Below, in pieces: positions 1 through 55,013 of a stretch of DNA of 55,013 nt. Source of the DNA: Syntrophomonadaceae bacterium (lineage in GTDB: Bacteria; Bacillota; Syntrophomonadia; Syntrophomonadales; Syntrophomonadaceae). Position 1 is the stretch's first letter; each line of letters opens with the position of its first letter. A program made the position numbers and the translations under genes. The DNA lies in contig JAAYCK010000097.1 of the NCBI GenBank assembly GCA_012729835.1, forward strand, positions 1 to 55,013, read 5' to 3'. Below the pieces are notes generated by a model. The model was not told the DNA's origin. It saw nothing but the letters and a program-made list of their open reading frames with translations, and did no database searches.

Positions 1-111
1 CACAGCTTCTTCGGGTATATAGCTGTATTCTTTCTGAATGGCATGGTAAGCCTCAATTATGCCGCCGGGTAGATCTTGGTATTGGCTGATAATCTCATTG
101 TAGTCTGCCAT
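1..111 (-). CDS. NuoE-like [2Fe-2S] subunit, N-terminal part (partial)
   Basis: The first 37 codons of a minus-strand gene whose remainder lies left of the window. The start is an ATG at 111 preceded by a GGAGGTG ribosome site (121-127). The visible peptide starts MADYNEIISQY and contains GGIIEAYHAIQKEY followed by IPEEAV. This is the helical N-terminus typical of the 24 kDa NuoE/HydC/FdhC thioredoxin-like [2Fe-2S] subunit; no cysteine ligand is visible yet. It follows moeA in the same direction. I infer it is a diaphorase subunit that passes electrons between formate dehydrogenase and NAD. The family call rests on a short stretch. Confidence 0.65.
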   Translation of the reverse strand, partial: MADYNEIISQYQDLPGGIIEAYHAIQKEYSYIPEEAV

Positions 112-150
112 TATTGTTTTCACCTCCACAACCAAAGATAATTTAAATTT

Positions 151-1335
151 TTATAATAACCAGATGGTTATTTCATCATCAATACCTACCGGTGGGGTTC
201 CCGCCGGCAGATCTATCAGAGCATTACAATTCAAAAGGGATTTTAGCATACTGGGTTTCTGGCCGGGTAATACCTCCACCTGCCAACCGCCATTTACGTA
301 TTCGGCATGACCTCGGACAAAACGGCGCGAACCGGACTTTTTTGCAAAACCATTAATGCATCTGGCTTGCACTATCTGTGGCAGTGATGTCAGTCCCTGC
401 ATGGAATTTAGAGCTGGACTGGCAAACAAATGGTATCCCACGGCGCAAGCAGCCGGATTGCCTGACAGCGCCAACACTAGAGCATTCTGGTACCTTCCTG
501 CGCCATGATGACTTCCTGGTTGAATGGGAACCCCCCAGTAGAAGAGTTCTACCCCCAGACCCTCTAGGATCTGGCGGGCTTCATCTGTACCCCTGGCATA
601 GGTACCGCCGGTACAGACAACCATATCAGCCCGGGACAGCATATGCCGAAGTACCTTATCAGCTGATTCAATGGAATCAGCCACTTCGATCGATACCGTC
701 TCGCATCCATCTTGGGAGATCATTGCGGCCAGCATCGGGCCGTTACTGTCTCTCATCTGGTGAGGTTCTGGTGAAACATCAAAGGGAACAATACTGTTGC
801 CCAATGCCAAAACTGCCACCCGAGGGCGAACTCTGACATTGATACGACTGTAGCCGAAAGCAGCCAGTGCGGCAGCCACACCGCCATCTATAATAGTGCC
901 GGTGGTCGCCAGTATCTCACCCTGCCTATAGTCCTCACCGCTGGTTTTTATATTGGCACCCGGTTTAATGGATTCCAGTACGCTTAACTTGCCATCCTGT
1001 AACAGGGTCTTTTCATGGGGAACTACTGCCTGGGTTCCCTCAGGCAGAGAGCCTCCTGTTGTTACAGCCATGGCCTCGTCCTCGGATATTACCGCTGCTT
1101 CATTAGAAGGAACGACCTTGAGCAAAAAGCTGCTGTTGACCGGCGCTTCACCTACTGCCAGGGCATAGCCGTCGACTGCAGAGCGAGCCTGCATCGGCAG
1201 ATCATGTCTGGCCGCGTAATCCATAGCCAGCACCCGACCGAAGGACTCCATTAGAGGCAGTTCTTCACTTGCCAGGGAAGGAATATGACTCAGAATGATA
1301 CTCTGAGCTAGTTCCAGGTTTATATCCAGCAGCAC
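151..1335 (-). CDS. moeA: Molybdopterin molybdenumtransferase MoeA
   Basis: Inserts molybdate (or tungstate) into adenylylated molybdopterin, the last common step of Mo/W cofactor synthesis, in the cytoplasm. The 394-residue product has the usual family length. It shows the MoeA N-terminal pattern (ESFGRVLA, then DLPMQARSAVDGYA), a central MoaB/Mog-like fold (TGGTYARGTDEA) and LALSGNPAACAVGYH before the small C-terminal domain. The start is GTG at 1335, behind AAGGAGG. It lies 15 bases downstream of a second MoeA-like gene and behind fdhA on the same strand. This suggests the cofactor is made alongside the enzyme that needs it. Confidence 0.9.
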   Translation of the reverse strand: MLLDINLELAQSIILSHIPSLASEELPLMESFGRVLAMDYAARHDLPMQARSAVDGYALAVGEAPVNSSFLLKVVPSNEAAVISEDEAMAVTTGGSLPEGTQAVVPHEKTLLQDGKLSVLESIKPGANIKTSGEDYRQGEILATTGTIIDGGVAAALAAFGYSRINVRVRPRVAVLALGNSIVPFDVSPEPHQMRDSNGPMLAAMISQDGCETVSIEVADSIESADKVLRHMLSRADMVVCTGGTYARGTDEARQILEGLGVELFYWGVPIQPGSHHGAGRYQNALVLALSGNPAACAVGYHLFASPALNSMQGLTSLPQIVQARCINGFAKKSGSRRFVRGHAEYVNGGWQVEVLPGQKPSMLKSLLNCNALIDLPAGTPPVGIDDEITIWLL

Positions 1336-1350
1336 AACAAGAGCCTCCTT

Positions 1351-2382
1351 CTAGATTTGACCTGATTTGCCAAAGGCACAATTGGGAAAGCGGCATTGAT
1401 CGCATTCTTCACACAGACCGCCGTTTCCCAGAGCTACAATATCGGACCGGCCAATCATGTCACCGGCAAAAATCCGGGGAAGTATCAGATCCAGCGTCGT
1501 CTTACGGCTGAACAGAGCGCCGCCTGGCACTCCACAGATAGCTACATGCCCTTGGTAGGCCATCATAAATTGGGAACCCGGCAGGACCGGAGCTCCGTAG
1601 GACACCACATTAGATGCGGCGCGGCGAATACCATGTGGGGTAGCATCATCAGCGTCAACCGACATACCTCCGGTAACCAGGATCAACCCGGCGCCTTCGG
1701 CGACAAAGTTCTGAATCTCGTTGGCGATGAGATCGGGATCATCGGGAACGATGACCTGACCCATCCAGCGTCCGCCAAAAGGATTGATTTTCTGGCGCAT
1801 TATACGGGCAAAACCATCCTTGATTCTGCCGGAATTAACCTCGGAACCGGTGGTTACAACTGCCACCCATAGGGGTTTGAAAGGCAGGACCTGCATCAGC
1901 GGGTCCGGTTCCCGGCATAGATTTTCTGCTTGTTCCAGAACGACAGCATCGATAGCTAATGGTACGATCCTGGTCCCGCCCAGCATCTGATCCTTTTTTA
2001 CCACCCGGTTGTTGTGCAGGGTGGCAAAGACCAGATTGTTCAGGTTGTTTATCTGGTTTAAGCGGTCGACCTGAATCTTTAATAAACCATCTTCAGCAGC
2101 CATGAGATTGACTCGGCCTTGACTGGGTTTGGTGCAGTAAATTCCAGGACCGGCAGCATTACTGGCCAGCCTGACTGCGGCATCATCCTCATGTACCTGG
2201 GTATCATTGGGTTCCCAAATATAGATGTGCTCCTTACCCAGATCCTTGAGCTTGTCAATATCTTCCGGTTCCACAATATGACCACGCCGAAAGGCCCGCA
2301 ACTTTACTTTACCGGGTACTATCTTGGTTATATCATGGCCCAGAGGCTGGCCTATTGCATCTTCCACGGCTACCTTTCGCAT
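1351..2382 (-). CDS. MoeA/MoaB-like molybdopterin-binding protein with C-terminal Cys cluster
   Basis: A 343-residue protein distinct from the neighbouring MoeA. The N-terminal half (residues 1-130) resembles the non-catalytic part of clostridial molybdopterin-binding proteins. The second half carries a MoaB/Mog-like domain: VAVVTTGSEV near 175, LVTGGMSVDADD near 235, and CGVPGGALF. The C-terminus ends in a Cys-rich tail (CEECDQCRFPNC, then FGKSG) that could hold metal or Fe-S. The start is ATG at 2382 behind CAGGAGGC. It sits 18 bases after fdhA and 15 before moeA, so co-transcription is likely. Whether it is an enzyme or a cofactor carrier cannot be told from sequence. Confidence 0.75.
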   Translation of the reverse strand: MRKVAVEDAIGQPLGHDITKIVPGKVKLRAFRRGHIVEPEDIDKLKDLGKEHIYIWEPNDTQVHEDDAAVRLASNAAGPGIYCTKPSQGRVNLMAAEDGLLKIQVDRLNQINNLNNLVFATLHNNRVVKKDQMLGGTRIVPLAIDAVVLEQAENLCREPDPLMQVLPFKPLWVAVVTTGSEVNSGRIKDGFARIMRQKINPFGGRWMGQVIVPDDPDLIANEIQNFVAEGAGLILVTGGMSVDADDATPHGIRRAASNVVSYGAPVLPGSQFMMAYQGHVAICGVPGGALFSRKTTLDLILPRIFAGDMIGRSDIVALGNGGLCEECDQCRFPNCAFGKSGQI

Positions 2383-2400
2383 AACTGCCTCCTGATTTAT

Positions 2401-5091
2401 CTAGATCTTTTCGAGTTTGACCGCCGCAACCTTGTATTCACCAGTTCCGGTGATCGGGTCCAAACCATCACTGGTGAGGGCATTAGTCGGGGTTCCGTTA
2501 TAATGGAACGACATCCATATCACGCCCGGCAGTACCCGGTCAGTTACCTTGACGTTGGTGATCGCTTCACCACGGCGAGAGGTTACCTTGAGCTTGTCGC
2601 CGGTTTTCACACCGAGTTTTTCAGCATCCTGCGGGTTGACTTCCGACATTTCCTTATCCCAAATACTGCTGATGCCGGGTGAATACGGAGTAGTAACATT
2701 ATAATGCTGCAGTATTCTGCCGGTGGACAGCAGGAAGGGATATTCTGCATCGGGCATCTCAGCCGGGGGAATGTGTTCCGAAGGCTGGAACAGTCCCAGT
2801 CCGCGGGTGAATTTACCAACATGCAGTACTGGAGTGCCGGGATGATCCGTGGTCGGGCACGGCCATTGGATGCTGTTCATTTCATCGATTCTCTGATAGT
2901 TGATACCAGCCATGGACGGAGACAGGGAAGCCATCTCGTCCCAAATCTCGCTGGGATCGTTATAGCTCATCGGATAGCCCATCTTGGTGACCATCTGACA
3001 AATGGTCTGCCAGTTGGCCTGACCGGGGATAGGATCAATAGCTTGACGTACTCTTTGGACGCGCCGCTCGGTATTGGTAAAGGTACCATCGCACTCAGCA
3101 AAACTGGCTGCCGGCAGTATTACATCCGCATATTCAGCAGTTTCGGTGAGGAACAATTCTTGGACCACCAGGAATTCCAAATGTTCTAATGCCTTGCGTA
3201 TATGGTTGGCATCCGGATCGGTTAAGACCGGATTCTCACCCAGGATATACATGGCTTTTACTTGACCTTCGTGAGCTGCCTTGAACATCTCCGGAATCTT
3301 CAGTCCCACTTTGCCAGACAGGGGTACTCCCCAGGCTTTTTCGTGTTTTTCCCGGGCTGCATCTACACCTACGCCCTGGTAGCCGGAGAATACATTCGGC
3401 AGGGCACCCATATCACAGGCTCCCTGAACGTTGTTCTGGCCACGCTGCGGGCAAACGCCGCATCCGGGGCGGCCCAGGTGTCCGGTCAGCATAGCCAGGT
3501 TAGCGCAGCTCATAACGTTGCGAGTTCCGCAGATATGCTCGGTAATACCCAGGGTGTAGAATATCATGGCCTTATCCGTCTTGGCATAGAGGCGGGCTAC
3601 GGAGTACAGATCATCTACTGATATACCAGTAAGTTCGGAAACCCGTTCAGGGGTGTAGGACTCCACGATGGCCTTGAGTTCTTCGTAGTTTTCAGTGCGT
3701 TCTTCGATGAACTTCTTGTCTTCCAGGCCTTCCTTGATGATGATGTGCATTAATCCATTCAGAAGAGGAATATCAGTACCAGGTTTCAGACGCAGCCAAT
3801 AGTCAGCTTCATCTACCAGGTCGATATGCCGGGGATCACATACTACCAGTTTGACACCCTTGCGGGCTGCCTTTCTCATCTTATAGCCAATGACCGGATG
3901 AGCCTCGGTAGGATTGGTACCGATGAGGAACATGAGCTCGGTTTCATTGAGAATATCACTTATCGGGTTTGTCATAGCGCCGCTTCCAAAGGTAGTGGCC
4001 AGACCGGCCACGGTAGGCGCGTGTCAGGTACGGGCGCAATGGTCGACGTTATTCGTCCCCATCACGGCACGGGTGAATTTTCCAACCAGGAAGTTTTCCT
4101 CATTGGTGCAGCGGGCTGAACTCAGGGCTGCAAAGGATTCGGACCCGTATTTGTCCTTGATTTCTTTGAATTTGGTGGCTATTAAATCGTAAGCCTCATC
4201 CCAACTGGCGGTCTCAAATTTGCCGTTCTTTTTGATGAGTGGGGAGGTCAGGCGTTTTTCATTGTAGATATAGTCCCAGCCAAAACGACCCTTTACACAC
4301 AGCATGCGCTGGTTGACCGGGGCGTCCGGGTTAGAAAGTACGCCGATGATCTTGCCTTCTTTAACCGCCAGGTCGAAGTTACAGCCAGTGCCGCAGAACG
4401 GGCAGGTGGTGCGTACGCGGTCGATATCCCAGCGGCGGGCCTTTCCAGCCAAAGTCTTTTCCGTTAGAGCGCCGGTAGGACAAACTGCGACACACTGTCC
4501 ACAGAATACGCAATTATCGGAATCGATATAGTCTACATCTCCTGCAGTAGTAGCTTTGCGGTGAAAACCGCGATTGAGGTAGGATAGATTGTCGGCGCCG
4601 GTGAGTTCTTCACAGGCTCTGACACAAGCTCCACAGAGTATGCACTTGTTCAGGTCGCGGATAATAAAGGGGTTGCTGTCATCAATGGCATAATCGTGCT
4701 TTTCTCCGGCAAAAGCACTGTCCTTTACGCCATACTTGTAGCAATAATCGGCCAGTTTGCAGTCACCCAGCTTGTCGCAGGTCATGCAATCCAGGGGATG
4801 ATTGGCAATCAAGAGCTCAAGAATAGTCTTGCGTGCCTCTGCCACTGCCGGCGATTCAGTGTCTACTACCATACCTGCGCTGATCGGGGTTACACAGGAA
4901 GCTGGCAGCAAACGATTGCCTTTAACTTCCACAACGCATAAGCGGCATGCACCAAGAGGGCTCAATTCTTTGTCGTAGCACAGGCGAGGAATCTCAATCC
5001 CGGCCAGTTCTGCGGCCTGCAGAATCGTGCTGCCCGCGGGAGCTTCTACCTCCCTTCCGTTGATGTTGAGTTTGACCAGTTCCACTAACAT
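2401..5091 (-). CDS. fdhA: Formate dehydrogenase alpha subunit, selenocysteine-containing
   Basis: Oxidises formate to CO2, or the reverse, at a Mo/W-bis-pterin site. The gene has 896 codons read through one in-frame TGA (4024-4026), which I read as selenocysteine 356 in the context DHCART-U-HAPTVAGLA. Domains in order: [2Fe-2S] ferredoxin (Cys38, 49, 52, 66); His98-Cys102-Cys105-Cys111 cluster; two [4Fe-4S] ferredoxin motifs (Cys150-160, Cys194-204); the pterin-enzyme [4Fe-4S] site (Cys230, 233, 237, 265); then the pterin-binding body and a C-terminal dinucleotide-binding domain. This layout is that of cytoplasmic NAD(P)/ferredoxin-linked enzymes rather than respiratory FdnG. The start is ATG at 5091 with AAAGGAG and AGGAG upstream. 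Automatic annotation would split it into two genes. Confidence 0.95.
3995..4026 (-). promoter_or_regulatory. UGA selenocysteine codon and bacterial SECIS-like hairpin in fdhA
   Basis: The TGA codon (4026-4024) is followed 12 bases later by a perfect 6-bp hairpin (4011-3995): GTGGCC, loop GGTCT, GGCCAC. Bacterial SECIS elements lie just behind the UGA and show a GU in the apical loop. The E. coli fdhF element also has GGUCU there. This is what SelB would recognise. The selA, selB and selC genes are not in the window. Confidence 0.85.
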
Positions 5092-5182
5092 CTCTCCTCT
5101 CCTTTTTTTCCCCCCGAAGGGTATACCAGTATTGACCCCTAAACAAAGTATGTCGAGGGGGTTTACTGCTGGTTATGTATGG

Positions 5183-5221
5183 CCACAAAAAAAGGATCTC
5201 TCTTTGTGGATAGGAGATCCT
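5183..5221 (-). terminator. Intrinsic terminator in the fdhA leader, with a competing hairpin
   Basis: On the minus strand, AGGATCTC (5221-5214) pairs perfectly with GAGATCCT (5200-5193) and is followed by a run of seven T. This is a typical Rho-independent terminator placed about 100 bases before fdhA. The terminator loop contains CCACAAA (5209-5203), which is complementary to TTTGTGG (5189-5183) spanning the end of the T-run. The two hairpins exclude one another, which fits an attenuation switch. Confidence 0.75.
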
Positions 5222-5227
5222 ACATTT

Positions 5228-5285
5228 ATATGTTTCGTACCATTTGTACTAATTTACGGGTTGAAACATATCAAAATGGCCATTT
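5228..5285. repeat. Inverted repeats between aptamer and terminator of the fdhA leader
   Basis: ATATGTTTC (5228-5236) and GAAACATAT (5263-5271) form a perfect 9-bp inverted repeat. Beside it lies the 12-base palindrome AAATGGCCATTT (5274-5285). Both lie in the presumed leader RNA of fdhA, between the aptamer-like domain and the terminator. They may be linker helices or protein operators. Confidence 0.5.
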
Positions 5286-5289
5286 AACA

Positions 5290-5400
5290 GGTCATTACTC
5301 CTTTCCAAGCAAGGGAGGCAAACTCGTTTCCAAATTAACCCTAATCGGCCAGGCAACCATGGCAAAAGAAGCTTTAGGTAGCTGGGCTCGGAGTTTGAAT
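5290..5400 (-). ncRNA. Probable molybdenum/tungsten cofactor riboswitch (Moco/Tuco RNA motif) upstream of fdhA
   Basis: Read on the minus strand, this stretch has conserved-looking blocks I recall from the Moco RNA motif: ACTCCGAGCCC (5394-5384) at the 5' side, then GGTTGCCTGG, TTTGGAAAC, GCCTCCCTTG and GGAAAGGAGT (5306-5297) at the 3' side. The outer ACTCC and GGAGT pair as the closing helix. The position fits: it lies between a good promoter and an intrinsic terminator in the leader of a Mo/W enzyme gene. I recognise the motif from memory of its consensus and could not run a covariance model. Molybdenum versus tungsten type is not resolved. Confidence 0.7.
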
Positions 5401-5456
5401 ATTCAGTTTTTTGATTTATAGTGCTAAGTATTCACCCCACAAAAAAGCACACTACA

Positions 5457-5487
5457 TTTATACCATATTAATTCAACGTCCAGTCAA
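5457..5487 (-). promoter_or_regulatory. Probable fdhA leader promoter
   Basis: Minus-strand TTGACT (5487-5482) and TATAAA (5462-5457) are separated by 19 bases. The -10 is extended by an upstream TGG (TGGTATAAA), which can offset the long spacer. Transcription would start near 5450. That gives a leader of about 360 bases containing the aptamer-like domain and terminator before fdhA. Confidence 0.5.
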
Positions 5488-5653
5488 ATTATCCTGCAAA
5501 AAATGTTGAAAAAAATGTTTTATTACAAGAACTTCACAAGGTTTTCGCCCAAAACGTCCGAAAAGGACTGAATCCAGTGATGGGAATATGTGTATTTTAA
5601 AGTTAACTACCAGTATTAGCAGGGAGATGTTGGGGATATGATAAGGGAGTATC

Positions 5654-5677
5654 ATTCCATGTATGATTACATGGAAT
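5654..5677 (-). other. Hairpin downstream of mobB
   Basis: A perfect 10-bp stem with a 4-base loop (ATTCCATGTA and TACATGGAAT) begins 19 bases after the mobB stop. It has no T-run on either strand. It is probably a 3'-end stabiliser or weak terminator for fdhD-mobB transcripts. The rest of 5488-5653 shows no gene. Confidence 0.45.
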
Positions 5678-5695
5678 ACCTAGCATGACGATGAT

Positions 5696-6187
5696 TCAGG
5701 GCTTTGTTTGAATAATAAAGTGATCTGCGATAAAGTCAGTCAAGGAGGCCAAATCATCCGGATTAAAACAAGGAACGTCTTCATGAAGGGCCAGCGGACT
5801 GATAACGGCCTGCAGGTATCCATCAAGCGGGATACGCCGCTCCGGTTCGTCCTGACTGAGTATTTCTATCTTGGGTATCGGTTCAGCCTTGAAACCCTCG
5901 ACCAGGATGATATCTACGTCAGAAATCCCTTTTATAATATCTAGCAGTTTGGCAGAGCCGCGATGGTGATGAGTAAAAGATTCTGGCCCCACCACCACTA
6001 CCTGGTCCGCACCTGATGAGTAGTGCTGCCAGGAATCCTTGCCCGGCATGTCCATATCATAACCGTGCGATGCATGTTTAATGGCGGCCACCCGGTATCC
6101 CCGGCATTTCAGTGTGGATACGAGTTTGGATACTATGGTAGTTTTACCTGAATTGGAATACCCGACAAATCCGACTACCGGAACCAT
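5696..6187 (-). CDS. mobB: Molybdopterin-guanine dinucleotide biosynthesis adapter MobB
   Basis: A P-loop GTP-binding protein that assists conversion of molybdopterin to its guanine dinucleotide form, needed by formate dehydrogenases. The 163 residues from the chosen start match the family. The Walker A motif GYSNSGKTT lies near residue 7, IAAIKHASH near 35, and DIILVEGFK is the Walker B-like segment. I chose ATG 6187 because GGGAGG stands just before it. An ATG ten codons upstream (6217) has no ribosome site. It lies between fdhD and fdhA on the same strand, so it fits a cofactor role for that enzyme. Confidence 0.88.
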   Translation of the reverse strand: MVPVVGFVGYSNSGKTTIVSKLVSTLKCRGYRVAAIKHASHGYDMDMPGKDSWQHYSSGADQVVVVGPESFTHHHRGSAKLLDIIKGISDVDIILVEGFKAEPIPKIEILSQDEPERRIPLDGYLQAVISPLALHEDVPCFNPDDLASLTDFIADHFIIQTKP

Positions 6188-6226
6188 AACGACCTCCCGA
6201 GTAATTATGAATTTCAAAATTTTATG

Positions 6227-6247
6227 AAGAAATGCAGTGCATTTCTT
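6227..6247. repeat. Palindrome upstream of mobB
   Basis: AAGAAATGCA and TGCATTTCTT flank a single G, giving a 21-base near-perfect palindrome. It lies about 40 bases before the mobB start. It could be a protein operator or a small hairpin; no family is recognised. Confidence 0.5.
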
Positions 6248-6282
6248 TGATTCAAAAAGGAAAGCGGCAACTTTCCCACCAT

Positions 6283-6317
6283 AATTAAGAATTAAGAATT
6301 AAGAATTAAGAATTAAT
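6283..6317. repeat. Tandem 7-base repeat (AATTAAG, about five copies)
   Basis: Four exact AATTAAG units and a fifth ending in T lie head to tail between the fdhD stop and mobB. This simple repeat is likely prone to slippage and copy-number change. No function is evident. Confidence 0.9.
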
Positions 6318-6319
6318 AA

Positions 6320-7096
6320 CTATATCTCTATTCTGTCCCAATGGGTGTAAACATTAAAGCGCTCTCCCCGGGCGAAACCAACTATGGTCAAACCCAGTCT
6401 CTCGGCCAGCTCGACTGTTCTGAGGGTAGGAGCGGAACGCGAGAGGATCAAAGAAACTCCGCTACGGGCAGCTTTCATCAGGATCTCTCCTGCTATTCGA
6501 CCACTGAGAACTAGGTACTTGTCGTCCATTATGAGATCATTGAGAAACGAGTATCCAAATACTTTGTCCACAGCGTTATGCCTGCCAATATCTTCATAGC
6601 GAACTAAAAGAGTGCCACCCTGTCCTAATCCGGCACTATGTACTCCTCCGGTCAGGCGGAATGTATCCGATGTGCGGTTCAATTCCTCAATAGCTGCCAG
6701 TAAGTCTACCGCCTGAAAAGTGTAGTTCGTTCGGGGTACCGTTATTGACTGCACCAATTGAGCTGGAGAGCTGTGGCCTTTGCCCATGCAGGTATTGACT
6801 ACGCTCATTTTTCCATCTGACGGCCGGAGTGAAATATCAGCTTCGATCAAGACTCTGTTATCAGGTGCCAGTTCAAGAGAATGTATCGATTGGCCGCGGG
6901 AGAGCCACCCCTCACTGACTAAATAACCAATTGCCAATTCCTTATGATCAGCCGGGGAGCAGGCCAAGGCCGCTACCTCCTGGTTATTGACTACAATCGT
7001 CATTTGCGCTTCCACGACTATTGGATCTACGATATCTTGCATAACCCCATCTCGATAAGACTTCATGGGGCGCATGGTATAAAACTGCGAGGTCAT
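6320..7096 (-). CDS. fdhD: Formate dehydrogenase accessory sulfurtransferase FdhD
   Basis: Passes sulfur from a cysteine desulfurase to the Mo/W-pterin cofactor of formate dehydrogenase, a step required for activity. It has 258 residues. Family landmarks are LACSPADHKELAIGYLVSEG (41-64 region), GGVHSAGL, the EDIGRHNAVDKVFG block and LSGRIAGEILMKAA. The start is ATG 7096 behind AAAGGAG. In the loop that carries CxxC in E. coli FdhD, this protein has NTCMGKGHS, with only one cysteine. It is the first gene of the minus-strand formate dehydrogenase group and is divergent from recJ. Confidence 0.92.
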   Translation of the reverse strand: MTSQFYTMRPMKSYRDGVMQDIVDPIVVEAQMTIVVNNQEVAALACSPADHKELAIGYLVSEGWLSRGQSIHSLELAPDNRVLIEADISLRPSDGKMSVVNTCMGKGHSSPAQLVQSITVPRTNYTFQAVDLLAAIEELNRTSDTFRLTGGVHSAGLGQGGTLLVRYEDIGRHNAVDKVFGYSFLNDLIMDDKYLVLSGRIAGEILMKAARSGVSLILSRSAPTLRTVELAERLGLTIVGFARGERFNVYTHWDRIEI

Positions 7097-7167
7097 CTGG
7101 TATCTCCTTTGAATGAATTCCGGAGCTGGCGGTTCTATGCCCTTGAGCTATATTTAACCATATAAAT

Positions 7168-7263
7168 TGATTCAGGGCTATACCCGCCTAAATGAATCAG
7201 ACTGCAGGTTATGACAATAGTATACGCAACTTTTCTCCTTTGCCATGCCAGAGTCAATAGTAT
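7168..7263. promoter_or_regulatory. fdhD-recJ divergent control region with repeats
   Basis: The gap between the divergent fdhD and recJ holds two direct copies of CAATAGTATA (7215-7224 and 7254-7263). It also holds an inverted repeat TGATTCA/TGAATCA (7168-7174 and 7193-7199). A minus-strand promoter TTGTCA (7217-7212), 17 bases, CATTTA (7194-7189) could serve fdhD. No clear promoter for recJ stands out, although each direct copy ends in a TATA-like -10. Confidence 0.35.
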
Positions 7264-7297
7264 AAGCTGTTCATAGTCCAAGAAAATGGGGAAAACA

Positions 7298-10117
7298 ATG
7301 GAAAGTAAATGCGAATGGTCTATTGCAAAACCTGACGAAAAGCTGGCCGGAATGCTTGCCAGGGAGATCGGCCTGTCTATGACCGTAGCTCGTTTATTAA
7401 CGATCCGTGGCATTAAAAGCCTTGAACAGGCCAGACATTATTTATCCTGCCGTCTGGAAGACCTGACCGATCCCTGGCTGATGAGCGGTATGGCAGAGGC
7501 AGTAGCGAGGATCAACCTGGCCATTGACCGCAATGAACGGACAATAATATATGGAGACTATGATGCCGACGGGGTTTGCAGCACGGTATTGCTGTATCAA
7601 TGCCTCACTCGGCTGGGCGCCCAGGTAGAATATTATTTGCCGGATCGTTTTACCGATGGCTATGGTCTGAATATGAGGGCAGTTGAAAAACTAGCCGGAC
7701 ACTACTCGCTGTTAATAACGGTAGATAACGGCATATCTTCATATGAAGAAATCAAACGGGGCAATGAACTGGGGTTGGATATTATCATAAGCGATCATCA
7801 TACTCCTCCCCAGGAAGTGCCGCCCGCCCTGGCCATAGTAAACCCACGTATGGATAGCCTGGCCGCGAATGCCGATTTGGCAGGAGTGGGAGTGGTTTTT
7901 CAGGTTTGTCAGGCATTGAGCCGAGACAGGCTAAGCAATGAAGAAGTAATGTCCTGGCTGGACATCGTGGCTCTAGCTACGGTCGCGGATGCGGTGCCTC
8001 TGACCGGAGACAATCGTATTTTGGTGAAACGCGGCTTGGAGAGGATGAAGGAGACCACCAATATAGGACTCAGAGCCTTGATTCAGGCAAGTAATCTGGA
8101 TAACCAGGAACTGACCGCCTGGCATCTGGCCTTTATTCTGGGACCCAGGATCAACGCAGCCGGAAGACTCAAGAGCGCCAGTCTGGTGGCCGAGATGTTG
8201 CTCTCAAACAACCAGACCAAGGCGGCAGAACTGGCGGCTGATCTATGTGAATTGAATAATCAGCGTCGTACCGTGGAAGAAGGGGTAACCCAGGCTGCGA
8301 TAGCCTTGGTTGAAAACCAGGTTGATCTGGCTGAAGAAACCGTATTGGTGGTCGGCGGGGAAGGCTGGCACCAGGGAGTGATAGGAATTGTAGCTTCCCG
8401 GATTGCAGAGCGTTATAACCGGCCGGCTATCATCATCTCATGGGAAGGTGAAGAGGGCAAAGGCTCCTGCAGGAGTCTGCCCGGTTTCGACCTACATGAA
8501 GCGCTCTCCTCCAACGCATCATGGCTGCAGCATTTTGGCGGACACAAACTGGCCGCCGGATTGAGTATCAAGCGGGAGAATTTCTGCAGTTTTCGAAGGG
8601 CTATAAATGCCTGGAGTAAGGAAAAAGAAGTAGGCGATTATTATCAACAACGTAAGCAAATCATTGACCTGGAACTGGTCCCCGATGAGATAAATATGGC
8701 TCTGGTTCACGAGCTGAAGATTCTTGAGCCTTACGGGGAACAAAATCCCCCCCCCTGTTTTATAATGCGTGGTATAGGTCTGGAGTCATATCACTTGATG
8801 GGAAAGAGCAAGGAGCACTTTCGCTGCCGAGCAGCCGGGTTCGATGGAGTGGCTTTCGGCAGGGCTGATTTTATGAGGCCTGACCTGTCTTACTTGAACC
8901 AGGATATGCTTTTTTATCTAGAGGAGAATGAATTCCGGGGAAAAAGGAGTATTCAGCTGCGAATAGGCGATATGAAACCTTCTTGCAGTGCGCTGGGTTT
9001 TTATTATCACACACCTGAATCTGAATGGCTGAGTTCCATGATGGTTCTGCTGCAAGGACAATTGGAGCAAGGCCATAATATCATCATCACCTACCCTACT
9101 GCCAGGCTTTTAAGTAAGCAAAAAATATTATTTAAACGCCTTTTCCTGCCAGGGGTAGTAGAGGAATTGCATGGCTGTATGTCTTACCGCAGCAGGTTGC
9201 TGGGAGAGGCCAGGCTAAGGGATAACCACATCAAGGTATGCCTGACTACTAACTCATTTCTCGAATACTACTTAAAAAAGCATGTTCTAGACACTAAGAA
9301 CTTTCATATAATACAGGTCTGGTCTGCTCCCGAAAGAAACAACTGGGCTGAAATGCTGCAAAAATACCAGCATAGTGTTTGGCATTGGGTGCCGCGCTAC
9401 CGTTTCCAGGTGCAAAGGGATTGGAAGTTCAAGAGGGATTGCCGTACATATATTTACTGTAACCGGCCGCCAACTCTGAGAAATCTAAGCCAGGATGTGC
9501 CAGGGCTCTATATCGAAGTAGGCATAGATACCCCGGAAAAGCGTGATCCCATCCGGCAGAGCTTCCTTGCTAGGGAAACAGGAACACTGCTGTCAGATGG
9601 CGCCTATGTAAAACCGTTCAACCATCAGGCCATTGATGAGATGGTGTTTGCTGATTTGCCGTTCAGTGAATACGAAGCTCTGTCCGTGTTAAGCCAGATA
9701 GCTGCCGACAGGGAAACTACCATCTGGGCTACCTTTGGGGAAGATGCGATCGATTTTAACCGCAGATATTTGGAACGCTCCTATCCTGACGGGGATCTGG
9801 TTAAAGCCGTATGGAAGTACCTTAGCGCTAGAGGTCAGGATCAGGGGGGGTATTCGCTGGACATTTTGGCCAAAGAGATGAAAACCGAAATTGGCCAGGG
9901 AGTCTCTACTCTGGAAATCGAAGCTGTGCTTTGCATACTGGCTGATCTATGCTTGTGTGAGATTGAGAAAAAGGGTAGTATAATGGCTATAAAGCTCATA
10001 AATACTGCTGCTGCCGATTTTGACCTCAATAATTCCCCATACTACCTTGAAGGTCTGGCTGAAAAGAAAGCCTTTGCCGCTTGGTTGGAGCGGCTTAAAG
10101 AATTATATGCGTGGTGA
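7298..10117 (+). CDS. recJ: Single-stranded-DNA-specific exonuclease RecJ
   Basis: A 5'-3' single-strand DNA exonuclease of recombination and repair. The 939 residues begin with the DHH phosphoesterase core: YGDYDADGVCS near residue 85, VDNGIS, and ISDHHTPP near 165. A DHHA1 domain with GGEGWHQGVIGIVASR and CRSLPGFDLHEAL and an OB-like part follow. The last 370 or so residues match the poorly conserved C-terminal extension seen in Firmicute RecJ, here rather long. I chose ATG 7298 because GGGGA precedes it; ATG 7286 is also in frame. It overlaps the start region of rel, as in the Bacillus recJ-relA neighbourhood. Confidence 0.93.
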   Translation: MESKCEWSIAKPDEKLAGMLAREIGLSMTVARLLTIRGIKSLEQARHYLSCRLEDLTDPWLMSGMAEAVARINLAIDRNERTIIYGDYDADGVCSTVLLYQCLTRLGAQVEYYLPDRFTDGYGLNMRAVEKLAGHYSLLITVDNGISSYEEIKRGNELGLDIIISDHHTPPQEVPPALAIVNPRMDSLAANADLAGVGVVFQVCQALSRDRLSNEEVMSWLDIVALATVADAVPLTGDNRILVKRGLERMKETTNIGLRALIQASNLDNQELTAWHLAFILGPRINAAGRLKSASLVAEMLLSNNQTKAAELAADLCELNNQRRTVEEGVTQAAIALVENQVDLAEETVLVVGGEGWHQGVIGIVASRIAERYNRPAIIISWEGEEGKGSCRSLPGFDLHEALSSNASWLQHFGGHKLAAGLSIKRENFCSFRRAINAWSKEKEVGDYYQQRKQIIDLELVPDEINMALVHELKILEPYGEQNPPPCFIMRGIGLESYHLMGKSKEHFRCRAAGFDGVAFGRADFMRPDLSYLNQDMLFYLEENEFRGKRSIQLRIGDMKPSCSALGFYYHTPESEWLSSMMVLLQGQLEQGHNIIITYPTARLLSKQKILFKRLFLPGVVEELHGCMSYRSRLLGEARLRDNHIKVCLTTNSFLEYYLKKHVLDTKNFHIIQVWSAPERNNWAEMLQKYQHSVWHWVPRYRFQVQRDWKFKRDCRTYIYCNRPPTLRNLSQDVPGLYIEVGIDTPEKRDPIRQSFLARETGTLLSDGAYVKPFNHQAIDEMVFADLPFSEYEALSVLSQIAADRETTIWATFGEDAIDFNRRYLERSYPDGDLVKAVWKYLSARGQDQGGYSLDILAKEMKTEIGQGVSTLEIEAVLCILADLCLCEIEKKGSIMAIKLINTAAADFDLNNSPYYLEGLAEKKAFAAWLERLKELYAW

Positions 10118-10122
10118 TGCCA

Positions 10123-12309
10123 ATGGGTCCTGAAGTCAATATGATAATAGACAAACTAAAAACCTATGATCCGGCTGGTGATTTTGCGCTGGTCGAAAAG
10201 GCTTTCAACTATGCTGAAATCGCCCATACCGGTCAGAAGAGAAACTCTGGCGATCCTTACATCATTCACCCGGTAGAAGTGGCCATGATCCTGGCAGATT
10301 TAGAAATGGATACCGCCTCGATCTGTGCTGCCTTGCTCCACGATGTGGTTGAGGATACCGAAATTACTTTCATTAATATTCTCAGTGAATTTGGCGAAGA
10401 GATTGCTTTGATGGTAGACGGGCTTACCAAGCTATCCCGTATAGATTTTCAGTCCCGCGAAGAGGCCCAGGTCGAGAACCTGCGTAAGATGTTTATGGCA
10501 ATGGCTAAGGATATTCGCGTGATTATAATTAAACTGGCTGATCGCTTGCACAACATGCGCACCCTGCAGTACCAGAGCGAGGCAAAACAAAAAGAAATCG
10601 CTCGTGAAACCATGGACATATTTGCTCCCCTGGCACATCGCCTGGGGATTTTTAAATTCAAATGGGAGTTGGAAGATCTGGCTTTTGCCTATCTGGAGAC
10701 TGATATCTATTATGAGATTGCCAAGCGCTTGAAACAGAAGAGGCGGGAGCGCGAGGATTATGTTCAAGAACTGATAAATCAGATCGAGACAGGTCTCAAT
10801 CAGATCGGAATAAAAGCCGATATAGCAGGTCGGCCTAAGAACATATACAGCATTTATAAAAAGATGGTCAAACAGGACAAGGACATTGATGAGATCTATG
10901 ATAAGATCGCTATTAGGGTCGTTGTCAACGAAGTACCGGAGTGTTACGGTGTCCTGGGCATTATCCATACCATGTGGCGGCCTTTGCCCGGGCGCTTCAA
11001 GGATTATATCGCCACACCGAAAAACAACATGTACCAGTCGCTGCATACCACTATGATTGGCAAGGGCGGAGAACCATTTGAGGTACAGATCCGCACCTGG
11101 GATATGCACGGCTCGGCCGAATATGGTATAGCCAGTCATTGGCGTTATAAAGAAGGGGCTAGCCCCAAAGAAAAGGGTTTCGATGAGAAACTGGCGTGGC
11201 TGCGGCAGATGCTGGAATGGCAGCAGGAAATCAAGGATAATTCCGAGTTCATGGAATCGCTGAAAATAGACCTTTTTGATGACACGGTTTTCGTATTTAC
11301 TCCCAAGGGAGCGGTATTCGAACTGCCCAAGGGAGCCTGTCCGGTGGATTTCGCCTACCGGGTCCATACCGAAGTCGGTCACCGCTGTACCGGCTCCAAA
11401 GTGAATGGCCGCATAGTACCGCTGGATTATCCCCTGGGAAATGGCGATATCGTCGAGATACTGACCTCGAAAAACTCTCCGGGTCCGTCTCACGACTGGC
11501 TAAATATGGTCAAGACCTCATCGGCCAAGAGCAAGATCAAGAGCTGGTTCAAAAGGGAGCAGCGGGAAGATAATATAATCAGGGGCCGTGAATTACTCGA
11601 GAAGGATCTGAGAAAGAAACAACTCAGTGCCAAGGAATATTTGAAAGAAGATCGTCTTCGGGAAGTGGCCCGGAAATTTAGCCTAAATAGTTCAGAGGAT
11701 CTTTTTGCCGCGGTTGGAGACAATGCCGTTACTGCGGCACAGGTGATCAACCGGATAAAGGAGCTGTATTTCCCTGAGATTCTTAGCGAAGAGTCTGCGG
11801 CAACCCCCAAGCTCAAGGAAGCGATCAACCAGGATAAACAGACGGCAGCACTGACCATAAAAGGAATTGACGATGTGGCTATAAGATTGGCGCGCTGCTG
11901 TACTCCATTGCCGGGTGACCAGGTTCTGGGGTATATCACCCGCGGTCGGGGAATATCAGTGCATCGGATAGACTGTCCCAATCTGCAGAATTATCTAAAA
12001 AATGAAAAGGACCGGATCATTGAGGTGGCATGGGCTGACAAAAGTGGTATCTATTATGTAGATTTGGAAGTCAAGGCGTTTGATCGGGCCCGGCTGACCA
12101 CTGATGTAATGAACGTAATAGCTGATTTGCATGTACAGATAAATTCGGTTTTTTCCAGGGCAACGCGTAACGGTCAGGCAGTAATGAATTTTAAACTGGA
12201 AATCAAAGACCTCGCGCAACTACAGACGTTGATAAGGCGTATGCAAAACGTGCAGGATGTGCTGGCGGTGAGACGCAGTCATCCCGGAGAACTTAAAGGT
12301 GATCAATAA
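10123..12309 (+). CDS. relA: Bifunctional (p)ppGpp synthetase/hydrolase Rel
   Basis: Makes and degrades the alarmone (p)ppGpp in response to amino-acid starvation. About 728 residues in the classical long Rel order: HD hydrolase (HTGQKRNSGDPYIIHP, LLHDVVEDT), synthetase (RLHNMRTL, then KDYIATPKNNMYQSLHTT), TGS domain (FTPKGAVFELPKGA), helical/zinc-finger region with ARCCTPLPGD, and C-terminal ACT. Both catalytic domains look intact. The start is uncertain: GTG 10111, ATG 10123 (with GGTGA before it) and ATG 10141 are in frame. The gene begins within or beside the recJ stop, and its own stop overlaps the dtd ATG (TAATG), so the three are likely translationally coupled. Confidence 0.93.
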   Translation: MGPEVNMIIDKLKTYDPAGDFALVEKAFNYAEIAHTGQKRNSGDPYIIHPVEVAMILADLEMDTASICAALLHDVVEDTEITFINILSEFGEEIALMVDGLTKLSRIDFQSREEAQVENLRKMFMAMAKDIRVIIIKLADRLHNMRTLQYQSEAKQKEIARETMDIFAPLAHRLGIFKFKWELEDLAFAYLETDIYYEIAKRLKQKRREREDYVQELINQIETGLNQIGIKADIAGRPKNIYSIYKKMVKQDKDIDEIYDKIAIRVVVNEVPECYGVLGIIHTMWRPLPGRFKDYIATPKNNMYQSLHTTMIGKGGEPFEVQIRTWDMHGSAEYGIASHWRYKEGASPKEKGFDEKLAWLRQMLEWQQEIKDNSEFMESLKIDLFDDTVFVFTPKGAVFELPKGACPVDFAYRVHTEVGHRCTGSKVNGRIVPLDYPLGNGDIVEILTSKNSPGPSHDWLNMVKTSSAKSKIKSWFKREQREDNIIRGRELLEKDLRKKQLSAKEYLKEDRLREVARKFSLNSSEDLFAAVGDNAVTAAQVINRIKELYFPEILSEESAATPKLKEAINQDKQTAALTIKGIDDVAIRLARCCTPLPGDQVLGYITRGRGISVHRIDCPNLQNYLKNEKDRIIEVAWADKSGIYYVDLEVKAFDRARLTTDVMNVIADLHVQINSVFSRATRNGQAVMNFKLEIKDLAQLQTLIRRMQNVQDVLAVRRSHPGELKGDQ

Positions 12310-12758
12310 TGCGAGCAGTAGTACAACGGAGTTTGGCCAGTTCAGTTAAGGTTGATGGCAGGGAAATCGGGCAGATAAACGGCGGTTTGGTAGTCTTATT
12401 GGGCATTTGTCAGGGTGATACACAAAATGAAGCTAATTATATAATGGAAAAGATCATCAATCTTCGCATATTTCCTGATGAAGAGGGGAAAATGAATCGA
12501 TCTCTGGTGGAAGCGGGTGGACAGATCCTTCTGATTAGCCAATTCACTCTATATGGAGATGCCCGAAAAGGAAGGCGGCCCAGTTTTATCGAAGCGGAAC
12601 TGCCAGAAAAGGCCCTTCCTTTGTTCAACTATTGTATAGAATATATAAAAACCCAGGGTATAGAGGTGGCTACCGGCGAATTCGGCGCCGACATGCTGGT
12701 AAATATCCAAAACGACGGTCCGGTGACCATACTGCTCGACAGCGATAAGGTTTTTTAA
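12309..12758 (+). CDS. dtd: D-aminoacyl-tRNA deacylase
   Basis: Removes D-amino acids wrongly attached to tRNA. It has 149 residues, the normal length. The diagnostic active-site strings are SQFTLYGDARKGRRPSF (near 78) and NDGPVTILLDS (near 137), plus the MRAVVQR start. The ATG overlaps the rel stop codon. The recJ-rel-dtd order matches other Firmicutes. Confidence 0.95.
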   Translation: MRAVVQRSLASSVKVDGREIGQINGGLVVLLGICQGDTQNEANYIMEKIINLRIFPDEEGKMNRSLVEAGGQILLISQFTLYGDARKGRRPSFIEAELPEKALPLFNYCIEYIKTQGIEVATGEFGADMLVNIQNDGPVTILLDSDKVF

Positions 12759-12764
12759 TTTAAC

Positions 12765-12803
12765 CACAGATGAACACAGATATTTTCACAGATTAACACA
12801 GAT
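12765..12803. repeat. CACAGAT interspersed repeat, four units
   Basis: CACAGAT occurs at 12765, 12775, 12787 and 12797 behind dtd. The same word recurs at 13662-13717 and 34781-34820 in other gaps of this window. It looks like a dispersed intergenic repeat family rather than a gene-specific site. Confidence 0.75.
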
Positions 12804-12890
12804 GATATAATGTCAAGATAAACCATAATATAGATAAGCTATGACTCTGAATACCATGGTAAACTATCAGCGTTTAAATATAACCCGCAA

Positions 12891-12919
12891 TTGACAGTAA
12901 TAGTTTAACGCGATCAAAT
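12891..12919 (+). promoter_or_regulatory. Putative promoter of the metallo-hydrolase gene
   Basis: TTGACA (12891-12896), 17 bases, TCAAAT (12914-12919). The -35 is perfect and the -10 weak. A second possibility, TTGCCA-17-TTATTA, lies just downstream. A palindrome TACCATGGTA lies about 40 bases upstream. The gap 12759-13014 has no gene. Confidence 0.4.
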
Positions 12920-13014
12920 GTAGAGTTGCCAGGCAGAGTGGTTATTACTTATTAATTCCGTCTGTGGTCAAATTTCGCGTGATTAACCCCTAATGTGAAC
13001 GGAGGTAGGCTTTT

Positions 13015-13635
13015 ATGATATTAAAGGGTCTGGAAATCAGCTCGATGGCAGTTAATTGTTACATCGTCGGCTGTGAGGAAACCAAAGAGGTAGCCGTTAT
13101 TGATCCGGGTGGCAATCCCAAAGCCATACTGAGGATGCTGCAACAGGATGGATTAAAGGCGATATATATAATAAACACTCATGGTCATATAGATCATATC
13201 GGCGGAAACCGGGGGGTGAAAGAAGCCACCGGTGCCCAAATACTAATTCATGAAGCCGATGCCAAGATGCTGGTAAATGCTGTATCCAATTTTTCTTTTT
13301 TAATGGGCAGTAATGTCACCAGTCCGGCAGCTGATCAGATGCTTAAAGATGGTGATGTAATCAAAATTGGCAATACCGTTGAACTGCAGGTCATACACAC
13401 TCCCGGTCACAGTGCGGGAGGAATCTGCCTGAAGACCGGCGATATCATATTTGTGGGAGATACCCTGTTCCAGATGTCGATAGGACGAACTGATTTCCCG
13501 GGAGGATCTTATGAACAGCTGATCACTAACATAAAGGAAAAGCTTATGATATATTCGGATGAAACGGTCTGCTATCCCGGTCATGGACCAGCTACCACCA
13601 TCGGCTTCGAACGCCAGAACAACCCGTTTTTATAG
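13015..13635 (+). CDS. Metallo-beta-lactamase fold hydrolase (glyoxalase II-like)
   Basis: A 206-residue cytoplasmic hydrolase of the metallo-beta-lactamase superfamily. The metal-binding motif NTHGHIDHIGG is near residue 54, followed by TPGHSAGGICL (near 130), the bridging Asp in VGDTLFQMSIGRTDFPGG (near 150) and CYPGHGPATTIGFERQNNPFL at the end. It is the YqgX/GloB-like type that hydrolyses small thioesters, but the true substrate is unknown. The start is ATG behind ACGGAGGT. It lies alone between repeats, with its own putative promoter. Confidence 0.88.
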   Translation: MILKGLEISSMAVNCYIVGCEETKEVAVIDPGGNPKAILRMLQQDGLKAIYIINTHGHIDHIGGNRGVKEATGAQILIHEADAKMLVNAVSNFSFLMGSNVTSPAADQMLKDGDVIKIGNTVELQVIHTPGHSAGGICLKTGDIIFVGDTLFQMSIGRTDFPGGSYEQLITNIKEKLMIYSDETVCYPGHGPATTIGFERQNNPFL

Positions 13636-13651
13636 GGGATGGGGGTTAGCG

Positions 13652-13726
13652 TTTTTTTAGCCACAGATTAACAAGATGCACACAGATTTACTCAAAATAA
13701 TCTGAGCAAATCTGTGGCAAAAAAAA
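13652..13726. repeat. Long inverted repeat with CACAGAT words
   Basis: Seven T plus GCCACAGATT (13652-13669) face AATCTGTGGC plus eight A (13709-13726), an almost uninterrupted 18-bp stem. The inner part holds further CAGATTT/AAATCTG pairs. The T-run precedes the stem and the A-run follows it on both strands, so it is not a normal terminator. It resembles a small palindromic mobile repeat. Confidence 0.7.
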
Positions 13727-13750
13727 TCCCCAGGCGGCTTTACAAAGCCG

Positions 13751-13780
13751 TTGTGCTGTGCTAGTATTTATTCATATATT
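13751..13780 (+). promoter_or_regulatory. Putative promoter of the T-box leader
   Basis: TTGTGC (13751-13756), 18 bases, TATATT (13775-13780) puts the start of transcription near 13787, just before the T-box stem I. A hairpin CGGCTTT/AAAGCCG lies just upstream of it. Confidence 0.45.
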
Positions 13781-13795
13781 GCAAATGCTATGAAG

Positions 13796-14066
13796 AAGTA
13801 AAGTAGCTTCGATGGAGTTATGCAGAGAGGGAGTGCCACCGGCTGTAAGCATTCCTATAACAAAACGGGGTGAAGTTCACTTCGGAGCACCCGGCTGAAA
13901 CATGCTAGACATGCAAGTAGGTCGAGGCGGAACTCCCACCGTTAAAGGGGAGGGGATATCGGATAACCTGTATCTTTATTACAAGCGGCCAACAGGCAAA
14001 GTGGGTGGTACCGCGGGTAGCAAATAAGCTTCTCGTCCCATAGTGGATGAGAGGTTTTTATTTTTT
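13796..14066 (+). ncRNA. T-box leader, probable Phe (UUC) specificity, with terminator
   Basis: A tRNA-sensing leader upstream of aroF-pheA. Visible parts: AGAGAGG (from 13825); the distal helix GGAGTGC/GCATTCC with the conserved GGCTGTAAG in its loop; GTGAAG-TTC-ACTTCGGAG, where TTC (13876-13878) sits in the specifier position; GCAAGTAGG; the CCGTTA block; and the T-box sequence TGGGTGGTACCGCGG (14002-14016). The terminator stem CTTCTCGTCC/GGATGAGAGG is followed by a T-rich run (14029-14066). A UUC specifier suits DAHP synthase and prephenate dehydratase downstream. The specifier is placed by pattern, not by a computed fold. Confidence 0.88.
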
Positions 14067-14090
14067 ACAGGGATCCCGTATCTTGAATGA

Positions 14091-14172
14091 GCGGCCAGTA
14101 TTGGCAAAATGGGTGGTACCGCGGGAGTTTACAGACCTCTCGTCCCTCTGGGGATGAGAGGTCTGTTTTTTT
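14091..14172 (+). ncRNA. Second T-box antiterminator/terminator module without its own stem I
   Basis: Only 43 bases after the first terminator, a second TGGGTGGTACCGCGG (14110-14124) appears. A very strong terminator, ACAGACCTCTCGTCC/GGATGAGAGGTCTGT, then leads into seven T. Both copies are introduced by GCGGCCA and GGCAAA, so the segment looks duplicated. There is no room for stem I, so this module is either served by the upstream specifier or works as a second checkpoint. Confidence 0.85.
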
Positions 14173-14195
14173 ATTTGAAAAAAGGAGGAGTTAAA

Positions 14196-15038
14196 GTGGC
14201 CAGATTGCAGATTAAAGAGGGCATGGATATGCTGGTTTCGCGCAGTACAAATAACGGGAATACTCAGGTCCGGGTTAGAGGATGTGTCATCGGCGGAGAA
14301 CAGCTGGCCATAGTGGCTGGCCCCTGTGCAGTGGAAAACGAAGAGATAATGAAGGAAACCGCCTTCAAAGTAAGAGGGAGCGGGGCCAATATACTCAGAG
14401 CCGGTGCATACAAACCCCGGACTTCACCATATAGCTTCCAAGGCTTGGGTGAGGCCGGTCTGAAAATCCTGGCCCGAATAGGCGAAGAGATGAACATGCC
14501 AGTGATCACAGAAGTTATGGATGCAGAAGATATAGCAGTAGTGACTGACTATGCAGACATCCTGCAGGTGGGGGCCCGCAACATGCACAATTTCTCGTTG
14601 CTGAAGAAGCTGGGTAAGATCAATAAGCCTATCGTGCTCAAACGTGGAATGTCAGCCACCATTGAGGAGTGGCTGCTGGCGGCAGAATACATTCTGGCCG
14701 GGGGCAACAGCCAGCTGATTCTTTGTGAACGGGGAATACGCTCAAGTGAGCCTTGGACTCGCAACACACTGGATCTGGCGGCAGTGGCTATGGTAAAGGA
14801 GATGTCTCATCTGCCGGTGTTAGTAGATCCCAGTCACGCTACCGGGGTTCGGAGTCTGGTGACACCTATGGCCCGGGCGGCTATTGCCGGCGGAGCTGAC
14901 GGCATCATGGTAGAGGTCCATCCTCATCCGGAAAAAGCCCTTTCCGATGGAGATCAATCATTGACCCCGCGTGGTTTCAGCCAGCTGATGAAGGAAATTG
15001 AGCCGGTAGCCCGGGCAGTGGGAAGGAGGGCCAGGTAA
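14196..15038 (+). CDS. aroF: 3-deoxy-7-phosphoheptulonate synthase (DAHP synthase, beta type)
   Basis: Condenses PEP and erythrose-4-phosphate, the first step of the shikimate pathway. The 280 residues contain AIVAGPCAVEN, RAGAYKPRTSPYSFQGLG, ITEVMDAED, LQVGARNMHNFSLL, KRGMSATIEEWL, and DPSHATGVRSLV, which is the type I-beta (KDOPS-like) pattern. I chose GTG 14196 because GGAGGAG lies seven bases before it. Reading further upstream would run the protein through the T-box terminator. No regulatory domain is fused; control is by the T-box leader. The stop is directly followed by the pheA ATG. Confidence 0.93.
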   Translation: MARLQIKEGMDMLVSRSTNNGNTQVRVRGCVIGGEQLAIVAGPCAVENEEIMKETAFKVRGSGANILRAGAYKPRTSPYSFQGLGEAGLKILARIGEEMNMPVITEVMDAEDIAVVTDYADILQVGARNMHNFSLLKKLGKINKPIVLKRGMSATIEEWLLAAEYILAGGNSQLILCERGIRSSEPWTRNTLDLAAVAMVKEMSHLPVLVDPSHATGVRSLVTPMARAAIAGGADGIMVEVHPHPEKALSDGDQSLTPRGFSQLMKEIEPVARAVGRRAR

Positions 15039-15869
15039 ATGGCTTATGCAGTTTTGGGCCCGCGCGGAACATTCAGTGAAGAGGCTGCCGGGGTTTATTG
15101 GGGCGCCGGCGTTGAGTTGGAAGTAGCAGGGACAATAAAGGAAGTGTTTCAAATGGTGGAGTGCGGTCGGGTGGAAGGAGCCCTGGTTCCTATAGAGAAT
15201 TCACTGGCCGGGACTATCCATCCGACCTTCGAAGGCTTGCAGAATAATAACGTACAGATCAGGGGTGAACTGTATATGCCGGTTCAGCAGCACCTGCTGG
15301 CCTGCACTAACTTAGCACTGGAAGAGGTGGAGTTGCTGATTTCTCAGCCGGTGGTATTGGTTCAGTGCGAAAACTTCATACAGACCAGCCTGTTTGGAGT
15401 GCGCACTGAAATCTGTGACAGTACTGCCCGGGCTGCCCAAATCCTGCGTTCCGAGAGCAAGCCGGCGGTTTCTATTGGCAACAGCTCTGCTGCTGAGCTT
15501 TATGACCTGCGGATAATCTATCCGGATATAGCAGAAGAAAATAATGTGACTCGTTTTATTCATATAGGCCGGCCAGAACTTAGACTTGAAGGCGATAAAA
15601 GCAGTATTATTTTTTCTTTACGCGACCGTCCCGGATCCCTATACGATACCCTGGGTATATTCGCCCGCCGACAGCTTAATCTGGGTAAGATCGAGTCACG
15701 ACCGAGCCGAAAGCACAGTGCGGAATTCTCTTTCTATATAGAGGTGGAACTGTCCAATCAGGCAGGAACAGCCGAATTATTGAACGAATTAAGCGAATAC
15801 TGTCAGGAAGTGAAATTCCTGGGTTCATATATGAAGCAAACGGGGGCGACAAGGCTTGATATTTCTTGA
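15039..15869 (+). CDS. pheA: Prephenate dehydratase
   Basis: Converts prephenate to phenylpyruvate in phenylalanine synthesis. It has 276 residues. The dehydratase domain starts MAYAVLGPRGTFSEEAA and contains VEGALVPIENSLAGTIHPT and NNVTRFIHIG. A C-terminal ACT domain follows, with RPGSLYDTLGIF and the phenylalanine-binding KIESRPSR (near 225). End-product inhibition by phenylalanine is therefore expected. It begins one base after the aroF stop and overlaps hemZ by 14 bases. A Phe T-box upstream fits this gene. Confidence 0.94.
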   Translation: MAYAVLGPRGTFSEEAAGVYWGAGVELEVAGTIKEVFQMVECGRVEGALVPIENSLAGTIHPTFEGLQNNNVQIRGELYMPVQQHLLACTNLALEEVELLISQPVVLVQCENFIQTSLFGVRTEICDSTARAAQILRSESKPAVSIGNSSAAELYDLRIIYPDIAEENNVTRFIHIGRPELRLEGDKSSIIFSLRDRPGSLYDTLGIFARRQLNLGKIESRPSRKHSAEFSFYIEVELSNQAGTAELLNELSEYCQEVKFLGSYMKQTGATRLDIS

Positions 15870-17337
15870 TTTGAACCAGGTGTGGCTATATGATGCTGTT
15901 CATGAATTGGTGCGCATGGCTTTTCCCGGGGATGACTTAACCCGTCAGGAGGGTAGCCAATATGACAAGAAGGTGTCAATCTATTGTGAATGGTCAGGTG
16001 GAACGGCCCGGGTGGAAATCCAAGTAATTTCGAAACGGGGCACTTCACAGGCCGCCAGGGATTTTGATGTTAATGGTTCCGAAGCGGAAAGATTAAGGCA
16101 AACCAAGCAATGGGTGCGTCATCTCTGCTATGAGATCCTTTGCGACCATGCAGCTAGAGATATCAATAGCTATGGCATTCTGACCGGGATGCGCCCGGTT
16201 AAACTGGTACAGCGTATGCTGGACCAGGGCATTGATTACGGTGAGGTAGTCCAGGCTCTGCAAAGGGATCATTTGATGCAGGGGCAGAAAGCAGGATTGC
16301 TGCTGGAGGTGGCTCAAAACAACCGCCCCTTTTTACCGAAGCCGCAAACCAGCAACCGGGCTATTGGGCTCTATATCGGCATACCGTTTTGTCCCAGCCG
16401 CTGCATCTATTGCAGCTTTCCCGGAGCTGTCCTGAGTGGGCGGCCGGGTCAGATGGATGAATTTCTAACAGCTCTGGAATACGAGATTAAAACCGTTGGA
16501 ACCAGCCTGAAAGAATTGGGATATCGAGTAGAAAGTATTTACCTCGGCGGAGGCACCCCTGCGGTGCTCTCTGTGGATCAAAGCGAAAGACTGTTTGGAT
16601 TGCTGAACCAGCAGTATATTTCGGCGGACACGGCAGAGATCACCGTAGAGGCGGGCAGACCGGACGCGCTCAGTCGCGATAAACTCCAGGTTTATTATAG
16701 AAATGGAGTCGATCGGATCTGCATTAATCCTCAGTCAATGAATGATTCCACCCTGCAAAGAATCGGGCGGAATCACGATCGGGAAGGAGTGGTGCGAGCG
16801 GTAGATTGGGTGAGGGATAGTGGTATAAAACAAATTAATATGGACTTAATAGTTGGATTACCCGGAGAGGGGATCCGGGAGAACACACACACAGCAGAAG
16901 AAATCTTAAAATTGAATCCAGAGAATATTACTGTACACACCCTGGCATTGAAAAGGGGTTCATCGCTGTTTAATTCACACGATGCGCTGACAGCAGTGGC
17001 CAGGGTGGAAGAGGTAGAGCAAGGGGTGGAGCTATTTGCCGGTATCTTACGCGGTTCAGGCTATCAGCCCTATTACCTCTATCGTCAGAAGTATATGCAG
17101 GCCAGTATGGAGAACATTGGTTACGCGCTTCCTGGTAATTACTGTTTGTACAATATACAGATGATCGAGGAAAGGCAGACCATACTGGGCCTGGGAGGAG
17201 GAGGTGCCAGCAAATTCGTCGATCCGTGGGATTGGAAGCTTACCTCGCTATATAATCCACGCGATCCGAATAGTTATTGCCGGACGGTTGAAATTCTGAC
17301 CCGGCGCAAAGTTGACAAGCTAAGGGCCTTAAATTAG
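15856..17337 (+). CDS. hemZ: HemZ-type coproporphyrinogen III oxidase-like radical SAM protein
   Basis: A radical SAM enzyme of the HemN/HemZ family; in Bacillus, HemZ is linked to oxygen-independent heme synthesis. 493 residues. An N-terminal region of about 160 residues is followed by the radical SAM core, with IPFCPSRCIYCSF (Cys-x3-Cys-x2-Cys) near residue 175. Then come YLGGGTPAVLS, NPQSMNDSTLQRIGR, and INMDLIVGLPGE. The start is TTG 15856 inside pheA, with GGGGGCGACAAGG upstream; TTG 15871 is an alternative. It lies in the T-box operon by overlap, although its function is unrelated to Phe synthesis. Confidence 0.85.
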   Translation: MIFLDLNQVWLYDAVHELVRMAFPGDDLTRQEGSQYDKKVSIYCEWSGGTARVEIQVISKRGTSQAARDFDVNGSEAERLRQTKQWVRHLCYEILCDHAARDINSYGILTGMRPVKLVQRMLDQGIDYGEVVQALQRDHLMQGQKAGLLLEVAQNNRPFLPKPQTSNRAIGLYIGIPFCPSRCIYCSFPGAVLSGRPGQMDEFLTALEYEIKTVGTSLKELGYRVESIYLGGGTPAVLSVDQSERLFGLLNQQYISADTAEITVEAGRPDALSRDKLQVYYRNGVDRICINPQSMNDSTLQRIGRNHDREGVVRAVDWVRDSGIKQINMDLIVGLPGEGIRENTHTAEEILKLNPENITVHTLALKRGSSLFNSHDALTAVARVEEVEQGVELFAGILRGSGYQPYYLYRQKYMQASMENIGYALPGNYCLYNIQMIEERQTILGLGGGGASKFVDPWDWKLTSLYNPRDPNSYCRTVEILTRRKVDKLRALN

Positions 17338-17394
17338 AATTATCAGGGAATAAAACGTGAAGGTCAGGGTGTTTGATCCTCACTGGAGGTTTAT

Positions 17395-18657
17395 ATGGAG
17401 ACCAAGGCTCCCCGGGGTACATATGACATATTACCGCCCGATTCGGCTGCCTGGCACTACCTGGAGGGTGTGCTGCGCAGCACTGCCGAGCTTTATGGTT
17501 ACCAGGAGATCCGCACCCCCATGTTTGAACACACTGAATTGTTTGAACGAGGAGTAGGTACCAGCACTGACGTTGTCAGTAAGGAAATGTATACCTTTTT
17601 CGATCGCTCCAAGCGTAGCCTGACTCTTCGGCCGGAGAACACTGCTTCCTGCGCCAGGGCTTTTATCGAACATCGCGTTTATAGCGGCATGTTGCCAGTC
17701 AAATGGTACTATATCGGACCTATGTTCCGTTATGACCGTCCCCAGACCGGGCGCTTCAGACAGTTCAATCAATTTGGCGTAGAGGTATTTGGCAGTCGGA
17801 GCCCTTATCTGGATGCTGAAGTTATAATATTATTGGTTGACATCTTAAGCAACCTGGGGTTAATGGAGTATGAACTTCATTTGAATTCGGTAGGTTGCCC
17901 GAAATGCCGAGAAGTCTACCGTGAAAAGCTTATTGAGCATATCACTCCAGTAAAAGATTCGCTCTGTGAAGACTGCAATCAGCGTTATCTGATAAATCCA
18001 CTGCGGGTGTTAGATTGCAAGCAAGCGTCATGTCACCAGGTAATTGAAGGGTATCCGACCCTGGCAGCTAATCTGTGCGACAGCTGTCAGCAGCATTACA
18101 GTCAGGTCCAGTCTATTCTTGAGAGTAATGGCGTTGACTTCACCCATGATGATAATCTGGTGCGTGGTCTGGATTACTACACCAATACCGCTTTTGAGAT
18201 CCATATACCAGGTATCGGTGCCCAGAGCGCGGTAGGTGGCGGCGGGCGCTATGACGGACTGGTGGAGGAGTGCGGGGGACCGGCGACCCCTGGAGTGGGT
18301 TTTGCCATGGGATTGGAACGCCTGCTGCTGGCTCTTAACCTGCTTAACTTGCAGCAGACTGGCAAAAACGGCCTGGATGTCTTTGTTATTACCGCCGGTG
18401 ACCAGTTTGAAGAGCTCTCCTTTCAAGTGGTGCAAGAACTAAGAACTGCCGGGATAAAGGCGGCTAAGGATCATAATGGGCGCGCTCTTAAGGCTCAGAT
18501 GAAGTATGCGGACCGCCTGGGAGCTGCTCTGGCAATTATCATAGGCGAGGATGAAGTGAAAAGTGGGCAGCTTACTCTAAGAAATATGGGGACCGGTGAG
18601 CAGCAGAGCTTGGCTGCAGTAGATGCCATAGATCGGATCAAGGAAATGCTGGTATAG
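17395..18657 (+). CDS. hisS: Histidyl-tRNA synthetase
   Basis: Class II synthetase charging tRNA-His. 420 residues. APRGTYDILPPD at the start, motif 2 (MFRYDRPQTGRFRQFNQFG, near 110), a Cys-rich insertion, RGLDYYTNTAFEI (His-specific motif), motif 3 (GVGFAMGLERLL) and a C-terminal anticodon-binding domain are all present. The start is ATG with CTGGAGG upstream. It is 23 bases before aspS, and the hisS-aspS pair is common in Firmicutes. Confidence 0.96.
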   Translation: METKAPRGTYDILPPDSAAWHYLEGVLRSTAELYGYQEIRTPMFEHTELFERGVGTSTDVVSKEMYTFFDRSKRSLTLRPENTASCARAFIEHRVYSGMLPVKWYYIGPMFRYDRPQTGRFRQFNQFGVEVFGSRSPYLDAEVIILLVDILSNLGLMEYELHLNSVGCPKCREVYREKLIEHITPVKDSLCEDCNQRYLINPLRVLDCKQASCHQVIEGYPTLAANLCDSCQQHYSQVQSILESNGVDFTHDDNLVRGLDYYTNTAFEIHIPGIGAQSAVGGGGRYDGLVEECGGPATPGVGFAMGLERLLLALNLLNLQQTGKNGLDVFVITAGDQFEELSFQVVQELRTAGIKAAKDHNGRALKAQMKYADRLGAALAIIIGEDEVKSGQLTLRNMGTGEQQSLAAVDAIDRIKEMLV

Positions 18658-18680
18658 TTTAGTAGGAGGAACGGTTTAAC

Positions 18681-20441
18681 ATGAAAAGAACCTGCATGGC
18701 AACTAGCCTGACTACAGCAGATGTCGGAGCAACAGTAGTACTCAACGGTTGGGTAGACACCAGACGTGATCATGGTGGCCTCATATTTATTGACCTGCGC
18801 GATCGTTCTGGTATCATTCAGGTGGTATTGAGTCCGGATACTGCTAAAGACGCCTTTAAACTGGCTGAACAGGTGCGCAGCGAGTATGTCGTGGCAGTTC
18901 GCGGTGAGGTGCGGTTGCGGCCAGCCGAGACGGAAAATCCCAATCTTGAGACTGGAAAGATCGAAGTATATGCCGAACAGATGGAGGTTCTGAATTCTTC
19001 CAAGACGCCACCCTTCTACATTGAAGACAATATCGATGTTGATGAGACCCTGCGGCTTAAATATCGTTATCTGGACCTGCGTCGCCCAGAAATGCAGAAA
19101 AACCTGATGTTCAGGCATCGTATAATCAAAAGCATGCGGGATTGCCTTGATGAACAGGGCTTTATTGAGATAGAGACTCCTATTCTCACCAGCAGTACTC
19201 CGGAAGGGGCACGTGACTATCTGGTACCTAGCCGGGTGCATCCAGGAGAGTTCTTTGCCCTGCCTCAGTCCCCACAGCTTTTCAAGCAACTGCTCATGGT
19301 GGCAGGTATGGAGAAGTATTTTCAAATTGCCCGCTGTTTTAGGGACGAGGACCTCCGGGCCGATCGCCAGCCTGAGTTTACCCAGCTGGATATGGAGATG
19401 TCCTTTATTGATGAGGATGACATCATAACCCTGGTAGAGAATATGGTCAGAAGGGTCATTTTAGAGGCCACTGGTCGGGAGATACCGGGTCCTTTCCCCC
19501 GGCTTTCCTATGACGAGGCTATGAGTAGATATGGCAGCGATAAGCCTGATCTGCGTTTTGATCTGCCGATAGTTGACCTGACTGAGCAGTTAAGAGGAGT
19601 CGAGTTCAAGGTCTTTGCCAGTGCCATTGAGGGTGGAGGAGTAGTCAGAGCCATCAACGCAAAAGGCTGCGCATCCTTTCCTCGTCGCGAGATCGATGAT
19701 CTTGGCAAACTGGCGGTAGAGTTCGGAGCCAAAGGCATGGCTTGGATCGTGGTGGCGGAAGACGAATTGAAGTCACCCATAACCAAGTTCCTGACCGAGG
19801 AGCAGGTAGCAGGAATACTAAAGCAGCTGGAAGCTCAACCGGGTGACCTACTCATCTTTGGTGCAGACCAGACCAAGATAGTGGAACGGGTATTGGGCAT
19901 GTTGCGTCTGGAACTGGCCAAACGGCTCAATCTGGTGGAAAAAGATCACTTAGCTTTCACCTGGGTGGTAGACTTTCCTTTGCTTGAGTACGATGATGAG
20001 GAAAAACGTTGGGTGGCTATGCACCATCCATTCACCTCCGCCAGGGAGGAAGATCTGGCCGTCATGGAGCAAGAACCGGGAGCAGTCAAAGCCCGGGCCT
20101 ACGATCTGGTACTCAACGGGACCGAGATAGGCGGAGGAAGTATCAGGATACATCGCAAAGAAATTCAGGAGAGGATGTTTGGTCTGCTTGGGCATACACC
20201 TGAGGATGCTCGTGAAAAATTTGGCTTCATGCTGGATGCCTTTGAATATGGAACTCCGCCCCATGGTGGTTTTGCTTTTGGAATAGACCGCATGGTTATG
20301 ATTTTGGCTGGACGCAACAGCATCCGGGATGTGATCGCTTTCCCCAAGACCCAGAGCGCATCATGCCTGCTGATGTCTGCACCATCAGAAGTAAGCCCTA
20401 AACAGCTCCGGGAGTTGGCTATAAAGATTCGAGAGAAATAG
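18681..20441 (+). CDS. aspS: Aspartyl-tRNA synthetase
   Basis: Class IIb synthetase. 586 residues. An N-terminal OB-fold anticodon-binding domain (NGWVDTRRDHGGLIFIDLRD) is followed by motif 2 (RCFRDEDLRADRQPEFTQLD, near 215), the bacterial GAD insertion domain, and motif 3 (GFAFGIDRMVMIL near 540). The start is ATG behind TAGGAGGA. The bacterial-type length and insertion are complete. Discriminating versus non-discriminating type cannot be decided here. Confidence 0.96.
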   Translation: MKRTCMATSLTTADVGATVVLNGWVDTRRDHGGLIFIDLRDRSGIIQVVLSPDTAKDAFKLAEQVRSEYVVAVRGEVRLRPAETENPNLETGKIEVYAEQMEVLNSSKTPPFYIEDNIDVDETLRLKYRYLDLRRPEMQKNLMFRHRIIKSMRDCLDEQGFIEIETPILTSSTPEGARDYLVPSRVHPGEFFALPQSPQLFKQLLMVAGMEKYFQIARCFRDEDLRADRQPEFTQLDMEMSFIDEDDIITLVENMVRRVILEATGREIPGPFPRLSYDEAMSRYGSDKPDLRFDLPIVDLTEQLRGVEFKVFASAIEGGGVVRAINAKGCASFPRREIDDLGKLAVEFGAKGMAWIVVAEDELKSPITKFLTEEQVAGILKQLEAQPGDLLIFGADQTKIVERVLGMLRLELAKRLNLVEKDHLAFTWVVDFPLLEYDDEEKRWVAMHHPFTSAREEDLAVMEQEPGAVKARAYDLVLNGTEIGGGSIRIHRKEIQERMFGLLGHTPEDAREKFGFMLDAFEYGTPPHGGFAFGIDRMVMILAGRNSIRDVIAFPKTQSASCLLMSAPSEVSPKQLRELAIKIREK

Positions 20442-20475
20442 CCAGAAGAATGGAAGAATTTACGTATTGTGTTTC

Positions 20476-20504
20476 TTGCAGTAGTTTCAGCTCTGTGCTA
20501 TCAT
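20476..20504 (+). promoter_or_regulatory. Promoter of the 6S-like RNA
   Basis: TTGCAG (20476-20481), 17 bases, TATCAT (20499-20504) is a good sigma-A promoter just after aspS. Transcription would start near 20511, matching the 5' side of the structured RNA that follows. Confidence 0.6.
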
Positions 20505-20510
20505 TGTGGC

Positions 20511-20716
20511 AAGGCTAAGGCTTCTTTTCATGAAAGAACCCCCTGCTGTGTGCGTGTTAGGTCGTTCAGTTTTTGCCAACACTCGGATTAAGGGAGCTTT
20601 GACTCTGGTATGAGGCATGTAGGCCCATTCACTGGGACACATTAATCATACAGGCGGGCACCCACCTGCTTAGCAGGTCTAAACCAGCGGCTACACGGCA
20701 ACAGTGGGGTTTTTTT
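20511..20716 (+). ncRNA. ssrS: Probable 6S RNA (RNA polymerase regulator)
   Basis: A roughly 200-base transcript between a sigma-A promoter and a T-run (20710-20716). The ends pair: CCCCCTGCTGTGTGCGTGT (from 20539) against ACACGGCAACAGTGGGG (ending 20709). The centre is open, with GGGCACCCACCTGCTTAGCAGGT on the 3' arm, a block I associate with Firmicute 6S RNA. A 6S gene beside aspS is also known in Bacillus subtilis. The precise ends are estimated; processing may start the mature RNA nearer 20535. No covariance search could be run. Confidence 0.7.
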
Positions 20717-20846
20717 GTGCCGGAACGTGGTCGTCATCCCCATCATTTTAGCTTATCTTATACCACATTGAGTCTATTAACACTACCCACTTATATCAAT
20801 CCCAATGGATACCATTTTGTCATATATTAATTTTTAAAATTGCTTC

Positions 20847-20876
20847 TTGTCAGTATGTTATTAAACTGGATAATAA
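20847..20876 (+). promoter_or_regulatory. Putative promoter of the ligase/ACT operon
   Basis: TTGTCA (20847-20852), 18 bases, TAATAA (20871-20876), about 55 bases before the ligase start. The stretch 20717-20846 has no other recognisable element. Confidence 0.5.
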
Positions 20877-20931
20877 GTTTTTGCAATTTTTTGAACCATT
20901 TGCAGGAAAAATACTTGAGGAGGTAGAATAA

Positions 20932-22233
20932 ATGAATTATTGGGATCGAGAAAAAGAGCTCATGCCCAGGGAAGAACTGGAGAAGCTGCAATTAAGAAGA
21001 CTCAAAGAAACTGTAAACAGGGTTTATACTTTTGTCCCATCTTATAGAGCAAAAATGGATGAGCTTGGGGTAAAACCTCAGGATATTAACTGCCTGGCGG
21101 ATCTCAAATATTTGCCCTTTCTTACTAAAAAGGATTTCCGCGATAATTATCCCTTTGGCTTATTGGCCGTGCCGATGAGGGATGTAGTGAGAATTCAATC
21201 CTCTTCTGGCACAACCGGTAAACCAACAGTGGCCTTATATACAAAGAATGATATTGATAATTGGGCTGAAATGATAGCTCGGGCTATGACCAGCGCAGGC
21301 GCTACACGTGATTCAGTGATTCAGGTTACCTGGGGGTACGGGCTTTTCACTGGTGGACTAGGAGGCCACTATGGTGCTGAAAAATTGGGTGCTGCAGTTC
21401 TCCCGGCTTCAGGTGGAAATACCAAACGTCAGGTGACATTGATGCATGATTATGGTGTGACTATGTTGGGTTGCACACCTTCCTATGCCCTGGTTATTTA
21501 TGAAGAACTTATGAAATTGGGAATGGACCGATCGGAATTCAAACTCAAATCAGGGATCTTTGGAGCCGAACCATGGTCCGAAAACATGCGCAAAGAGATT
21601 GAGAGCAAGTGGGAAATCGATGCCTACGATATCTATGGTATGACTGAGTTGGTTGGCCCGGGTGTAGCAGTAGATTGTGCTTATAAAAATGGGCTGCATT
21701 TGGCCGAAGACCATTTTATAGCTGAAATAATTGATCCTGATACCGGTGAAGTACTTCCTGAAGGTAGCCATGGAGAACTGGTAATAACGTCATTAACCAA
21801 AGAGGCCTATCCGGTCATTCGTTACCGTACCAGGGATTTGACTCGTATCAACCGTGAACAGTGTGACTGCGGAAGGACTCACGCACGAATTGAAAAAATC
21901 CTGGGGCGCTCGGACGATATGCTTATTATTCGCGGGGTCAATGTATTTCCTTCTATGGTAGAAAGTATTTTATTACAGATACCGGGGATAGAGCCAGTAT
22001 ATCAGCTGATCGTAGAACGCAGAAATAATTTGGATCGTCTCGAGGTTCAGGTCGAGGTTTCGGAAAATGTATTTAGCGACGAAGTGAAACGCTTGGAGGA
22101 ACTGGAGGGCACCATAACCCGGGAACTGAACAGCGGCTTGGGGATAGCTGTAAAAGTCCGCCTGGTAGAACCTTCCTCCATTGAACGAAGTGAAGGTAAG
22201 GCCAAGCGTATAATTGATAAGAGGAATATATAA
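20932..22233 (+). CDS. paaK: Phenylacetate-CoA ligase family protein (PaaK-like)
   Basis: An AMP-forming acyl-CoA synthetase of the PaaK family. 433 residues. It starts MNYWDREKELMPREEL, a typical PaaK N-terminus. The ATP-binding loop is SSSGTTGKPTVALYT (near residue 92), followed by GIFGAEPWSENMR, YDIYGMTELVGPG, RTRDLTRI and the C-terminal VNVFPSMVE region. The start is ATG behind GAGGAGG. It is coupled to an ACT-domain gene 13 bases downstream, a pair often seen in anaerobes that ferment or activate aryl acids. The real substrate (phenylacetate or another aryl acid) is not certain. Confidence 0.87.
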   Translation: MNYWDREKELMPREELEKLQLRRLKETVNRVYTFVPSYRAKMDELGVKPQDINCLADLKYLPFLTKKDFRDNYPFGLLAVPMRDVVRIQSSSGTTGKPTVALYTKNDIDNWAEMIARAMTSAGATRDSVIQVTWGYGLFTGGLGGHYGAEKLGAAVLPASGGNTKRQVTLMHDYGVTMLGCTPSYALVIYEELMKLGMDRSEFKLKSGIFGAEPWSENMRKEIESKWEIDAYDIYGMTELVGPGVAVDCAYKNGLHLAEDHFIAEIIDPDTGEVLPEGSHGELVITSLTKEAYPVIRYRTRDLTRINREQCDCGRTHARIEKILGRSDDMLIIRGVNVFPSMVESILLQIPGIEPVYQLIVERRNNLDRLEVQVEVSENVFSDEVKRLEELEGTITRELNSGLGIAVKVRLVEPSSIERSEGKAKRIIDKRNI

Positions 22234-22246
22234 AGGAGGGTTAACA

Positions 22247-22675
22247 ATGGCTAAACAGATTTCGATATTTCTAGAAAACAAAGCCGGACGTCTGGCCCAT
22301 GTTACCAGAGTATTGGGTGATGCCGGCATCAATATCCGAGCCCTGTCAATTGCTGATACATCTGATTTTGGAATTCTGCGGGTTATTGTTAATGATCCGG
22401 ATAAAGCCTACCGCATTCTGCGGGAGGCCGAGTTTACTGTAAGTGAAACTGAGGTCATCGCCGTCCAGGTCCCCGATTCTCCGGGTGGCCTGGCCAGTAT
22501 CCTGGAACAGATGTCCGAAGAGAATCTTAATATTGAATATCTTTATGCCTTTATTGGTTCATCCGGCAGTGACGCTCTGGTGATCTTTAAGGTAGAGGAT
22601 ATTGAGAAGGCTCGCGACAGTTTTAAAGAAAGGGGTATCAAATTCCTCGAGGAACAAGACTTATACAGGTTGTAA
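22247..22675 (+). CDS. Tandem ACT-domain protein
   Basis: 142 residues made of two ACT domains: one starts at residue 4 (ISIFLENKAGRLAHVTRVLG), the second near residue 72 (VQVPDSPGGLASILEQMSE). Such proteins bind small ligands, often amino acids, and are commonly encoded next to PaaK-type ligases. The start is ATG 22247 with AAAGGAGGG in front. It is probably a regulatory partner of the ligase, by context only. Confidence 0.8.
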   Translation: MAKQISIFLENKAGRLAHVTRVLGDAGINIRALSIADTSDFGILRVIVNDPDKAYRILREAEFTVSETEVIAVQVPDSPGGLASILEQMSEENLNIEYLYAFIGSSGSDALVIFKVEDIEKARDSFKERGIKFLEEQDLYRL

Positions 22676-22861
22676 TGTAGCTTTAAGCTTAAGTCATGTA
22701 ATATGCATTTTTTCATATTATTAATATAGTGAATACCATTAGTATCTCTTACCTATGAACACAATTTTTCCCAATGATTTTCAGTTTATCTATCACTTCA
22801 GCATTAGATGTGGCCTTTTCGTAGCAATGTTCGAAAAATTTTGACAGAAGGAGGTGAATCT

Positions 22862-23356
22862 ATGAAAAAAGCTATTGGTCTAGGACTGCTGGTAGCAGTG
22901 TTTTTCGCTGTCTTTGTACTCTGCCAGGATATGATAGGGGCAAAAGCCTTCTACATGGCAGCGATTTCTATGGCTATGTTTGCAGTTATCGGACCCTTTG
23001 GGGATTATTTTAAAACTGCACTGGCATTATTGATTGGGGTGGTTGTTGCCTTTGCCGGCATAGTGGTGCTCGCGCTGAAGATGCCGCTGCCACCTGACAA
23101 TCTGGTTTATGTAGCAATAGTCTGTGGTATTTCGTTGTTCCTGCTGGTACTCGTATCAACTGTTGGCATGAGGATAGATGCGATGTTCCTGGGGTGGGCT
23201 TCCGGTTTCGCAGCTGTCTACAGCACCTATCTGGCGAATGCTTCTGGCCTGTCGGCTGTATTGGCACCATCGTTTGTTGGTGTAGTTGTGTCTTTGTTGG
23301 TTGGACTGGTTATGTCCTTGATAGTAGTAAAGATTGCTATGGCAGTAAACCAATAG
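22862..23356 (+). CDS. Small multi-pass membrane protein (DUF1097-like)
   Basis: 164 residues, almost wholly hydrophobic, with about five predicted membrane spans (near 5-20, 28-45, 52-72, 80-100, 135-160). The size and spacing resemble DUF1097/YcdZ-type membrane proteins, but I am not certain. The start is ATG with a near-perfect AGAAGGAGGTGA. It is followed 19 bases later by a secreted protein gene and is probably co-transcribed with it. The function is unknown. The preceding gap (22676-22861) is AT-rich and shows no clear terminator or promoter. Confidence 0.75.
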   Translation: MKKAIGLGLLVAVFFAVFVLCQDMIGAKAFYMAAISMAMFAVIGPFGDYFKTALALLIGVVVAFAGIVVLALKMPLPPDNLVYVAIVCGISLFLLVLVSTVGMRIDAMFLGWASGFAAVYSTYLANASGLSAVLAPSFVGVVVSLLVGLVMSLIVVKIAMAVNQ

Positions 23357-23375
23357 TGAAAGGGGGTATGAGAAT

Positions 23376-25313
23376 TTGCTGAAAAGATCCAGATTTAGAG
23401 CCTATATAGTATGTGTTTTGGCTCTTACTATGCTATTATTACCGGTTTCATTTGCTATGGGACAGGAGACCGGGAGCGGTATTCAGGATGATGAGTTGGT
23501 AGTAACCACTTTGGATAATCAGAGCGGCATCGCCAGTATTCAGGTCCTGGATAACCTGCGTATACCGGCTGGTAGTCCGGCTGAAGTCAAAGATGGCATG
23601 GGCTATAACCTGTCGTCAGTCAGAAACCTTTACAGTTCTGAAGCAGTAGTAAAGAAAACTGGCTATGTAGGGATTCAAGCCGGAGGGAAAACGGCAAAAG
23701 ATTTATATTATTTAGCGGCTCTGGACAAGAAAGAATATGCAAAAGTTAAATACCCGGTAAGTGTCAAGGTTGAATATTATCTGGATGGAGAGAAAATGCC
23801 TGCCGACAAATTAGCCGGTAAGAGCGGTCATCTGAAGATAGTCTGCAATCTGGAGAATCTGACCGGAGAAAAGCGGGTATTAGAGTTCAAGAACTCCCAA
23901 GGCCAGCTTGTACAAAAGGAAACCGAAATTTATACACCTTACGTAGTATCTCTCTCTGGATGGGAATTCAACAACAAAATATTCACCAATATCAAAGCCC
24001 CAGGTGTTGCCGAGGTATCACCAGAGGGTGTTACGGTCAACGTTCAGGGCGTAACCCAGGTCAACTGGACCGTCCCCTTGATTCCGCCCAAGTATCCGGC
24101 AAAACAGTACACCGTACTGGAAGCGGATGCTACCAAGATCGATCTGCCCAGCTGCAAGATCGTGGTTATACCAATCTGTCCAACCACGTCGGAAATCGAT
24201 AATCTGGGTACCTTTGAGGAGAGCTTCAACAAGCTGTACGACGGCTTTGATCAGATTCAAAAGGGTGTTGGTGAAAGAAGTCAGAATGCTACGCTCCTTT
24301 TTGGTCTTGCCAAGATAAAAGATGGCATGGGTACCTTAAGCAGCGGTATGGGGACCCTGGTTGAAAAAATGAAGATGATACGCGATGGCCTATCTAATTC
24401 AGCTTTTGATGCCAGCTCATACAATGCCGCGACTGGCGCTGATGCCAGCGGCAAAACACCGGGTCTGAAGGATGCTGTAGGGCTGCTCAAGGCAGGTGTT
24501 CAAGATCGTGCTCTGCCTGCATATGAAATGCAGAAGATGATTCTGGGTCTGCTGGACACCAGTGTGGGTCATGCCGGTGAAGCAGTAGTGGAACCCTCGG
24601 ATACTACCAGCCTGTACAACGACGTTGCTTATCTGAAGGCTCAGGTGTCTGGACCTCAGAAGCAGATTATTACTGCTAACATCGAACCCAAATTGTCCCG
24701 CCTTTCTTCCAATATCAAGGCTTATCGCGATGGCGGCACCATCGCTACCGGAAGCGGAACCATGCCGTTCCCGGCCAGTGTTAAGGCTTTGGAGGAAGGC
24801 AGCAAGGAGACACTGGCAGCGCTGGATAAGATCGATTCCGGCCTCGGTGTCATGGTGGTTGGTGTTGGTTCGGTAGGCGCCAATGGCCAGCCGATGAAGG
24901 TTATGGTTAATGGATCGCCTGGTACTATAATGTATGCGCTGAGTTACATGAAGGAAAGCATTGACGGTCAGGTTGTACCTGGATTGGATCAGCTTGCTGA
25001 CGGTGCAAGCAAAATCGGGACCGGGGCTGGCGGAGCCAAAGATGCACTGACCACCGGACTGGTTTCTCTGCAGGCCGCAGGTCCCACAGCGACAGCTCTG
25101 GGCGAAAATGCTGCCAAGGCTGACACCTTCCTGGGCAAGCCCGAAGGTGCTACAGGACGTGTGGTATACGTATTCCAAACTCCTGCTGTCGACCAGCAGG
25201 CTGGCGCCATGAAAGTCGGCGCCGGACTCATAGCATTGGCTCTCATTCTCCTGGTAGCCATCGGACGCGCTCCTAAAGAGATGTTCCAGGCACCGGCAGA
25301 AAATCAAGCCTAG
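23376..25313 (+). CDS. Secreted/membrane-anchored protein with YhgE-like Leu/Gly repeats, unknown function
   Basis: 645 residues from a TTG start with GGGGG upstream. A signal peptide (residues 1-31, VLALTMLLLPVSFAMG) and a single C-terminal membrane span (near 615-632, GLIALALILLVAI) suggest an extracellular protein anchored at its C-terminus. Residues 35-270 look beta-rich. Residues 280-600 carry loosely repeated helical segments such as LYDGFDQIQKGVG, KIKDGMGTLSSGMG and LDQLADGASKIGTG, similar in style to the YhgE/Pip family. It sits between a membrane protein and another secreted protein. I do not recognise a function. Confidence 0.75.
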   Translation: MLKRSRFRAYIVCVLALTMLLLPVSFAMGQETGSGIQDDELVVTTLDNQSGIASIQVLDNLRIPAGSPAEVKDGMGYNLSSVRNLYSSEAVVKKTGYVGIQAGGKTAKDLYYLAALDKKEYAKVKYPVSVKVEYYLDGEKMPADKLAGKSGHLKIVCNLENLTGEKRVLEFKNSQGQLVQKETEIYTPYVVSLSGWEFNNKIFTNIKAPGVAEVSPEGVTVNVQGVTQVNWTVPLIPPKYPAKQYTVLEADATKIDLPSCKIVVIPICPTTSEIDNLGTFEESFNKLYDGFDQIQKGVGERSQNATLLFGLAKIKDGMGTLSSGMGTLVEKMKMIRDGLSNSAFDASSYNAATGADASGKTPGLKDAVGLLKAGVQDRALPAYEMQKMILGLLDTSVGHAGEAVVEPSDTTSLYNDVAYLKAQVSGPQKQIITANIEPKLSRLSSNIKAYRDGGTIATGSGTMPFPASVKALEEGSKETLAALDKIDSGLGVMVVGVGSVGANGQPMKVMVNGSPGTIMYALSYMKESIDGQVVPGLDQLADGASKIGTGAGGAKDALTTGLVSLQAAGPTATALGENAAKADTFLGKPEGATGRVVYVFQTPAVDQQAGAMKVGAGLIALALILLVAIGRAPKEMFQAPAENQA

Positions 25314-25352
25314 TAAGAGTATGAATTAAGAAAAGAGGAGGCAAATAACATA

Positions 25353-26405
25353 ATGAAGAAGAAAATCGCTATATTCATGGCATTGGCCATGCTATTGACC
25401 CTATTTGCCGCACCTGCTATGGCAGGAGATGTCAAGGTAGTATTGGACGGCAAAAATGTATCATTTGATGTTCCGCCGATGATAGACAATGGAAGGACCC
25501 TGGTTCCCCTGCGGGCAATTTTTGAAGCCATGGGTGCTACGGTAACCTGGGATGACGCCACCAAAACTGCTACCGGTATAAAGGGAAGTACAACAGTTGT
25601 TCTGAAAATTGGTTCTACTTCGCCGACCATCAACGGAGCCGTAAAAACTATTGATGTTCCTGGCCAAATCGTAAATGGACGTACTTTGGCTCCCCTGCGT
25701 TTTATCGGTGAAGCCTTTGGCGGAACTGTAGACTGGGATGCAGCTACTCAGACGGCAGCTATCACCAACCCTGCTGCTCCGGCCAAGCCCGAAGTTAAAC
25801 CCGAAGTTAAACCTGAGGTTAAACCCGAGGTTAAACCCGAAGTTGAGCCCGAAGTTGAGCCCGAAGTAAAACCCGAAGCCGCAGCTACCCCGGATGCTGC
25901 CATAAAGGCTGCTATTGCTGCTTTCAAACCAGCCAATTGCACCTTTACCGTTGGTGCCAATGTTCTTGGTACTAGCATGGGCGATATCGCTGTAAAATTG
26001 GACGGTACGGGAAGCATCGACGCCGACAAGAAGTGCAGCAGCAGCTGGGCTGGTGATTTGGGTGCATTGGGCACCAGCAAGCCTAAAGGCGCTTTCGTTC
26101 CTTTCTCTGAGCTGATCTGCGGTCCGGAAGCTGATGCCGTGAAACTCGTAAGCGGCGCAACTATGTCTGGTAATGTAATCACGATTAAGGGAATTGACGT
26201 ACCCAATTCATTCAAATCGGTACTGGATAGTTCCAGCACCAGTATACCAGTAACATTTTCTTTAACTATGGATGCAAAAATCACGATTGACAGCGCCAGT
26301 GGAAGAATCACTTCCATCGAAGTAACTGGCATGAATGGTACTGGCAAAGCGTTGGGCAAGAATATGGAATCCAATGGAACGGCCAAGGTAACCTTTACCT
26401 ATTAA
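25353..26405 (+). CDS. Secreted copper amine oxidase N-terminal domain protein with PEVK repeat
   Basis: 350 residues. A signal peptide (1-25, ALAMLLTLFAAPAMA) precedes a copper amine oxidase N-terminal-like domain with the usual internal duplication: NGRTLVPLRAIFEAMG (near 50) and NGRTLAPLRFIGEAFGG (near 110). A proline-rich linker of eight PEV(K/E) units (residues 145-176) then leads to a C-terminal domain of about 165 residues that I do not recognise. Despite its name, the N-terminal domain is a wall- or surface-associated module in Clostridia, not an oxidase. The start is ATG behind GAGGAGG. A strong terminator follows. Confidence 0.85.
   Translation: MKKKIAIFMALAMLLTLFAAPAMAGDVKVVLDGKNVSFDVPPMIDNGRTLVPLRAIFEAMGATVTWDDATKTATGIKGSTTVVLKIGSTSPTINGAVKTIDVPGQIVNGRTLAPLRFIGEAFGGTVDWDAATQTAAITNPAAPAKPEVKPEVKPEVKPEVKPEVEPEVEPEVKPEAAATPDAAIKAAIAAFKPANCTFTVGANVLGTSMGDIAVKLDGTGSIDADKKCSSSWAGDLGALGTSKPKGAFVPFSELICGPEADAVKLVSGATMSGNVITIKGIDVPNSFKSVLDSSSTSIPVTFSLTMDAKITIDSASGRITSIEVTGMNGTGKALGKNMESNGTAKVTFTY
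25785..25880 (+). repeat. 12-base tandem repeat coding PEVK units
   Basis: Eight head-to-tail 12-base units (AAGCCCGAAGTT-like) encode (K/E)PE(V/A), forming a rigid linker between two domains of the secreted protein. Silent differences between units show that the repeat is not brand new. Confidence 0.9.
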
Positions 26406-26429
26406 TACTAGCTAATTGACCAATAGTTT

Positions 26430-26464
26430 GGGGCAGAGACCAGACTCTCTGCCCCTTTCTTATT
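26430..26464 (+). terminator. Rho-independent terminator of the secreted-protein operon
   Basis: GGGGCAGAG (26430-26438) pairs with CTCTGCCCC (26447-26455) and is followed by TTTCTTATT. It lies 25 bases after the stop and separates this operon from the dcw cluster. Confidence 0.85.
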
Positions 26465-26720
26465 GATTAGGATCGCGCATTTTTCTTTGCTAGTAAAGCC
26501 CGCATATCATTCATTTCTTGACCCCGCTTTGGATTATGCTATCCCAGAATCCGCATTAGGACTATAGACACATTTATTAATATGACATTATTCCGCATAG
26601 CTCAACCTGAAGTGCTTAATAATGGGAGTTTGAGTCTAATCGTGGAAAGCGATTATTCAGCCCAAAGATTGATACAAGTTTCACAAAGAAGGGTACGGAA
26701 AATAAAAGTAGAATAAGTAG

Positions 26721-26751
26721 TGGTGTAAAGTGGAGCATAGTGGAGTATAAT
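26721..26751 (+). promoter_or_regulatory. MraZ operator repeats overlapping the mraZ promoter
   Basis: TGGTG (26721), TGGAG (26731) and TGGAG (26741) recur at exact 10-base spacing, directly against a perfect -10 TATAAT (26746-26751). The -35 position holds only GTGTAA. MraZ is known to bind TGGNN direct repeats at 10-base intervals in its own promoter, so this is its likely autoregulatory site. The remaining gap 26465-26720 shows one small hairpin (TAATCG/CGATTA) and no gene. Confidence 0.75.
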
Positions 26752-26782
26752 CCCTAAAAACAATCCACAAGGGGCAGAACAA

Positions 26783-27211
26783 ATGTTCTTGGGCAAATAT
26801 CAACATTCGCTAGATGCCAAAGGGAGAGTTACCATTCCATCGAAGCTGCGAGACCAGTTAGGAGATAGGTTTATCGCAACCAGGGGACTGGATAACTGTA
26901 TTTTTCTGTATTCCCTGGATGAATGGCGGACCATCGAAGATAAGCTGCGCGTTCTTCCCGGCACCAGGGCTGATGTAAGAGCCTTTATGCGCAAATTTTT
27001 GTCTGCCGCCTCAGAATTAGAGATAGATAAACAAGGAAGAACAGTTTTGCCGTCGAATTTAAGAGAGTATGCAGATATTTTTGAGGATATAATAATAATT
27101 GGGGTTCATACCCGGGTTGAAATATGGGCGCTTGACAAATGGGATGCTTATGATGAGAGTACTGATTCTACTTATGAAACTGTTGCCGAGAGCCTCGATT
27201 TGGGCATATAG
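26783..27211 (+). CDS. mraZ: Transcriptional regulator MraZ
   Basis: DNA-binding regulator at the head of the dcw cluster; it forms rings of AbrB-like domains. 142 residues with the two expected repeats: MFLGKYQHSLDAKGRVTIPSK-type start and SAASELEIDKQGRTVLPSNLREYA in the second half. The start is ATG behind AAGGGG. It is followed 11 bases later by rsmH, as in most Firmicutes. The promoter just upstream has MraZ-type repeats. Confidence 0.95.
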   Translation: MFLGKYQHSLDAKGRVTIPSKLRDQLGDRFIATRGLDNCIFLYSLDEWRTIEDKLRVLPGTRADVRAFMRKFLSAASELEIDKQGRTVLPSNLREYADIFEDIIIIGVHTRVEIWALDKWDAYDESTDSTYETVAESLDLGI

Positions 27212-27222
27212 GAGGAGCAGGA

Positions 27223-28140
27223 TTGCACCAACCGGTTTTACTGGGCCCTAGTGTTGAGAATTGGCTGACTGACCCGCATGGGTGTTATATAGACTGCACC
27301 GTTGGGGGAGGCGGGCATACCAAGGCCTTGCTGGAGAAACTCAGTCAAGATGCACAGGTGCTAGCGATCGATCGCGATAAGGATACCCTGGATAATACTA
27401 GGCGCCAACTGACAGATAACCGTGTAAGATTCATCGAAGGTGATTTCAGAGATCTTTCAGTATTATTGGATGAAGAGGGAATCAAACAAGCCGATGGCAT
27501 AATGATTGACCTGGGAGTCTCTTCGTTTCAATTGGATCAGGCTGAGCGGGGATTTAGTTTTCACGAAGATGCCCGTTTGGATATGCGGATGGACCGCAGT
27601 GAACCAATTAGCGCCTGGGACGTAGTAAACCAGTATGATCCAGCTGACATCGCTGATATTCTCTTCAGATATGGGGAAGAGAAATACGCCAGGTCGATTG
27701 CAGCAGCCATTGTCAGGCAAAGGATAATAAAACCGATAGATACAACCTTACAACTGGTTGAAATCATACAGGGTGCGGTACCTGCCAAGTATCGCAGAGA
27801 AAAGCATCCAGCACGTAAAACCTTTCAGGCTCTCAGAATCGAGGTAAACCGTGAACTTGAAGCGATTGAAGAGGTAATGCCTCAGGCGGTGGAAGTGCTA
27901 AGGCCAAGCGGACATCTTTGTATTATTTCTTTCCACTCACTGGAAGACCGCATAGTAAAGACTTTTATGCAGAAAGAAAGCAAAGAATGTGTATGTCCCC
28001 CAGGATTACCGGTGTGTATATGCAAACACCAGCCGAGGCTTCGAATCATAGCCCGAAAACCAATTATAGCTGATGAAGAAGAATGTGAGGCGAACCCCCG
28101 GGCACGTAGTGCCAAGCTGAGGGTGGCAGCCAGGATCTAG
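27223..28140 (+). CDS. rsmH: 16S rRNA (cytosine-1402 N4)-methyltransferase RsmH
   Basis: Methylates C1402 of 16S rRNA. 305 residues from a TTG start with AGGAGGAG at ideal distance. Motifs are HQPVLLGPSVENWL, YIDCTVGGGGHTKALL (SAM site), LGVSSFQLDQAERGFSF, RKTFQALRIEVNRELEA, and CIISFHSLEDRIVK. The standard second gene of the dcw cluster. Confidence 0.96.
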   Translation: MHQPVLLGPSVENWLTDPHGCYIDCTVGGGGHTKALLEKLSQDAQVLAIDRDKDTLDNTRRQLTDNRVRFIEGDFRDLSVLLDEEGIKQADGIMIDLGVSSFQLDQAERGFSFHEDARLDMRMDRSEPISAWDVVNQYDPADIADILFRYGEEKYARSIAAAIVRQRIIKPIDTTLQLVEIIQGAVPAKYRREKHPARKTFQALRIEVNRELEAIEEVMPQAVEVLRPSGHLCIISFHSLEDRIVKTFMQKESKECVCPPGLPVCICKHQPRLRIIARKPIIADEEECEANPRARSAKLRVAARI

Positions 28141-28167
28141 TTCTATAAGGCAAGAAGGAGGAATAGT

Positions 28168-28662
28168 ATGGTACAGGCGGGGCACAGTTATGCCCGAAAG
28201 TGGGAAGAAGAAGCATACATACCGGCCATGCCGGCTGTAAACTATCAGCCCCAGGTAAAAGGCACTTTGCGTAAAGCCAACATAGGCAGGTCGCTAGTAA
28301 TTAAGACCATATTGTTCTTGTTTGCCTATGCCCTTCTGCTGGTGTATCTCTGTATAAAGAGTTCTACGCTAGGATACCAGATAGTTGGCCTGGAAAATGA
28401 TATTGCTTCTTTGGAAACCGCCAACCATAGTCTAGAATGCAGTATTGCACAGCAGACCTCACTAAAGCGGGTAGAAATGATTGCTACCCGAGACCTGGGG
28501 ATGCATCGCAGCAATGTTGTGGCAGCCACCGTCTGTATGGATGTACCCAATCAAGTGAAAGTTGCTGATAATAGCAACATGGCCAGTCAGGTTGCTCAAT
28601 CGGAAAATGGGACTCTGCTGAATATTTATAAAAACCTCAGGCGGTTAGCCATAAAAAACTGA
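28168..28662 (+). CDS. ftsL: FtsL-like cell division protein
   Basis: 164 residues: a basic cytoplasmic tail of about 45, one membrane span (near 49-65, TILFLFAYALLLVYLCI), then a heptad-rich coiled coil (IVGLENDIASLETANHSLECSI) and a short outer tail. This topology and the place between rsmH and the class B PBP gene identify FtsL, whose sequence is poorly conserved. It probably works with FtsQ/DivIB at the septum. The start is ATG behind AGGAGGA. Confidence 0.8.
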   Translation: MVQAGHSYARKWEEEAYIPAMPAVNYQPQVKGTLRKANIGRSLVIKTILFLFAYALLLVYLCIKSSTLGYQIVGLENDIASLETANHSLECSIAQQTSLKRVEMIATRDLGMHRSNVVAATVCMDVPNQVKVADNSNMASQVAQSENGTLLNIYKNLRRLAIKN

Positions 28663-28685
28663 TACTAATATAGGGGTATTGTGAT

Positions 28686-30803
28686 ATGCAAACCAACAGT
28701 TTGCTAATTAAAAAGCGTATAATCACGCTTTTTTTGTTATTTATCATCGGCTTCCTGGGACTCTCCGGCAGGATATTCTGGGTACAGTTTATTGATGGTA
28801 AGAAGCTTTCTTCCATGGCAGAAAACAACCGCATGAGGGATGTTCCGGTAGCAGCCAAGCGTGGAATCATTTATGATCGGAACGGTCAGGAACTGGCTAT
28901 TTCGGTTAGTGCTGATTCGGTTTATGCCTGTCCTATCGAAGTGAGAGCGGGGAAAAAGGAACGGGAGACTGCTCACCAACTAGCCGAAATATTGGACATG
29001 GACGAAGAAAAGCTGCTGAAAAGAATAACCAGGGCCAGTTCCTATGAATGGATCAAGCGTCAGATCAAGCCAGCCCAGGCCAAGAAGATTCGAGATTTGG
29101 AGCTTCCAGGTATTAGGCTCGCCGAAGAGAGCCACCGTCAGTATCCTAATGGCACGCTGGCTAGTCATGTTCTAGGTATTTCTGGAGTAGATAACACCGG
29201 CTTGGAGGGAATAGATAATTACTACGACAAACTAGTGGGGGGAACCGCCGGACGAATAGTGATCGAAAAGGATGCCGCCAACCGTCCCATCCCTGAAGCC
29301 ACGCATCGCTATATTCCTCCAGTGGAAGGGGCAAATCTGGTCCTGACCATTGATCAGACCATACAATATATAACTGAGCGGGAACTTGAGAAGGCTTACA
29401 AAGAGCGTGATGCAAAAAGTGCTTCCGCTATCGTAATGGACCCTAATACAGGAGAAATCCTGGCGCTAGCCTGCCGACCCACCTATAATCCCAATCAATA
29501 CGAAAATTACCCGGCAGCTTATCGCCGCAACCCTGCCATAAATGACGCCTATGAACCAGGTTCGACCATGAAAATCGTGACCTCGTCCATAGCTATGGCA
29601 GAGAATGTAGTTGATGCGCAAAGCCGCTTCTTCTGCCCAGGCTATGTAAAAGTAGGCAAAGAGACCATCAATTGTGCACAGGGCAAAGCGCATGGAAGTC
29701 AGAGCTTTGCGGAGATCGTTGAGAATTCATGTAATGTTGGTTTTGTAGCGGTTGGATTGGCTCTAGGCGTTGATAAATACTATGACCATATCTATGATTT
29801 TGGTTTCGGGAAGAAAACCGGTATTGACCTGCCGGGTGAAGCTGCCGGCATTATTGTGCCCGAAGGCCGCTGCAAACAGATTGACCTGGCAACCATGGCA
29901 ATGGGGCAAGCCAATGCGGTCACTACAATACAATTGGCTGCTGCTGTTTCTGCAGTGGCCAATGGGGGCAAGCTAATACAGCCCCACCTGGTAAAACAGG
30001 TGATAGATAATAAGGGTAAGGTTGTTAAGGAATTCAAGCCGGTGACGGTTAGAAGAGTTCTATCCGAGAATACAGCCCGGCAGTTGTCATTAATATTGGA
30101 GGGCGAGGTTATTAGAGGCACCGGAACCAATGCGGCGATTGAAGGCTACCGGGTAGGCGGGAAAACAGGAACAGCACAAAAAATAGCTCCGGGTGGGGGA
30201 TACTTGCCCAATTCATATGTTTCTTCTTTTGTAGGTTTCGCTCCGGTGGATAATCCTAAGCTGCTCTGTATATTTGTGGTCGATTCACCTAAGGGATATC
30301 CCTATTTTGGCGCGTGGGTAGCTGCTCCTCCGTTTAAGGAGATTGTGCAGGACTCTCTGCGATATCTGCAGATACCAGCAGCTAATGGAATCCAGCCGAC
30401 TGAACCGGTTGAAGAAGTTCAAACTGTTCTAGTCCCGGATTTGATTAATCTGACACCATCGGAAGCTTCTTCTGCATTGGTTCAGCGTGGCTTAAAGGTC
30501 AGAGTTGAAGGTTCTGGTATGGTAGTTTACCAGCAGACTCCTCAGGCCCTGACTCGTGTGCAAACGGGGACCGAGGTGATAGTAAATCTGTCACCCTATG
30601 CCCCGAAAAACAAGGAAAACCAGGTAACCATACCCGATCTAAGGGGTAAATCGATGAAGGAAGTAGTCCGTATATTGTCCAGTCTTGGCTTGTATCTCGT
30701 ACCAGAAGGGCACGGTCTAGCCAGTTCGCAGTCACCAGTTCCAGGCAAGGTGGTCAGTACGGGCTCCAGGATAAAAGTACAGTTCACACCCATCAGTCAA
30801 TGA
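28686..30803 (+). CDS. spoVD: Class B penicillin-binding protein with PASTA domains (SpoVD/FtsI type)
   Basis: Peptidoglycan transpeptidase of septum or spore cortex. 705 residues: N-terminal membrane anchor (11-30), PBP dimerisation domain, transpeptidase domain with SxxK at Ser293-Lys296 (GSTMK), SCN at 348-350 and KTG at 493-495, then two C-terminal PASTA repeats (near 575-635 and 640-705). PASTA repeats and the sporulation genes nearby favour SpoVD, but it may also be the division PBP (FtsI/PbpB), as it is the only class B PBP in the cluster. Its stop overlaps an ATG that could start murE. Confidence 0.9.
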   Translation: MQTNSLLIKKRIITLFLLFIIGFLGLSGRIFWVQFIDGKKLSSMAENNRMRDVPVAAKRGIIYDRNGQELAISVSADSVYACPIEVRAGKKERETAHQLAEILDMDEEKLLKRITRASSYEWIKRQIKPAQAKKIRDLELPGIRLAEESHRQYPNGTLASHVLGISGVDNTGLEGIDNYYDKLVGGTAGRIVIEKDAANRPIPEATHRYIPPVEGANLVLTIDQTIQYITERELEKAYKERDAKSASAIVMDPNTGEILALACRPTYNPNQYENYPAAYRRNPAINDAYEPGSTMKIVTSSIAMAENVVDAQSRFFCPGYVKVGKETINCAQGKAHGSQSFAEIVENSCNVGFVAVGLALGVDKYYDHIYDFGFGKKTGIDLPGEAAGIIVPEGRCKQIDLATMAMGQANAVTTIQLAAAVSAVANGGKLIQPHLVKQVIDNKGKVVKEFKPVTVRRVLSENTARQLSLILEGEVIRGTGTNAAIEGYRVGGKTGTAQKIAPGGGYLPNSYVSSFVGFAPVDNPKLLCIFVVDSPKGYPYFGAWVAAPPFKEIVQDSLRYLQIPAANGIQPTEPVEEVQTVLVPDLINLTPSEASSALVQRGLKVRVEGSGMVVYQQTPQALTRVQTGTEVIVNLSPYAPKNKENQVTIPDLRGKSMKEVVRILSSLGLYLVPEGHGLASSQSPVPGKVVSTGSRIKVQFTPISQ

Positions 30804-30835
30804 TACGAAATGGTGGCAAAGGAGGTAGATACACG

Positions 30836-32305
30836 TTGAAGTTGGCGGAAATATTACGAGGTATCGACTATCGTGTACTATCGGGTGATTCAGAATTACA
30901 AATCCAGGGCATTGCTCATGATTCAAAAGAAGTAAAAAAGGGGTTTCTTTTTGTTTGTATAAGCGGGCTGAAGACAGACGGTCATCTATATATAAAAGAT
31001 GCGCTTCAGAATGGTGCCATTGCTATACTTGGAGAGCGTATTACTGAGCTTGAGCCTGGCATCTGTTATATTATTACTGAGAATACTCGAAAGGCGCTAG
31101 CGGATGCTGCCAGCAATTTTTATCGGGAGCCATCCCGTTATATTAAGGTGATCGGGGTTACAGGTACCAACGGCAAAACGACAACGACACATCTTATCAA
31201 GGCCATTCTTGAAGAGGCTGGGCATCCCACCAGCATTATGGGGACCATATATGCGAAAATCGGAGAGACCATGCTCGACATGGATCATACAACTCCCGAA
31301 GCCCCGGCCATCGAAGAGTTCCTACAGATCAGCCGCAATGCTGGTTGTGAGTATGCAGTTATGGAGGTTTCTTCGCATGCCCTGGACCTGTGCCGGGTAG
31401 ACCGGATTAATTTTCATGCGGCAGTATTTACTAATCTGACTCAGGATCATCTGGATTATCATCATAATATGGAGCAATACCGGGATTCCAAATTGAAGCT
31501 ATTTGATGCTCCCAGACGGGACGAATCGTTTTTCACGGTGGTCAATGGCGATGATCCCCAGGGAGCAATATTCGTAGAGGGCAGTGGCGGGAAAAGTCAT
31601 ACCTACGGAGTAATGAGCGAAGCCGAGCTTAAAGCGGTGGATATTGAGACCGGGGTAAAGGGCACGCACTTTACGGTAATCAACGGATGTGATAGGTTTG
31701 CGGTGAACATGAAGATCATCGGGATGTTCAACGTATACAATGCGCTGGCTGCTATCAGCGTTGCCCTAAATGAAGGAGTTGAAATACCCGTTATCCAGGT
31801 AGCCCTGGAAAAGGTTACGGGGGTAGCCGGGCGTTTTGAACAGGTCACTTGCGGACAGCCCTTCACGGTTATTGTTGATTATGCACATACCCCGGATGGT
31901 TTGGAGAATATCCTTACCACTGCTCGGGAGCTTTGCAGCAACCGCTTGATTACAGTCTTCGGCTGTGGCGGTGACCGCGACCGGGGCAAGCGTCCCTTGA
32001 TGGGGGAAATCGCGGCTAGATTGAGTGATTTTTGTGTGGTCACTTCAGATAATCCCCGCAGTGAAGAGCCCGAGGCAATAATTGCTGATATCGTACCCGG
32101 TCTGGATAAAGTCGTCAATTCACGTTATGCCATTATCATTGATCGCTGTGAAGCGATAAGACATGCGCTTTATCTGGCCCGGGAAGGGGATTTTGTAGTC
32201 ATTGCCGGCAAAGGTCATGAAACCTACCAGCTGGTAAAAGGTAAGGTATTGGAATTTGACGACCGCAAGGTAGCGGCCAGGATTCTAAGTGAAATACAGA
32301 TATAG
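30836..32305 (+). CDS. murE: UDP-MurNAc-Ala-Glu: meso-diaminopimelate ligase MurE
   Basis: Adds meso-diaminopimelate to the peptidoglycan precursor in the cytoplasm. 489 residues. The ATP loop is GVTGTNGKTTTTHLI (near 105). The DNPR motif in SDNPRSEEPEAI (near 405) is the signature for meso-DAP rather than lysine. I chose TTG 30836 because AAAGGAGGT lies in front; ATG 30800 overlaps the previous stop and would add 12 residues without a ribosome site. murF, normally next, is absent. Confidence 0.95.
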   Translation: MKLAEILRGIDYRVLSGDSELQIQGIAHDSKEVKKGFLFVCISGLKTDGHLYIKDALQNGAIAILGERITELEPGICYIITENTRKALADAASNFYREPSRYIKVIGVTGTNGKTTTTHLIKAILEEAGHPTSIMGTIYAKIGETMLDMDHTTPEAPAIEEFLQISRNAGCEYAVMEVSSHALDLCRVDRINFHAAVFTNLTQDHLDYHHNMEQYRDSKLKLFDAPRRDESFFTVVNGDDPQGAIFVEGSGGKSHTYGVMSEAELKAVDIETGVKGTHFTVINGCDRFAVNMKIIGMFNVYNALAAISVALNEGVEIPVIQVALEKVTGVAGRFEQVTCGQPFTVIVDYAHTPDGLENILTTARELCSNRLITVFGCGGDRDRGKRPLMGEIAARLSDFCVVTSDNPRSEEPEAIIADIVPGLDKVVNSRYAIIIDRCEAIRHALYLAREGDFVVIAGKGHETYQLVKGKVLEFDDRKVAARILSEIQI

Positions 32306-32330
32306 CCTATCTGCACAGGGGGAATAGTTT

Positions 32331-33311
32331 GTGCCGGAACATATAATGATGGTCCTGTTAGCGACGGGGATATCGCTGGTTATCACGATACTAATGGGCC
32401 CGTTGATGATTCCTGTTTTGACTAAATTAAAGTTCGGCCAGACCATTCGGGAAGAAGGTCCGCAAGCTCATTTTAAAAAGGCTGGTACACCTACAATGGG
32501 CGGCATCATGTTTATAACCGCCGTTATGCTGACCGGGTTTCTATTGGGGGGCAGAAGCGGGGAGGTGCTGTGCGCTGTCTTGGTCATGCTTACTTTTGGA
32601 GCCATAGGTTTTTGGGATGATTACATTAAGGTAGTACTCAAGAGATCGCTGGGGCTCAGAGCTCGGGATAAACTGTTCCTGCAGTTAATAGCCGCCACCG
32701 TTTTTTGGCTTCTCCTGGAGTTTTACCTGGGGAGAGGGAGCAGTATTACGGTACCGTTTACGGCCATTAGCTTCGACCCTGGGCCCTATCTATATCTGGT
32801 TTTTCTTATCATCGTATTGATGAGCAGTTCCAATGGCGCTAATCTGACCGATGGGCTCGATGGTCTGGCTGCAGGAGTGACTTTTTTTATAAGCGTGGCA
32901 TTTGCATTTATATCACTCATAACATTACACTACCCTTTGGGGATATTCTGTGGCGCTCTGGCGGGTGGGTGTCTGGGCTTCCTGGTTTTTAACCACTATC
33001 CAGCCCGAGTATTTATGGGAGACACCGGGTCTATGGCTCTCGGCGGAGGCGTGGCGGCAATTGCTGCACTGACCAAATCTGAGCTGGCATTGATAATCAT
33101 TGCTGGAGTATATGTCATCGAAACCCTGTCCGTGATCATTCAGGTGGCTTGTTTCCAGACTACAGGCAAAAGGCCCTTTCTAATGGCGCCTCTGCATCAC
33201 CATTATGAACTGAAGGGCTGGCGTGAAACCAAGGTGGTACGTTTTTTCTGGATATGGTCATTCTTGTTTGCTATAGCTGGCGTTGTAGGTTACCTGCGTA
33301 TTTGGCAGTAA
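32331..33311 (+). CDS. mraY: Phospho-MurNAc-pentapeptide transferase MraY
   Basis: Integral membrane enzyme that makes lipid I from UDP-MurNAc-pentapeptide and undecaprenyl phosphate. 326 residues with about ten spans. Conserved strings include GPQAHFKKAGTPTMGGIM, FWDDYIKV (catalytic Asp pair), SNGANLTDGLDGLAAG, RVFMGDTGSMALGG and APLHHHYELKGWRE. The start is GTG 32331 behind GGGGGA. Confidence 0.96.
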   Translation: MPEHIMMVLLATGISLVITILMGPLMIPVLTKLKFGQTIREEGPQAHFKKAGTPTMGGIMFITAVMLTGFLLGGRSGEVLCAVLVMLTFGAIGFWDDYIKVVLKRSLGLRARDKLFLQLIAATVFWLLLEFYLGRGSSITVPFTAISFDPGPYLYLVFLIIVLMSSSNGANLTDGLDGLAAGVTFFISVAFAFISLITLHYPLGIFCGALAGGCLGFLVFNHYPARVFMGDTGSMALGGGVAAIAALTKSELALIIIAGVYVIETLSVIIQVACFQTTGKRPFLMAPLHHHYELKGWRETKVVRFFWIWSFLFAIAGVVGYLRIWQ

Positions 33312-33345
33312 TAGTACATAACATTTAAGCTGGGAAGTGTTGACG

Positions 33346-34707
33346 ATGATGTTTGAGGGAAAAAAGGTGCTGGTTACTGGTATCGCGCGTAGCGGCCTTG
33401 CTGCTGCCCGGGTACTGGTTAAACGAGGTGCTAAGGTTACCATATGTGATCGCAAGAACATGGAGCAGTTGGCAGAAGAGCTGCTGAACGATCTAAACAA
33501 TCTGGGGATAGAAATATACGCCGGAGAGTATCCCGCCGTAAGCAAACAAAAATTTGATCTGGTGATAGCCAGCCCGGGAATCCCTGCTGATGTCGAACCT
33601 TTTGTGCAGGCACGGGTTGCTGGGACTCCCGTTATTGGAGAACTTGAGCTGGCTTATGCCATTAAGGGTCCCGAAGTGGAAATCATAGCTGTAACCGGAA
33701 CTAACGGCAAGACCACTACTGTTTCATTGCTGCATTGTATTATGGAAGCAGCCGGAATTAATTCATCAGTGGGCGGCAACATAGGGGTGCCGCTTTCTGC
33801 AGTTGTAGACCAAATGAATGCAGGTGTAATTGCAGTGGAGGTATCGAGTTTTCAATTGGAGAGCATCCGGGATTTTCGGCCGCATATCTGCGGAATACTC
33901 AACATAACGCCCGATCATCTTGACCGGCATAAGACATTGGAGTCATATCAAGAAGTCAAAGGCAGGATCTTTGCCAATCAACAGGCAGATGATTTTGCGA
34001 TTCTTAATTTTGAGGATCCTTTGGTCAGGGGTTTTGCAGAGTATTGTCCGGCTCAGGTGGTTTTCTTTTCGGTTGAGCAGCCCCTGGAACAGGGAATATC
34101 TGTTTACCAGGGCATGATCTGTGCGTCGGGTCCTGCGGGCATACAGGAGATTTGCCCGGTGAGCAGTTTACAGCTGCGGGGTAAACATAATCTGGAAAAC
34201 GTACTCTGTGCGGTAGGTATGGCCTGGTCGGCCGGGATCCATTCCACGGTGATAGCCAGCGCTCTGGCATCCTTTTCTGGTGTTCGGCATCGCATGGAAG
34301 AGGCCGGGGTCAAAAACGGAATAATGTTTGTCAACGATTCCAAGGCTACCAATCCTGACTCGGCTATCAAAGCTCTGCAATCCTTTGAACAGGACTTGAT
34401 CCTAATCGCCGGGGGTAGAAACAAAGGATCCAATTTTTTAGTATTAGCCAATTATGTCAAGGAGTATGCTAAGGCAGTGGTCTTGCTGGGGGAAGCTAGG
34501 GATGAGATTAACCAAGCGCTCAAAGAGGTTGGGTTTTCTGGTCCGGTGCTGGTCGTCAACGATCTGGGAGAAGCGGTAAAGGAAGCCGCCCAAATAGCGA
34601 AAAATGGCGATGTAGTCCTTTTGTCACCGGCCTGTGCCAGCTGGGATCAATTTGACAACTATGAGCAACGCGGAGATCTGTTCTGTGAGTTGGTCAAGAG
34701 CTTGTAA
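33346..34707 (+). CDS. murD: UDP-MurNAc-Ala: D-glutamate ligase MurD
   Basis: Adds D-glutamate to UDP-MurNAc-Ala. 453 residues with VTGIARSGLAAARVL (N-terminal Rossmann), VTGTNGKTTTVSLL (ATP loop near 113), INITPDHLDRH, and FVNDSKATNPDSAIKAL. GTG 33337, ATG 33346 and ATG 33349 are in frame; 33346 fits best with GGGAAGTG upstream. It is followed by a repeat-bearing gap before ftsW. Confidence 0.95.
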   Translation: MMFEGKKVLVTGIARSGLAAARVLVKRGAKVTICDRKNMEQLAEELLNDLNNLGIEIYAGEYPAVSKQKFDLVIASPGIPADVEPFVQARVAGTPVIGELELAYAIKGPEVEIIAVTGTNGKTTTVSLLHCIMEAAGINSSVGGNIGVPLSAVVDQMNAGVIAVEVSSFQLESIRDFRPHICGILNITPDHLDRHKTLESYQEVKGRIFANQQADDFAILNFEDPLVRGFAEYCPAQVVFFSVEQPLEQGISVYQGMICASGPAGIQEICPVSSLQLRGKHNLENVLCAVGMAWSAGIHSTVIASALASFSGVRHRMEEAGVKNGIMFVNDSKATNPDSAIKALQSFEQDLILIAGGRNKGSNFLVLANYVKEYAKAVVLLGEARDEINQALKEVGFSGPVLVVNDLGEAVKEAAQIAKNGDVVLLSPACASWDQFDNYEQRGDLFCELVKSL

Positions 34708-34739
34708 GGGGAACGAAATTTAACACAGCGTCATTAATA

Positions 34740-34820
34740 GCACCCGTTAGGGTGCATGGGTTGCACTCTGGAGTGATGGACACAGATTAATAATAAAACA
34801 TATAACCGTGTCCATCTGTG
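34740..34820. repeat. Intergenic palindromes and CACAGAT repeat between murD and ftsW
   Basis: A hairpin GCACCC-gtta-GGGTGC (34740-34755) is followed by an 8-bp inverted repeat ATGGACAC (34776-34783) and GTGTCCAT (34808-34815), with CACAGAT words inside. It belongs with the dispersed CACAGAT elements at 12765 and 13652. It breaks an otherwise tight gene cluster. Confidence 0.65.
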
Positions 34821-34852
34821 TTTAATTAGAAGTCCTTTATGGGAGGGTTAGT

Positions 34853-35950
34853 ATGAGACTTAAGAAGGGGCCGCCGGATTTTGTGCTGTTTATAACAGTC
34901 ATGGGCTTGCTGGGCATTGGGCTTATCATGGTTTTCAGTTCCAGTGCAATTACCTCTTATGTCGACTATAATGACCGCTATTACTTTTTCAAACGACAAT
35001 TACTCTGGGCCGCAATCAGTATAGCCTTCATGATTATTATAATGAAGATAAACTATGTCCGTTTGAAGGCTTTTGCCGTACCGATTATGGTTACAGCAAT
35101 TATCTGTCTGATCCTGGTCAAGACCCCGCTGGGCATCGGTGCCAAGGGTTCAGAACGCTGGCTGGGAATAGGGGGACTTAGACTGTTTGCTCCTTCTGAA
35201 CTCGTCAAACTGGCGATCTGTATGTTTATGGCCAAGACTCTGGAGATCCATCTTGACAAAATAAAGTCTTTTTTCAGGGGGGTGCTGCCCTTCCTGGGCA
35301 TTCTGGCGGTAGTGTGCGGACTGATTATGGCTCAACCTGATTTGGGCACTTCCTTTGTTGTGGCGGCCACTATATTTTTCATGCTGATTGTGGCGGGGGC
35401 AAAATGGTCGCATCTGCTGGGGATTGCCGGTGTGGGAATGGCCGCAGTATTAGCAGCAATATTTACAGCTGCCTACCGTGCTGAGAGATTGATGGCCTGG
35501 ATCAATCCGTTCAAATATGCCAAAGATGAAGGATACCAAACCGTACAATCACTCTATGCGCTAGGCTCAGGAGGACTTTTTGGCATGGGGTTGGGACTCA
35601 GCCGCCAAAAGTTTTTTTACCTGCCGGAACAGCACACCGATTTTATATTTGCCATTCTCGGCGAGGAATTGGGCTTCATCGGAGTTTCTCTGGTGATCGG
35701 TCTTTTCCTACTGTTTGTGTGGCGCGGTTTTAGGATTGCAATCAAGGCTCCAGATACCTTCGGCACTTTGCTCGCAGCCGGACTCACCGCCTCTATAGCT
35801 TTTCAGGCCGCTATTAACATCGGAGTCGTTTGTGGGGCGCTGCCAGTGACGGGCATCACTCTGCCTTTCATAAGCTACGGAGGTTCATCTCTTCTGTTTA
35901 CTATGTCTGAAATAGGGCTATTACTTAATATATCAAGGTACTGCGATTAA
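34853..35950 (+). CDS. ftsW: SEDS glycosyltransferase FtsW/SpoVE
   Basis: Membrane peptidoglycan polymerase partner of the class B PBP. 365 residues with about ten spans. SEDS signatures are VFSSSAITSYV, GSERWLGIGGLRLFAPSELVKL, AQPDLGTSF, EQHTDFIFAILGEELGF and GALPVTGITLPFISYGGSS. The start is ATG behind GGGAGGG. Its place between murD and murG fits spoVE in Bacillus, or ftsW; sequence alone cannot separate the two. Confidence 0.93.
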   Translation: MRLKKGPPDFVLFITVMGLLGIGLIMVFSSSAITSYVDYNDRYYFFKRQLLWAAISIAFMIIIMKINYVRLKAFAVPIMVTAIICLILVKTPLGIGAKGSERWLGIGGLRLFAPSELVKLAICMFMAKTLEIHLDKIKSFFRGVLPFLGILAVVCGLIMAQPDLGTSFVVAATIFFMLIVAGAKWSHLLGIAGVGMAAVLAAIFTAAYRAERLMAWINPFKYAKDEGYQTVQSLYALGSGGLFGMGLGLSRQKFFYLPEQHTDFIFAILGEELGFIGVSLVIGLFLLFVWRGFRIAIKAPDTFGTLLAAGLTASIAFQAAINIGVVCGALPVTGITLPFISYGGSSLLFTMSEIGLLLNISRYCD

Positions 35951-35985
35951 AAAATGGCATATTGACTATAACGAGGTAATTTGAA

Positions 35986-37083
35986 ATGAAAGTAATACTA
36001 ACTGGTGGAGGTACTGGAGGGCATATCTATCCCGCACTTGCTGTTGCTCAAGGCCTCAGGGAGCGTATGCCGGAAGTGGATCTGCTTTATGTGGGTACTG
36101 AACAGGGTATGGAAAACACTATTGTACCGCGCACCGGAATCCAGTTTAAAACGATAGATGTTTCTGGTATTGATCGCACTTCGATGTTAAAAGCTTCCCG
36201 CTCACTTGCTAAACTTCCCCGTAGTTTTTTTCAAGGATGGGAGGTAGTGCGGGAATTTCGTCCTGACATTGTTCTGGGTACCGGAGGGTATGTTTCGTTT
36301 CCGGTAGTTCTAGCCGGTACAATTATCCCGTTCTGTCGCACCTATATCCATGAGCAGAATGCAGTATTAGGACTGGCTAACAGAAACCTGGCCCGCCGGG
36401 TCGATGGGGTCATGCTGACTTTTTCGGAGGCCGCCGCCGGGCTCAAGACACCACTGGTTAAGGTCACCGGTCTCCCGGTCCGACAGGATATTTTGCAGGC
36501 TGACCGCAGCCAGGCCAGGAAAGCGTTAGGTATTGAGGCGGACCTCTTTACACTGCTGGTTTTTGGAGGCAGCCAGGGGGCCGCCAGCATTAACCATGCT
36601 ATGGTCGAATTTTTGGAAAGATGTCAGAATGATGAGATGTTGATCATATGGATGGCAGGGCCGGGCAATATTGAAGAGATAGAGGGTAAACTTCGTGATA
36701 AGGTCGATTTGAACCGGATGCGTTGCCAGCTGCAACTTTTACCGTATATCCACAATATGCCGGACATTATGGCTGCGGCCGATCTGGCGGTTTGCCGGGC
36801 TGGGGCTAGCACCATAAGCGAATTGGCCATACTTGGCTTGCCGGCTATTCTGATACCGTACCCCTATGCCGCGGAAAGTCACCAAGAGCATAATGCGAGA
36901 ACCCTGGCGGGTAAAAAAGCGGTAGAAATGATTATCGATGAGTTCCTGAATGGGGATACTCTTTATAAGAAGGTTATGGAATTAAAACGATGTCCGGATC
37001 GGCTTGCTGAGATGAGCTGCAGTCTGAAGAGGGAAAGTCATCCCAACGCTTTAAATGATATACTCGATATCATTTTGCAGTAG
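35986..37083 (+). CDS. murG: UDP-GlcNAc: undecaprenyl-PP-MurNAc-pentapeptide GlcNAc transferase MurG
   Basis: Peripheral membrane glycosyltransferase converting lipid I to lipid II. 365 residues with [15 protein letters not shown] at the start (membrane/acceptor loop), [38 protein letters not shown] and [26 protein letters not shown] (donor site, near 265-292). The start is ATG behind ACGAGGT. Confidence 0.96.
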
Positions 37084-37212
37084 TCTATTACAGCCAATCG
37101 GCCTCCTACTTCTTCCATTTTTCAGGACAGGCTGGTAATGATGTAACCACTTTTGTTAATAATGCATACTATACAATGCGTATAAGAAATCACCAAACGA
37201 GGAGATGAAGAA

Positions 37213-38583
37213 ATGGTCGTAGCTGCAGGGCAACGGATTCATATGGTAGGCATCGGCGGAGCTGGTATGAGTGGCATTGCTCGGGTTTTGGCTGAAAGAG
37301 GCTGCAGAGTAACTGGTTCTGACCTACAGGAAAGCAATGCCACCCAAGCGCTAAAAGAGATGGGGGTTATCATATACCTTGGCCATGCTGCATCCAATGT
37401 TGAAGATGGTGTGCAGATGCTGGTCATCTCTTCTGCTATCCCCTTTGATAATCCTGAGTTACTTTGTGCTAGATCACGGGGGATACCGGTTCTAAAACGT
37501 GGTCAAATGCTGGCACATCTTTTTAACGACAAAAGGGGCATTGCTATAGCTGGTGCACATGGAAAAACGACGACTACTTCTATGACCTATTGCATCTTTT
37601 CTCATTGTAAATGTGATCCTACATTTATTGTAGGCGGAGAATTGCAGGGAACGCAACTCAGCGCTCGATTAGGCAACAGCGAATATGCAATTGTAGAAGC
37701 TGATGAAAGTGATGGTTCCTTCCTGGATTTGCAGCCTTATGCCGCAATAGTTACTAATATTGAAGATGATCATCTGGACTATTACAGATCTCTCGATAAC
37801 ATACGCCAGGCCTTCCGCCAATACATAGAAGGTGTGCAAAAAGGTGGATTTGCACTGGTTTACGGCGAGGATGTCTCGATCCAGGCTATTAGAGGTGGAA
37901 TCAGTACCCGGCTTATCACTTACGGTGATGACGAAACTGATGATTATTATATAAAAGACTGGCAGGCCGAAGGCTTGGGCTCCCGGTTTAATCTCTACCG
38001 CCGGGGTGAATTGATGGGGCAGATCCAGATATCGGTCCCGGGCAGGCACAATGCCCTTAACGCAACAGCGGCTATAGCCTGTGCCCTGGAAATGGGGCTA
38101 AACTTCAGGGAAATTCAACAGGGCATCAAGCAGTTTACCGGAACCAAACGAAGGTTTCAGATTATAGGCAGTAAAAAGGATATCCTGATAGTGGATGATT
38201 ATGCTCATCACCCTACCGAGATCGAAGCCACGCTGGCAGCAGCCAAAGGGTTTCACTCTCAGGGGAGATTGTTGGTGGTTTTCCAACCGCATCGTTATAG
38301 CCGGACACAGCTCTTGGGAAAGCAGTTGGGTAGGTCACTAAAAATGGGTGATCTGGTTGTGATCACCGATGTTTATTCCGCCGGAGAACCTACCATCCCT
38401 GGTATAAGCGGAGAAATGGTTTTCGAAGCAGCCCGGGATGCTGGTATAGAGTGTAGGTATCTTCCTTCTTTGGATCAGGTCGAATCCTGGCTGCTTGGTG
38501 CCGTCCAACCGGGTGATCTGGTCATAACCATGGGAGCCGGGGATGTATGGAAACTGGGGCCTGGCTTGCTGGAGAAGATGTAG
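37213..38583 (+). CDS. murC: UDP-MurNAc: L-alanine ligase MurC
   Basis: First amino-acid ligase of the precursor pathway. 456 residues with IHMVGIGGAGMSGIARVLAERG, IAGAHGKTTTTSM (ATP loop near 115), VEADESDGSFL, and DDYAHHPTEIEATL. The start is ATG behind GAGGAGATG. The 129-base gap before it holds no clear promoter. murB, which often follows murC, is absent. Confidence 0.96.
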   Translation: MVVAAGQRIHMVGIGGAGMSGIARVLAERGCRVTGSDLQESNATQALKEMGVIIYLGHAASNVEDGVQMLVISSAIPFDNPELLCARSRGIPVLKRGQMLAHLFNDKRGIAIAGAHGKTTTTSMTYCIFSHCKCDPTFIVGGELQGTQLSARLGNSEYAIVEADESDGSFLDLQPYAAIVTNIEDDHLDYYRSLDNIRQAFRQYIEGVQKGGFALVYGEDVSIQAIRGGISTRLITYGDDETDDYYIKDWQAEGLGSRFNLYRRGELMGQIQISVPGRHNALNATAAIACALEMGLNFREIQQGIKQFTGTKRRFQIIGSKKDILIVDDYAHHPTEIEATLAAAKGFHSQGRLLVVFQPHRYSRTQLLGKQLGRSLKMGDLVVITDVYSAGEPTIPGISGEMVFEAARDAGIECRYLPSLDQVESWLLGAVQPGDLVITMGAGDVWKLGPGLLEKM

Positions 38584-38619
38584 AGCAGGAGTATTGATAA
38601 TCCAGACGGAGGTGTCTTT

Positions 38620-39867
38620 TTGGATACTCTGGTTATTTGCGGAGCTAAACCCTTGCAAGGGCAGGTCAAGGTAAGCGGCTCAAAGAACGCTACTCTTCCT
38701 ATCATGGCAGCCAGCCTGCTATCCACAGGAGAGGTTACATTATCGGGGGTACCGGAACTGGATGACATAGCAGTTATGGCCGAAGTCCTGCGTATCCTCG
38801 GAGCCAAAGTCTACCGGGACCATGATACCATGGTCATCAACGCAAGCACCATAAACTCTATTGAAGTACCTGAGAATATTACCCGTCGCATGCGAGCTTC
38901 CAACCTGGTTATGGGTGCACTGTTGGCCCGGTTCGCCCAGGCCAGAGTAGCTTATCCTGGCGGCTGTGCTATCGGTAGTCGTCCCATGGATTTGCATCTT
39001 AAGGGTTTTCGTAATCTGGGTTATGAAATTGATGAAGAGTATGGAATTATGGAAGGCAAAGGTGGTAAAATTGCCGGCAATGAAATCTTGCTCGATTTTC
39101 CCAGCGTAGGAGCTACTGAGAATATAATGATGGCAGCCAGTCTAACCCCTGGTGTCACCATAATTAGAAATGCAGCACGGGAGCCGGAGATAGTGGATCT
39201 GCAAAACTTTCTAAACCGCATGGGAGCAAGGATACGCGGGGCGGGTCTGGATACGATCCGTATCGAAGGAGTTAAGAAACTTGATGGGGTAGAGCATAGT
39301 GTAATACCAGACCGGATCGAAGCAGGTACTTTTATGGCTGCAGCGGCTATAAGTCGCGGTGATCTCTGGCTTGATAATGTGGTTCCTGAACATATCCAGC
39401 CACTAATTGCTAAGCTAAGAGAGATAGGGGTGGAAATAAGCACGTGGACTTCAGGAATTAGGATCATTGGCAATGACCATCTGCGTCCGACTGATCTAAA
39501 AACTATGCCATATCCAGGGTTTCCCACTGATATGCAGGCGCAAATGATGACCCTGTTGGCTACCGTTAGCGGCACCAGTGTAATCGTCGAGACCATTTTT
39601 GAAAACAGGTTCATGCACGTTCAGGAGTTGAGACGGATGGGAGCTGATATCAAAAACGAAGGCCGGGTAGCTATTGTAAAGGGGAAGAAGAGACTGCAGG
39701 GTTGTAAAGTGGAAGCTACTGATTTACGGGCAGGTGCTGCACTTATATTAGCCGGTTTGTATGCTGAAGGAGAGACCACTATTTCCCGAGTTGAACACAT
39801 TGACCGGGGATATGATAAAATACACCAAAAATTACTGGAAATAGGCGCGGATATCGTCCGGGTATAG
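38620..39867 (+). CDS. murA: UDP-GlcNAc 1-carboxyvinyltransferase MurA
   Basis: Commits UDP-GlcNAc to peptidoglycan synthesis using PEP. 415 residues from TTG 38620 with ACGGAGGTG upstream. VSGSKNATLPIMAASLL near the start, catalytic Cys in PGGCAIGSRPMDLHLKGF (near 115; the fosfomycin target), and RIEAGTFMAAAAI are present. The Cys form implies fosfomycin sensitivity of the enzyme. Confidence 0.96.
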   Translation: MDTLVICGAKPLQGQVKVSGSKNATLPIMAASLLSTGEVTLSGVPELDDIAVMAEVLRILGAKVYRDHDTMVINASTINSIEVPENITRRMRASNLVMGALLARFAQARVAYPGGCAIGSRPMDLHLKGFRNLGYEIDEEYGIMEGKGGKIAGNEILLDFPSVGATENIMMAASLTPGVTIIRNAAREPEIVDLQNFLNRMGARIRGAGLDTIRIEGVKKLDGVEHSVIPDRIEAGTFMAAAAISRGDLWLDNVVPEHIQPLIAKLREIGVEISTWTSGIRIIGNDHLRPTDLKTMPYPGFPTDMQAQMMTLLATVSGTSVIVETIFENRFMHVQELRRMGADIKNEGRVAIVKGKKRLQGCKVEATDLRAGAALILAGLYAEGETTISRVEHIDRGYDKIHQKLLEIGADIVRV

Positions 39868-39935
39868 TGCACCAAGATCAAAACTTAAGGTTGATAATTA
39901 TTGCCAAATATAATAATGCGTTAATCTTTTTTTTT

Positions 39936-39944
39936 TGCTATAAT
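39936..39944 (+). promoter_or_regulatory. Extended -10 promoter before ftsQ
   Basis: TGCTATAAT is a perfect extended -10, reached through a run of ten T. The -35 position (ATGCGT) is poor. It lies about 30 bases before the ftsQ start and could feed ftsQ through ftsZ separately from the mraZ promoter. Confidence 0.5.
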
Positions 39945-39976
39945 CGTGACAGTTATTATGGGGATGGGAGATGGAC

Positions 39977-40726
39977 ATGACTACTGCTTCACGTCGTCGT
40001 TTTTTCTTTAAAACCTCCCTGTTCGTGCTATTATTGGTGCTTTGCTTATATTTGTTCTTACACAGTTCTTTTTTTCAGGTCAATAAGATCTATGTTACTG
40101 GAATTGACAAAGTTCAGTCGAGTGACATAATCCATATGTCGGGAATAGTAAAAGGGGTGAACATTTTCCTGCTTGATGAGACGGAGGCTGCCCGAGCGGT
40201 CAGGCTTCATCATCTGGTTAGAGAGGCCAGTATTGTACGTCATCTACCCCGCACGATCGAAATCAAGGTAGCCGAGAGAACGGTCTGGGGACTGGTTCCC
40301 TTCAAAGGTTCTCTGATTTGCGTTGACCGTGAAGGAATCTGCATCGACAAGGATTCAGAACTATCTATGGTCAGCTATCCTATTGTGACCTTTAACCGCC
40401 TGCCTACTTATATTAATTTGGGACAGGCAGTATATCCCCGGGGGATAACAAGAATGACGGCGATTTGGGATTCTATATCAGCCGAACAGAGAAAGGAAAT
40501 TTCTGAATTCCATTATAATGATAAAACAGATGAGCTTACACTTTATACCACATTCGGAACGGAGATAAGGTGGGGAGACAATAGCCGTTTGGCAGAGAAG
40601 GTTAATTTTTTGGAACAGACTTTTAAACTGGAGCGTGACATGTATAGCAAGGGCAAGGACACTTTGGAGTATGTTGACCTGCGATTTAAAGGACAACCGG
40701 TAATCAAAACAGGGGTTGCATATTAA
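39977..40726 (+). CDS. ftsQ: Cell division protein FtsQ/DivIB
   Basis: Bitopic septal protein that binds FtsL/FtsB partners. 249 residues: short basic tail, one span (near 11-29, LFVLLLVLCLYLFLH), then an extracytoplasmic POTRA domain (FQVNKIYVTGIDKVQSSDI, continuing to IEIKVAERTVWG near 90) and the FtsQ beta domain. I chose ATG 39977, six bases after GGGAG; ATG 39971 abuts that site. Confident by domain order and position before ftsA/ftsZ. Confidence 0.88.
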   Translation: MTTASRRRFFFKTSLFVLLLVLCLYLFLHSSFFQVNKIYVTGIDKVQSSDIIHMSGIVKGVNIFLLDETEAARAVRLHHLVREASIVRHLPRTIEIKVAERTVWGLVPFKGSLICVDREGICIDKDSELSMVSYPIVTFNRLPTYINLGQAVYPRGITRMTAIWDSISAEQRKEISEFHYNDKTDELTLYTTFGTEIRWGDNSRLAEKVNFLEQTFKLERDMYSKGKDTLEYVDLRFKGQPVIKTGVAY

Positions 40727-40756
40727 GTTACATATTTTATATAGAAGGTGATGGAG

Positions 40757-41479
40757 ATGCGAACCAGGGGAGCTCAGGCTTCGATAGCGGTGGTATGCCT
40801 GGTGCTGGGAATTATGTTAGCGATTCAGTTTAAGACCACAAGTACCTATAATGATCAATATCCCCAGGAAAGGGTAGAGGTCCTGGCGGAAAAGCTTAAA
40901 ACAGCAAGTTCTGAGCGTGACGTAATGGCAGAAGAGGTCTTGTCCCTGCGAAGCCAGTTGAAAAATGTCAGAGAAAACAACCGGGCCATGGCCGATTTGC
41001 AGGATGAACTACAGAAAAACAGTCAATTTGCTGGCTTACTCCCGGTAAAGGGAACGGGGATCACGCTTACCATCAATGATATTCCCCGTAATATGCAAAA
41101 TGGGGACAACCCTAACAATTTTATAGTCCACGATCAGGATCTATTGTTTCTGGTCAACGAATTGAAAGCATCCGGTGCTGAGGCAATTTCCATCAATGGC
41201 GAAAGAATAACGGCCATGTCAGAGATTCGTTGTGCCGGTACTATGATACTGGTCAATACCAATCGCATTGCACCGCCTTTTGTGATCAAGGCCATAGGCA
41301 ATCCTGATATGCTGGTCTCAGGTATGGAACTGCAAGGCGGATGGCTGGCCACCATGAAGTTGTTGGGGTATCCTACCCATATGCAAAAATCGAGCGAAAT
41401 TGAGATAAATGCCTATAACGGAAAGGTAAAATTTTCATATATGACCCCGGTAGAACATGAAGAAAAGGCGGGTCGATAA
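40757..41479 (+). CDS. DUF881 family membrane-anchored protein
   Basis: 240 residues: one N-terminal span (near 7-23, VVCLVLGIMLAIQF), a coiled coil (near 40-80, RVEVLAEKLKTASSERDVMA-type), then a globular outer domain with PVKGTGITLTINDIP, NFIVHDQDLLFLVNELKASGAEAISINGERI and GGWLATMKLLGYP. This is the DUF881 pattern (YlxW/YlxX) found between ftsQ and ftsA in many Firmicutes. Its biochemical role is not established. GTG 40748 and ATG 40751 are alternative starts. Confidence 0.85.
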   Translation: MRTRGAQASIAVVCLVLGIMLAIQFKTTSTYNDQYPQERVEVLAEKLKTASSERDVMAEEVLSLRSQLKNVRENNRAMADLQDELQKNSQFAGLLPVKGTGITLTINDIPRNMQNGDNPNNFIVHDQDLLFLVNELKASGAEAISINGERITAMSEIRCAGTMILVNTNRIAPPFVIKAIGNPDMLVSGMELQGGWLATMKLLGYPTHMQKSSEIEINAYNGKVKFSYMTPVEHEEKAGR

Positions 41480-41480
41480 T

Positions 41481-41816
41481 ATGTGGCTGGTAGTTTTATT
41501 CAGTTTACTGATAGGATTGGTTATTGGACTCAAGATGCCTTTTCTGATTCCTCTGCTATATGCCAAATATATGTCGATAGCGGTACTGGCAGCTTTGGAC
41601 TCGGTATTTGGCGGCATTCGCGGCTACATGGAGGATGGTTTTGATAACATCGTATTCATAAGCGGGTTTATCGTCAATACCCTGCTGGCAGCGGGACTGG
41701 CTTACTTGGGAGACCGACTTGGCGTAGAACTTTATATGGCAGCTGTTGTAGTTTTTGGAGTGCGTATATTCCAGAACCTGGGAATTATTCGTCGATATCT
41801 CTTGAAAAAATACTAA
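41481..41816 (+). CDS. sbp: Small basic protein Sbp (DUF1290)
   Basis: 111-residue membrane protein with three spans and a basic C-terminus (IIRRYLLKKY). The stretch SIAVLAALDSVFGGIRGYMED and AYLGDRLGVELYMAAVVVFGVRIFQNL are strongly diagnostic of the DUF1290/Sbp family encoded near ftsA-ftsZ in sporulating Firmicutes. ATG 41481 follows the previous stop almost directly. The function is unknown. Confidence 0.9.
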   Translation: MWLVVLFSLLIGLVIGLKMPFLIPLLYAKYMSIAVLAALDSVFGGIRGYMEDGFDNIVFISGFIVNTLLAAGLAYLGDRLGVELYMAAVVVFGVRIFQNLGIIRRYLLKKY

Positions 41817-41899
41817 AGATATTTATGGAAAACTAACAGGAAAAATTCTATGAATGTGGTATTTTTAGAGAAGGAGTATCAGGTAGGGAGTGCGTTGTT

Positions 41900-43129
41900 A
41901 TTAAGAAACGAAATACAATAGTTGCTCTCGATATCGGGACAAGCGCGATTAAAGCTGCCCTAGCCGAAGTATATTATGGCCAGGATCTGAATGTGCTGGG
42001 ATTAGCCCGGATACCTTCGGCCGGCGTGCGCAAGGGCCAGATAGTTGATATCGAAAGTACCGCGCGTACTATTAATGAATGCCTGAATGAACTGGAACGC
42101 CTCACCGGGGTCGAGGTCCTGAGTACCTTGCTGGGGTTCTCGGGAATCAGCATCGGAGCAGTCAGTAATCACGCCATGGTAGCAGTTGGTAATCCTAATT
42201 ATGAAATTGCTCTGGAAGACAAGGAAAGGGTGCTGCATTCGGCACGGAGTATTGCTTTGCCTCCGGACAAGACAATACTGCAGACTATTGAGCGACAATA
42301 CATAGTGGATGGTTTCGATGGTGTCCGCGATCCCGTTGGTATGGTCGGCGGGAGACTGGAAGCGGAAGTAACTATAATAATCGCAGCTACTGCGGCAGTT
42401 CAAAACATGCAACGCACTGCCAACCGCATCAACCTGCACATCAATCAGATAATCTATAATCCAATGCTAACCGGAGAAGCCGTTCTATCACCGACCGAAA
42501 AGGACATGGGCGTTCTTTTGATAGACATCGGCGCAGGAACTACTGAAATCAGCCTTTTTCAGGAAGGGACCATCACACATACTGCGGTTCTGCCCCTGGG
42601 GGATGAGTATATTACTAAAGATTTGGCCATTATTCTAAGGACTTCTCCGGAAGAAGCGGCTCGTATCAAGGAGAGATATGGGGTAGCCCATGTTGAAATG
42701 GCAAAAGATGAGGTGTCCATAAATGTTAAGAACTTGCAGGGGAAGGATGCCCAGCAGGTTTCGCAAAGGATGGTGGCAGAAATAGTTTCGGCACGGGTCA
42801 ATGAAATGATGGAGATCATATACTCCGAATTGGCCCAGTTGGCCTCCTGGGATCGGATTCCCGGAGGAATCGTGATCAGTGGAGGAGCAGCACAACTGGC
42901 AGGAATTTGTGAGGTAATGCAAGAATACTTCAATATGCCAGTTAGGATAGGTGTACCTGATAATATACGAGGCATGGGGGCGGATTTTAACAGTCCCCAA
43001 AATGCTGCAGTCTTGGGGGGGCTTATCTACGCTGCCAGCAATTCAGGAGCTCGTTACCAGGTGAAGGAAAAAGGTGTATCGGGAATAAGAAATAGTATCA
43101 GCGACTGGATTAAAGATCTTTTCAGGTAA
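41900..43129 (+). CDS. ftsA: Cell division protein FtsA (non-canonical start)
   Basis: Actin-like ATPase that tethers FtsZ to the membrane. About 409 residues: phosphate-1 loop IVALDIGTSAIKAALAEV at the N-terminus, 1C-type insert, LLIDIGAGTTEISLF (phosphate-2), IPGGIVISGGAAQLAGI (adenosine site) and a short C-terminal amphipathic-like end. The conserved N-terminus lies upstream of any ATG, GTG or TTG in this frame back to the stop at 41834. The best candidate is ATT 41900, nine bases after AGGGAG; GTT 41894/41897 are alternatives. The first canonical codon (GTG 41993) would delete phosphate-1, so it cannot be the true start. Confidence 0.9.
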   Translation: MKKRNTIVALDIGTSAIKAALAEVYYGQDLNVLGLARIPSAGVRKGQIVDIESTARTINECLNELERLTGVEVLSTLLGFSGISIGAVSNHAMVAVGNPNYEIALEDKERVLHSARSIALPPDKTILQTIERQYIVDGFDGVRDPVGMVGGRLEAEVTIIIAATAAVQNMQRTANRINLHINQIIYNPMLTGEAVLSPTEKDMGVLLIDIGAGTTEISLFQEGTITHTAVLPLGDEYITKDLAIILRTSPEEAARIKERYGVAHVEMAKDEVSINVKNLQGKDAQQVSQRMVAEIVSARVNEMMEIIYSELAQLASWDRIPGGIVISGGAAQLAGICEVMQEYFNMPVRIGVPDNIRGMGADFNSPQNAAVLGGLIYAASNSGARYQVKEKGVSGIRNSISDWIKDLFR

Positions 43130-43150
43130 TAGGCTTAAGGAGGTTAGGAC

Positions 43151-44245
43151 ATGCCGTTGGACTTTGACGTAGAAATGCAGCAATTTGCTGTTATCAAGGT
43201 AATCGGAGTAGGTGGGGGCGGAAATAACGCAATTAATCGCATGATTGAAGCGGGGCTCAAGGGAGTGGATTTCATAGCGGTAAATACCGACGCCCAGGCT
43301 CTGTACCTGTCCCGGGCTGAAACCAAGATTCAGGTAGGCGAAAAGTTGACCAAGGGTCTAGGCGCAGGGGCTGATCCCGAAAAGGGAATGAAAGCTGCCG
43401 AAGAGACTTCTGACGAGATAAAGAAGGCCCTGCAGGGAGCTAATATGGTATTTGTTACTGCCGGTATGGGCGGTGGGACTGGGACCGGAGGGGCACCTAT
43501 AATAGCCAGGATTGCTCGCGAACTTGGCGCGCTGACGGTGGGAGTGGTTACCAGGCCTTTTACCTTTGAAGGACATAAGAGACGGCAACAAGCAGATTCC
43601 GGCATCCAATTGCTGCGGGATGAAGTTGACAGTCTCATTATTATACCCAATGACCGCCTTTTCCAGGTAGTCGATAAACATACCGGTTTTAACGAAGCTT
43701 TTAAAATAGCTGATGAAATACTGCGACAGGGAGTACAGGGCATATCCGACATTATCTCTGTTCATGCCATGATAAATTGTGACTTTGCTGATGTGGAAAC
43801 TATCATGAAGAATACCGGATCAGCCTTGATGGGTATAGGTCGGGCCTCTGGTGAAAATAGGGCTGCTGAAGCTGCCCGTATGGCTATATCCAGTCCCTTG
43901 CTGGAAACCTCAATTGAAGGAGCCCGGGGAGTATTGTATAACATCACCGGCGGCAATGACCTTACCCTGTATGAAATTCAGGAGGCTGCTGATATTATCC
44001 ATCAGGCTGCCGACCCTGAAGCCCATATTATTTTTGGAGCGGCGATCGACGAGGATATGCAGGATGAAATTAGATTTACAGTGATTGCTACCGGTTTCAA
44101 TCCGCCGCCGCGGACCGCTTCCGCCAGTGACACCCGCAGCACCAGATCATCGAGGGTTATGGAATCACCGCCTACCTTCCTCAATCGTGGTGATGAGCGG
44201 GCTACCGACATGGATATTCCGCCATTCCTGCGCCGGGGGAGATAA
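43151..44245 (+). CDS. ftsZ: Cell division protein FtsZ
   Basis: Tubulin-like GTPase forming the division ring. 364 residues. [22 protein letters not shown], the tubulin signature [13 protein letters not shown] (near 107), and the T7 loop [11 protein letters not shown] are intact. The C-terminal conserved peptide [12 protein letters not shown] for FtsA/SepF binding is present after a short linker. The start is ATG behind AAGGAGG. A strong terminator follows. Confidence 0.97.
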
Positions 44246-44270
44246 AGCTTATTATCAATAGCTAGATTAA

Positions 44271-44302
44271 AGACTGGAATCTTTCGATTCCGGTCTTTTT
44301 TA
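44271..44302 (+). terminator. Terminator of the dcw cluster
   Basis: AGACTGGAATC (44271-44281), loop TTTC, GATTCCGGTCT (44286-44296) with one G-T pair, then six T. It lies 25 bases after ftsZ. Confidence 0.88.
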
Positions 44303-44366
44303 TTGCTCGGAAGCACACCTTTCTTGTTATTTCCTGCCTATAAAAAGTTCACTGCCATCTATTATT

Positions 44367-44400
44367 CAGACAAATTAACTGCTAGCTGGCGAGGTATAAT
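44367..44400 (+). promoter_or_regulatory. Putative Spo0A-type promoter of spoIIGA-sigE
   Basis: Perfect -10 TATAAT (44395-44400) with CAGACA (44367-44372) 22 bases upstream. The Bacillus spoIIG promoter, activated by Spo0A~P, also has an unusual 22-base spacer. The -35 region (TTCAGACAA) partly resembles an inverted Spo0A box (TTCGACA). No 17-base -35 fits. Confidence 0.45.
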
Positions 44401-44491
44401 TTGGGAAAACTACTTGCATTCTGAAGCTAGTACATTTGCTAAATATCCTTCTTTGAATGTTTTTGCAGACAACCCGGAAGTGGTGGGGAAA

Positions 44492-45370
44492 TTGCCGAAA
44501 GCAAAGGTATACCTCGATATCACCTTTATGGTCAATTTCATAATGGATTTTGTTATTCTGCTGGCGGCGGGGCGTTTGTCGGGCAGTATCATCCATTATC
44601 CGCGGATAATTGTATCAGCCAGTTTAGGTGCAGTCTATGCCTGTGCCAGCATGCTCTGGCATAGTTCCCTGGCGTACAGTATGCCAGTTAAGCTGGGGTT
44701 TTCCCTCTTGTTGGTTTTTATTGCTTTTTATCCGAGTGAGTGTCATCGCTTTATTAAGCAGTTGATATATTTCTATTGCATCAGTCTCTTTGCAGCTGGC
44801 GCGGCGATAGCTTTACCCAATCTGGTCAGCACCTCGGGAGGGGGCGCTTCGTCCTCTTTTCTGTGGCTGGCAGGAGCTGCTTTTCTGGTAATCGTGCTGG
44901 GTCTGACTGGAGGCAAATACCTGGCTGCACGGATCGTGCCGGGAATCCTCACCTTTGATGTTGAGATGTGTTTCGATGACCTGCGCTGCACCGGCTGCGG
45001 TTTCTTGGATACCGGCAATTCACTCAGGGACCCGTTGACCAACCGACCGGTTTTGGTGGCTGAATACAGCCTGCTCAAGGATTGTCTGCCCCAGGATTTC
45101 CAGCAGGCAATCGAAGCAGGCACCAATGAGAATGAGGTTTTTGAACGCCTCAGTGGAAGTGGGTGGGCAAGTCGCCTGCGCCTAATACCATATCAATCTA
45201 TTGGCCAAACAAACGGAATCTTATTAGGTATCAGGGCAGATGAGGTGTTGGTCTATGCCGCCCGGAAGAGCATTTCTCATTATGGGCTGGTAGTGGCACT
45301 GTACCTGGGTCGCCTCAGTGCTGATGACAGCTATCGGATGTTGATACCGGCAGAAGTTGTGGAGAAATAA
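44492..45370 (+). CDS. spoIIGA: Sporulation sigma-E processing peptidase SpoIIGA
   Basis: Membrane aspartic protease that cleaves pro-sigma-E in the mother cell. About 292 residues: five N-terminal spans starting KVYLDITFMVNFIMDFVILLAAG, then a cytoplasmic domain with the catalytic DTGNS motif (GFLDTGNSLRDPLT near 170) and YQSIGQTNGILLGIRADEV. The start is uncertain: TTG 44492, GTG 44480 and GTG 44483 are in frame near the conserved KVYLD. An open frame extends to 44303 but would cross the putative promoter. It is 14 bases from sigE, as expected for the spoIIG operon. Confidence 0.9.
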   Translation: MPKAKVYLDITFMVNFIMDFVILLAAGRLSGSIIHYPRIIVSASLGAVYACASMLWHSSLAYSMPVKLGFSLLLVFIAFYPSECHRFIKQLIYFYCISLFAAGAAIALPNLVSTSGGGASSSFLWLAGAAFLVIVLGLTGGKYLAARIVPGILTFDVEMCFDDLRCTGCGFLDTGNSLRDPLTNRPVLVAEYSLLKDCLPQDFQQAIEAGTNENEVFERLSGSGWASRLRLIPYQSIGQTNGILLGIRADEVLVYAARKSISHYGLVVALYLGRLSADDSYRMLIPAEVVEK

Positions 45371-45384
45371 AGGGGGGTTGAGAG

Positions 45385-46110
45385 ATGTTTAATATTAGCC
45401 ACTGGCTAAACAAATGGAAACTGCAGTTGATTAAGAGATATCTTGCCCGTAGCATGCCGAAGTATATTCACTATATAGGTTCTACTGAGGTTTTACCCCC
45501 TCCCTTGCGTGAACCAGAAGAATCGATGTTAATATCACGCCTGGCGCAGGGAGACATGACTGTAAAAGCCACATTGATCGAGCACAATTTACGGCTGGTA
45601 GTGTATATCGCTAAAAAATTCGAGAATACCGGCATCAATATCGAAGATCTGGTTTCTATCGGCACCATAGGTCTAATCAAAGCGGTCAATACTTTTGAGC
45701 CCAGCAAAAATATCAAACTGGCTACTTATGCTTCGCGCTGTATTGAAAATGAAATACTGATGTATCTGCGACGGAACCTGAAAAACCGGGCCGAAGTATC
45801 TCTGGATGAACCCCTTAATGTGGATTGGGATGGTAATGAACTTCTTTTATCAGATGTATTGGGAACCGAAACCGATATGATATATAAGAAGATCGAGAGT
45901 GAAGTTGAACGCAGCCTTTTGCACCAGGCCATGCATAAGTTAACGAACCGTGAAAAGACAATAATCCAATTGCGTTTCGGGCTAGACAATGAAGGGGAAA
46001 AGACCCAGAAGGAGGTCGCCGATATACTAGGGATTTCGCAGTCCTACATCTCTCGACTGGAAAAGCGCATACTTCGTCGACTGCAGCGTGAGATCCGTAA
46101 AATAGAGTAG
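45385..46110 (+). CDS. sigE: Sporulation sigma factor sigma-E (pro-form)
   Basis: Mother-cell-specific sigma factor. 241 residues. The N-terminal pro-sequence (about 1-30) ends in [13 protein letters not shown], matching the processing region of Bacillus pro-sigma-E. Region 2 follows ([19 protein letters not shown], then [15 protein letters not shown]-like), and region 4.2 with the helix-turn-helix [21 protein letters not shown] (near 205). It is coded just after its protease gene. The start is ATG behind AGGGGGG. Confidence 0.95.
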
Positions 46111-46134
46111 GGGAAGGATTGTTTACATCAACCT

Positions 46135-46330
46135 CCGCAGAAAATGCGGGGTCAGACCGTCAAAAAAGACGAATATCATCGTTACTTCACAAGCCCGCTC
46201 AATCGACGTACGCTAAGTACGCCTCAATTGCGGGCTTGCTTGTGCCTCGACCTTCGCCATTTTTGTTCGGTCTGCTACTTCTTTGACAAGCTGCCCTCAG
46301 CAGATAGTGCGGGGGTTTTGTTTTTGCACC
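46135..46330. other. Highly structured non-coding element between sigE and sigG
   Basis: The 366-base gap between sigE and sigG holds nested inverted repeats. A small hairpin CCGCA-gaaaa-TGCGG (46135-46149) comes first. A large imperfect stem follows: CAGACCG (46153-46159) with CGGTCTG (46268-46274), then AAAAA/TTTTT and CGAA/TTCG. Inside is CAAGCCCGC (46190-46198) with GCGGGCTTG (46230-46238), capped by CGTAC/GTACG (46207-46221). Downstream, GTGC...GCAC (46307-46328) encloses a T-rich stretch. It may be a mobile palindromic repeat or an RNA gene; I recognise no family. Confidence 0.6.
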
Positions 46331-46476
46331 GAATAAATGTCGCCCGCTCCGGGCATCATTATGCTCGTATCAATCTGTGACTAAATAACTTGCCAACCCC
46401 CTTTCTTTGCCGAATATAAATTAGAAAAAAAGTAAATAATTTATAATAAACTTCAAGGGGAAGGGGCTTAGACTAT

Positions 46477-47247
46477 TTGATAAACAAAGTAGAAATCTGC
46501 GGCGTAAACACTTCCAAGCTCCCAGTTCTCAAGAATGAAGAGATGCGAAAACTATTCCAGGTCATGCAGTCAGGTGAAATCAGTGCTCGCGAAAAACTTA
46601 TTCAGGGCAATCTACGCCTGGTTCTAAGTGTGATCCAGCGATTCAGCAATCGCGGAGAATGCGTGGATGATCTATTTCAGGTCGGATGTATAGGCTTGAT
46701 CAAGGCGATAGATAATTTCGACCTGGGCCAGAATGTCAGGTTTTCTACTTATGCGGTACCGATGATCATTGGTGAAATACGCCGATACCTGCGCGACAAT
46801 AATGCGGTAAGGGTTTCTCGCTCCCTGCGGGATATAGCTTATAAGGCATTACAGGTAAGAGAAAAACTGGTCTCTGACAAGGCAGCTGAACCCAGTGTGG
46901 CAGATATTGCACAAGCTCTAGAATTGCCGCGTGAAGAAGTAGTATTTGCCCTCGATGCCATTCAGGAACCTGTTTCACTATTCGAACCCATCTACAATGA
47001 TGGCGGCGACCCTATACTGGTTATGGATCAAATCAGTGACGACAAGAACACGGACGGCCTGTGGCTGGAGGAAATATGTATCAAGGAAGCGTTGAAAAAG
47101 CTGAATGATCGCGAAAAAAACATAGTGGCTCTGCGTTTCTTTGCCGGCAAGACCCAAATGGAGGTGGCCGATGAGATTGGCATATCCCAGGCGCAGGTAT
47201 CACGTTTGGAGAAGGCAGCCCTGAAACAACTGAGAAAGTATATATGA
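46477..47247 (+). CDS. sigG: Sporulation sigma factor sigma-G
   Basis: Late forespore sigma factor. 256 residues from a TTG start with AAGGGG upstream. The opening INKVEICGVNTSKLPVLKN is a hallmark of sigma-G. Region 2 (LIQGNLRLVLSVIQRFSNRGE, then DLFQVGCIGLIKAIDNFDL), region 3 (RVSRSLRDIAYKAL) and region 4 (EVADEIGISQAQVSRLEKAAL) are present. No pro-sequence, as expected. A GAATA (46414) with an AATAATT 18 bases on loosely resembles a forespore promoter, but this is weak. Confidence 0.95.
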   Translation: MINKVEICGVNTSKLPVLKNEEMRKLFQVMQSGEISAREKLIQGNLRLVLSVIQRFSNRGECVDDLFQVGCIGLIKAIDNFDLGQNVRFSTYAVPMIIGEIRRYLRDNNAVRVSRSLRDIAYKALQVREKLVSDKAAEPSVADIAQALELPREEVVFALDAIQEPVSLFEPIYNDGGDPILVMDQISDDKNTDGLWLEEICIKEALKKLNDREKNIVALRFFAGKTQMEVADEIGISQAQVSRLEKAALKQLRKYI

Positions 47248-47260
47248 ACGGGGGATTAAT

Positions 47261-47404
47261 ATGGCCCGCAGCATATTCACCATGGCGCTAATTGCAGTAA
47301 TACTCGCTTTAACAGCATATTTGGCTAGTATGACCTATCAGAGTGAGCCGGCCTTTACGGCCAATAACCTGATTGAGATCTCAGAATTGTCACCATTTTT
47401 ATAG
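47261..47404 (+). CDS. 47-residue membrane-anchored small protein
   Basis: A short gene 13 bases after sigG, ATG behind GGGGGA. It encodes MARSIFTMALIAVILALTAY at the N-terminus (one membrane span) and a polar tail ending ISELSPFL. It lies between the sigG stop and a strong terminator, so it is likely co-transcribed with sigG and made in the forespore. I recognise no family. Confidence 0.65.
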   Translation: MARSIFTMALIAVILALTAYLASMTYQSEPAFTANNLIEISELSPFL

Positions 47405-47425
47405 ATAGACTACCAGTAATATATT

Positions 47426-47499
47426 AAGGCCCGGATTTAGAATTTTAGCCTGATAAAATGATGCAGGCTGAATAATTCTATGGAACCGGGCCTTTTTAT
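47426..47499 (+). terminator. Terminator after sigG operon
   Basis: AAGGCCCGG (47426-47434) pairs with CCGGGCCTT (47486-47494), leading into a T-run. The long loop folds on itself (AGAATT/AATTCT and AGCCTG/CAGGCT). This is a strong, elongated intrinsic terminator. Confidence 0.8.
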
Positions 47500-47536
47500 G
47501 TTAATATTTGCTTGGACATAGAGGGGTGGTGGCGGG

Positions 47537-48922
47537 ATGGTATTTGACAGTAAAGTAATTTTAGACTGGCCAGGCAAACATCAGGAATGGCGATCAGACG
47601 TTGCGATCGGGAAGGTAGCCAGTAGTCTGATTCATCCTAATCCAATATTGGATACTGATAATCTCTTTGGTCCCTGGTTAGGCGAAGAAGAGTATAAACC
47701 CAATCCCCGCCCGCGGGCCATTATGGGGGATAACCTGGCAGTTATGAGCTGGCTGCTTAGTTCAGGCTACAGCGGCAAAATAGATCTAATTTATATAGAC
47801 CCGCCTTATCTTAGCCAGAGTAATTATCATTCACGGATACTTCTGGTCGACGGGACTCGGAAGGAATGGCTGCAGCGCAGAGTTTTCCAAGATGACGGAA
47901 ACCCGGGCATGTCCACCTATCTCGACGGATTGTATAAGCGTTTTATCCTGATGCGTGAGTTGCTAGCAGAGAATGGCAGTATATTTGTTCACCTGGATTG
48001 GCATGCTTGCCATTACGTAAAAATTTTGCTGGATGAGATTTTTGGTAATAACCACTTCATTAACGAGATTATCTGGTGTTATTCAGGAGGTTCAGGGACC
48101 CGGCGTCATTTCCATCGTAAGCATGACACCATTCTCTGGTACAGCAAGGGTGAAAAATATACCTTTAATCCCCAATTCCGCAGTTACAGCGAGGCTACCT
48201 TACAGCGTGGGTTGACCAGAGTAAAAGGAGATCGCTTTCAACTACATGAGGAAGGTGCAATGCTACAGGATTGGTGGGCAGATATTAATAAGATACTCAG
48301 CCCAACAGCGTACGAGAATCTTAAGTTTCCTACCCAGAAGCCGGTAGCGTTGCTTCGCCGACTGATCGAGTGCGCTTCCAACCCGGGGGATCTGGTGGCT
48401 GATTTTTATGCCGGATCTGGTACTCTAGCCGAAGCTGCTGAAACTAGCGGTCGTGATTGGATTAACTGTGACAATAATGATATAGCATTGGGAACGACGC
48501 TGTACCGTTTGATAGAAATGAAGAGCCGGGATTTCAGACTGGATACATTCGAGATTGATAGTCCGGTGGACGATCAACCAAGGCTAAAACTTTATGGACC
48601 TTATGTAAGAAACGAGAGCCGGGAATCGTTGTGGCTGGAGATAGGCATTGAAGATTACTCACCTGCGAGAGATGATAGAGCCAGGCTGGAAAACCCCTGG
48701 CCCTGGTCAGTTTTGTTGGATTTTTGGGAGATAGATACAGATTACCAGGAGGGTTTTTTTCATTCCAACTGGCAAGTGATTCGACAGCAGCATCGCTGCT
48801 ATGATTCCAATATACCAACCCGGGTCAGGATTCCCCTGCCCGGCGGGACCTCGGGCAGTATAGCGGTGAGGATCCATGATATATTTGGCCGGGAAACTAT
48901 CAGAAGTGTCGAGGTAAAATAA
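47537..48922 (+). CDS. Solitary DNA methyltransferase (N6-adenine/N4-cytosine, beta class)
   Basis: 461 residues. The catalytic motif IV is DPPY at residues 88-91. The SAM motif DFYAGSGT lies at 289-296, preceded by FPTQKPVALLRRLIECASNPGD, so the order IV...I marks a beta-class amino methyltransferase. The C-terminal 130 residues are not recognised and may include target recognition. The start is ATG behind GAGGGGTGG. No restriction gene or specificity subunit is near, so it is an orphan enzyme beside the sporulation sigma genes. Target sequence and role are unknown. Confidence 0.88.
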   Translation: MVFDSKVILDWPGKHQEWRSDVAIGKVASSLIHPNPILDTDNLFGPWLGEEEYKPNPRPRAIMGDNLAVMSWLLSSGYSGKIDLIYIDPPYLSQSNYHSRILLVDGTRKEWLQRRVFQDDGNPGMSTYLDGLYKRFILMRELLAENGSIFVHLDWHACHYVKILLDEIFGNNHFINEIIWCYSGGSGTRRHFHRKHDTILWYSKGEKYTFNPQFRSYSEATLQRGLTRVKGDRFQLHEEGAMLQDWWADINKILSPTAYENLKFPTQKPVALLRRLIECASNPGDLVADFYAGSGTLAEAAETSGRDWINCDNNDIALGTTLYRLIEMKSRDFRLDTFEIDSPVDDQPRLKLYGPYVRNESRESLWLEIGIEDYSPARDDRARLENPWPWSVLLDFWEIDTDYQEGFFHSNWQVIRQQHRCYDSNIPTRVRIPLPGGTSGSIAVRIHDIFGRETIRSVEVK

Positions 48923-48927
48923 TAATG

Positions 48928-48966
48928 GACAGACCGGAGTATACTTTATAAAATGCCCGGTCTGTC
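48928..48966. terminator. Hairpin between convergent genes
   Basis: GACAGACCGG (48928-48937) and CCGGTCTGTC (48957-48966) form a perfect 10-bp stem between the methyltransferase and the minus-strand small genes. No T-run on either side; probably a shared weak terminator. Confidence 0.5.
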
Positions 48967-49000
48967 GCGCTGCATCGAAGTATTATATCTAGAATAATCT

Positions 49001-49168
49001 TTATAAACGGTTTTGTTGGAGCAGATGCATTATATCTGCTTCCTTTTCGTCCCCGACGGGGAGCCAAACCTCTTCGTAGATATCTCCACCGGGAAAGGGT
49101 TCCTCATCGGCAGGAAACCCCAGGCGGCGATTGACATATTTCAACGGTTCGCTGCTATAGATGCGCAT
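49001..49168 (-). CDS. 55-residue soluble small protein, unknown
   Basis: A minus-strand gene with start ATG 49168 preceded by GGAGGAG. The product begins MRIYSSEPLKYVNRRLGF and ends MHLLQQNRL. It is acidic in the middle (PADEEPFPGGDIYEEVW), soluble, and has no signal or span. It lies 16 bases after a 59-residue membrane protein gene on the same strand. I recognise no family; the ribosome site and pairing support it as real. Confidence 0.6.
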   Translation of the reverse strand: MRIYSSEPLKYVNRRLGFPADEEPFPGGDIYEEVWLPVGDEKEADIMHLLQQNRL

Positions 49169-49184
49169 AATACTCCTCCGGGGC

Positions 49185-49364
49185 TTAATGAAGCCGGTCC
49201 ATATGGCGGGATACCTTGCTGCCCAGTACGTAAATGCCGGCAATCGCAGCGGCATGAAATATCCACCAGCCTGTTTCCATAAAACTGAAGGTACCCGGGT
49301 CAATCCTGTCCTCGCCGATGATTTTTTTTCCGATTGAGTTTTTATGATCAAGAAAATCTAGCAT
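49185..49364 (-). CDS. 59-residue protein with one membrane span, unknown
   Basis: Start ATG 49364 with AAAGGAG at ideal distance. The product begins MLDFLDHKNSIGKKIIGEDR, has one hydrophobic segment (near 33-48, WWIFHAAAIAGIYVLG) and ends VSRHMDRLH. It is followed by the 55-residue gene, probably as a two-gene unit. No family is recognised. The gap 49365-49586 in front of it (shared with dprA) is AT-rich with no convincing promoter for either direction. Confidence 0.6.
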   Translation of the reverse strand: MLDFLDHKNSIGKKIIGEDRIDPGTFSFMETGWWIFHAAAIAGIYVLGSKVSRHMDRLH

Positions 49365-49586
49365 AAGGCAAAACTCCTTTCCTATGAAATCTTATGGATT
49401 ATTCTTATATTGCCCGCTCAAAGAAAGACTTAGAAACGAAAATTTTGGCATAGTTATTAACGGCCTCCCAAAGGAATATTTATACATAAATTACATAACC
49501 AACAAAATGCTCTTGCAATGCAATTGTTTTTATGTTATCAATACCTTTAGACTTTAATACCATAAACTATTGTTCTTGAGGTAGAA

Positions 49587-50675
49587 ATGGATCGTAAGGA
49601 AAAGGCTTGTTTGTGCAGTCTTCATTCGATAAATGGCATAGGCACAAAAAGCATTTGGAAAATTATTGAGAGCTTTGGTAGCTTTCAGGCCTGCTATGAG
49701 TCAAGTGAAAAGCGGCTTCAGGCATCATTTTTTGCAAAAGATGTGGTTGAAAGTATTATTAACGTAAAAAACCATGATCCGGAGACTCGTTTCGACCAGA
49801 TGACGGCAGCCGGTATCCGGGTGGTTACCTGGGATGAGGAAGCCTACCCTGCTATGTTAAGACATATCCACAACCCGCCGTATGTTTTATATTACCGGGG
49901 GCAAATAGACTGCCTGGCTGGGACCGCCATAGCTTTGGTGGGATCACGCTTGGCCAGCTATTATGGCAAGAATACTGCACGAAAACTGGGCCGTGAGCTG
50001 GCTGCCCGCGGAATAGTGGTAGTCAGCGGTTTGGCCCGAGGAATAGACAGTGAGGCTCATCGCGGAGCTTTGGAGACGGGCCAGACTGTAGCTGTATTGG
50101 GTTGCGGCCTGGATGTGGTGTATCCACCGGAAAACAAGAAGCTATATTCGGAAATAGCTGACAATGGTGCTGTTGTAAGTGAATTCCCCTGTCATATTGG
50201 ACCGGAGCCAGGAAACTTCCCTATGCGTAACCGGATTATTTCTGGCTTGTGTCGCGGCGTGGTTGTAATAGAAGCCCAGGAAAAGAGCGGAGCGCTGATA
50301 ACCGCTGATTTTGCTCTGGAACAGGGTCGTGACGTATTTGCCGTACCAGGACCTATTAATAGCAAGAGCAGTGTAGGCACCAATAATCTTATCAAACAGG
50401 GAGCTAAGCTAGTTTCATCTCTGGAGGATATAATAGAGGAATATGAAGATGTTGCCAGCACGCTTTCTGGAGAACTGGCACAGCCAGTTCTTCCGCTGCT
50501 TAGCAGGGAAGAGAACCAGATTCTTGAGTCTATTGAGAATGATCCCGGGCACTTTGATTACCTGCTGGACCGGACAGGATTAAATATTGGTCAACTGAGC
50601 ACATTGCTCCTACAGTTGGAACTGCGAGGAATAATTACGGCACTGCCCGGCAATTATTACATAAAACAGTCATGA
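49587..50675 (+). CDS. dprA: DNA-processing protein DprA
   Basis: Loads RecA on incoming single-stranded DNA in transformation; also present in organisms not known to be competent. 362 residues: N-terminal SAM-like helical domain (SINGIGTKSIWKIIESFGS), Rossmann core (ALVGSRLASYYGK, VVVSGLARGIDSEAHRGAL, VAVLGCGLDVVYPPENKKL, FPMRNRIISGLCRGVVVIEA) and C-terminal winged helix. The start is ATG behind TTGAGGTAG. It precedes topA as smf does in Bacillus. Confidence 0.94.
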   Translation: MDRKEKACLCSLHSINGIGTKSIWKIIESFGSFQACYESSEKRLQASFFAKDVVESIINVKNHDPETRFDQMTAAGIRVVTWDEEAYPAMLRHIHNPPYVLYYRGQIDCLAGTAIALVGSRLASYYGKNTARKLGRELAARGIVVVSGLARGIDSEAHRGALETGQTVAVLGCGLDVVYPPENKKLYSEIADNGAVVSEFPCHIGPEPGNFPMRNRIISGLCRGVVVIEAQEKSGALITADFALEQGRDVFAVPGPINSKSSVGTNNLIKQGAKLVSSLEDIIEEYEDVASTLSGELAQPVLPLLSREENQILESIENDPGHFDYLLDRTGLNIGQLSTLLLQLELRGIITALPGNYYIKQS

Positions 50676-50720
50676 GGATTTTCCTCAAGTGCCCATTAGT
50701 ATTTTGGAGAGGTGAGATTA

Positions 50721-52799
50721 TTGGCGGAAAACACCCTGGTGATCGTAGAGTCTGCAGCCAAAGCCAAGACGCTGGGAAAGTTTCTGGGTAAAGGCTACAA
50801 GATTAAGGCATCGGTAGGACATATCAAGGATCTGCCCAAGAGTAAGCTGGGCATTGATGTGAGTAATGACTTCGAGCCTCAATATATAACTATCCGGGGC
50901 AAAGGGAACCTGCTCAAAGAGATCAAAGATGAGGCACAGAAGGCAGACCGCGTTCTGCTGGCAACTGACCCTGATCGTGAGGGTGAAGCTATTGCATGGC
51001 ATCTGCAAAATGCCATGCGTATTCCCGCCGGGAGCAAATGCCGGATCGAGTTTAATGAAATAACCCGGGATGCTGTCAGGGGAGCCATTAAAAAGGCACG
51101 TCCAGTTGACAACAAAAGGGTCAATGCACAGCAGGCCAGAAGGGTATTGGATCGGCTGGTCGGTTACAATCTGAGCCCTTTGCTGTGGAGCAAAATAAGG
51201 AAGGGCTTGAGTGCGGGCCGTGTCCAATCGGTCGTTGTACGCCTCATATGTGAGCGGGAAAAGGAGATCGAAGGATTTCAGAGCGAGGAATACTGGACTA
51301 TTGAGGCCAGGCTGTCCGGCGGAGATAACGCAATATTTACAGCTCGCCTAATCAATCACGGCAAAGCCAAGCTTGAGATCCATAACGAAACGGAGAAAAA
51401 CCTGGTTATGAAGGAGTTAAAAAAGGCTTCCTTCAAGGTATCCCGCGTTGAAAAAAAGGAACGCACCCGTAAAAGTCCGCCACCCTTTATTACCAGTACT
51501 CTTCAGCAGGAGGCATCCAAAAGACTTAATTTCTATTCTAAACGCACCATGAAAGTAGCACAGGAATTATACGAGGGTTTGGATCTTGGCCGGGAAGGCA
51601 CTGTTGGATTAATAACTTATCTGAGAACTGATTCTACCCGGGTAGCTGCCGTAGCCCAGGAAGAAGCCCTGGATTATATCCGCCACCATTATGGTCCCAA
51701 GTTCGTACCGGTAACCCCTAACCAGCATAAGACCAGAAAAACAGCCCAGGATGCCCATGAATGTATTAGGCCTACTTCCGTGGAAAGAACTCCGGATAGT
51801 GTTAAAGGGACTCTAAGCCGGGACCAACACCGCCTGTATAAGCTGATTTGGGAACGCTTTGTGGCCAGCCAGATGGCGGCGGCGATATTTGATACAGTTA
51901 CTGCCGAAATATCAGCTGGAGAATATGGCTTTCGGGCCAGTTCATCCCGCTTGAGATTTGCTGGATATCTGAAGATCTATAATGACCAGGAAGAAGAGTC
52001 CACCAAGAACACCTTGCCTGAATTGTTACAGGGGCAAAAACTTGAACTGATTGGTCTAGATCCGGAACAGCACTTTACCCAACCGCCTCCGCGATATTCT
52101 GAGGCTAGCCTGGTGAAGCTGCTGGAGGAATATAACATAGGAAGGCCCAGTACCTATGCGCCAATAATCGATACTATACTCAAGAGAAATTATGTAGAAC
52201 GCCAGAATAAACAATTTGTGCCCACTGAACTGGGTTTCATTGTTGTTGATCTGCTCAAGGATAACTTTTCCAACATAGTTGAGGTGGATTTTACCGCCCG
52301 TATGGAAGAGAATCTGGATCGGATCGAAGAGGGAACCATGGAATGGAAGAAGGTAGTGCGTGATTTTTATGCACCTTTTGCCGAGGATCTAGAAAAAGCC
52401 GCTGCCCTGGTAGAAAAGGTTGAACTCAAACCGGAAGAAGCCGGCAAAGACTGCCCGCAATGTGGCAAGCCCCTTCTCGTTAAATATGGACGCTTCGGCA
52501 AATTCCTGGCCTGTTCCGGCTTCCCTGATTGCCGACATACGGAATCAATCAATGAAGAAGTGGGGGTGGCGTGTCCCCGTTGCGGGGGAGAGGTCCTGGC
52601 ATTAAAGAGCAAGAAGGGACGAAGATTTTATGGATGTGCCAATTATCCAACTTGCGAGTTTCGTTCCTGGAATAAGCCATCGGGAAAGAATTGTCCGGTT
52701 TGCGGTGAGGCCTTATTGGAGAAGGTTGGCCGCTCATCCAAGGGCCAGCTGGTATGCAATAATGCTGAATGCAAGTATGTTGAGGAAATGAGGGAATAG
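50721..52799 (+). CDS. topA: DNA topoisomerase I
   Basis: Relaxes negative supercoils. 692 residues. Toprim domain at the start (TLVIVESAAKAKTLGKFLG; ATDPDREGEAIAWHLQN), catalytic Tyr in GLITYLRTDSTRVA (near 295), and three C-terminal zinc ribbons of the CxxC...CxxxxxC type (from about 578, 613 and 655). I chose TTG 50721, six bases after GGAGAGGTG; GTG 50712 is in frame but within that site. Its stop is next to the trmFO start. Confidence 0.95.
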   Translation: MAENTLVIVESAAKAKTLGKFLGKGYKIKASVGHIKDLPKSKLGIDVSNDFEPQYITIRGKGNLLKEIKDEAQKADRVLLATDPDREGEAIAWHLQNAMRIPAGSKCRIEFNEITRDAVRGAIKKARPVDNKRVNAQQARRVLDRLVGYNLSPLLWSKIRKGLSAGRVQSVVVRLICEREKEIEGFQSEEYWTIEARLSGGDNAIFTARLINHGKAKLEIHNETEKNLVMKELKKASFKVSRVEKKERTRKSPPPFITSTLQQEASKRLNFYSKRTMKVAQELYEGLDLGREGTVGLITYLRTDSTRVAAVAQEEALDYIRHHYGPKFVPVTPNQHKTRKTAQDAHECIRPTSVERTPDSVKGTLSRDQHRLYKLIWERFVASQMAAAIFDTVTAEISAGEYGFRASSSRLRFAGYLKIYNDQEEESTKNTLPELLQGQKLELIGLDPEQHFTQPPPRYSEASLVKLLEEYNIGRPSTYAPIIDTILKRNYVERQNKQFVPTELGFIVVDLLKDNFSNIVEVDFTARMEENLDRIEEGTMEWKKVVRDFYAPFAEDLEKAAALVEKVELKPEEAGKDCPQCGKPLLVKYGRFGKFLACSGFPDCRHTESINEEVGVACPRCGGEVLALKSKKGRRFYGCANYPTCEFRSWNKPSGKNCPVCGEALLEKVGRSSKGQLVCNNAECKYVEEMRE

Positions 52800-52801
52800 C
52801 A

Positions 52802-54121
52802 CTGGAGTACATTAACGTTATCGGCGGTGGATTGGCCGGATGTGAAGCTGCCTATTTCCTCGCCCGGCACGGCGCACCAGTCAAGCTGTGGGAAATGCGG
52901 CCGACCAATAACACTCCGGTTCATCAAACGGATCGATTGGCAGAATTGGTCTGCAGCAACTCGTTAAAATCAGAAATAGAAACCACAGCCCAGGGCTTGC
53001 TGAAAATCGAGATGCGGCGCCTGGGTTCTCTTTTGCTGGAATGTGCAGAGATGGCTCGGGTACCAGCTGGTTCAGCCCTGGCCGTTGATCGTGACCGATT
53101 TGCGGCACTGGTCACTGAGCGAATCGAGAAGCAATCTGGCATTGAAATTATCCGGCAAGAGGCAGTAAGGCTGCCCGATGATGAGATATGTATAGTGGCT
53201 ACCGGTCCGCTCACGTCGGATGACTTTGCTGCTTACTTGAGGACTGTGACTGGAGAAGAAAGCCTTTATTTTTTCGACGCTATAGCTCCCAGCCTCACCC
53301 TGGAAAGCCTTAACATGGACAAGGTGTACAAGGCCTCCCGTTACGGCAAGGGTGGTGATGATTATTATAATTGTCCCATGGATAAGGAAGAGTACCAACG
53401 TTTTTATGAAGAACTAATTGCGGCTGATATAAAAGAAGGACACGACGTAGATCGCACTCACTATTTCGATTCTTGTATGCCGGTAGAGGTGATCGCCCGG
53501 CGGGGTGTTGACACCTTAAGATATGGCCCCATGCGGCCGGTTGGTCTCAACCGCCCTGACGGGACCAGGCCTTATGCGGTACTGCAATTACGGCAGGAGG
53601 ACCAGGAGGGACGGATATTTGGATTAGTAGGGTTTCAAACCCGCATCAAATGGGGAGAACAAGATCGCATCTTCCGCCTGATTCCTGGCCTCGAAGAAGC
53701 TGCCTTTGTTCGTTATGGATCGATGCATCGAAACACCTATATCAACAGCCCGTTCCTATTGGAACCTACCCTGCAGATGAAGAGCCGGCCCAGGATATTG
53801 TTTGCCGGTCAGATAACCGGGGTAGAGGGCTATATGGAATCTGCAGCAACCGGAATATTGGCGGGGATCAATGCCTGGTGTTTGTTGAAAGGAAGAATGC
53901 CTCTGATCATCAGTGATTACACTATGCTTGGGTCACTGGTCGCCTTTATCACCTCTGCACGTCCTAGCCTATTTCAACCAGTAAACGCCAATTTTGGTAT
54001 CTTGCCACCACTGGAGCCAATGATAAAAAACAAGGGCGAGCGCTATTTTGCCTATGTTGAGCGTGCAAGATATGCCCTGGATAAATTTTCAGAATTGTTG
54101 CTAAAAGAGTTGAAATATTAA
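52802..54121 (+). CDS. trmFO: Methylenetetrahydrofolate tRNA-(uracil-54)-methyltransferase TrmFO (non-canonical start)
   Basis: Folate- and FAD-dependent enzyme making ribothymidine-54 in tRNA. About 439 residues: INVIGGGLAGCEAAYFLARHG (FAD site), LAELVCSNSLKS, MPVEVIARRGVDTLRYGPMRPVGL, GFQTRIKWGEQ, and FAGQITGVEGYMESAATGILAGI. The frame has no ATG/GTG/TTG ahead of the FAD motif back to the stop at 52781. CTG 52802, seven bases after GAGGG, is the best start; ATT 52811 is another choice. TTG 52832 would cut into the FAD motif. The order topA-trmFO-xerC is as in Bacillus. Confidence 0.92.
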   Translation: MEYINVIGGGLAGCEAAYFLARHGAPVKLWEMRPTNNTPVHQTDRLAELVCSNSLKSEIETTAQGLLKIEMRRLGSLLLECAEMARVPAGSALAVDRDRFAALVTERIEKQSGIEIIRQEAVRLPDDEICIVATGPLTSDDFAAYLRTVTGEESLYFFDAIAPSLTLESLNMDKVYKASRYGKGGDDYYNCPMDKEEYQRFYEELIAADIKEGHDVDRTHYFDSCMPVEVIARRGVDTLRYGPMRPVGLNRPDGTRPYAVLQLRQEDQEGRIFGLVGFQTRIKWGEQDRIFRLIPGLEEAAFVRYGSMHRNTYINSPFLLEPTLQMKSRPRILFAGQITGVEGYMESAATGILAGINAWCLLKGRMPLIISDYTMLGSLVAFITSARPSLFQPVNANFGILPPLEPMIKNKGERYFAYVERARYALDKFSELLLKELKY

Positions 54122-54170
54122 TTCCCTTGTGTTAGGATTTTCCGTAGATATAGAAAATTCAGGGGGATAT

Positions 54171-55013
54171 ATGCTTTTTACATATATTGATAGTTTTCTA
54201 GAACATTTGCGGGTGGAAAAGAGTGCTTCGCGCATGACTCTGGTCAGCTATAAAAGCGATTTGAACCAGTGTTTTAGTTTTCTTGCCGATAACAATGGGA
54301 TTGCTATCAAAAATGTGACCAGCGACAACCTCAACCACAAATCAATCAGGGAATACCTGAGTTTTCTCCAGCAGCAAGGGTTAAGCCGAGCTACTATGTC
54401 GAGAAAACTGGCCGCCCTTAGGTCCTTTGTCAAGTATCTCTGTCGAGAGAACGTTCTGCCCAACAATCCAATCGCTGCGGTCAGTACCCCCCGCCAGGAT
54501 AAGAAACTACCGCGATTTCTTTATCCTGCCGAAGTGGAATTGCTTCTAAATGCTCCAGACCAATCTACCCCCGCTGGCAAACGGGATACCGCAATCCTGG
54601 AGGTCTTATATGCCTGCGGACTGCGAGTCAGTGAATTGGTGGGAGCGGATCTGGATGATATAAACTGGGATGAGGAACTAATTAAGGTTAGAGGCAAGGG
54701 CAACAAAGAAAGAATAGTACCGATTGGCAAGCAGGCCAGACAGGCACTGCATAACTATATAAATCTAGGACGCCCGATTATGGCCAGGAAATCCAGTCAT
54801 ACCAGCCAGGCTATTTTTCTAAACAAGTCGGGGCAGCGCATTTCTTCCCGCAGTATTAGGAATATTATTGATAAATATATGGAGGAGATAGCTTTAAACC
54901 AGGCTATCAGTCCTCATACACTGCGGCATTCTTTTGCCACGCACATGCTGAATAACGGAGCGGATCTTCGTTCGGTACAGGAATTACTGGGGCACATAAA
55001 ACTGTCCACCACC
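54171..55013 (+). CDS. xerC: Tyrosine recombinase XerC/CodV (partial, runs off the end)
   Basis: Site-specific recombinase that resolves chromosome dimers. 281 codons are visible and the frame is open to the end of the window. The N-terminal SAM-like domain (FLEHLRVEKSASRMTLVSYKS) is followed by the catalytic domain with Arg in CGLRVSELVG, Lys in RGKGNKERIVPIG, and HTLRHSFATHML. The nucleophilic Tyr lies beyond the window. The start is ATG behind AGGGGGA. Its place after trmFO, with hslV/hslU/codY expected next, supports XerC rather than a phage integrase. Confidence 0.93.
   Translation, partial: MLFTYIDSFLEHLRVEKSASRMTLVSYKSDLNQCFSFLADNNGIAIKNVTSDNLNHKSIREYLSFLQQQGLSRATMSRKLAALRSFVKYLCRENVLPNNPIAAVSTPRQDKKLPRFLYPAEVELLLNAPDQSTPAGKRDTAILEVLYACGLRVSELVGADLDDINWDEELIKVRGKGNKERIVPIGKQARQALHNYINLGRPIMARKSSHTSQAIFLNKSGQRISSRSIRNIIDKYMEEIALNQAISPHTLRHSFATHMLNNGADLRSVQELLGHIKLSTT

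Follow-up and report, generated by a model that had tools for sequence, protein, structure and literature searches.

The leader of a selenium-containing formate dehydrogenase gene, fdhA, in a 55,013-nucleotide stretch of DNA from a Syntrophomonadaceae bacterium (contig JAAYCK010000097.1, hereafter the window) is a genuine switch RNA of a known class, a P3-lacking Moco/tungsten-cofactor riboswitch. The switch probably stops transcription of the enzyme gene when the cofactor is plentiful. The full explanation that we favour and consider likely is that it acts by transcription attenuation, with an antiterminator made from an aptamer strand, that its polarity is OFF and that the tungsten cofactor is its probable ligand.

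A sequence-only reading had described an aptamer-like domain closed by ACTCC/GGAGT and containing CCGAGCCC, GCCTCCC and GGAAAGGAG, and had proposed a riboswitch of the Moco/Tuco type. All of these elements were located on the minus strand, and a cmscan search of Rfam identified the domain as a Moco/tungsten riboswitch aptamer (RF01055; positions 5405-5282, minus strand). The match is full-length (135/135 model positions) and far above chance, scoring 77.5 bits (E = 4.2e-17) against a gathering score (GA) of 36 bits. In the RF01055 alignment P1, P2, P4 and P5 are all visible together with the conserved core elements CUCCGAGC, GCCUCCC and GGAAAGGAG, and a few of the P2 and P4 pairs are non-standard. 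P1 joins ACTCC (5390-5394, minus strand), placed by the alignment and by predicted folds, to GGAGT (5297-5301, minus strand), read from the sequence; GGAAAGGAG (5298-5306, minus strand) covers both conserved core and P1 3' strand. The model positions corresponding to P3 are deleted in the window. Looking for P3 had been suggested as a way to tell Moco from Tuco aptamers, and its absence places this copy in the tungsten-type subgroup: Regulski et al. (2008) divided the class according to P3 and observed that copies lacking it go together with use of the tungsten cofactor (PMC2408646). Two other structured RNAs in the window, a T-box leader (13781-14043, plus strand) and a 6S RNA (20537-20714, plus strand), score above their Rfam gathering scores.

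RF01055 aptamers characteristically stand ahead of genes for Mo/W enzymes or their cofactors, and such genes do follow here. As the sequence-only reading had it, the leader precedes a Mo/W-enzyme gene with moeA genes in the same unit. The first gene (2401-5091, minus strand) encodes a formate dehydrogenase alpha subunit (TIGR01591, 860 bits, cut-off 666) with an in-frame TGA that is read as Sec356 in the translation. Directly after the TGA lies a SECIS-like element (3971-4029, minus strand; RF01989, 43.2 bits, E = 4.6e-8, below the gathering score of 63), and the genome encodes selB with a score over its cut-off. The two MoeA-type genes, also on the minus strand, encode a MoeA/MoaB-like molybdopterin-binding domain protein (1351-2382; TIGR00177, 50.6 bits, below cut-off) and a MoeA/gephyrin-like protein (151-1335; NF045515, 234 bits, below the equivalog cut-off). 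Upstream of fdhA, mobB and fdhD lie on the same strand.

A plausible promoter, read from the sequence, lies about 60 nt upstream of the aptamer (5457-5487, minus strand) and would consist of TTGACT (5487-5482), a 19-nt spacer and an extended -10 element, TGGTATAAA (5465-5457). These elements are present as the sequence-only reading had claimed, but the candidate is a weak match to consensus and was not listed by a consensus promoter scan, its 19-nt spacing being outside the scanner's range of 16-18. The intrinsic terminator reported behind the aptamer is in place: a predicted hairpin of -11.9 kcal/mol, AGGATCTCCT...AGAGAGATCCT (5193-5221, minus strand), runs directly into a tract of seven U (TTTTTTT, 5187-5193, minus strand), whose first T also ends the terminator stem.

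The best-supported platform appears to be a pairing between the aptamer 3' strand and the terminator 5' arm. The segment CTCCTATCC (5208-5216, minus strand), in the 5' arm and loop of the terminator, is complementary to GGAAAGGAG at 8/9 positions, all Watson-Crick, and the duplex is worth -12.0 kcal/mol compared with a shuffle mean of -4.1 (p 0.005, the floor set by 200 shuffles); at the rate taken from the window, a fraction of 0.0027 of such arms would reach 8 or more Watson-Crick pairs by chance. Over 56 related platforms picked automatically behind related aptamers, this complementarity is enriched too, with a combined Fisher p of 1e-11, which is optimistic because the platforms are related and the shuffles preserve base composition only, so that the figures rank hypotheses rather than measure them. 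In the controls over the 56 platforms the adjacent 10 nt gave 0.7 and the reversed bait 3.5e-4, indicating that part of the signal is purine/pyrimidine make-up. For several P3-bearing leaders the first terminator picker took wrong hairpins, errors that count against the combined test and not in its favour. A good CUCC partner was missing in some fdhA leaders (L077, L063 and L064).

Since P1 and this antiterminator both require the GGAAAGGAG strand, the two predicted structures are mutually exclusive, and this exclusion predicts an OFF switch. In predicted folds of an RNA that ends at CTCCTATCC, before the terminator 3' arm is made, the P1 state (-49.0 kcal/mol) and the antiterminator state (-47.3 kcal/mol) differ by 1.7 kcal/mol. 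Once the terminator is complete, the terminator state leads at equilibrium by 3.4 kcal/mol (-58.1 versus -54.7), thus antitermination must be kinetic and decided during transcription. We propose that fdhA and the two moeA-type genes would be controlled as follows: when no free cofactor is available, GGAAAGGAG (5306-5298) would pair with CTCCTATCC (5216-5208), occupying the terminator 5' arm and permitting read-through; when cofactor is present, P1 (ACTCC/GGAGT) would hold the GGAAAGGAG strand, the terminator (5221-5193) would form and transcription would stop. For a member of the same class, the E. coli Moco riboswitch, RNA-seq has been taken to indicate termination (PMC12121620).

A different platform had been put forward by the sequence-only reading, in which the terminator competes with a hairpin that consumes its own U-tract, the loop CCACAAA pairing with TTTGTGG. 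This pairing exists and is longer than stated: the predicted hairpin CCACAAAGAGAG/CTTTTTTTGTGG (5183-5209, minus strand) extends to 12 bp and is as stable as the terminator (-12.0 versus -11.9 kcal/mol), and when the downstream bases were shuffled 5000 times, an equally good hairpin arose in just 0.06% of the cases. It is compatible with a 5-bp antiterminator, and in an RNA extended to 5183, once GTGG exists, the two together (-61.1 kcal/mol) outdo P1 plus terminator (-58.4 kcal/mol). Similar matches between the loop and the bases after the U-tract occur in a few relatives, four of them individually at p <=0.05 (L025, L048, L050 and L112), and a test over 58 terminators gives a marginal signal (Fisher 0.04, or 0.06 with the window's own terminator left out). 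The "unusual platform" is therefore not a family-wide one; what recurs is the pairing between the 3' side of the aptamer P1 and the 5' arm of the terminator. Moreover, GTGG (5186-5183) is transcribed after the U-tract, past the termination point, and a hairpin whose 3' half is made so late cannot pre-empt the terminator; because it contacts no aptamer strand, the ligand could not control it directly either. The U-tract hairpin was thus rejected as the main switch on transcription order and lack of conservation, and we regard it as very improbable in that role. At most, it may act as a late stabiliser, folding beside the 5-bp antiterminator in the read-through RNA and perhaps holding its conformation, too late to decide termination. 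Of the earlier proposal of a cofactor switch before a selenoenzyme, then, the riboswitch, the terminator, the Sec-type fdhA and the moeA-type genes stand, but the pairing probably responsible for switching is a different one.

An ON switch, in which the cofactor promotes read-through and FdhA synthesis has to wait for its cofactor, would suit the physiology of an enzyme that uses the cofactor and heads its transcription unit; conversely, an OFF response is not intuitive for such an enzyme unless the moeA-type genes are the point. In the predicted folds, however, it is the P1 state that frees the terminator and the P1-broken state that supplies the antiterminator, and the leader holds no element that would release the antiterminator upon P1 formation. 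A conserved strand opposing P1 was sought in P3-lacking leaders such as the window's, and nothing comparable to that of the P3-bearing leaders described below was found (p 0.57). We consider an ON switch unlikely.

The metal in Sec-type FdhA enzymes can be Mo or W, and the same OFF riboswitch could also respond to Moco, or to either cofactor, with P3 absence being no mark of tungsten specificity. That the enzyme does not strictly dictate the P3 type is apparent from P3-bearing leaders on Sec-type fdhA genes of Desulfoscipio and a P3-lacking leader on one Cys-type fdhA. In E. coli, deletion of P3 did not switch specificity (PMC2408646). Against this, the 2008 survey found a near-complete correlation between P3 absence and tungsten genes (PMC2408646), and a P3-lacking copy in the bacterium's own genome (L003) precedes tungstate transport genes, among them WtpA (302 bits, over cut-off) and a TupA-like protein (219 bits, below cut-off). 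These genes, together with an AFOR-family oxidoreductase encoded in the genome, which counts for tungsten cofactor use, are indirect indications that the organism uses tungsten. A Moco or dual ligand is possible, though on the doubtful side; the tungsten cofactor would be the most likely ligand because P3 is absent. Direct binding of Moco or the tungsten cofactor was not demonstrated in the founding study, which weighs against the favoured explanation.

The window's aptamer is one of ten RF01055 copies in the genome, nine without P3 and one with it, and the family is present in 52/61 genomes searched, mainly of Syntrophomonas and Syntrophomonadaceae relatives, where the leader recurs before fdhA. 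The combination named as refuting the earlier reading, a missing covariance-model match together with missing conservation in relatives, is thus contradicted on both counts. Besides those already mentioned, P3-lacking copies in the genome precede a FecCD-type ABC transporter (L002), a second, FdnG-like selenoprotein (L005, recognised by eye from its translation) and a unit of hypB and a NiFeSe-type hydrogenase (L007; L153, G000:C179:14524-14644). Hydrogen and formate enzymes thus stand under one switch class; hydrogenases behind Wco riboswitches were noted earlier in PMC9481103. The sole P3-bearing copy (L004/L150, G000:C151:11531-11668) lies directly before a Cys-type FdhA paralogue that has no internal stop and is 76% identical to the window's Sec FdhA.

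In an FdhA tree of 48 related proteins plus three outgroup rows, most Sec-type copies stand behind aptamers that lack P3, and the Cys copies fall in a single clade within the Sec copies (support 100/100). Four of the six Cys copies have a P3-bearing leader, one has a P3-lacking leader and one has no aptamer; two Desulfoscipio Sec copies have P3-bearing leaders. As the Cys copies form a single clade, the association of Sec or Cys with P3 is not built of independent events. A strict rule that pairs Sec with P3-lacking and Cys with P3-bearing leaders was rejected, being broken by L072 and L075 (Sec with P3) and L156 (Cys without P3). In five genomes of one genus (L138, L141, L142, L144 and L160), the Sec-fdhA leader has two aptamers in a row, the first without P3 and the second with it, a series that possibly makes a two-metal gate. 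Longer series of RF01055 aptamers precede fdhA in L112 (five, 882-1913), L146 (four, 665-1443) and L164 (four, 839-1590).

P3-bearing leaders share an additional strand. A segment of consensus GGGAGCGTGCATTTGAAT lies about 90-100 nt past the aptamer in 11/11 of them (L150, L157, L158, L065, L072, L075, L138, L141, L142, L144 and L160), and in 10/11 no other segment matches the aptamer 5' flank and P1 5' strand better (-14 to -17 kcal/mol); in L075 the best match lies elsewhere. Over all eleven leaders the Fisher p is 1.4e-8, and the strand sequences vary too little for a covariation count. A polarity test of these leaders is confounded, purine-rich strands facing pyrimidine-rich arms, and another possible reading of GGGAGCGTGCATTTGAAT is the ribosome site of a TTG leader peptide.

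Compared with known systems, the window leader is mostly ordinary and extends a well-described riboswitch class by one member. It resembles the P3-lacking (Tuco/Wco) group of RF01055 in its core, its P1-P2-P4-P5 architecture with a GNRA loop and no P3, its position upstream of Mo/W enzyme and cofactor genes and its terminator platform (PMC2408646); there is no categorical difference, and what the window adds is the aptamer-strand antiterminator with its comparative support. The E. coli moaA Moco riboswitch has an aptamer of the same family but belongs to the Moco-responsive group and hides a ribosome site in P1, unlike the window's P3-less, terminator-based leader. Tandem Moco and Wco riboswitches are known (PMC9481103), and relatives of the window's bacterium likewise hold several copies before fdhA, the window having a single one. 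That survey's passages on Moco and Wco list doublets and triplets for Moco and, separately, tandems for Wco, and do not mention a mixed pair; in the relatives, a P3-lacking and a P3-bearing aptamer can stand together, and series of four and five occur.

What gives the leader broader interest is the pairing of isozyme and subtype. Tentatively, and with rather more doubt than belief, related formate dehydrogenases may form a metal-choice circuit, set under a W- or a Mo-type riboswitch according to isozyme: the Sec form with P3-lacking leaders, the Cys form with P3-bearing leaders and their conserved strand complementing the P1 5' side, and the serial pair acting as a two-metal logic gate. With two 76%-identical formate dehydrogenases behind different subtypes in one genome, the role of P3 as a Mo/W discriminator becomes testable, and relatives that hold both subtypes in one leader bear on the same question. 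If the subtypes respond to different metals, metal supply would decide, by way of RNA alone, which formate enzyme syntrophic bacteria make.

Follow-up and report, generated by a model that had tools for sequence, protein, structure and literature searches.

Introduction

T-boxes with duplicated terminator–antiterminator elements were reportedly described by Vitreschak et al. in 2008 (RNA 14:717). Such partially tandem T-boxes, with one stem I followed by two serial antiterminator/terminator units, are a known class whose mode of action was called unknown in a 2020 review (PMC7583486). According to that review, the aminoacylation sensor consists of the RRRxG–stem III–AA element together with the antiterminator, and it is necessary and sufficient for sensing. 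In a 2025 survey (PMC12452182), contiguous T-boxes are taken to be units that each possess full sensor and output domains; in the fully tandem T-boxes of thrS, trp and ilv operons, each unit has its own stem I and its own tRNA.

The DNA analyzed here, referred to as the window, is a stretch of 55,013 nucleotides from a Syntrophomonadaceae bacterium (assembly GCA_012729835.1, contig JAAYCK010000097.1). Judged from its sequence, the leader in front of the DAHP synthase gene is a partially tandem, transcription-controlling T-box for tRNA-Phe. It belongs to the same class as the described partially tandem T-boxes, but a predicted helix between its two linkers and the re-docking model built on it were not found in the literature searched. 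With fully tandem T-boxes it shares two serial terminators that would both need uncharged tRNA to be passed, whereas its second unit has no stem I. Canonical single T-boxes, including the aroF leaders L042, L046 and L054, have the same stem I, IIA/B, linker hairpin and discriminator, but they have a single discriminator, and their linker hairpin has just one 3' strand. Serial decisions or duplicated parts within one leader are also known from tandem riboswitches (TPP, SAM, glycine), in which it is the sensor that is duplicated; here a single sensor faces a duplicated output module. Since no mention of a helix between two linkers was found in the literature searched, a search that did not extend to the 2008 description of the class, the leader appears to combine a known class with an unreported structural feature.

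Leader architecture and regulated operon

The leader matched Rfam family RF00230 over the full model length (1–219) with 102.2 bits, above the gathering score of 93, which assigns it to the T-boxes by covariance model. The elements of the first module, and the downstream genes of the aromatic amino acid operon, are as follows.

13781–14043, + strand: tRNA-Phe T-box leader from stem I to antiterminator 1 (Rfam RF00230)
13876–13878, + strand: specifier codon UUC (Phe), which the Rfam alignment places in the specifier loop as GAAG-UUC-A
13928–13952, + strand: stem IIA/B pseudoknot including the F-box (read from the sequence; the Rfam alignment shows the F-box and the IIA pairs)
13953–13976, + strand: linker hairpin of module 1, with 5' strand GGGAUAUCGGAU and 3' strand CCUGUAUCUU (13967–13976); 95.6% of cells paired in 45 leaders
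13983–13999, + strand: RRRxG (AAGCG)–stem III–AA of discriminator 1 (from the sequence; motif as defined in PMC7583486)
14002–14039, + strand: antiterminator 1, with T-box bulge UGGU at 14006–14009 (Rfam alignment)
14026–14066, + strand: terminator 1, a 13-bp hairpin with U-run, −18.7 kcal/mol (computed fold)
14196–15038, + strand: regulated gene 1, DAHP synthase (aroF; NCBIfam NF006421, 3e-130)
15039–15869, + strand: prephenate dehydratase-like ORF, second in the operon (ORF list; named from its sequence)

The pseudoknot strands are CGG/CCG (13928–13930/13939–13941) and CUCCC/GGGAG (13933–13937/13948–13952). The host genome encodes tRNA-Phe(GAA), with A73 and a 3' end ACCA. The leader thus has both the specifier expected of a T-box (UUC) and a UGGN sequence matching the NCCA end (UGGU in both copies, ACCA in tRNA-Phe), with DAHP synthase downstream. 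By this enzyme, the nearest named relative is Syntrophomonas palmitatica (85% identity), and the genome belongs to the Syntrophomonas group. In both modules, CUCGUCCC is common to antiterminator and terminator, so that the two structures are mutually exclusive.

The second module

The window contains the exact 15-mer TGGGTGGTACCGCGG at two positions only, 14002 and 14110. A chance origin of the second core was ruled out, as shuffled sequences gave 0.10 matches with two mismatches or fewer. The second copy belongs to the following elements.

14073–14172, + strand: second, partial module with a complete discriminator and its own, stronger terminator
14089–14107, + strand: RRRxG (GAGCG)–stem III' (GCCA/UGGC)–AA of discriminator 2 (from the sequence; motif from PMC7583486)
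14110–14146, + strand: antiterminator 2, with T-box bulge UGGU at 14114–14117 (partial RF00230 match; pattern search)
14131–14172, + strand: terminator 2, a 16-bp stem with U-run, −30.5 kcal/mol (inverted repeat; fold energy)

The original prediction of two cores 108 bases apart, each with its own terminator (at about 14026–14066 and 14131–14172), and of a stem I with a UUC (Phe) specifier in the first module only, was borne out. The RF00230 alignment places stem I and specifier in module 1, and copy 2 matches only model positions 147–216 (14079–14147, 27.5 bits), from which it follows that module 2 has no stem I. Nor do the copies leave room between them for a further or degenerate stem I, and RF00230 gave no match to one. 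The U-run lies only 24 nt from the RRRxG motif of module 2, and the stem I per unit that defines a fully tandem T-box is missing. One stem I followed by two discriminator/terminator units is the partially tandem arrangement.

The second unit has a complete discriminator by sequence (14089–14125). The sensor motif reads AAGCG-GCC/GGC-AA in module 1 and GAGCG-GCCA/UGGC-AA in module 2, and UGGU, ACC and the G-U base of helix A2 are present in both. The GCGGCCA block, predicted to start both copies, is indeed found in each (13985–13991 and 14091–14097), but with a spacing of 106 and partly outside the start stated in the prediction; in both modules it covers the last bases of the RRRxG motif and the stem III 5' strand. 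The prediction missed that the second module also carries a strand that would pair with the upstream linker.

Predicted long-range helix

The bases that separate terminator 1 from stem III' are complementary to the module 1 linker between the IIA/B pseudoknot and stem III. The two sides of the predicted helix are given below.

13953–13972, + strand: long-range helix, 5' side (MFE and centroid fold of 13940–14090; RNAalifold; pair counts)
14066–14084, + strand: long-range helix, 3' side, including CCCGUAUCUU, the second copy of the linker hairpin 3' strand

The linker hairpin of module 1, which in other leaders reads GGUAUCGGA...UCCCGUACC, has a counterpart at the same place in single-module aroF leaders, L046 for example. 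Module 2 repeats only the 3' strand of this hairpin (14075–14084), directly upstream of stem III', and the bases preceding it are complementary to the remainder of the module 1 linker. The unconstrained MFE and centroid structures of 13940–14090 both contain 17 long-range pairs between 13953–13972 and 14066–14084, in thermodynamic folds that ignore co-transcriptional kinetics and tRNA. The helix starts one base past the IIA/B 3' strand (13952) and encloses stem III and terminator 1.

Comparison, in tests designed after the complementarity had been noticed, shows that the capacity for this predicted helix is conserved. In 47 leaders reduced by similarity, the cognate duplex averaged −22.0 kcal/mol vs. 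−16.3 kcal/mol over all combinations, and it exceeded the sum of the two local folds in 41 of the 47. Cognate against permuted pairing gave z = −12 (0 of 20,000 permutations), with z = −0.3 for the reversed-sequence control. At least eight long-range pairs appeared in the MFE folds of 92% of 38 leaders, compared with 21% for shuffled and 44% for swapped segments. RNAalifold on 45 aligned leaders picked an eight-pair long-range helix with 0 of 360 cells broken, in which column pair 18:188 is A-U in 26, G-C in 17 and G-U in 2 leaders. For a fuller 11-pair helix, 95.9% of cells are paired, against 32–57% for partners slid by one to three columns. This helix has 39 double-change cells vs. 12.8 in shuffles, most of them in one column pair and few lineages. 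The cells do not count as independent events.

The linker hairpin of module 1, with 19 double-change cells in the same 45 leaders, scores like the long-range helix, indicating one 5' strand with two conserved alternative partners. At columns 20:40, the copy 1 strand leaves an A·C mismatch in seven leaders, while the copy 2 strand pairs in 45 of 45.

Since the repeated hairpin strand has inherited its complementarity to the old 5' strand, the raw pairing test overstates selection. With the repeated strand masked, z was −5.4, and −4.9 after correction for composition; the reversed controls in these short segments lay at −2.6 to −2.9, so the masked tests are moderate evidence. With controls imperfect in this way, they weaken the view that the long-range complementarity is purely a by-product of the repeated strand. 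Independent lineages with complementary changes include L139 (UAAUAGUC:GACUAUUA), L153, L155/L231 (CCAGUAUC:GUACUGG) and L172, and L150, L170, L171 and L235 rank poorly for cognate pairing. Leaders whose 5' strand has diverged rank 0, 0, 1, 4, 6, 15, 25, 26, 43 and 53 of 74; these mixed ranks mean that single lineages do not constitute proof. Little or no long-range pairing was seen in the MFE folds of L150, L170 and L234. In the Tyr leaders L156–L157, a related pairing, read by eye, lies elsewhere and adjoins stem III.

Proposed mechanism and alternatives

There is about an even chance, in our estimation, that one and the same tRNA-Phe, bound by stem I, undergoes two consecutive tests by means of a re-docking long-range helix. 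In the first step, bulge 1 would base-pair with the ACCA end of an uncharged tRNA-Phe on stem I, and RNA polymerase would run past terminator 1. The newly made segment 14066–14084 would then pair with 13953–13972, so that the module 1 linker hairpin is either replaced or extended, and the resulting helix, starting right after IIA/B, would close off module 1 as a side domain. With module 1 looped out in this way, stem III' and antiterminator 2 would start where stem III and antiterminator 1 had, and the conserved complementarity suggests that the long-range helix may indeed place the second module in the position of the first. The same tRNA, still held by stem I, would face a second charge test, now at discriminator 2; if it failed, terminator 2 would stop transcription. 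Two serial checks would give lower leakage and a steeper response. This steeper response, like helix formation during transcription and the hand-over of the tRNA end, is what we infer for the locus.

More tentatively, and somewhat short of even confidence, the shared docking strand could be seen as coupling one tRNA-bound stem I domain successively to two output modules, by strand exchange between the two competing copies of the linker strand. The result would be a double test of one tRNA in one transcript, similar to kinetic proofreading.

A second uncharged tRNA, either tRNA-Phe or any tRNA with A73, might instead bind discriminator 2 without stem I, in which case two uncharged tRNAs would be needed for full expression. 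A two-tRNA argument is applied to fully tandem T-boxes in PMC12452182, and module 2 is a complete discriminator of the kind held to be necessary and sufficient for aminoacylation sensing (PMC7583486). We consider this unlikely, since Phe specificity would be lost without stem I and the conserved pairing of module 2 with the IIA/B linker would have no role.

The helix could also be real and serve insulation, closing module 1 as its own domain against mispairing of the copies, or trapping the used module 1, with no ordered hand-over of the tRNA. It does enclose module 1, and the unconstrained fold of the whole leader favors mispairing of copy 1 with copy 2. Insulation leaves unexplained why the strand beside stem III is repeated exactly beside stem III', and why a complete reader of the tRNA end is kept in module 2; we regard it as distinctly unlikely.

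Of the two terminators, the second has the more stable fold in 52 of 64 leaders (mean −23.5 vs. −18.7 kcal/mol), as would be expected if module 2 mainly cut leakage and antiterminator 2 were a remnant with little tRNA control. However, a strong terminator without control would shut the operon off, and UGGU, ACC, the A2 helix and RRRxG–AA are kept in module 2 over large distances, which makes such a backup role improbable.

Age and spread of the tandem arrangement

Two cores 106–121 nt apart were found at all 10 closest DAHP synthase orthologues (L012–L021) and at least eight more distant ones. Genomes were also surveyed for two cores 80–110 nt apart, with the backwards pattern as a control. 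Of 54 family genomes, 34 carried the pattern, as did 40 of 63 in the order; a phylum sample of 398 contained it in 50 genomes, and the backwards control gave one match there. Identity between copy 1 and copy 2 in one genome was 0.745, while across species it was 0.81 for copy 1 and 0.78 for copy 2. Orthologous copies thus resemble each other more than the two copies of one genome do, and the duplication hence predates these species. A recent, neutral segmental duplication, as the original prediction had proposed and as the 23 nt common to the two copies at 96% identity might suggest, is refuted as the origin by these identities among related genomes and by the presence of the arrangement in 10 of 10 closest aroF orthologues and many other families.

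UGGN is the same in both copies at 61 of 63 tandem places (53 U/U, 8 C/C), and one of the two exceptions is a chance match. The C/C leaders stand before serC and trp genes; tRNA-Ser and tRNA-Trp have G73. This agreement between copies, with C/C leaders before genes linked to G73 tRNAs, points to a second module that tracks the cognate tRNA end. The earlier suggestion that the second module could read the same tRNA end fits these data, UGGC pairs included, as well as the UGGU in both copies of the present leader against the ACCA of the host tRNA-Phe. The architecture, its age and spread, and the conservation of both discriminators are established by comparing related leaders.

The specifiers of tandem leaders are mostly UUC, with a few Tyr, Trp, Ser or Asn codons; the automatic UUC call tolerates one mismatch and over-calls slightly, L233 being a likely error. 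The genes tested 3' of these leaders encode DAHP synthase, sodium/solute symporters, ABC substrate-binding proteins, trpD and trpE, as well as phenylacetate-CoA ligase, a serC-type aminotransferase and asnA; hemZ was found in a single case. Among the 20 downstream proteins tested, none was an aminoacyl-tRNA synthetase.

Several related loci deserve mention. In a sister family, a tandem Phe T-box stands directly before hemZ (L241:1533–1681, − strand), and in the window hemZ lies two genes further down. The serine T-boxes L165–L169, before serC-type genes, have two cores and no linker hairpin; their module 2 seems to have no clear stem III, so they may be another kind of partial tandem. Syntrophomonas zehnderi has neighboring, divergently placed DAHP synthase genes on the same contig (L026 and L073), and the tandem T-box was seen only at L073. 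The single-module aroF T-boxes L061, L065, L066 and L069, from Dethiobacter-like genomes, apparently have two consecutive linker hairpins between the F-box and stem III.

Other RNA elements

Two further RNAs were found in the window, together with a repeat.

5282–5405, − strand: molybdenum cofactor riboswitch (RF01055, 77.5 bits)
20537–20714, + strand: 6S RNA, just downstream of aspS (RF00013, 80.9 bits)
13652–13726: inverted repeat of 18 nt, flanked by A/T and containing CACAGATT repeats, 3' of a metallohydrolase ORF

The last may be a dispersed repeat, since similar CACAGAT stretches adjoin L007. The locus L007:1497–1800 (− strand; the same as G000:C135:6809–7112), like L213–L219, is a T-box leader with an apparent CUC (Leu) specifier that holds a complete tRNA-Ala(GGC) gene, CCA included, in the stem III loop, on the same strand and directly 5' of the antiterminator. 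In a congener (L213), this leader is followed by a leucyl-tRNA synthetase-like ORF. Most of the 54 genomes in the family align without a break through T-box, tRNA-Ala and antiterminator, and in other families of the order the match covers the tRNA-Ala–antiterminator part. No report of a tRNA-Ala gene inside a T-box stem III was found in the literature searched. Processing of this tRNA would cut the leader that contains it.

Significance

A helix that puts discriminator 2 in place of discriminator 1 would give a testable answer to how partially tandem T-boxes work. It suggests that two successive output modules can be served by a single RNA domain with its ligand bound. If this holds, the leader would show that an RNA can check one ligand repeatedly, and it would offer a plan for building synthetic switches that are tighter. 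With 50 of the 398 genomes sampled carrying it, the arrangement is common, and the genes examined belong to biosynthesis, transport and phenylacetate-CoA ligase rather than to tRNA synthetases.
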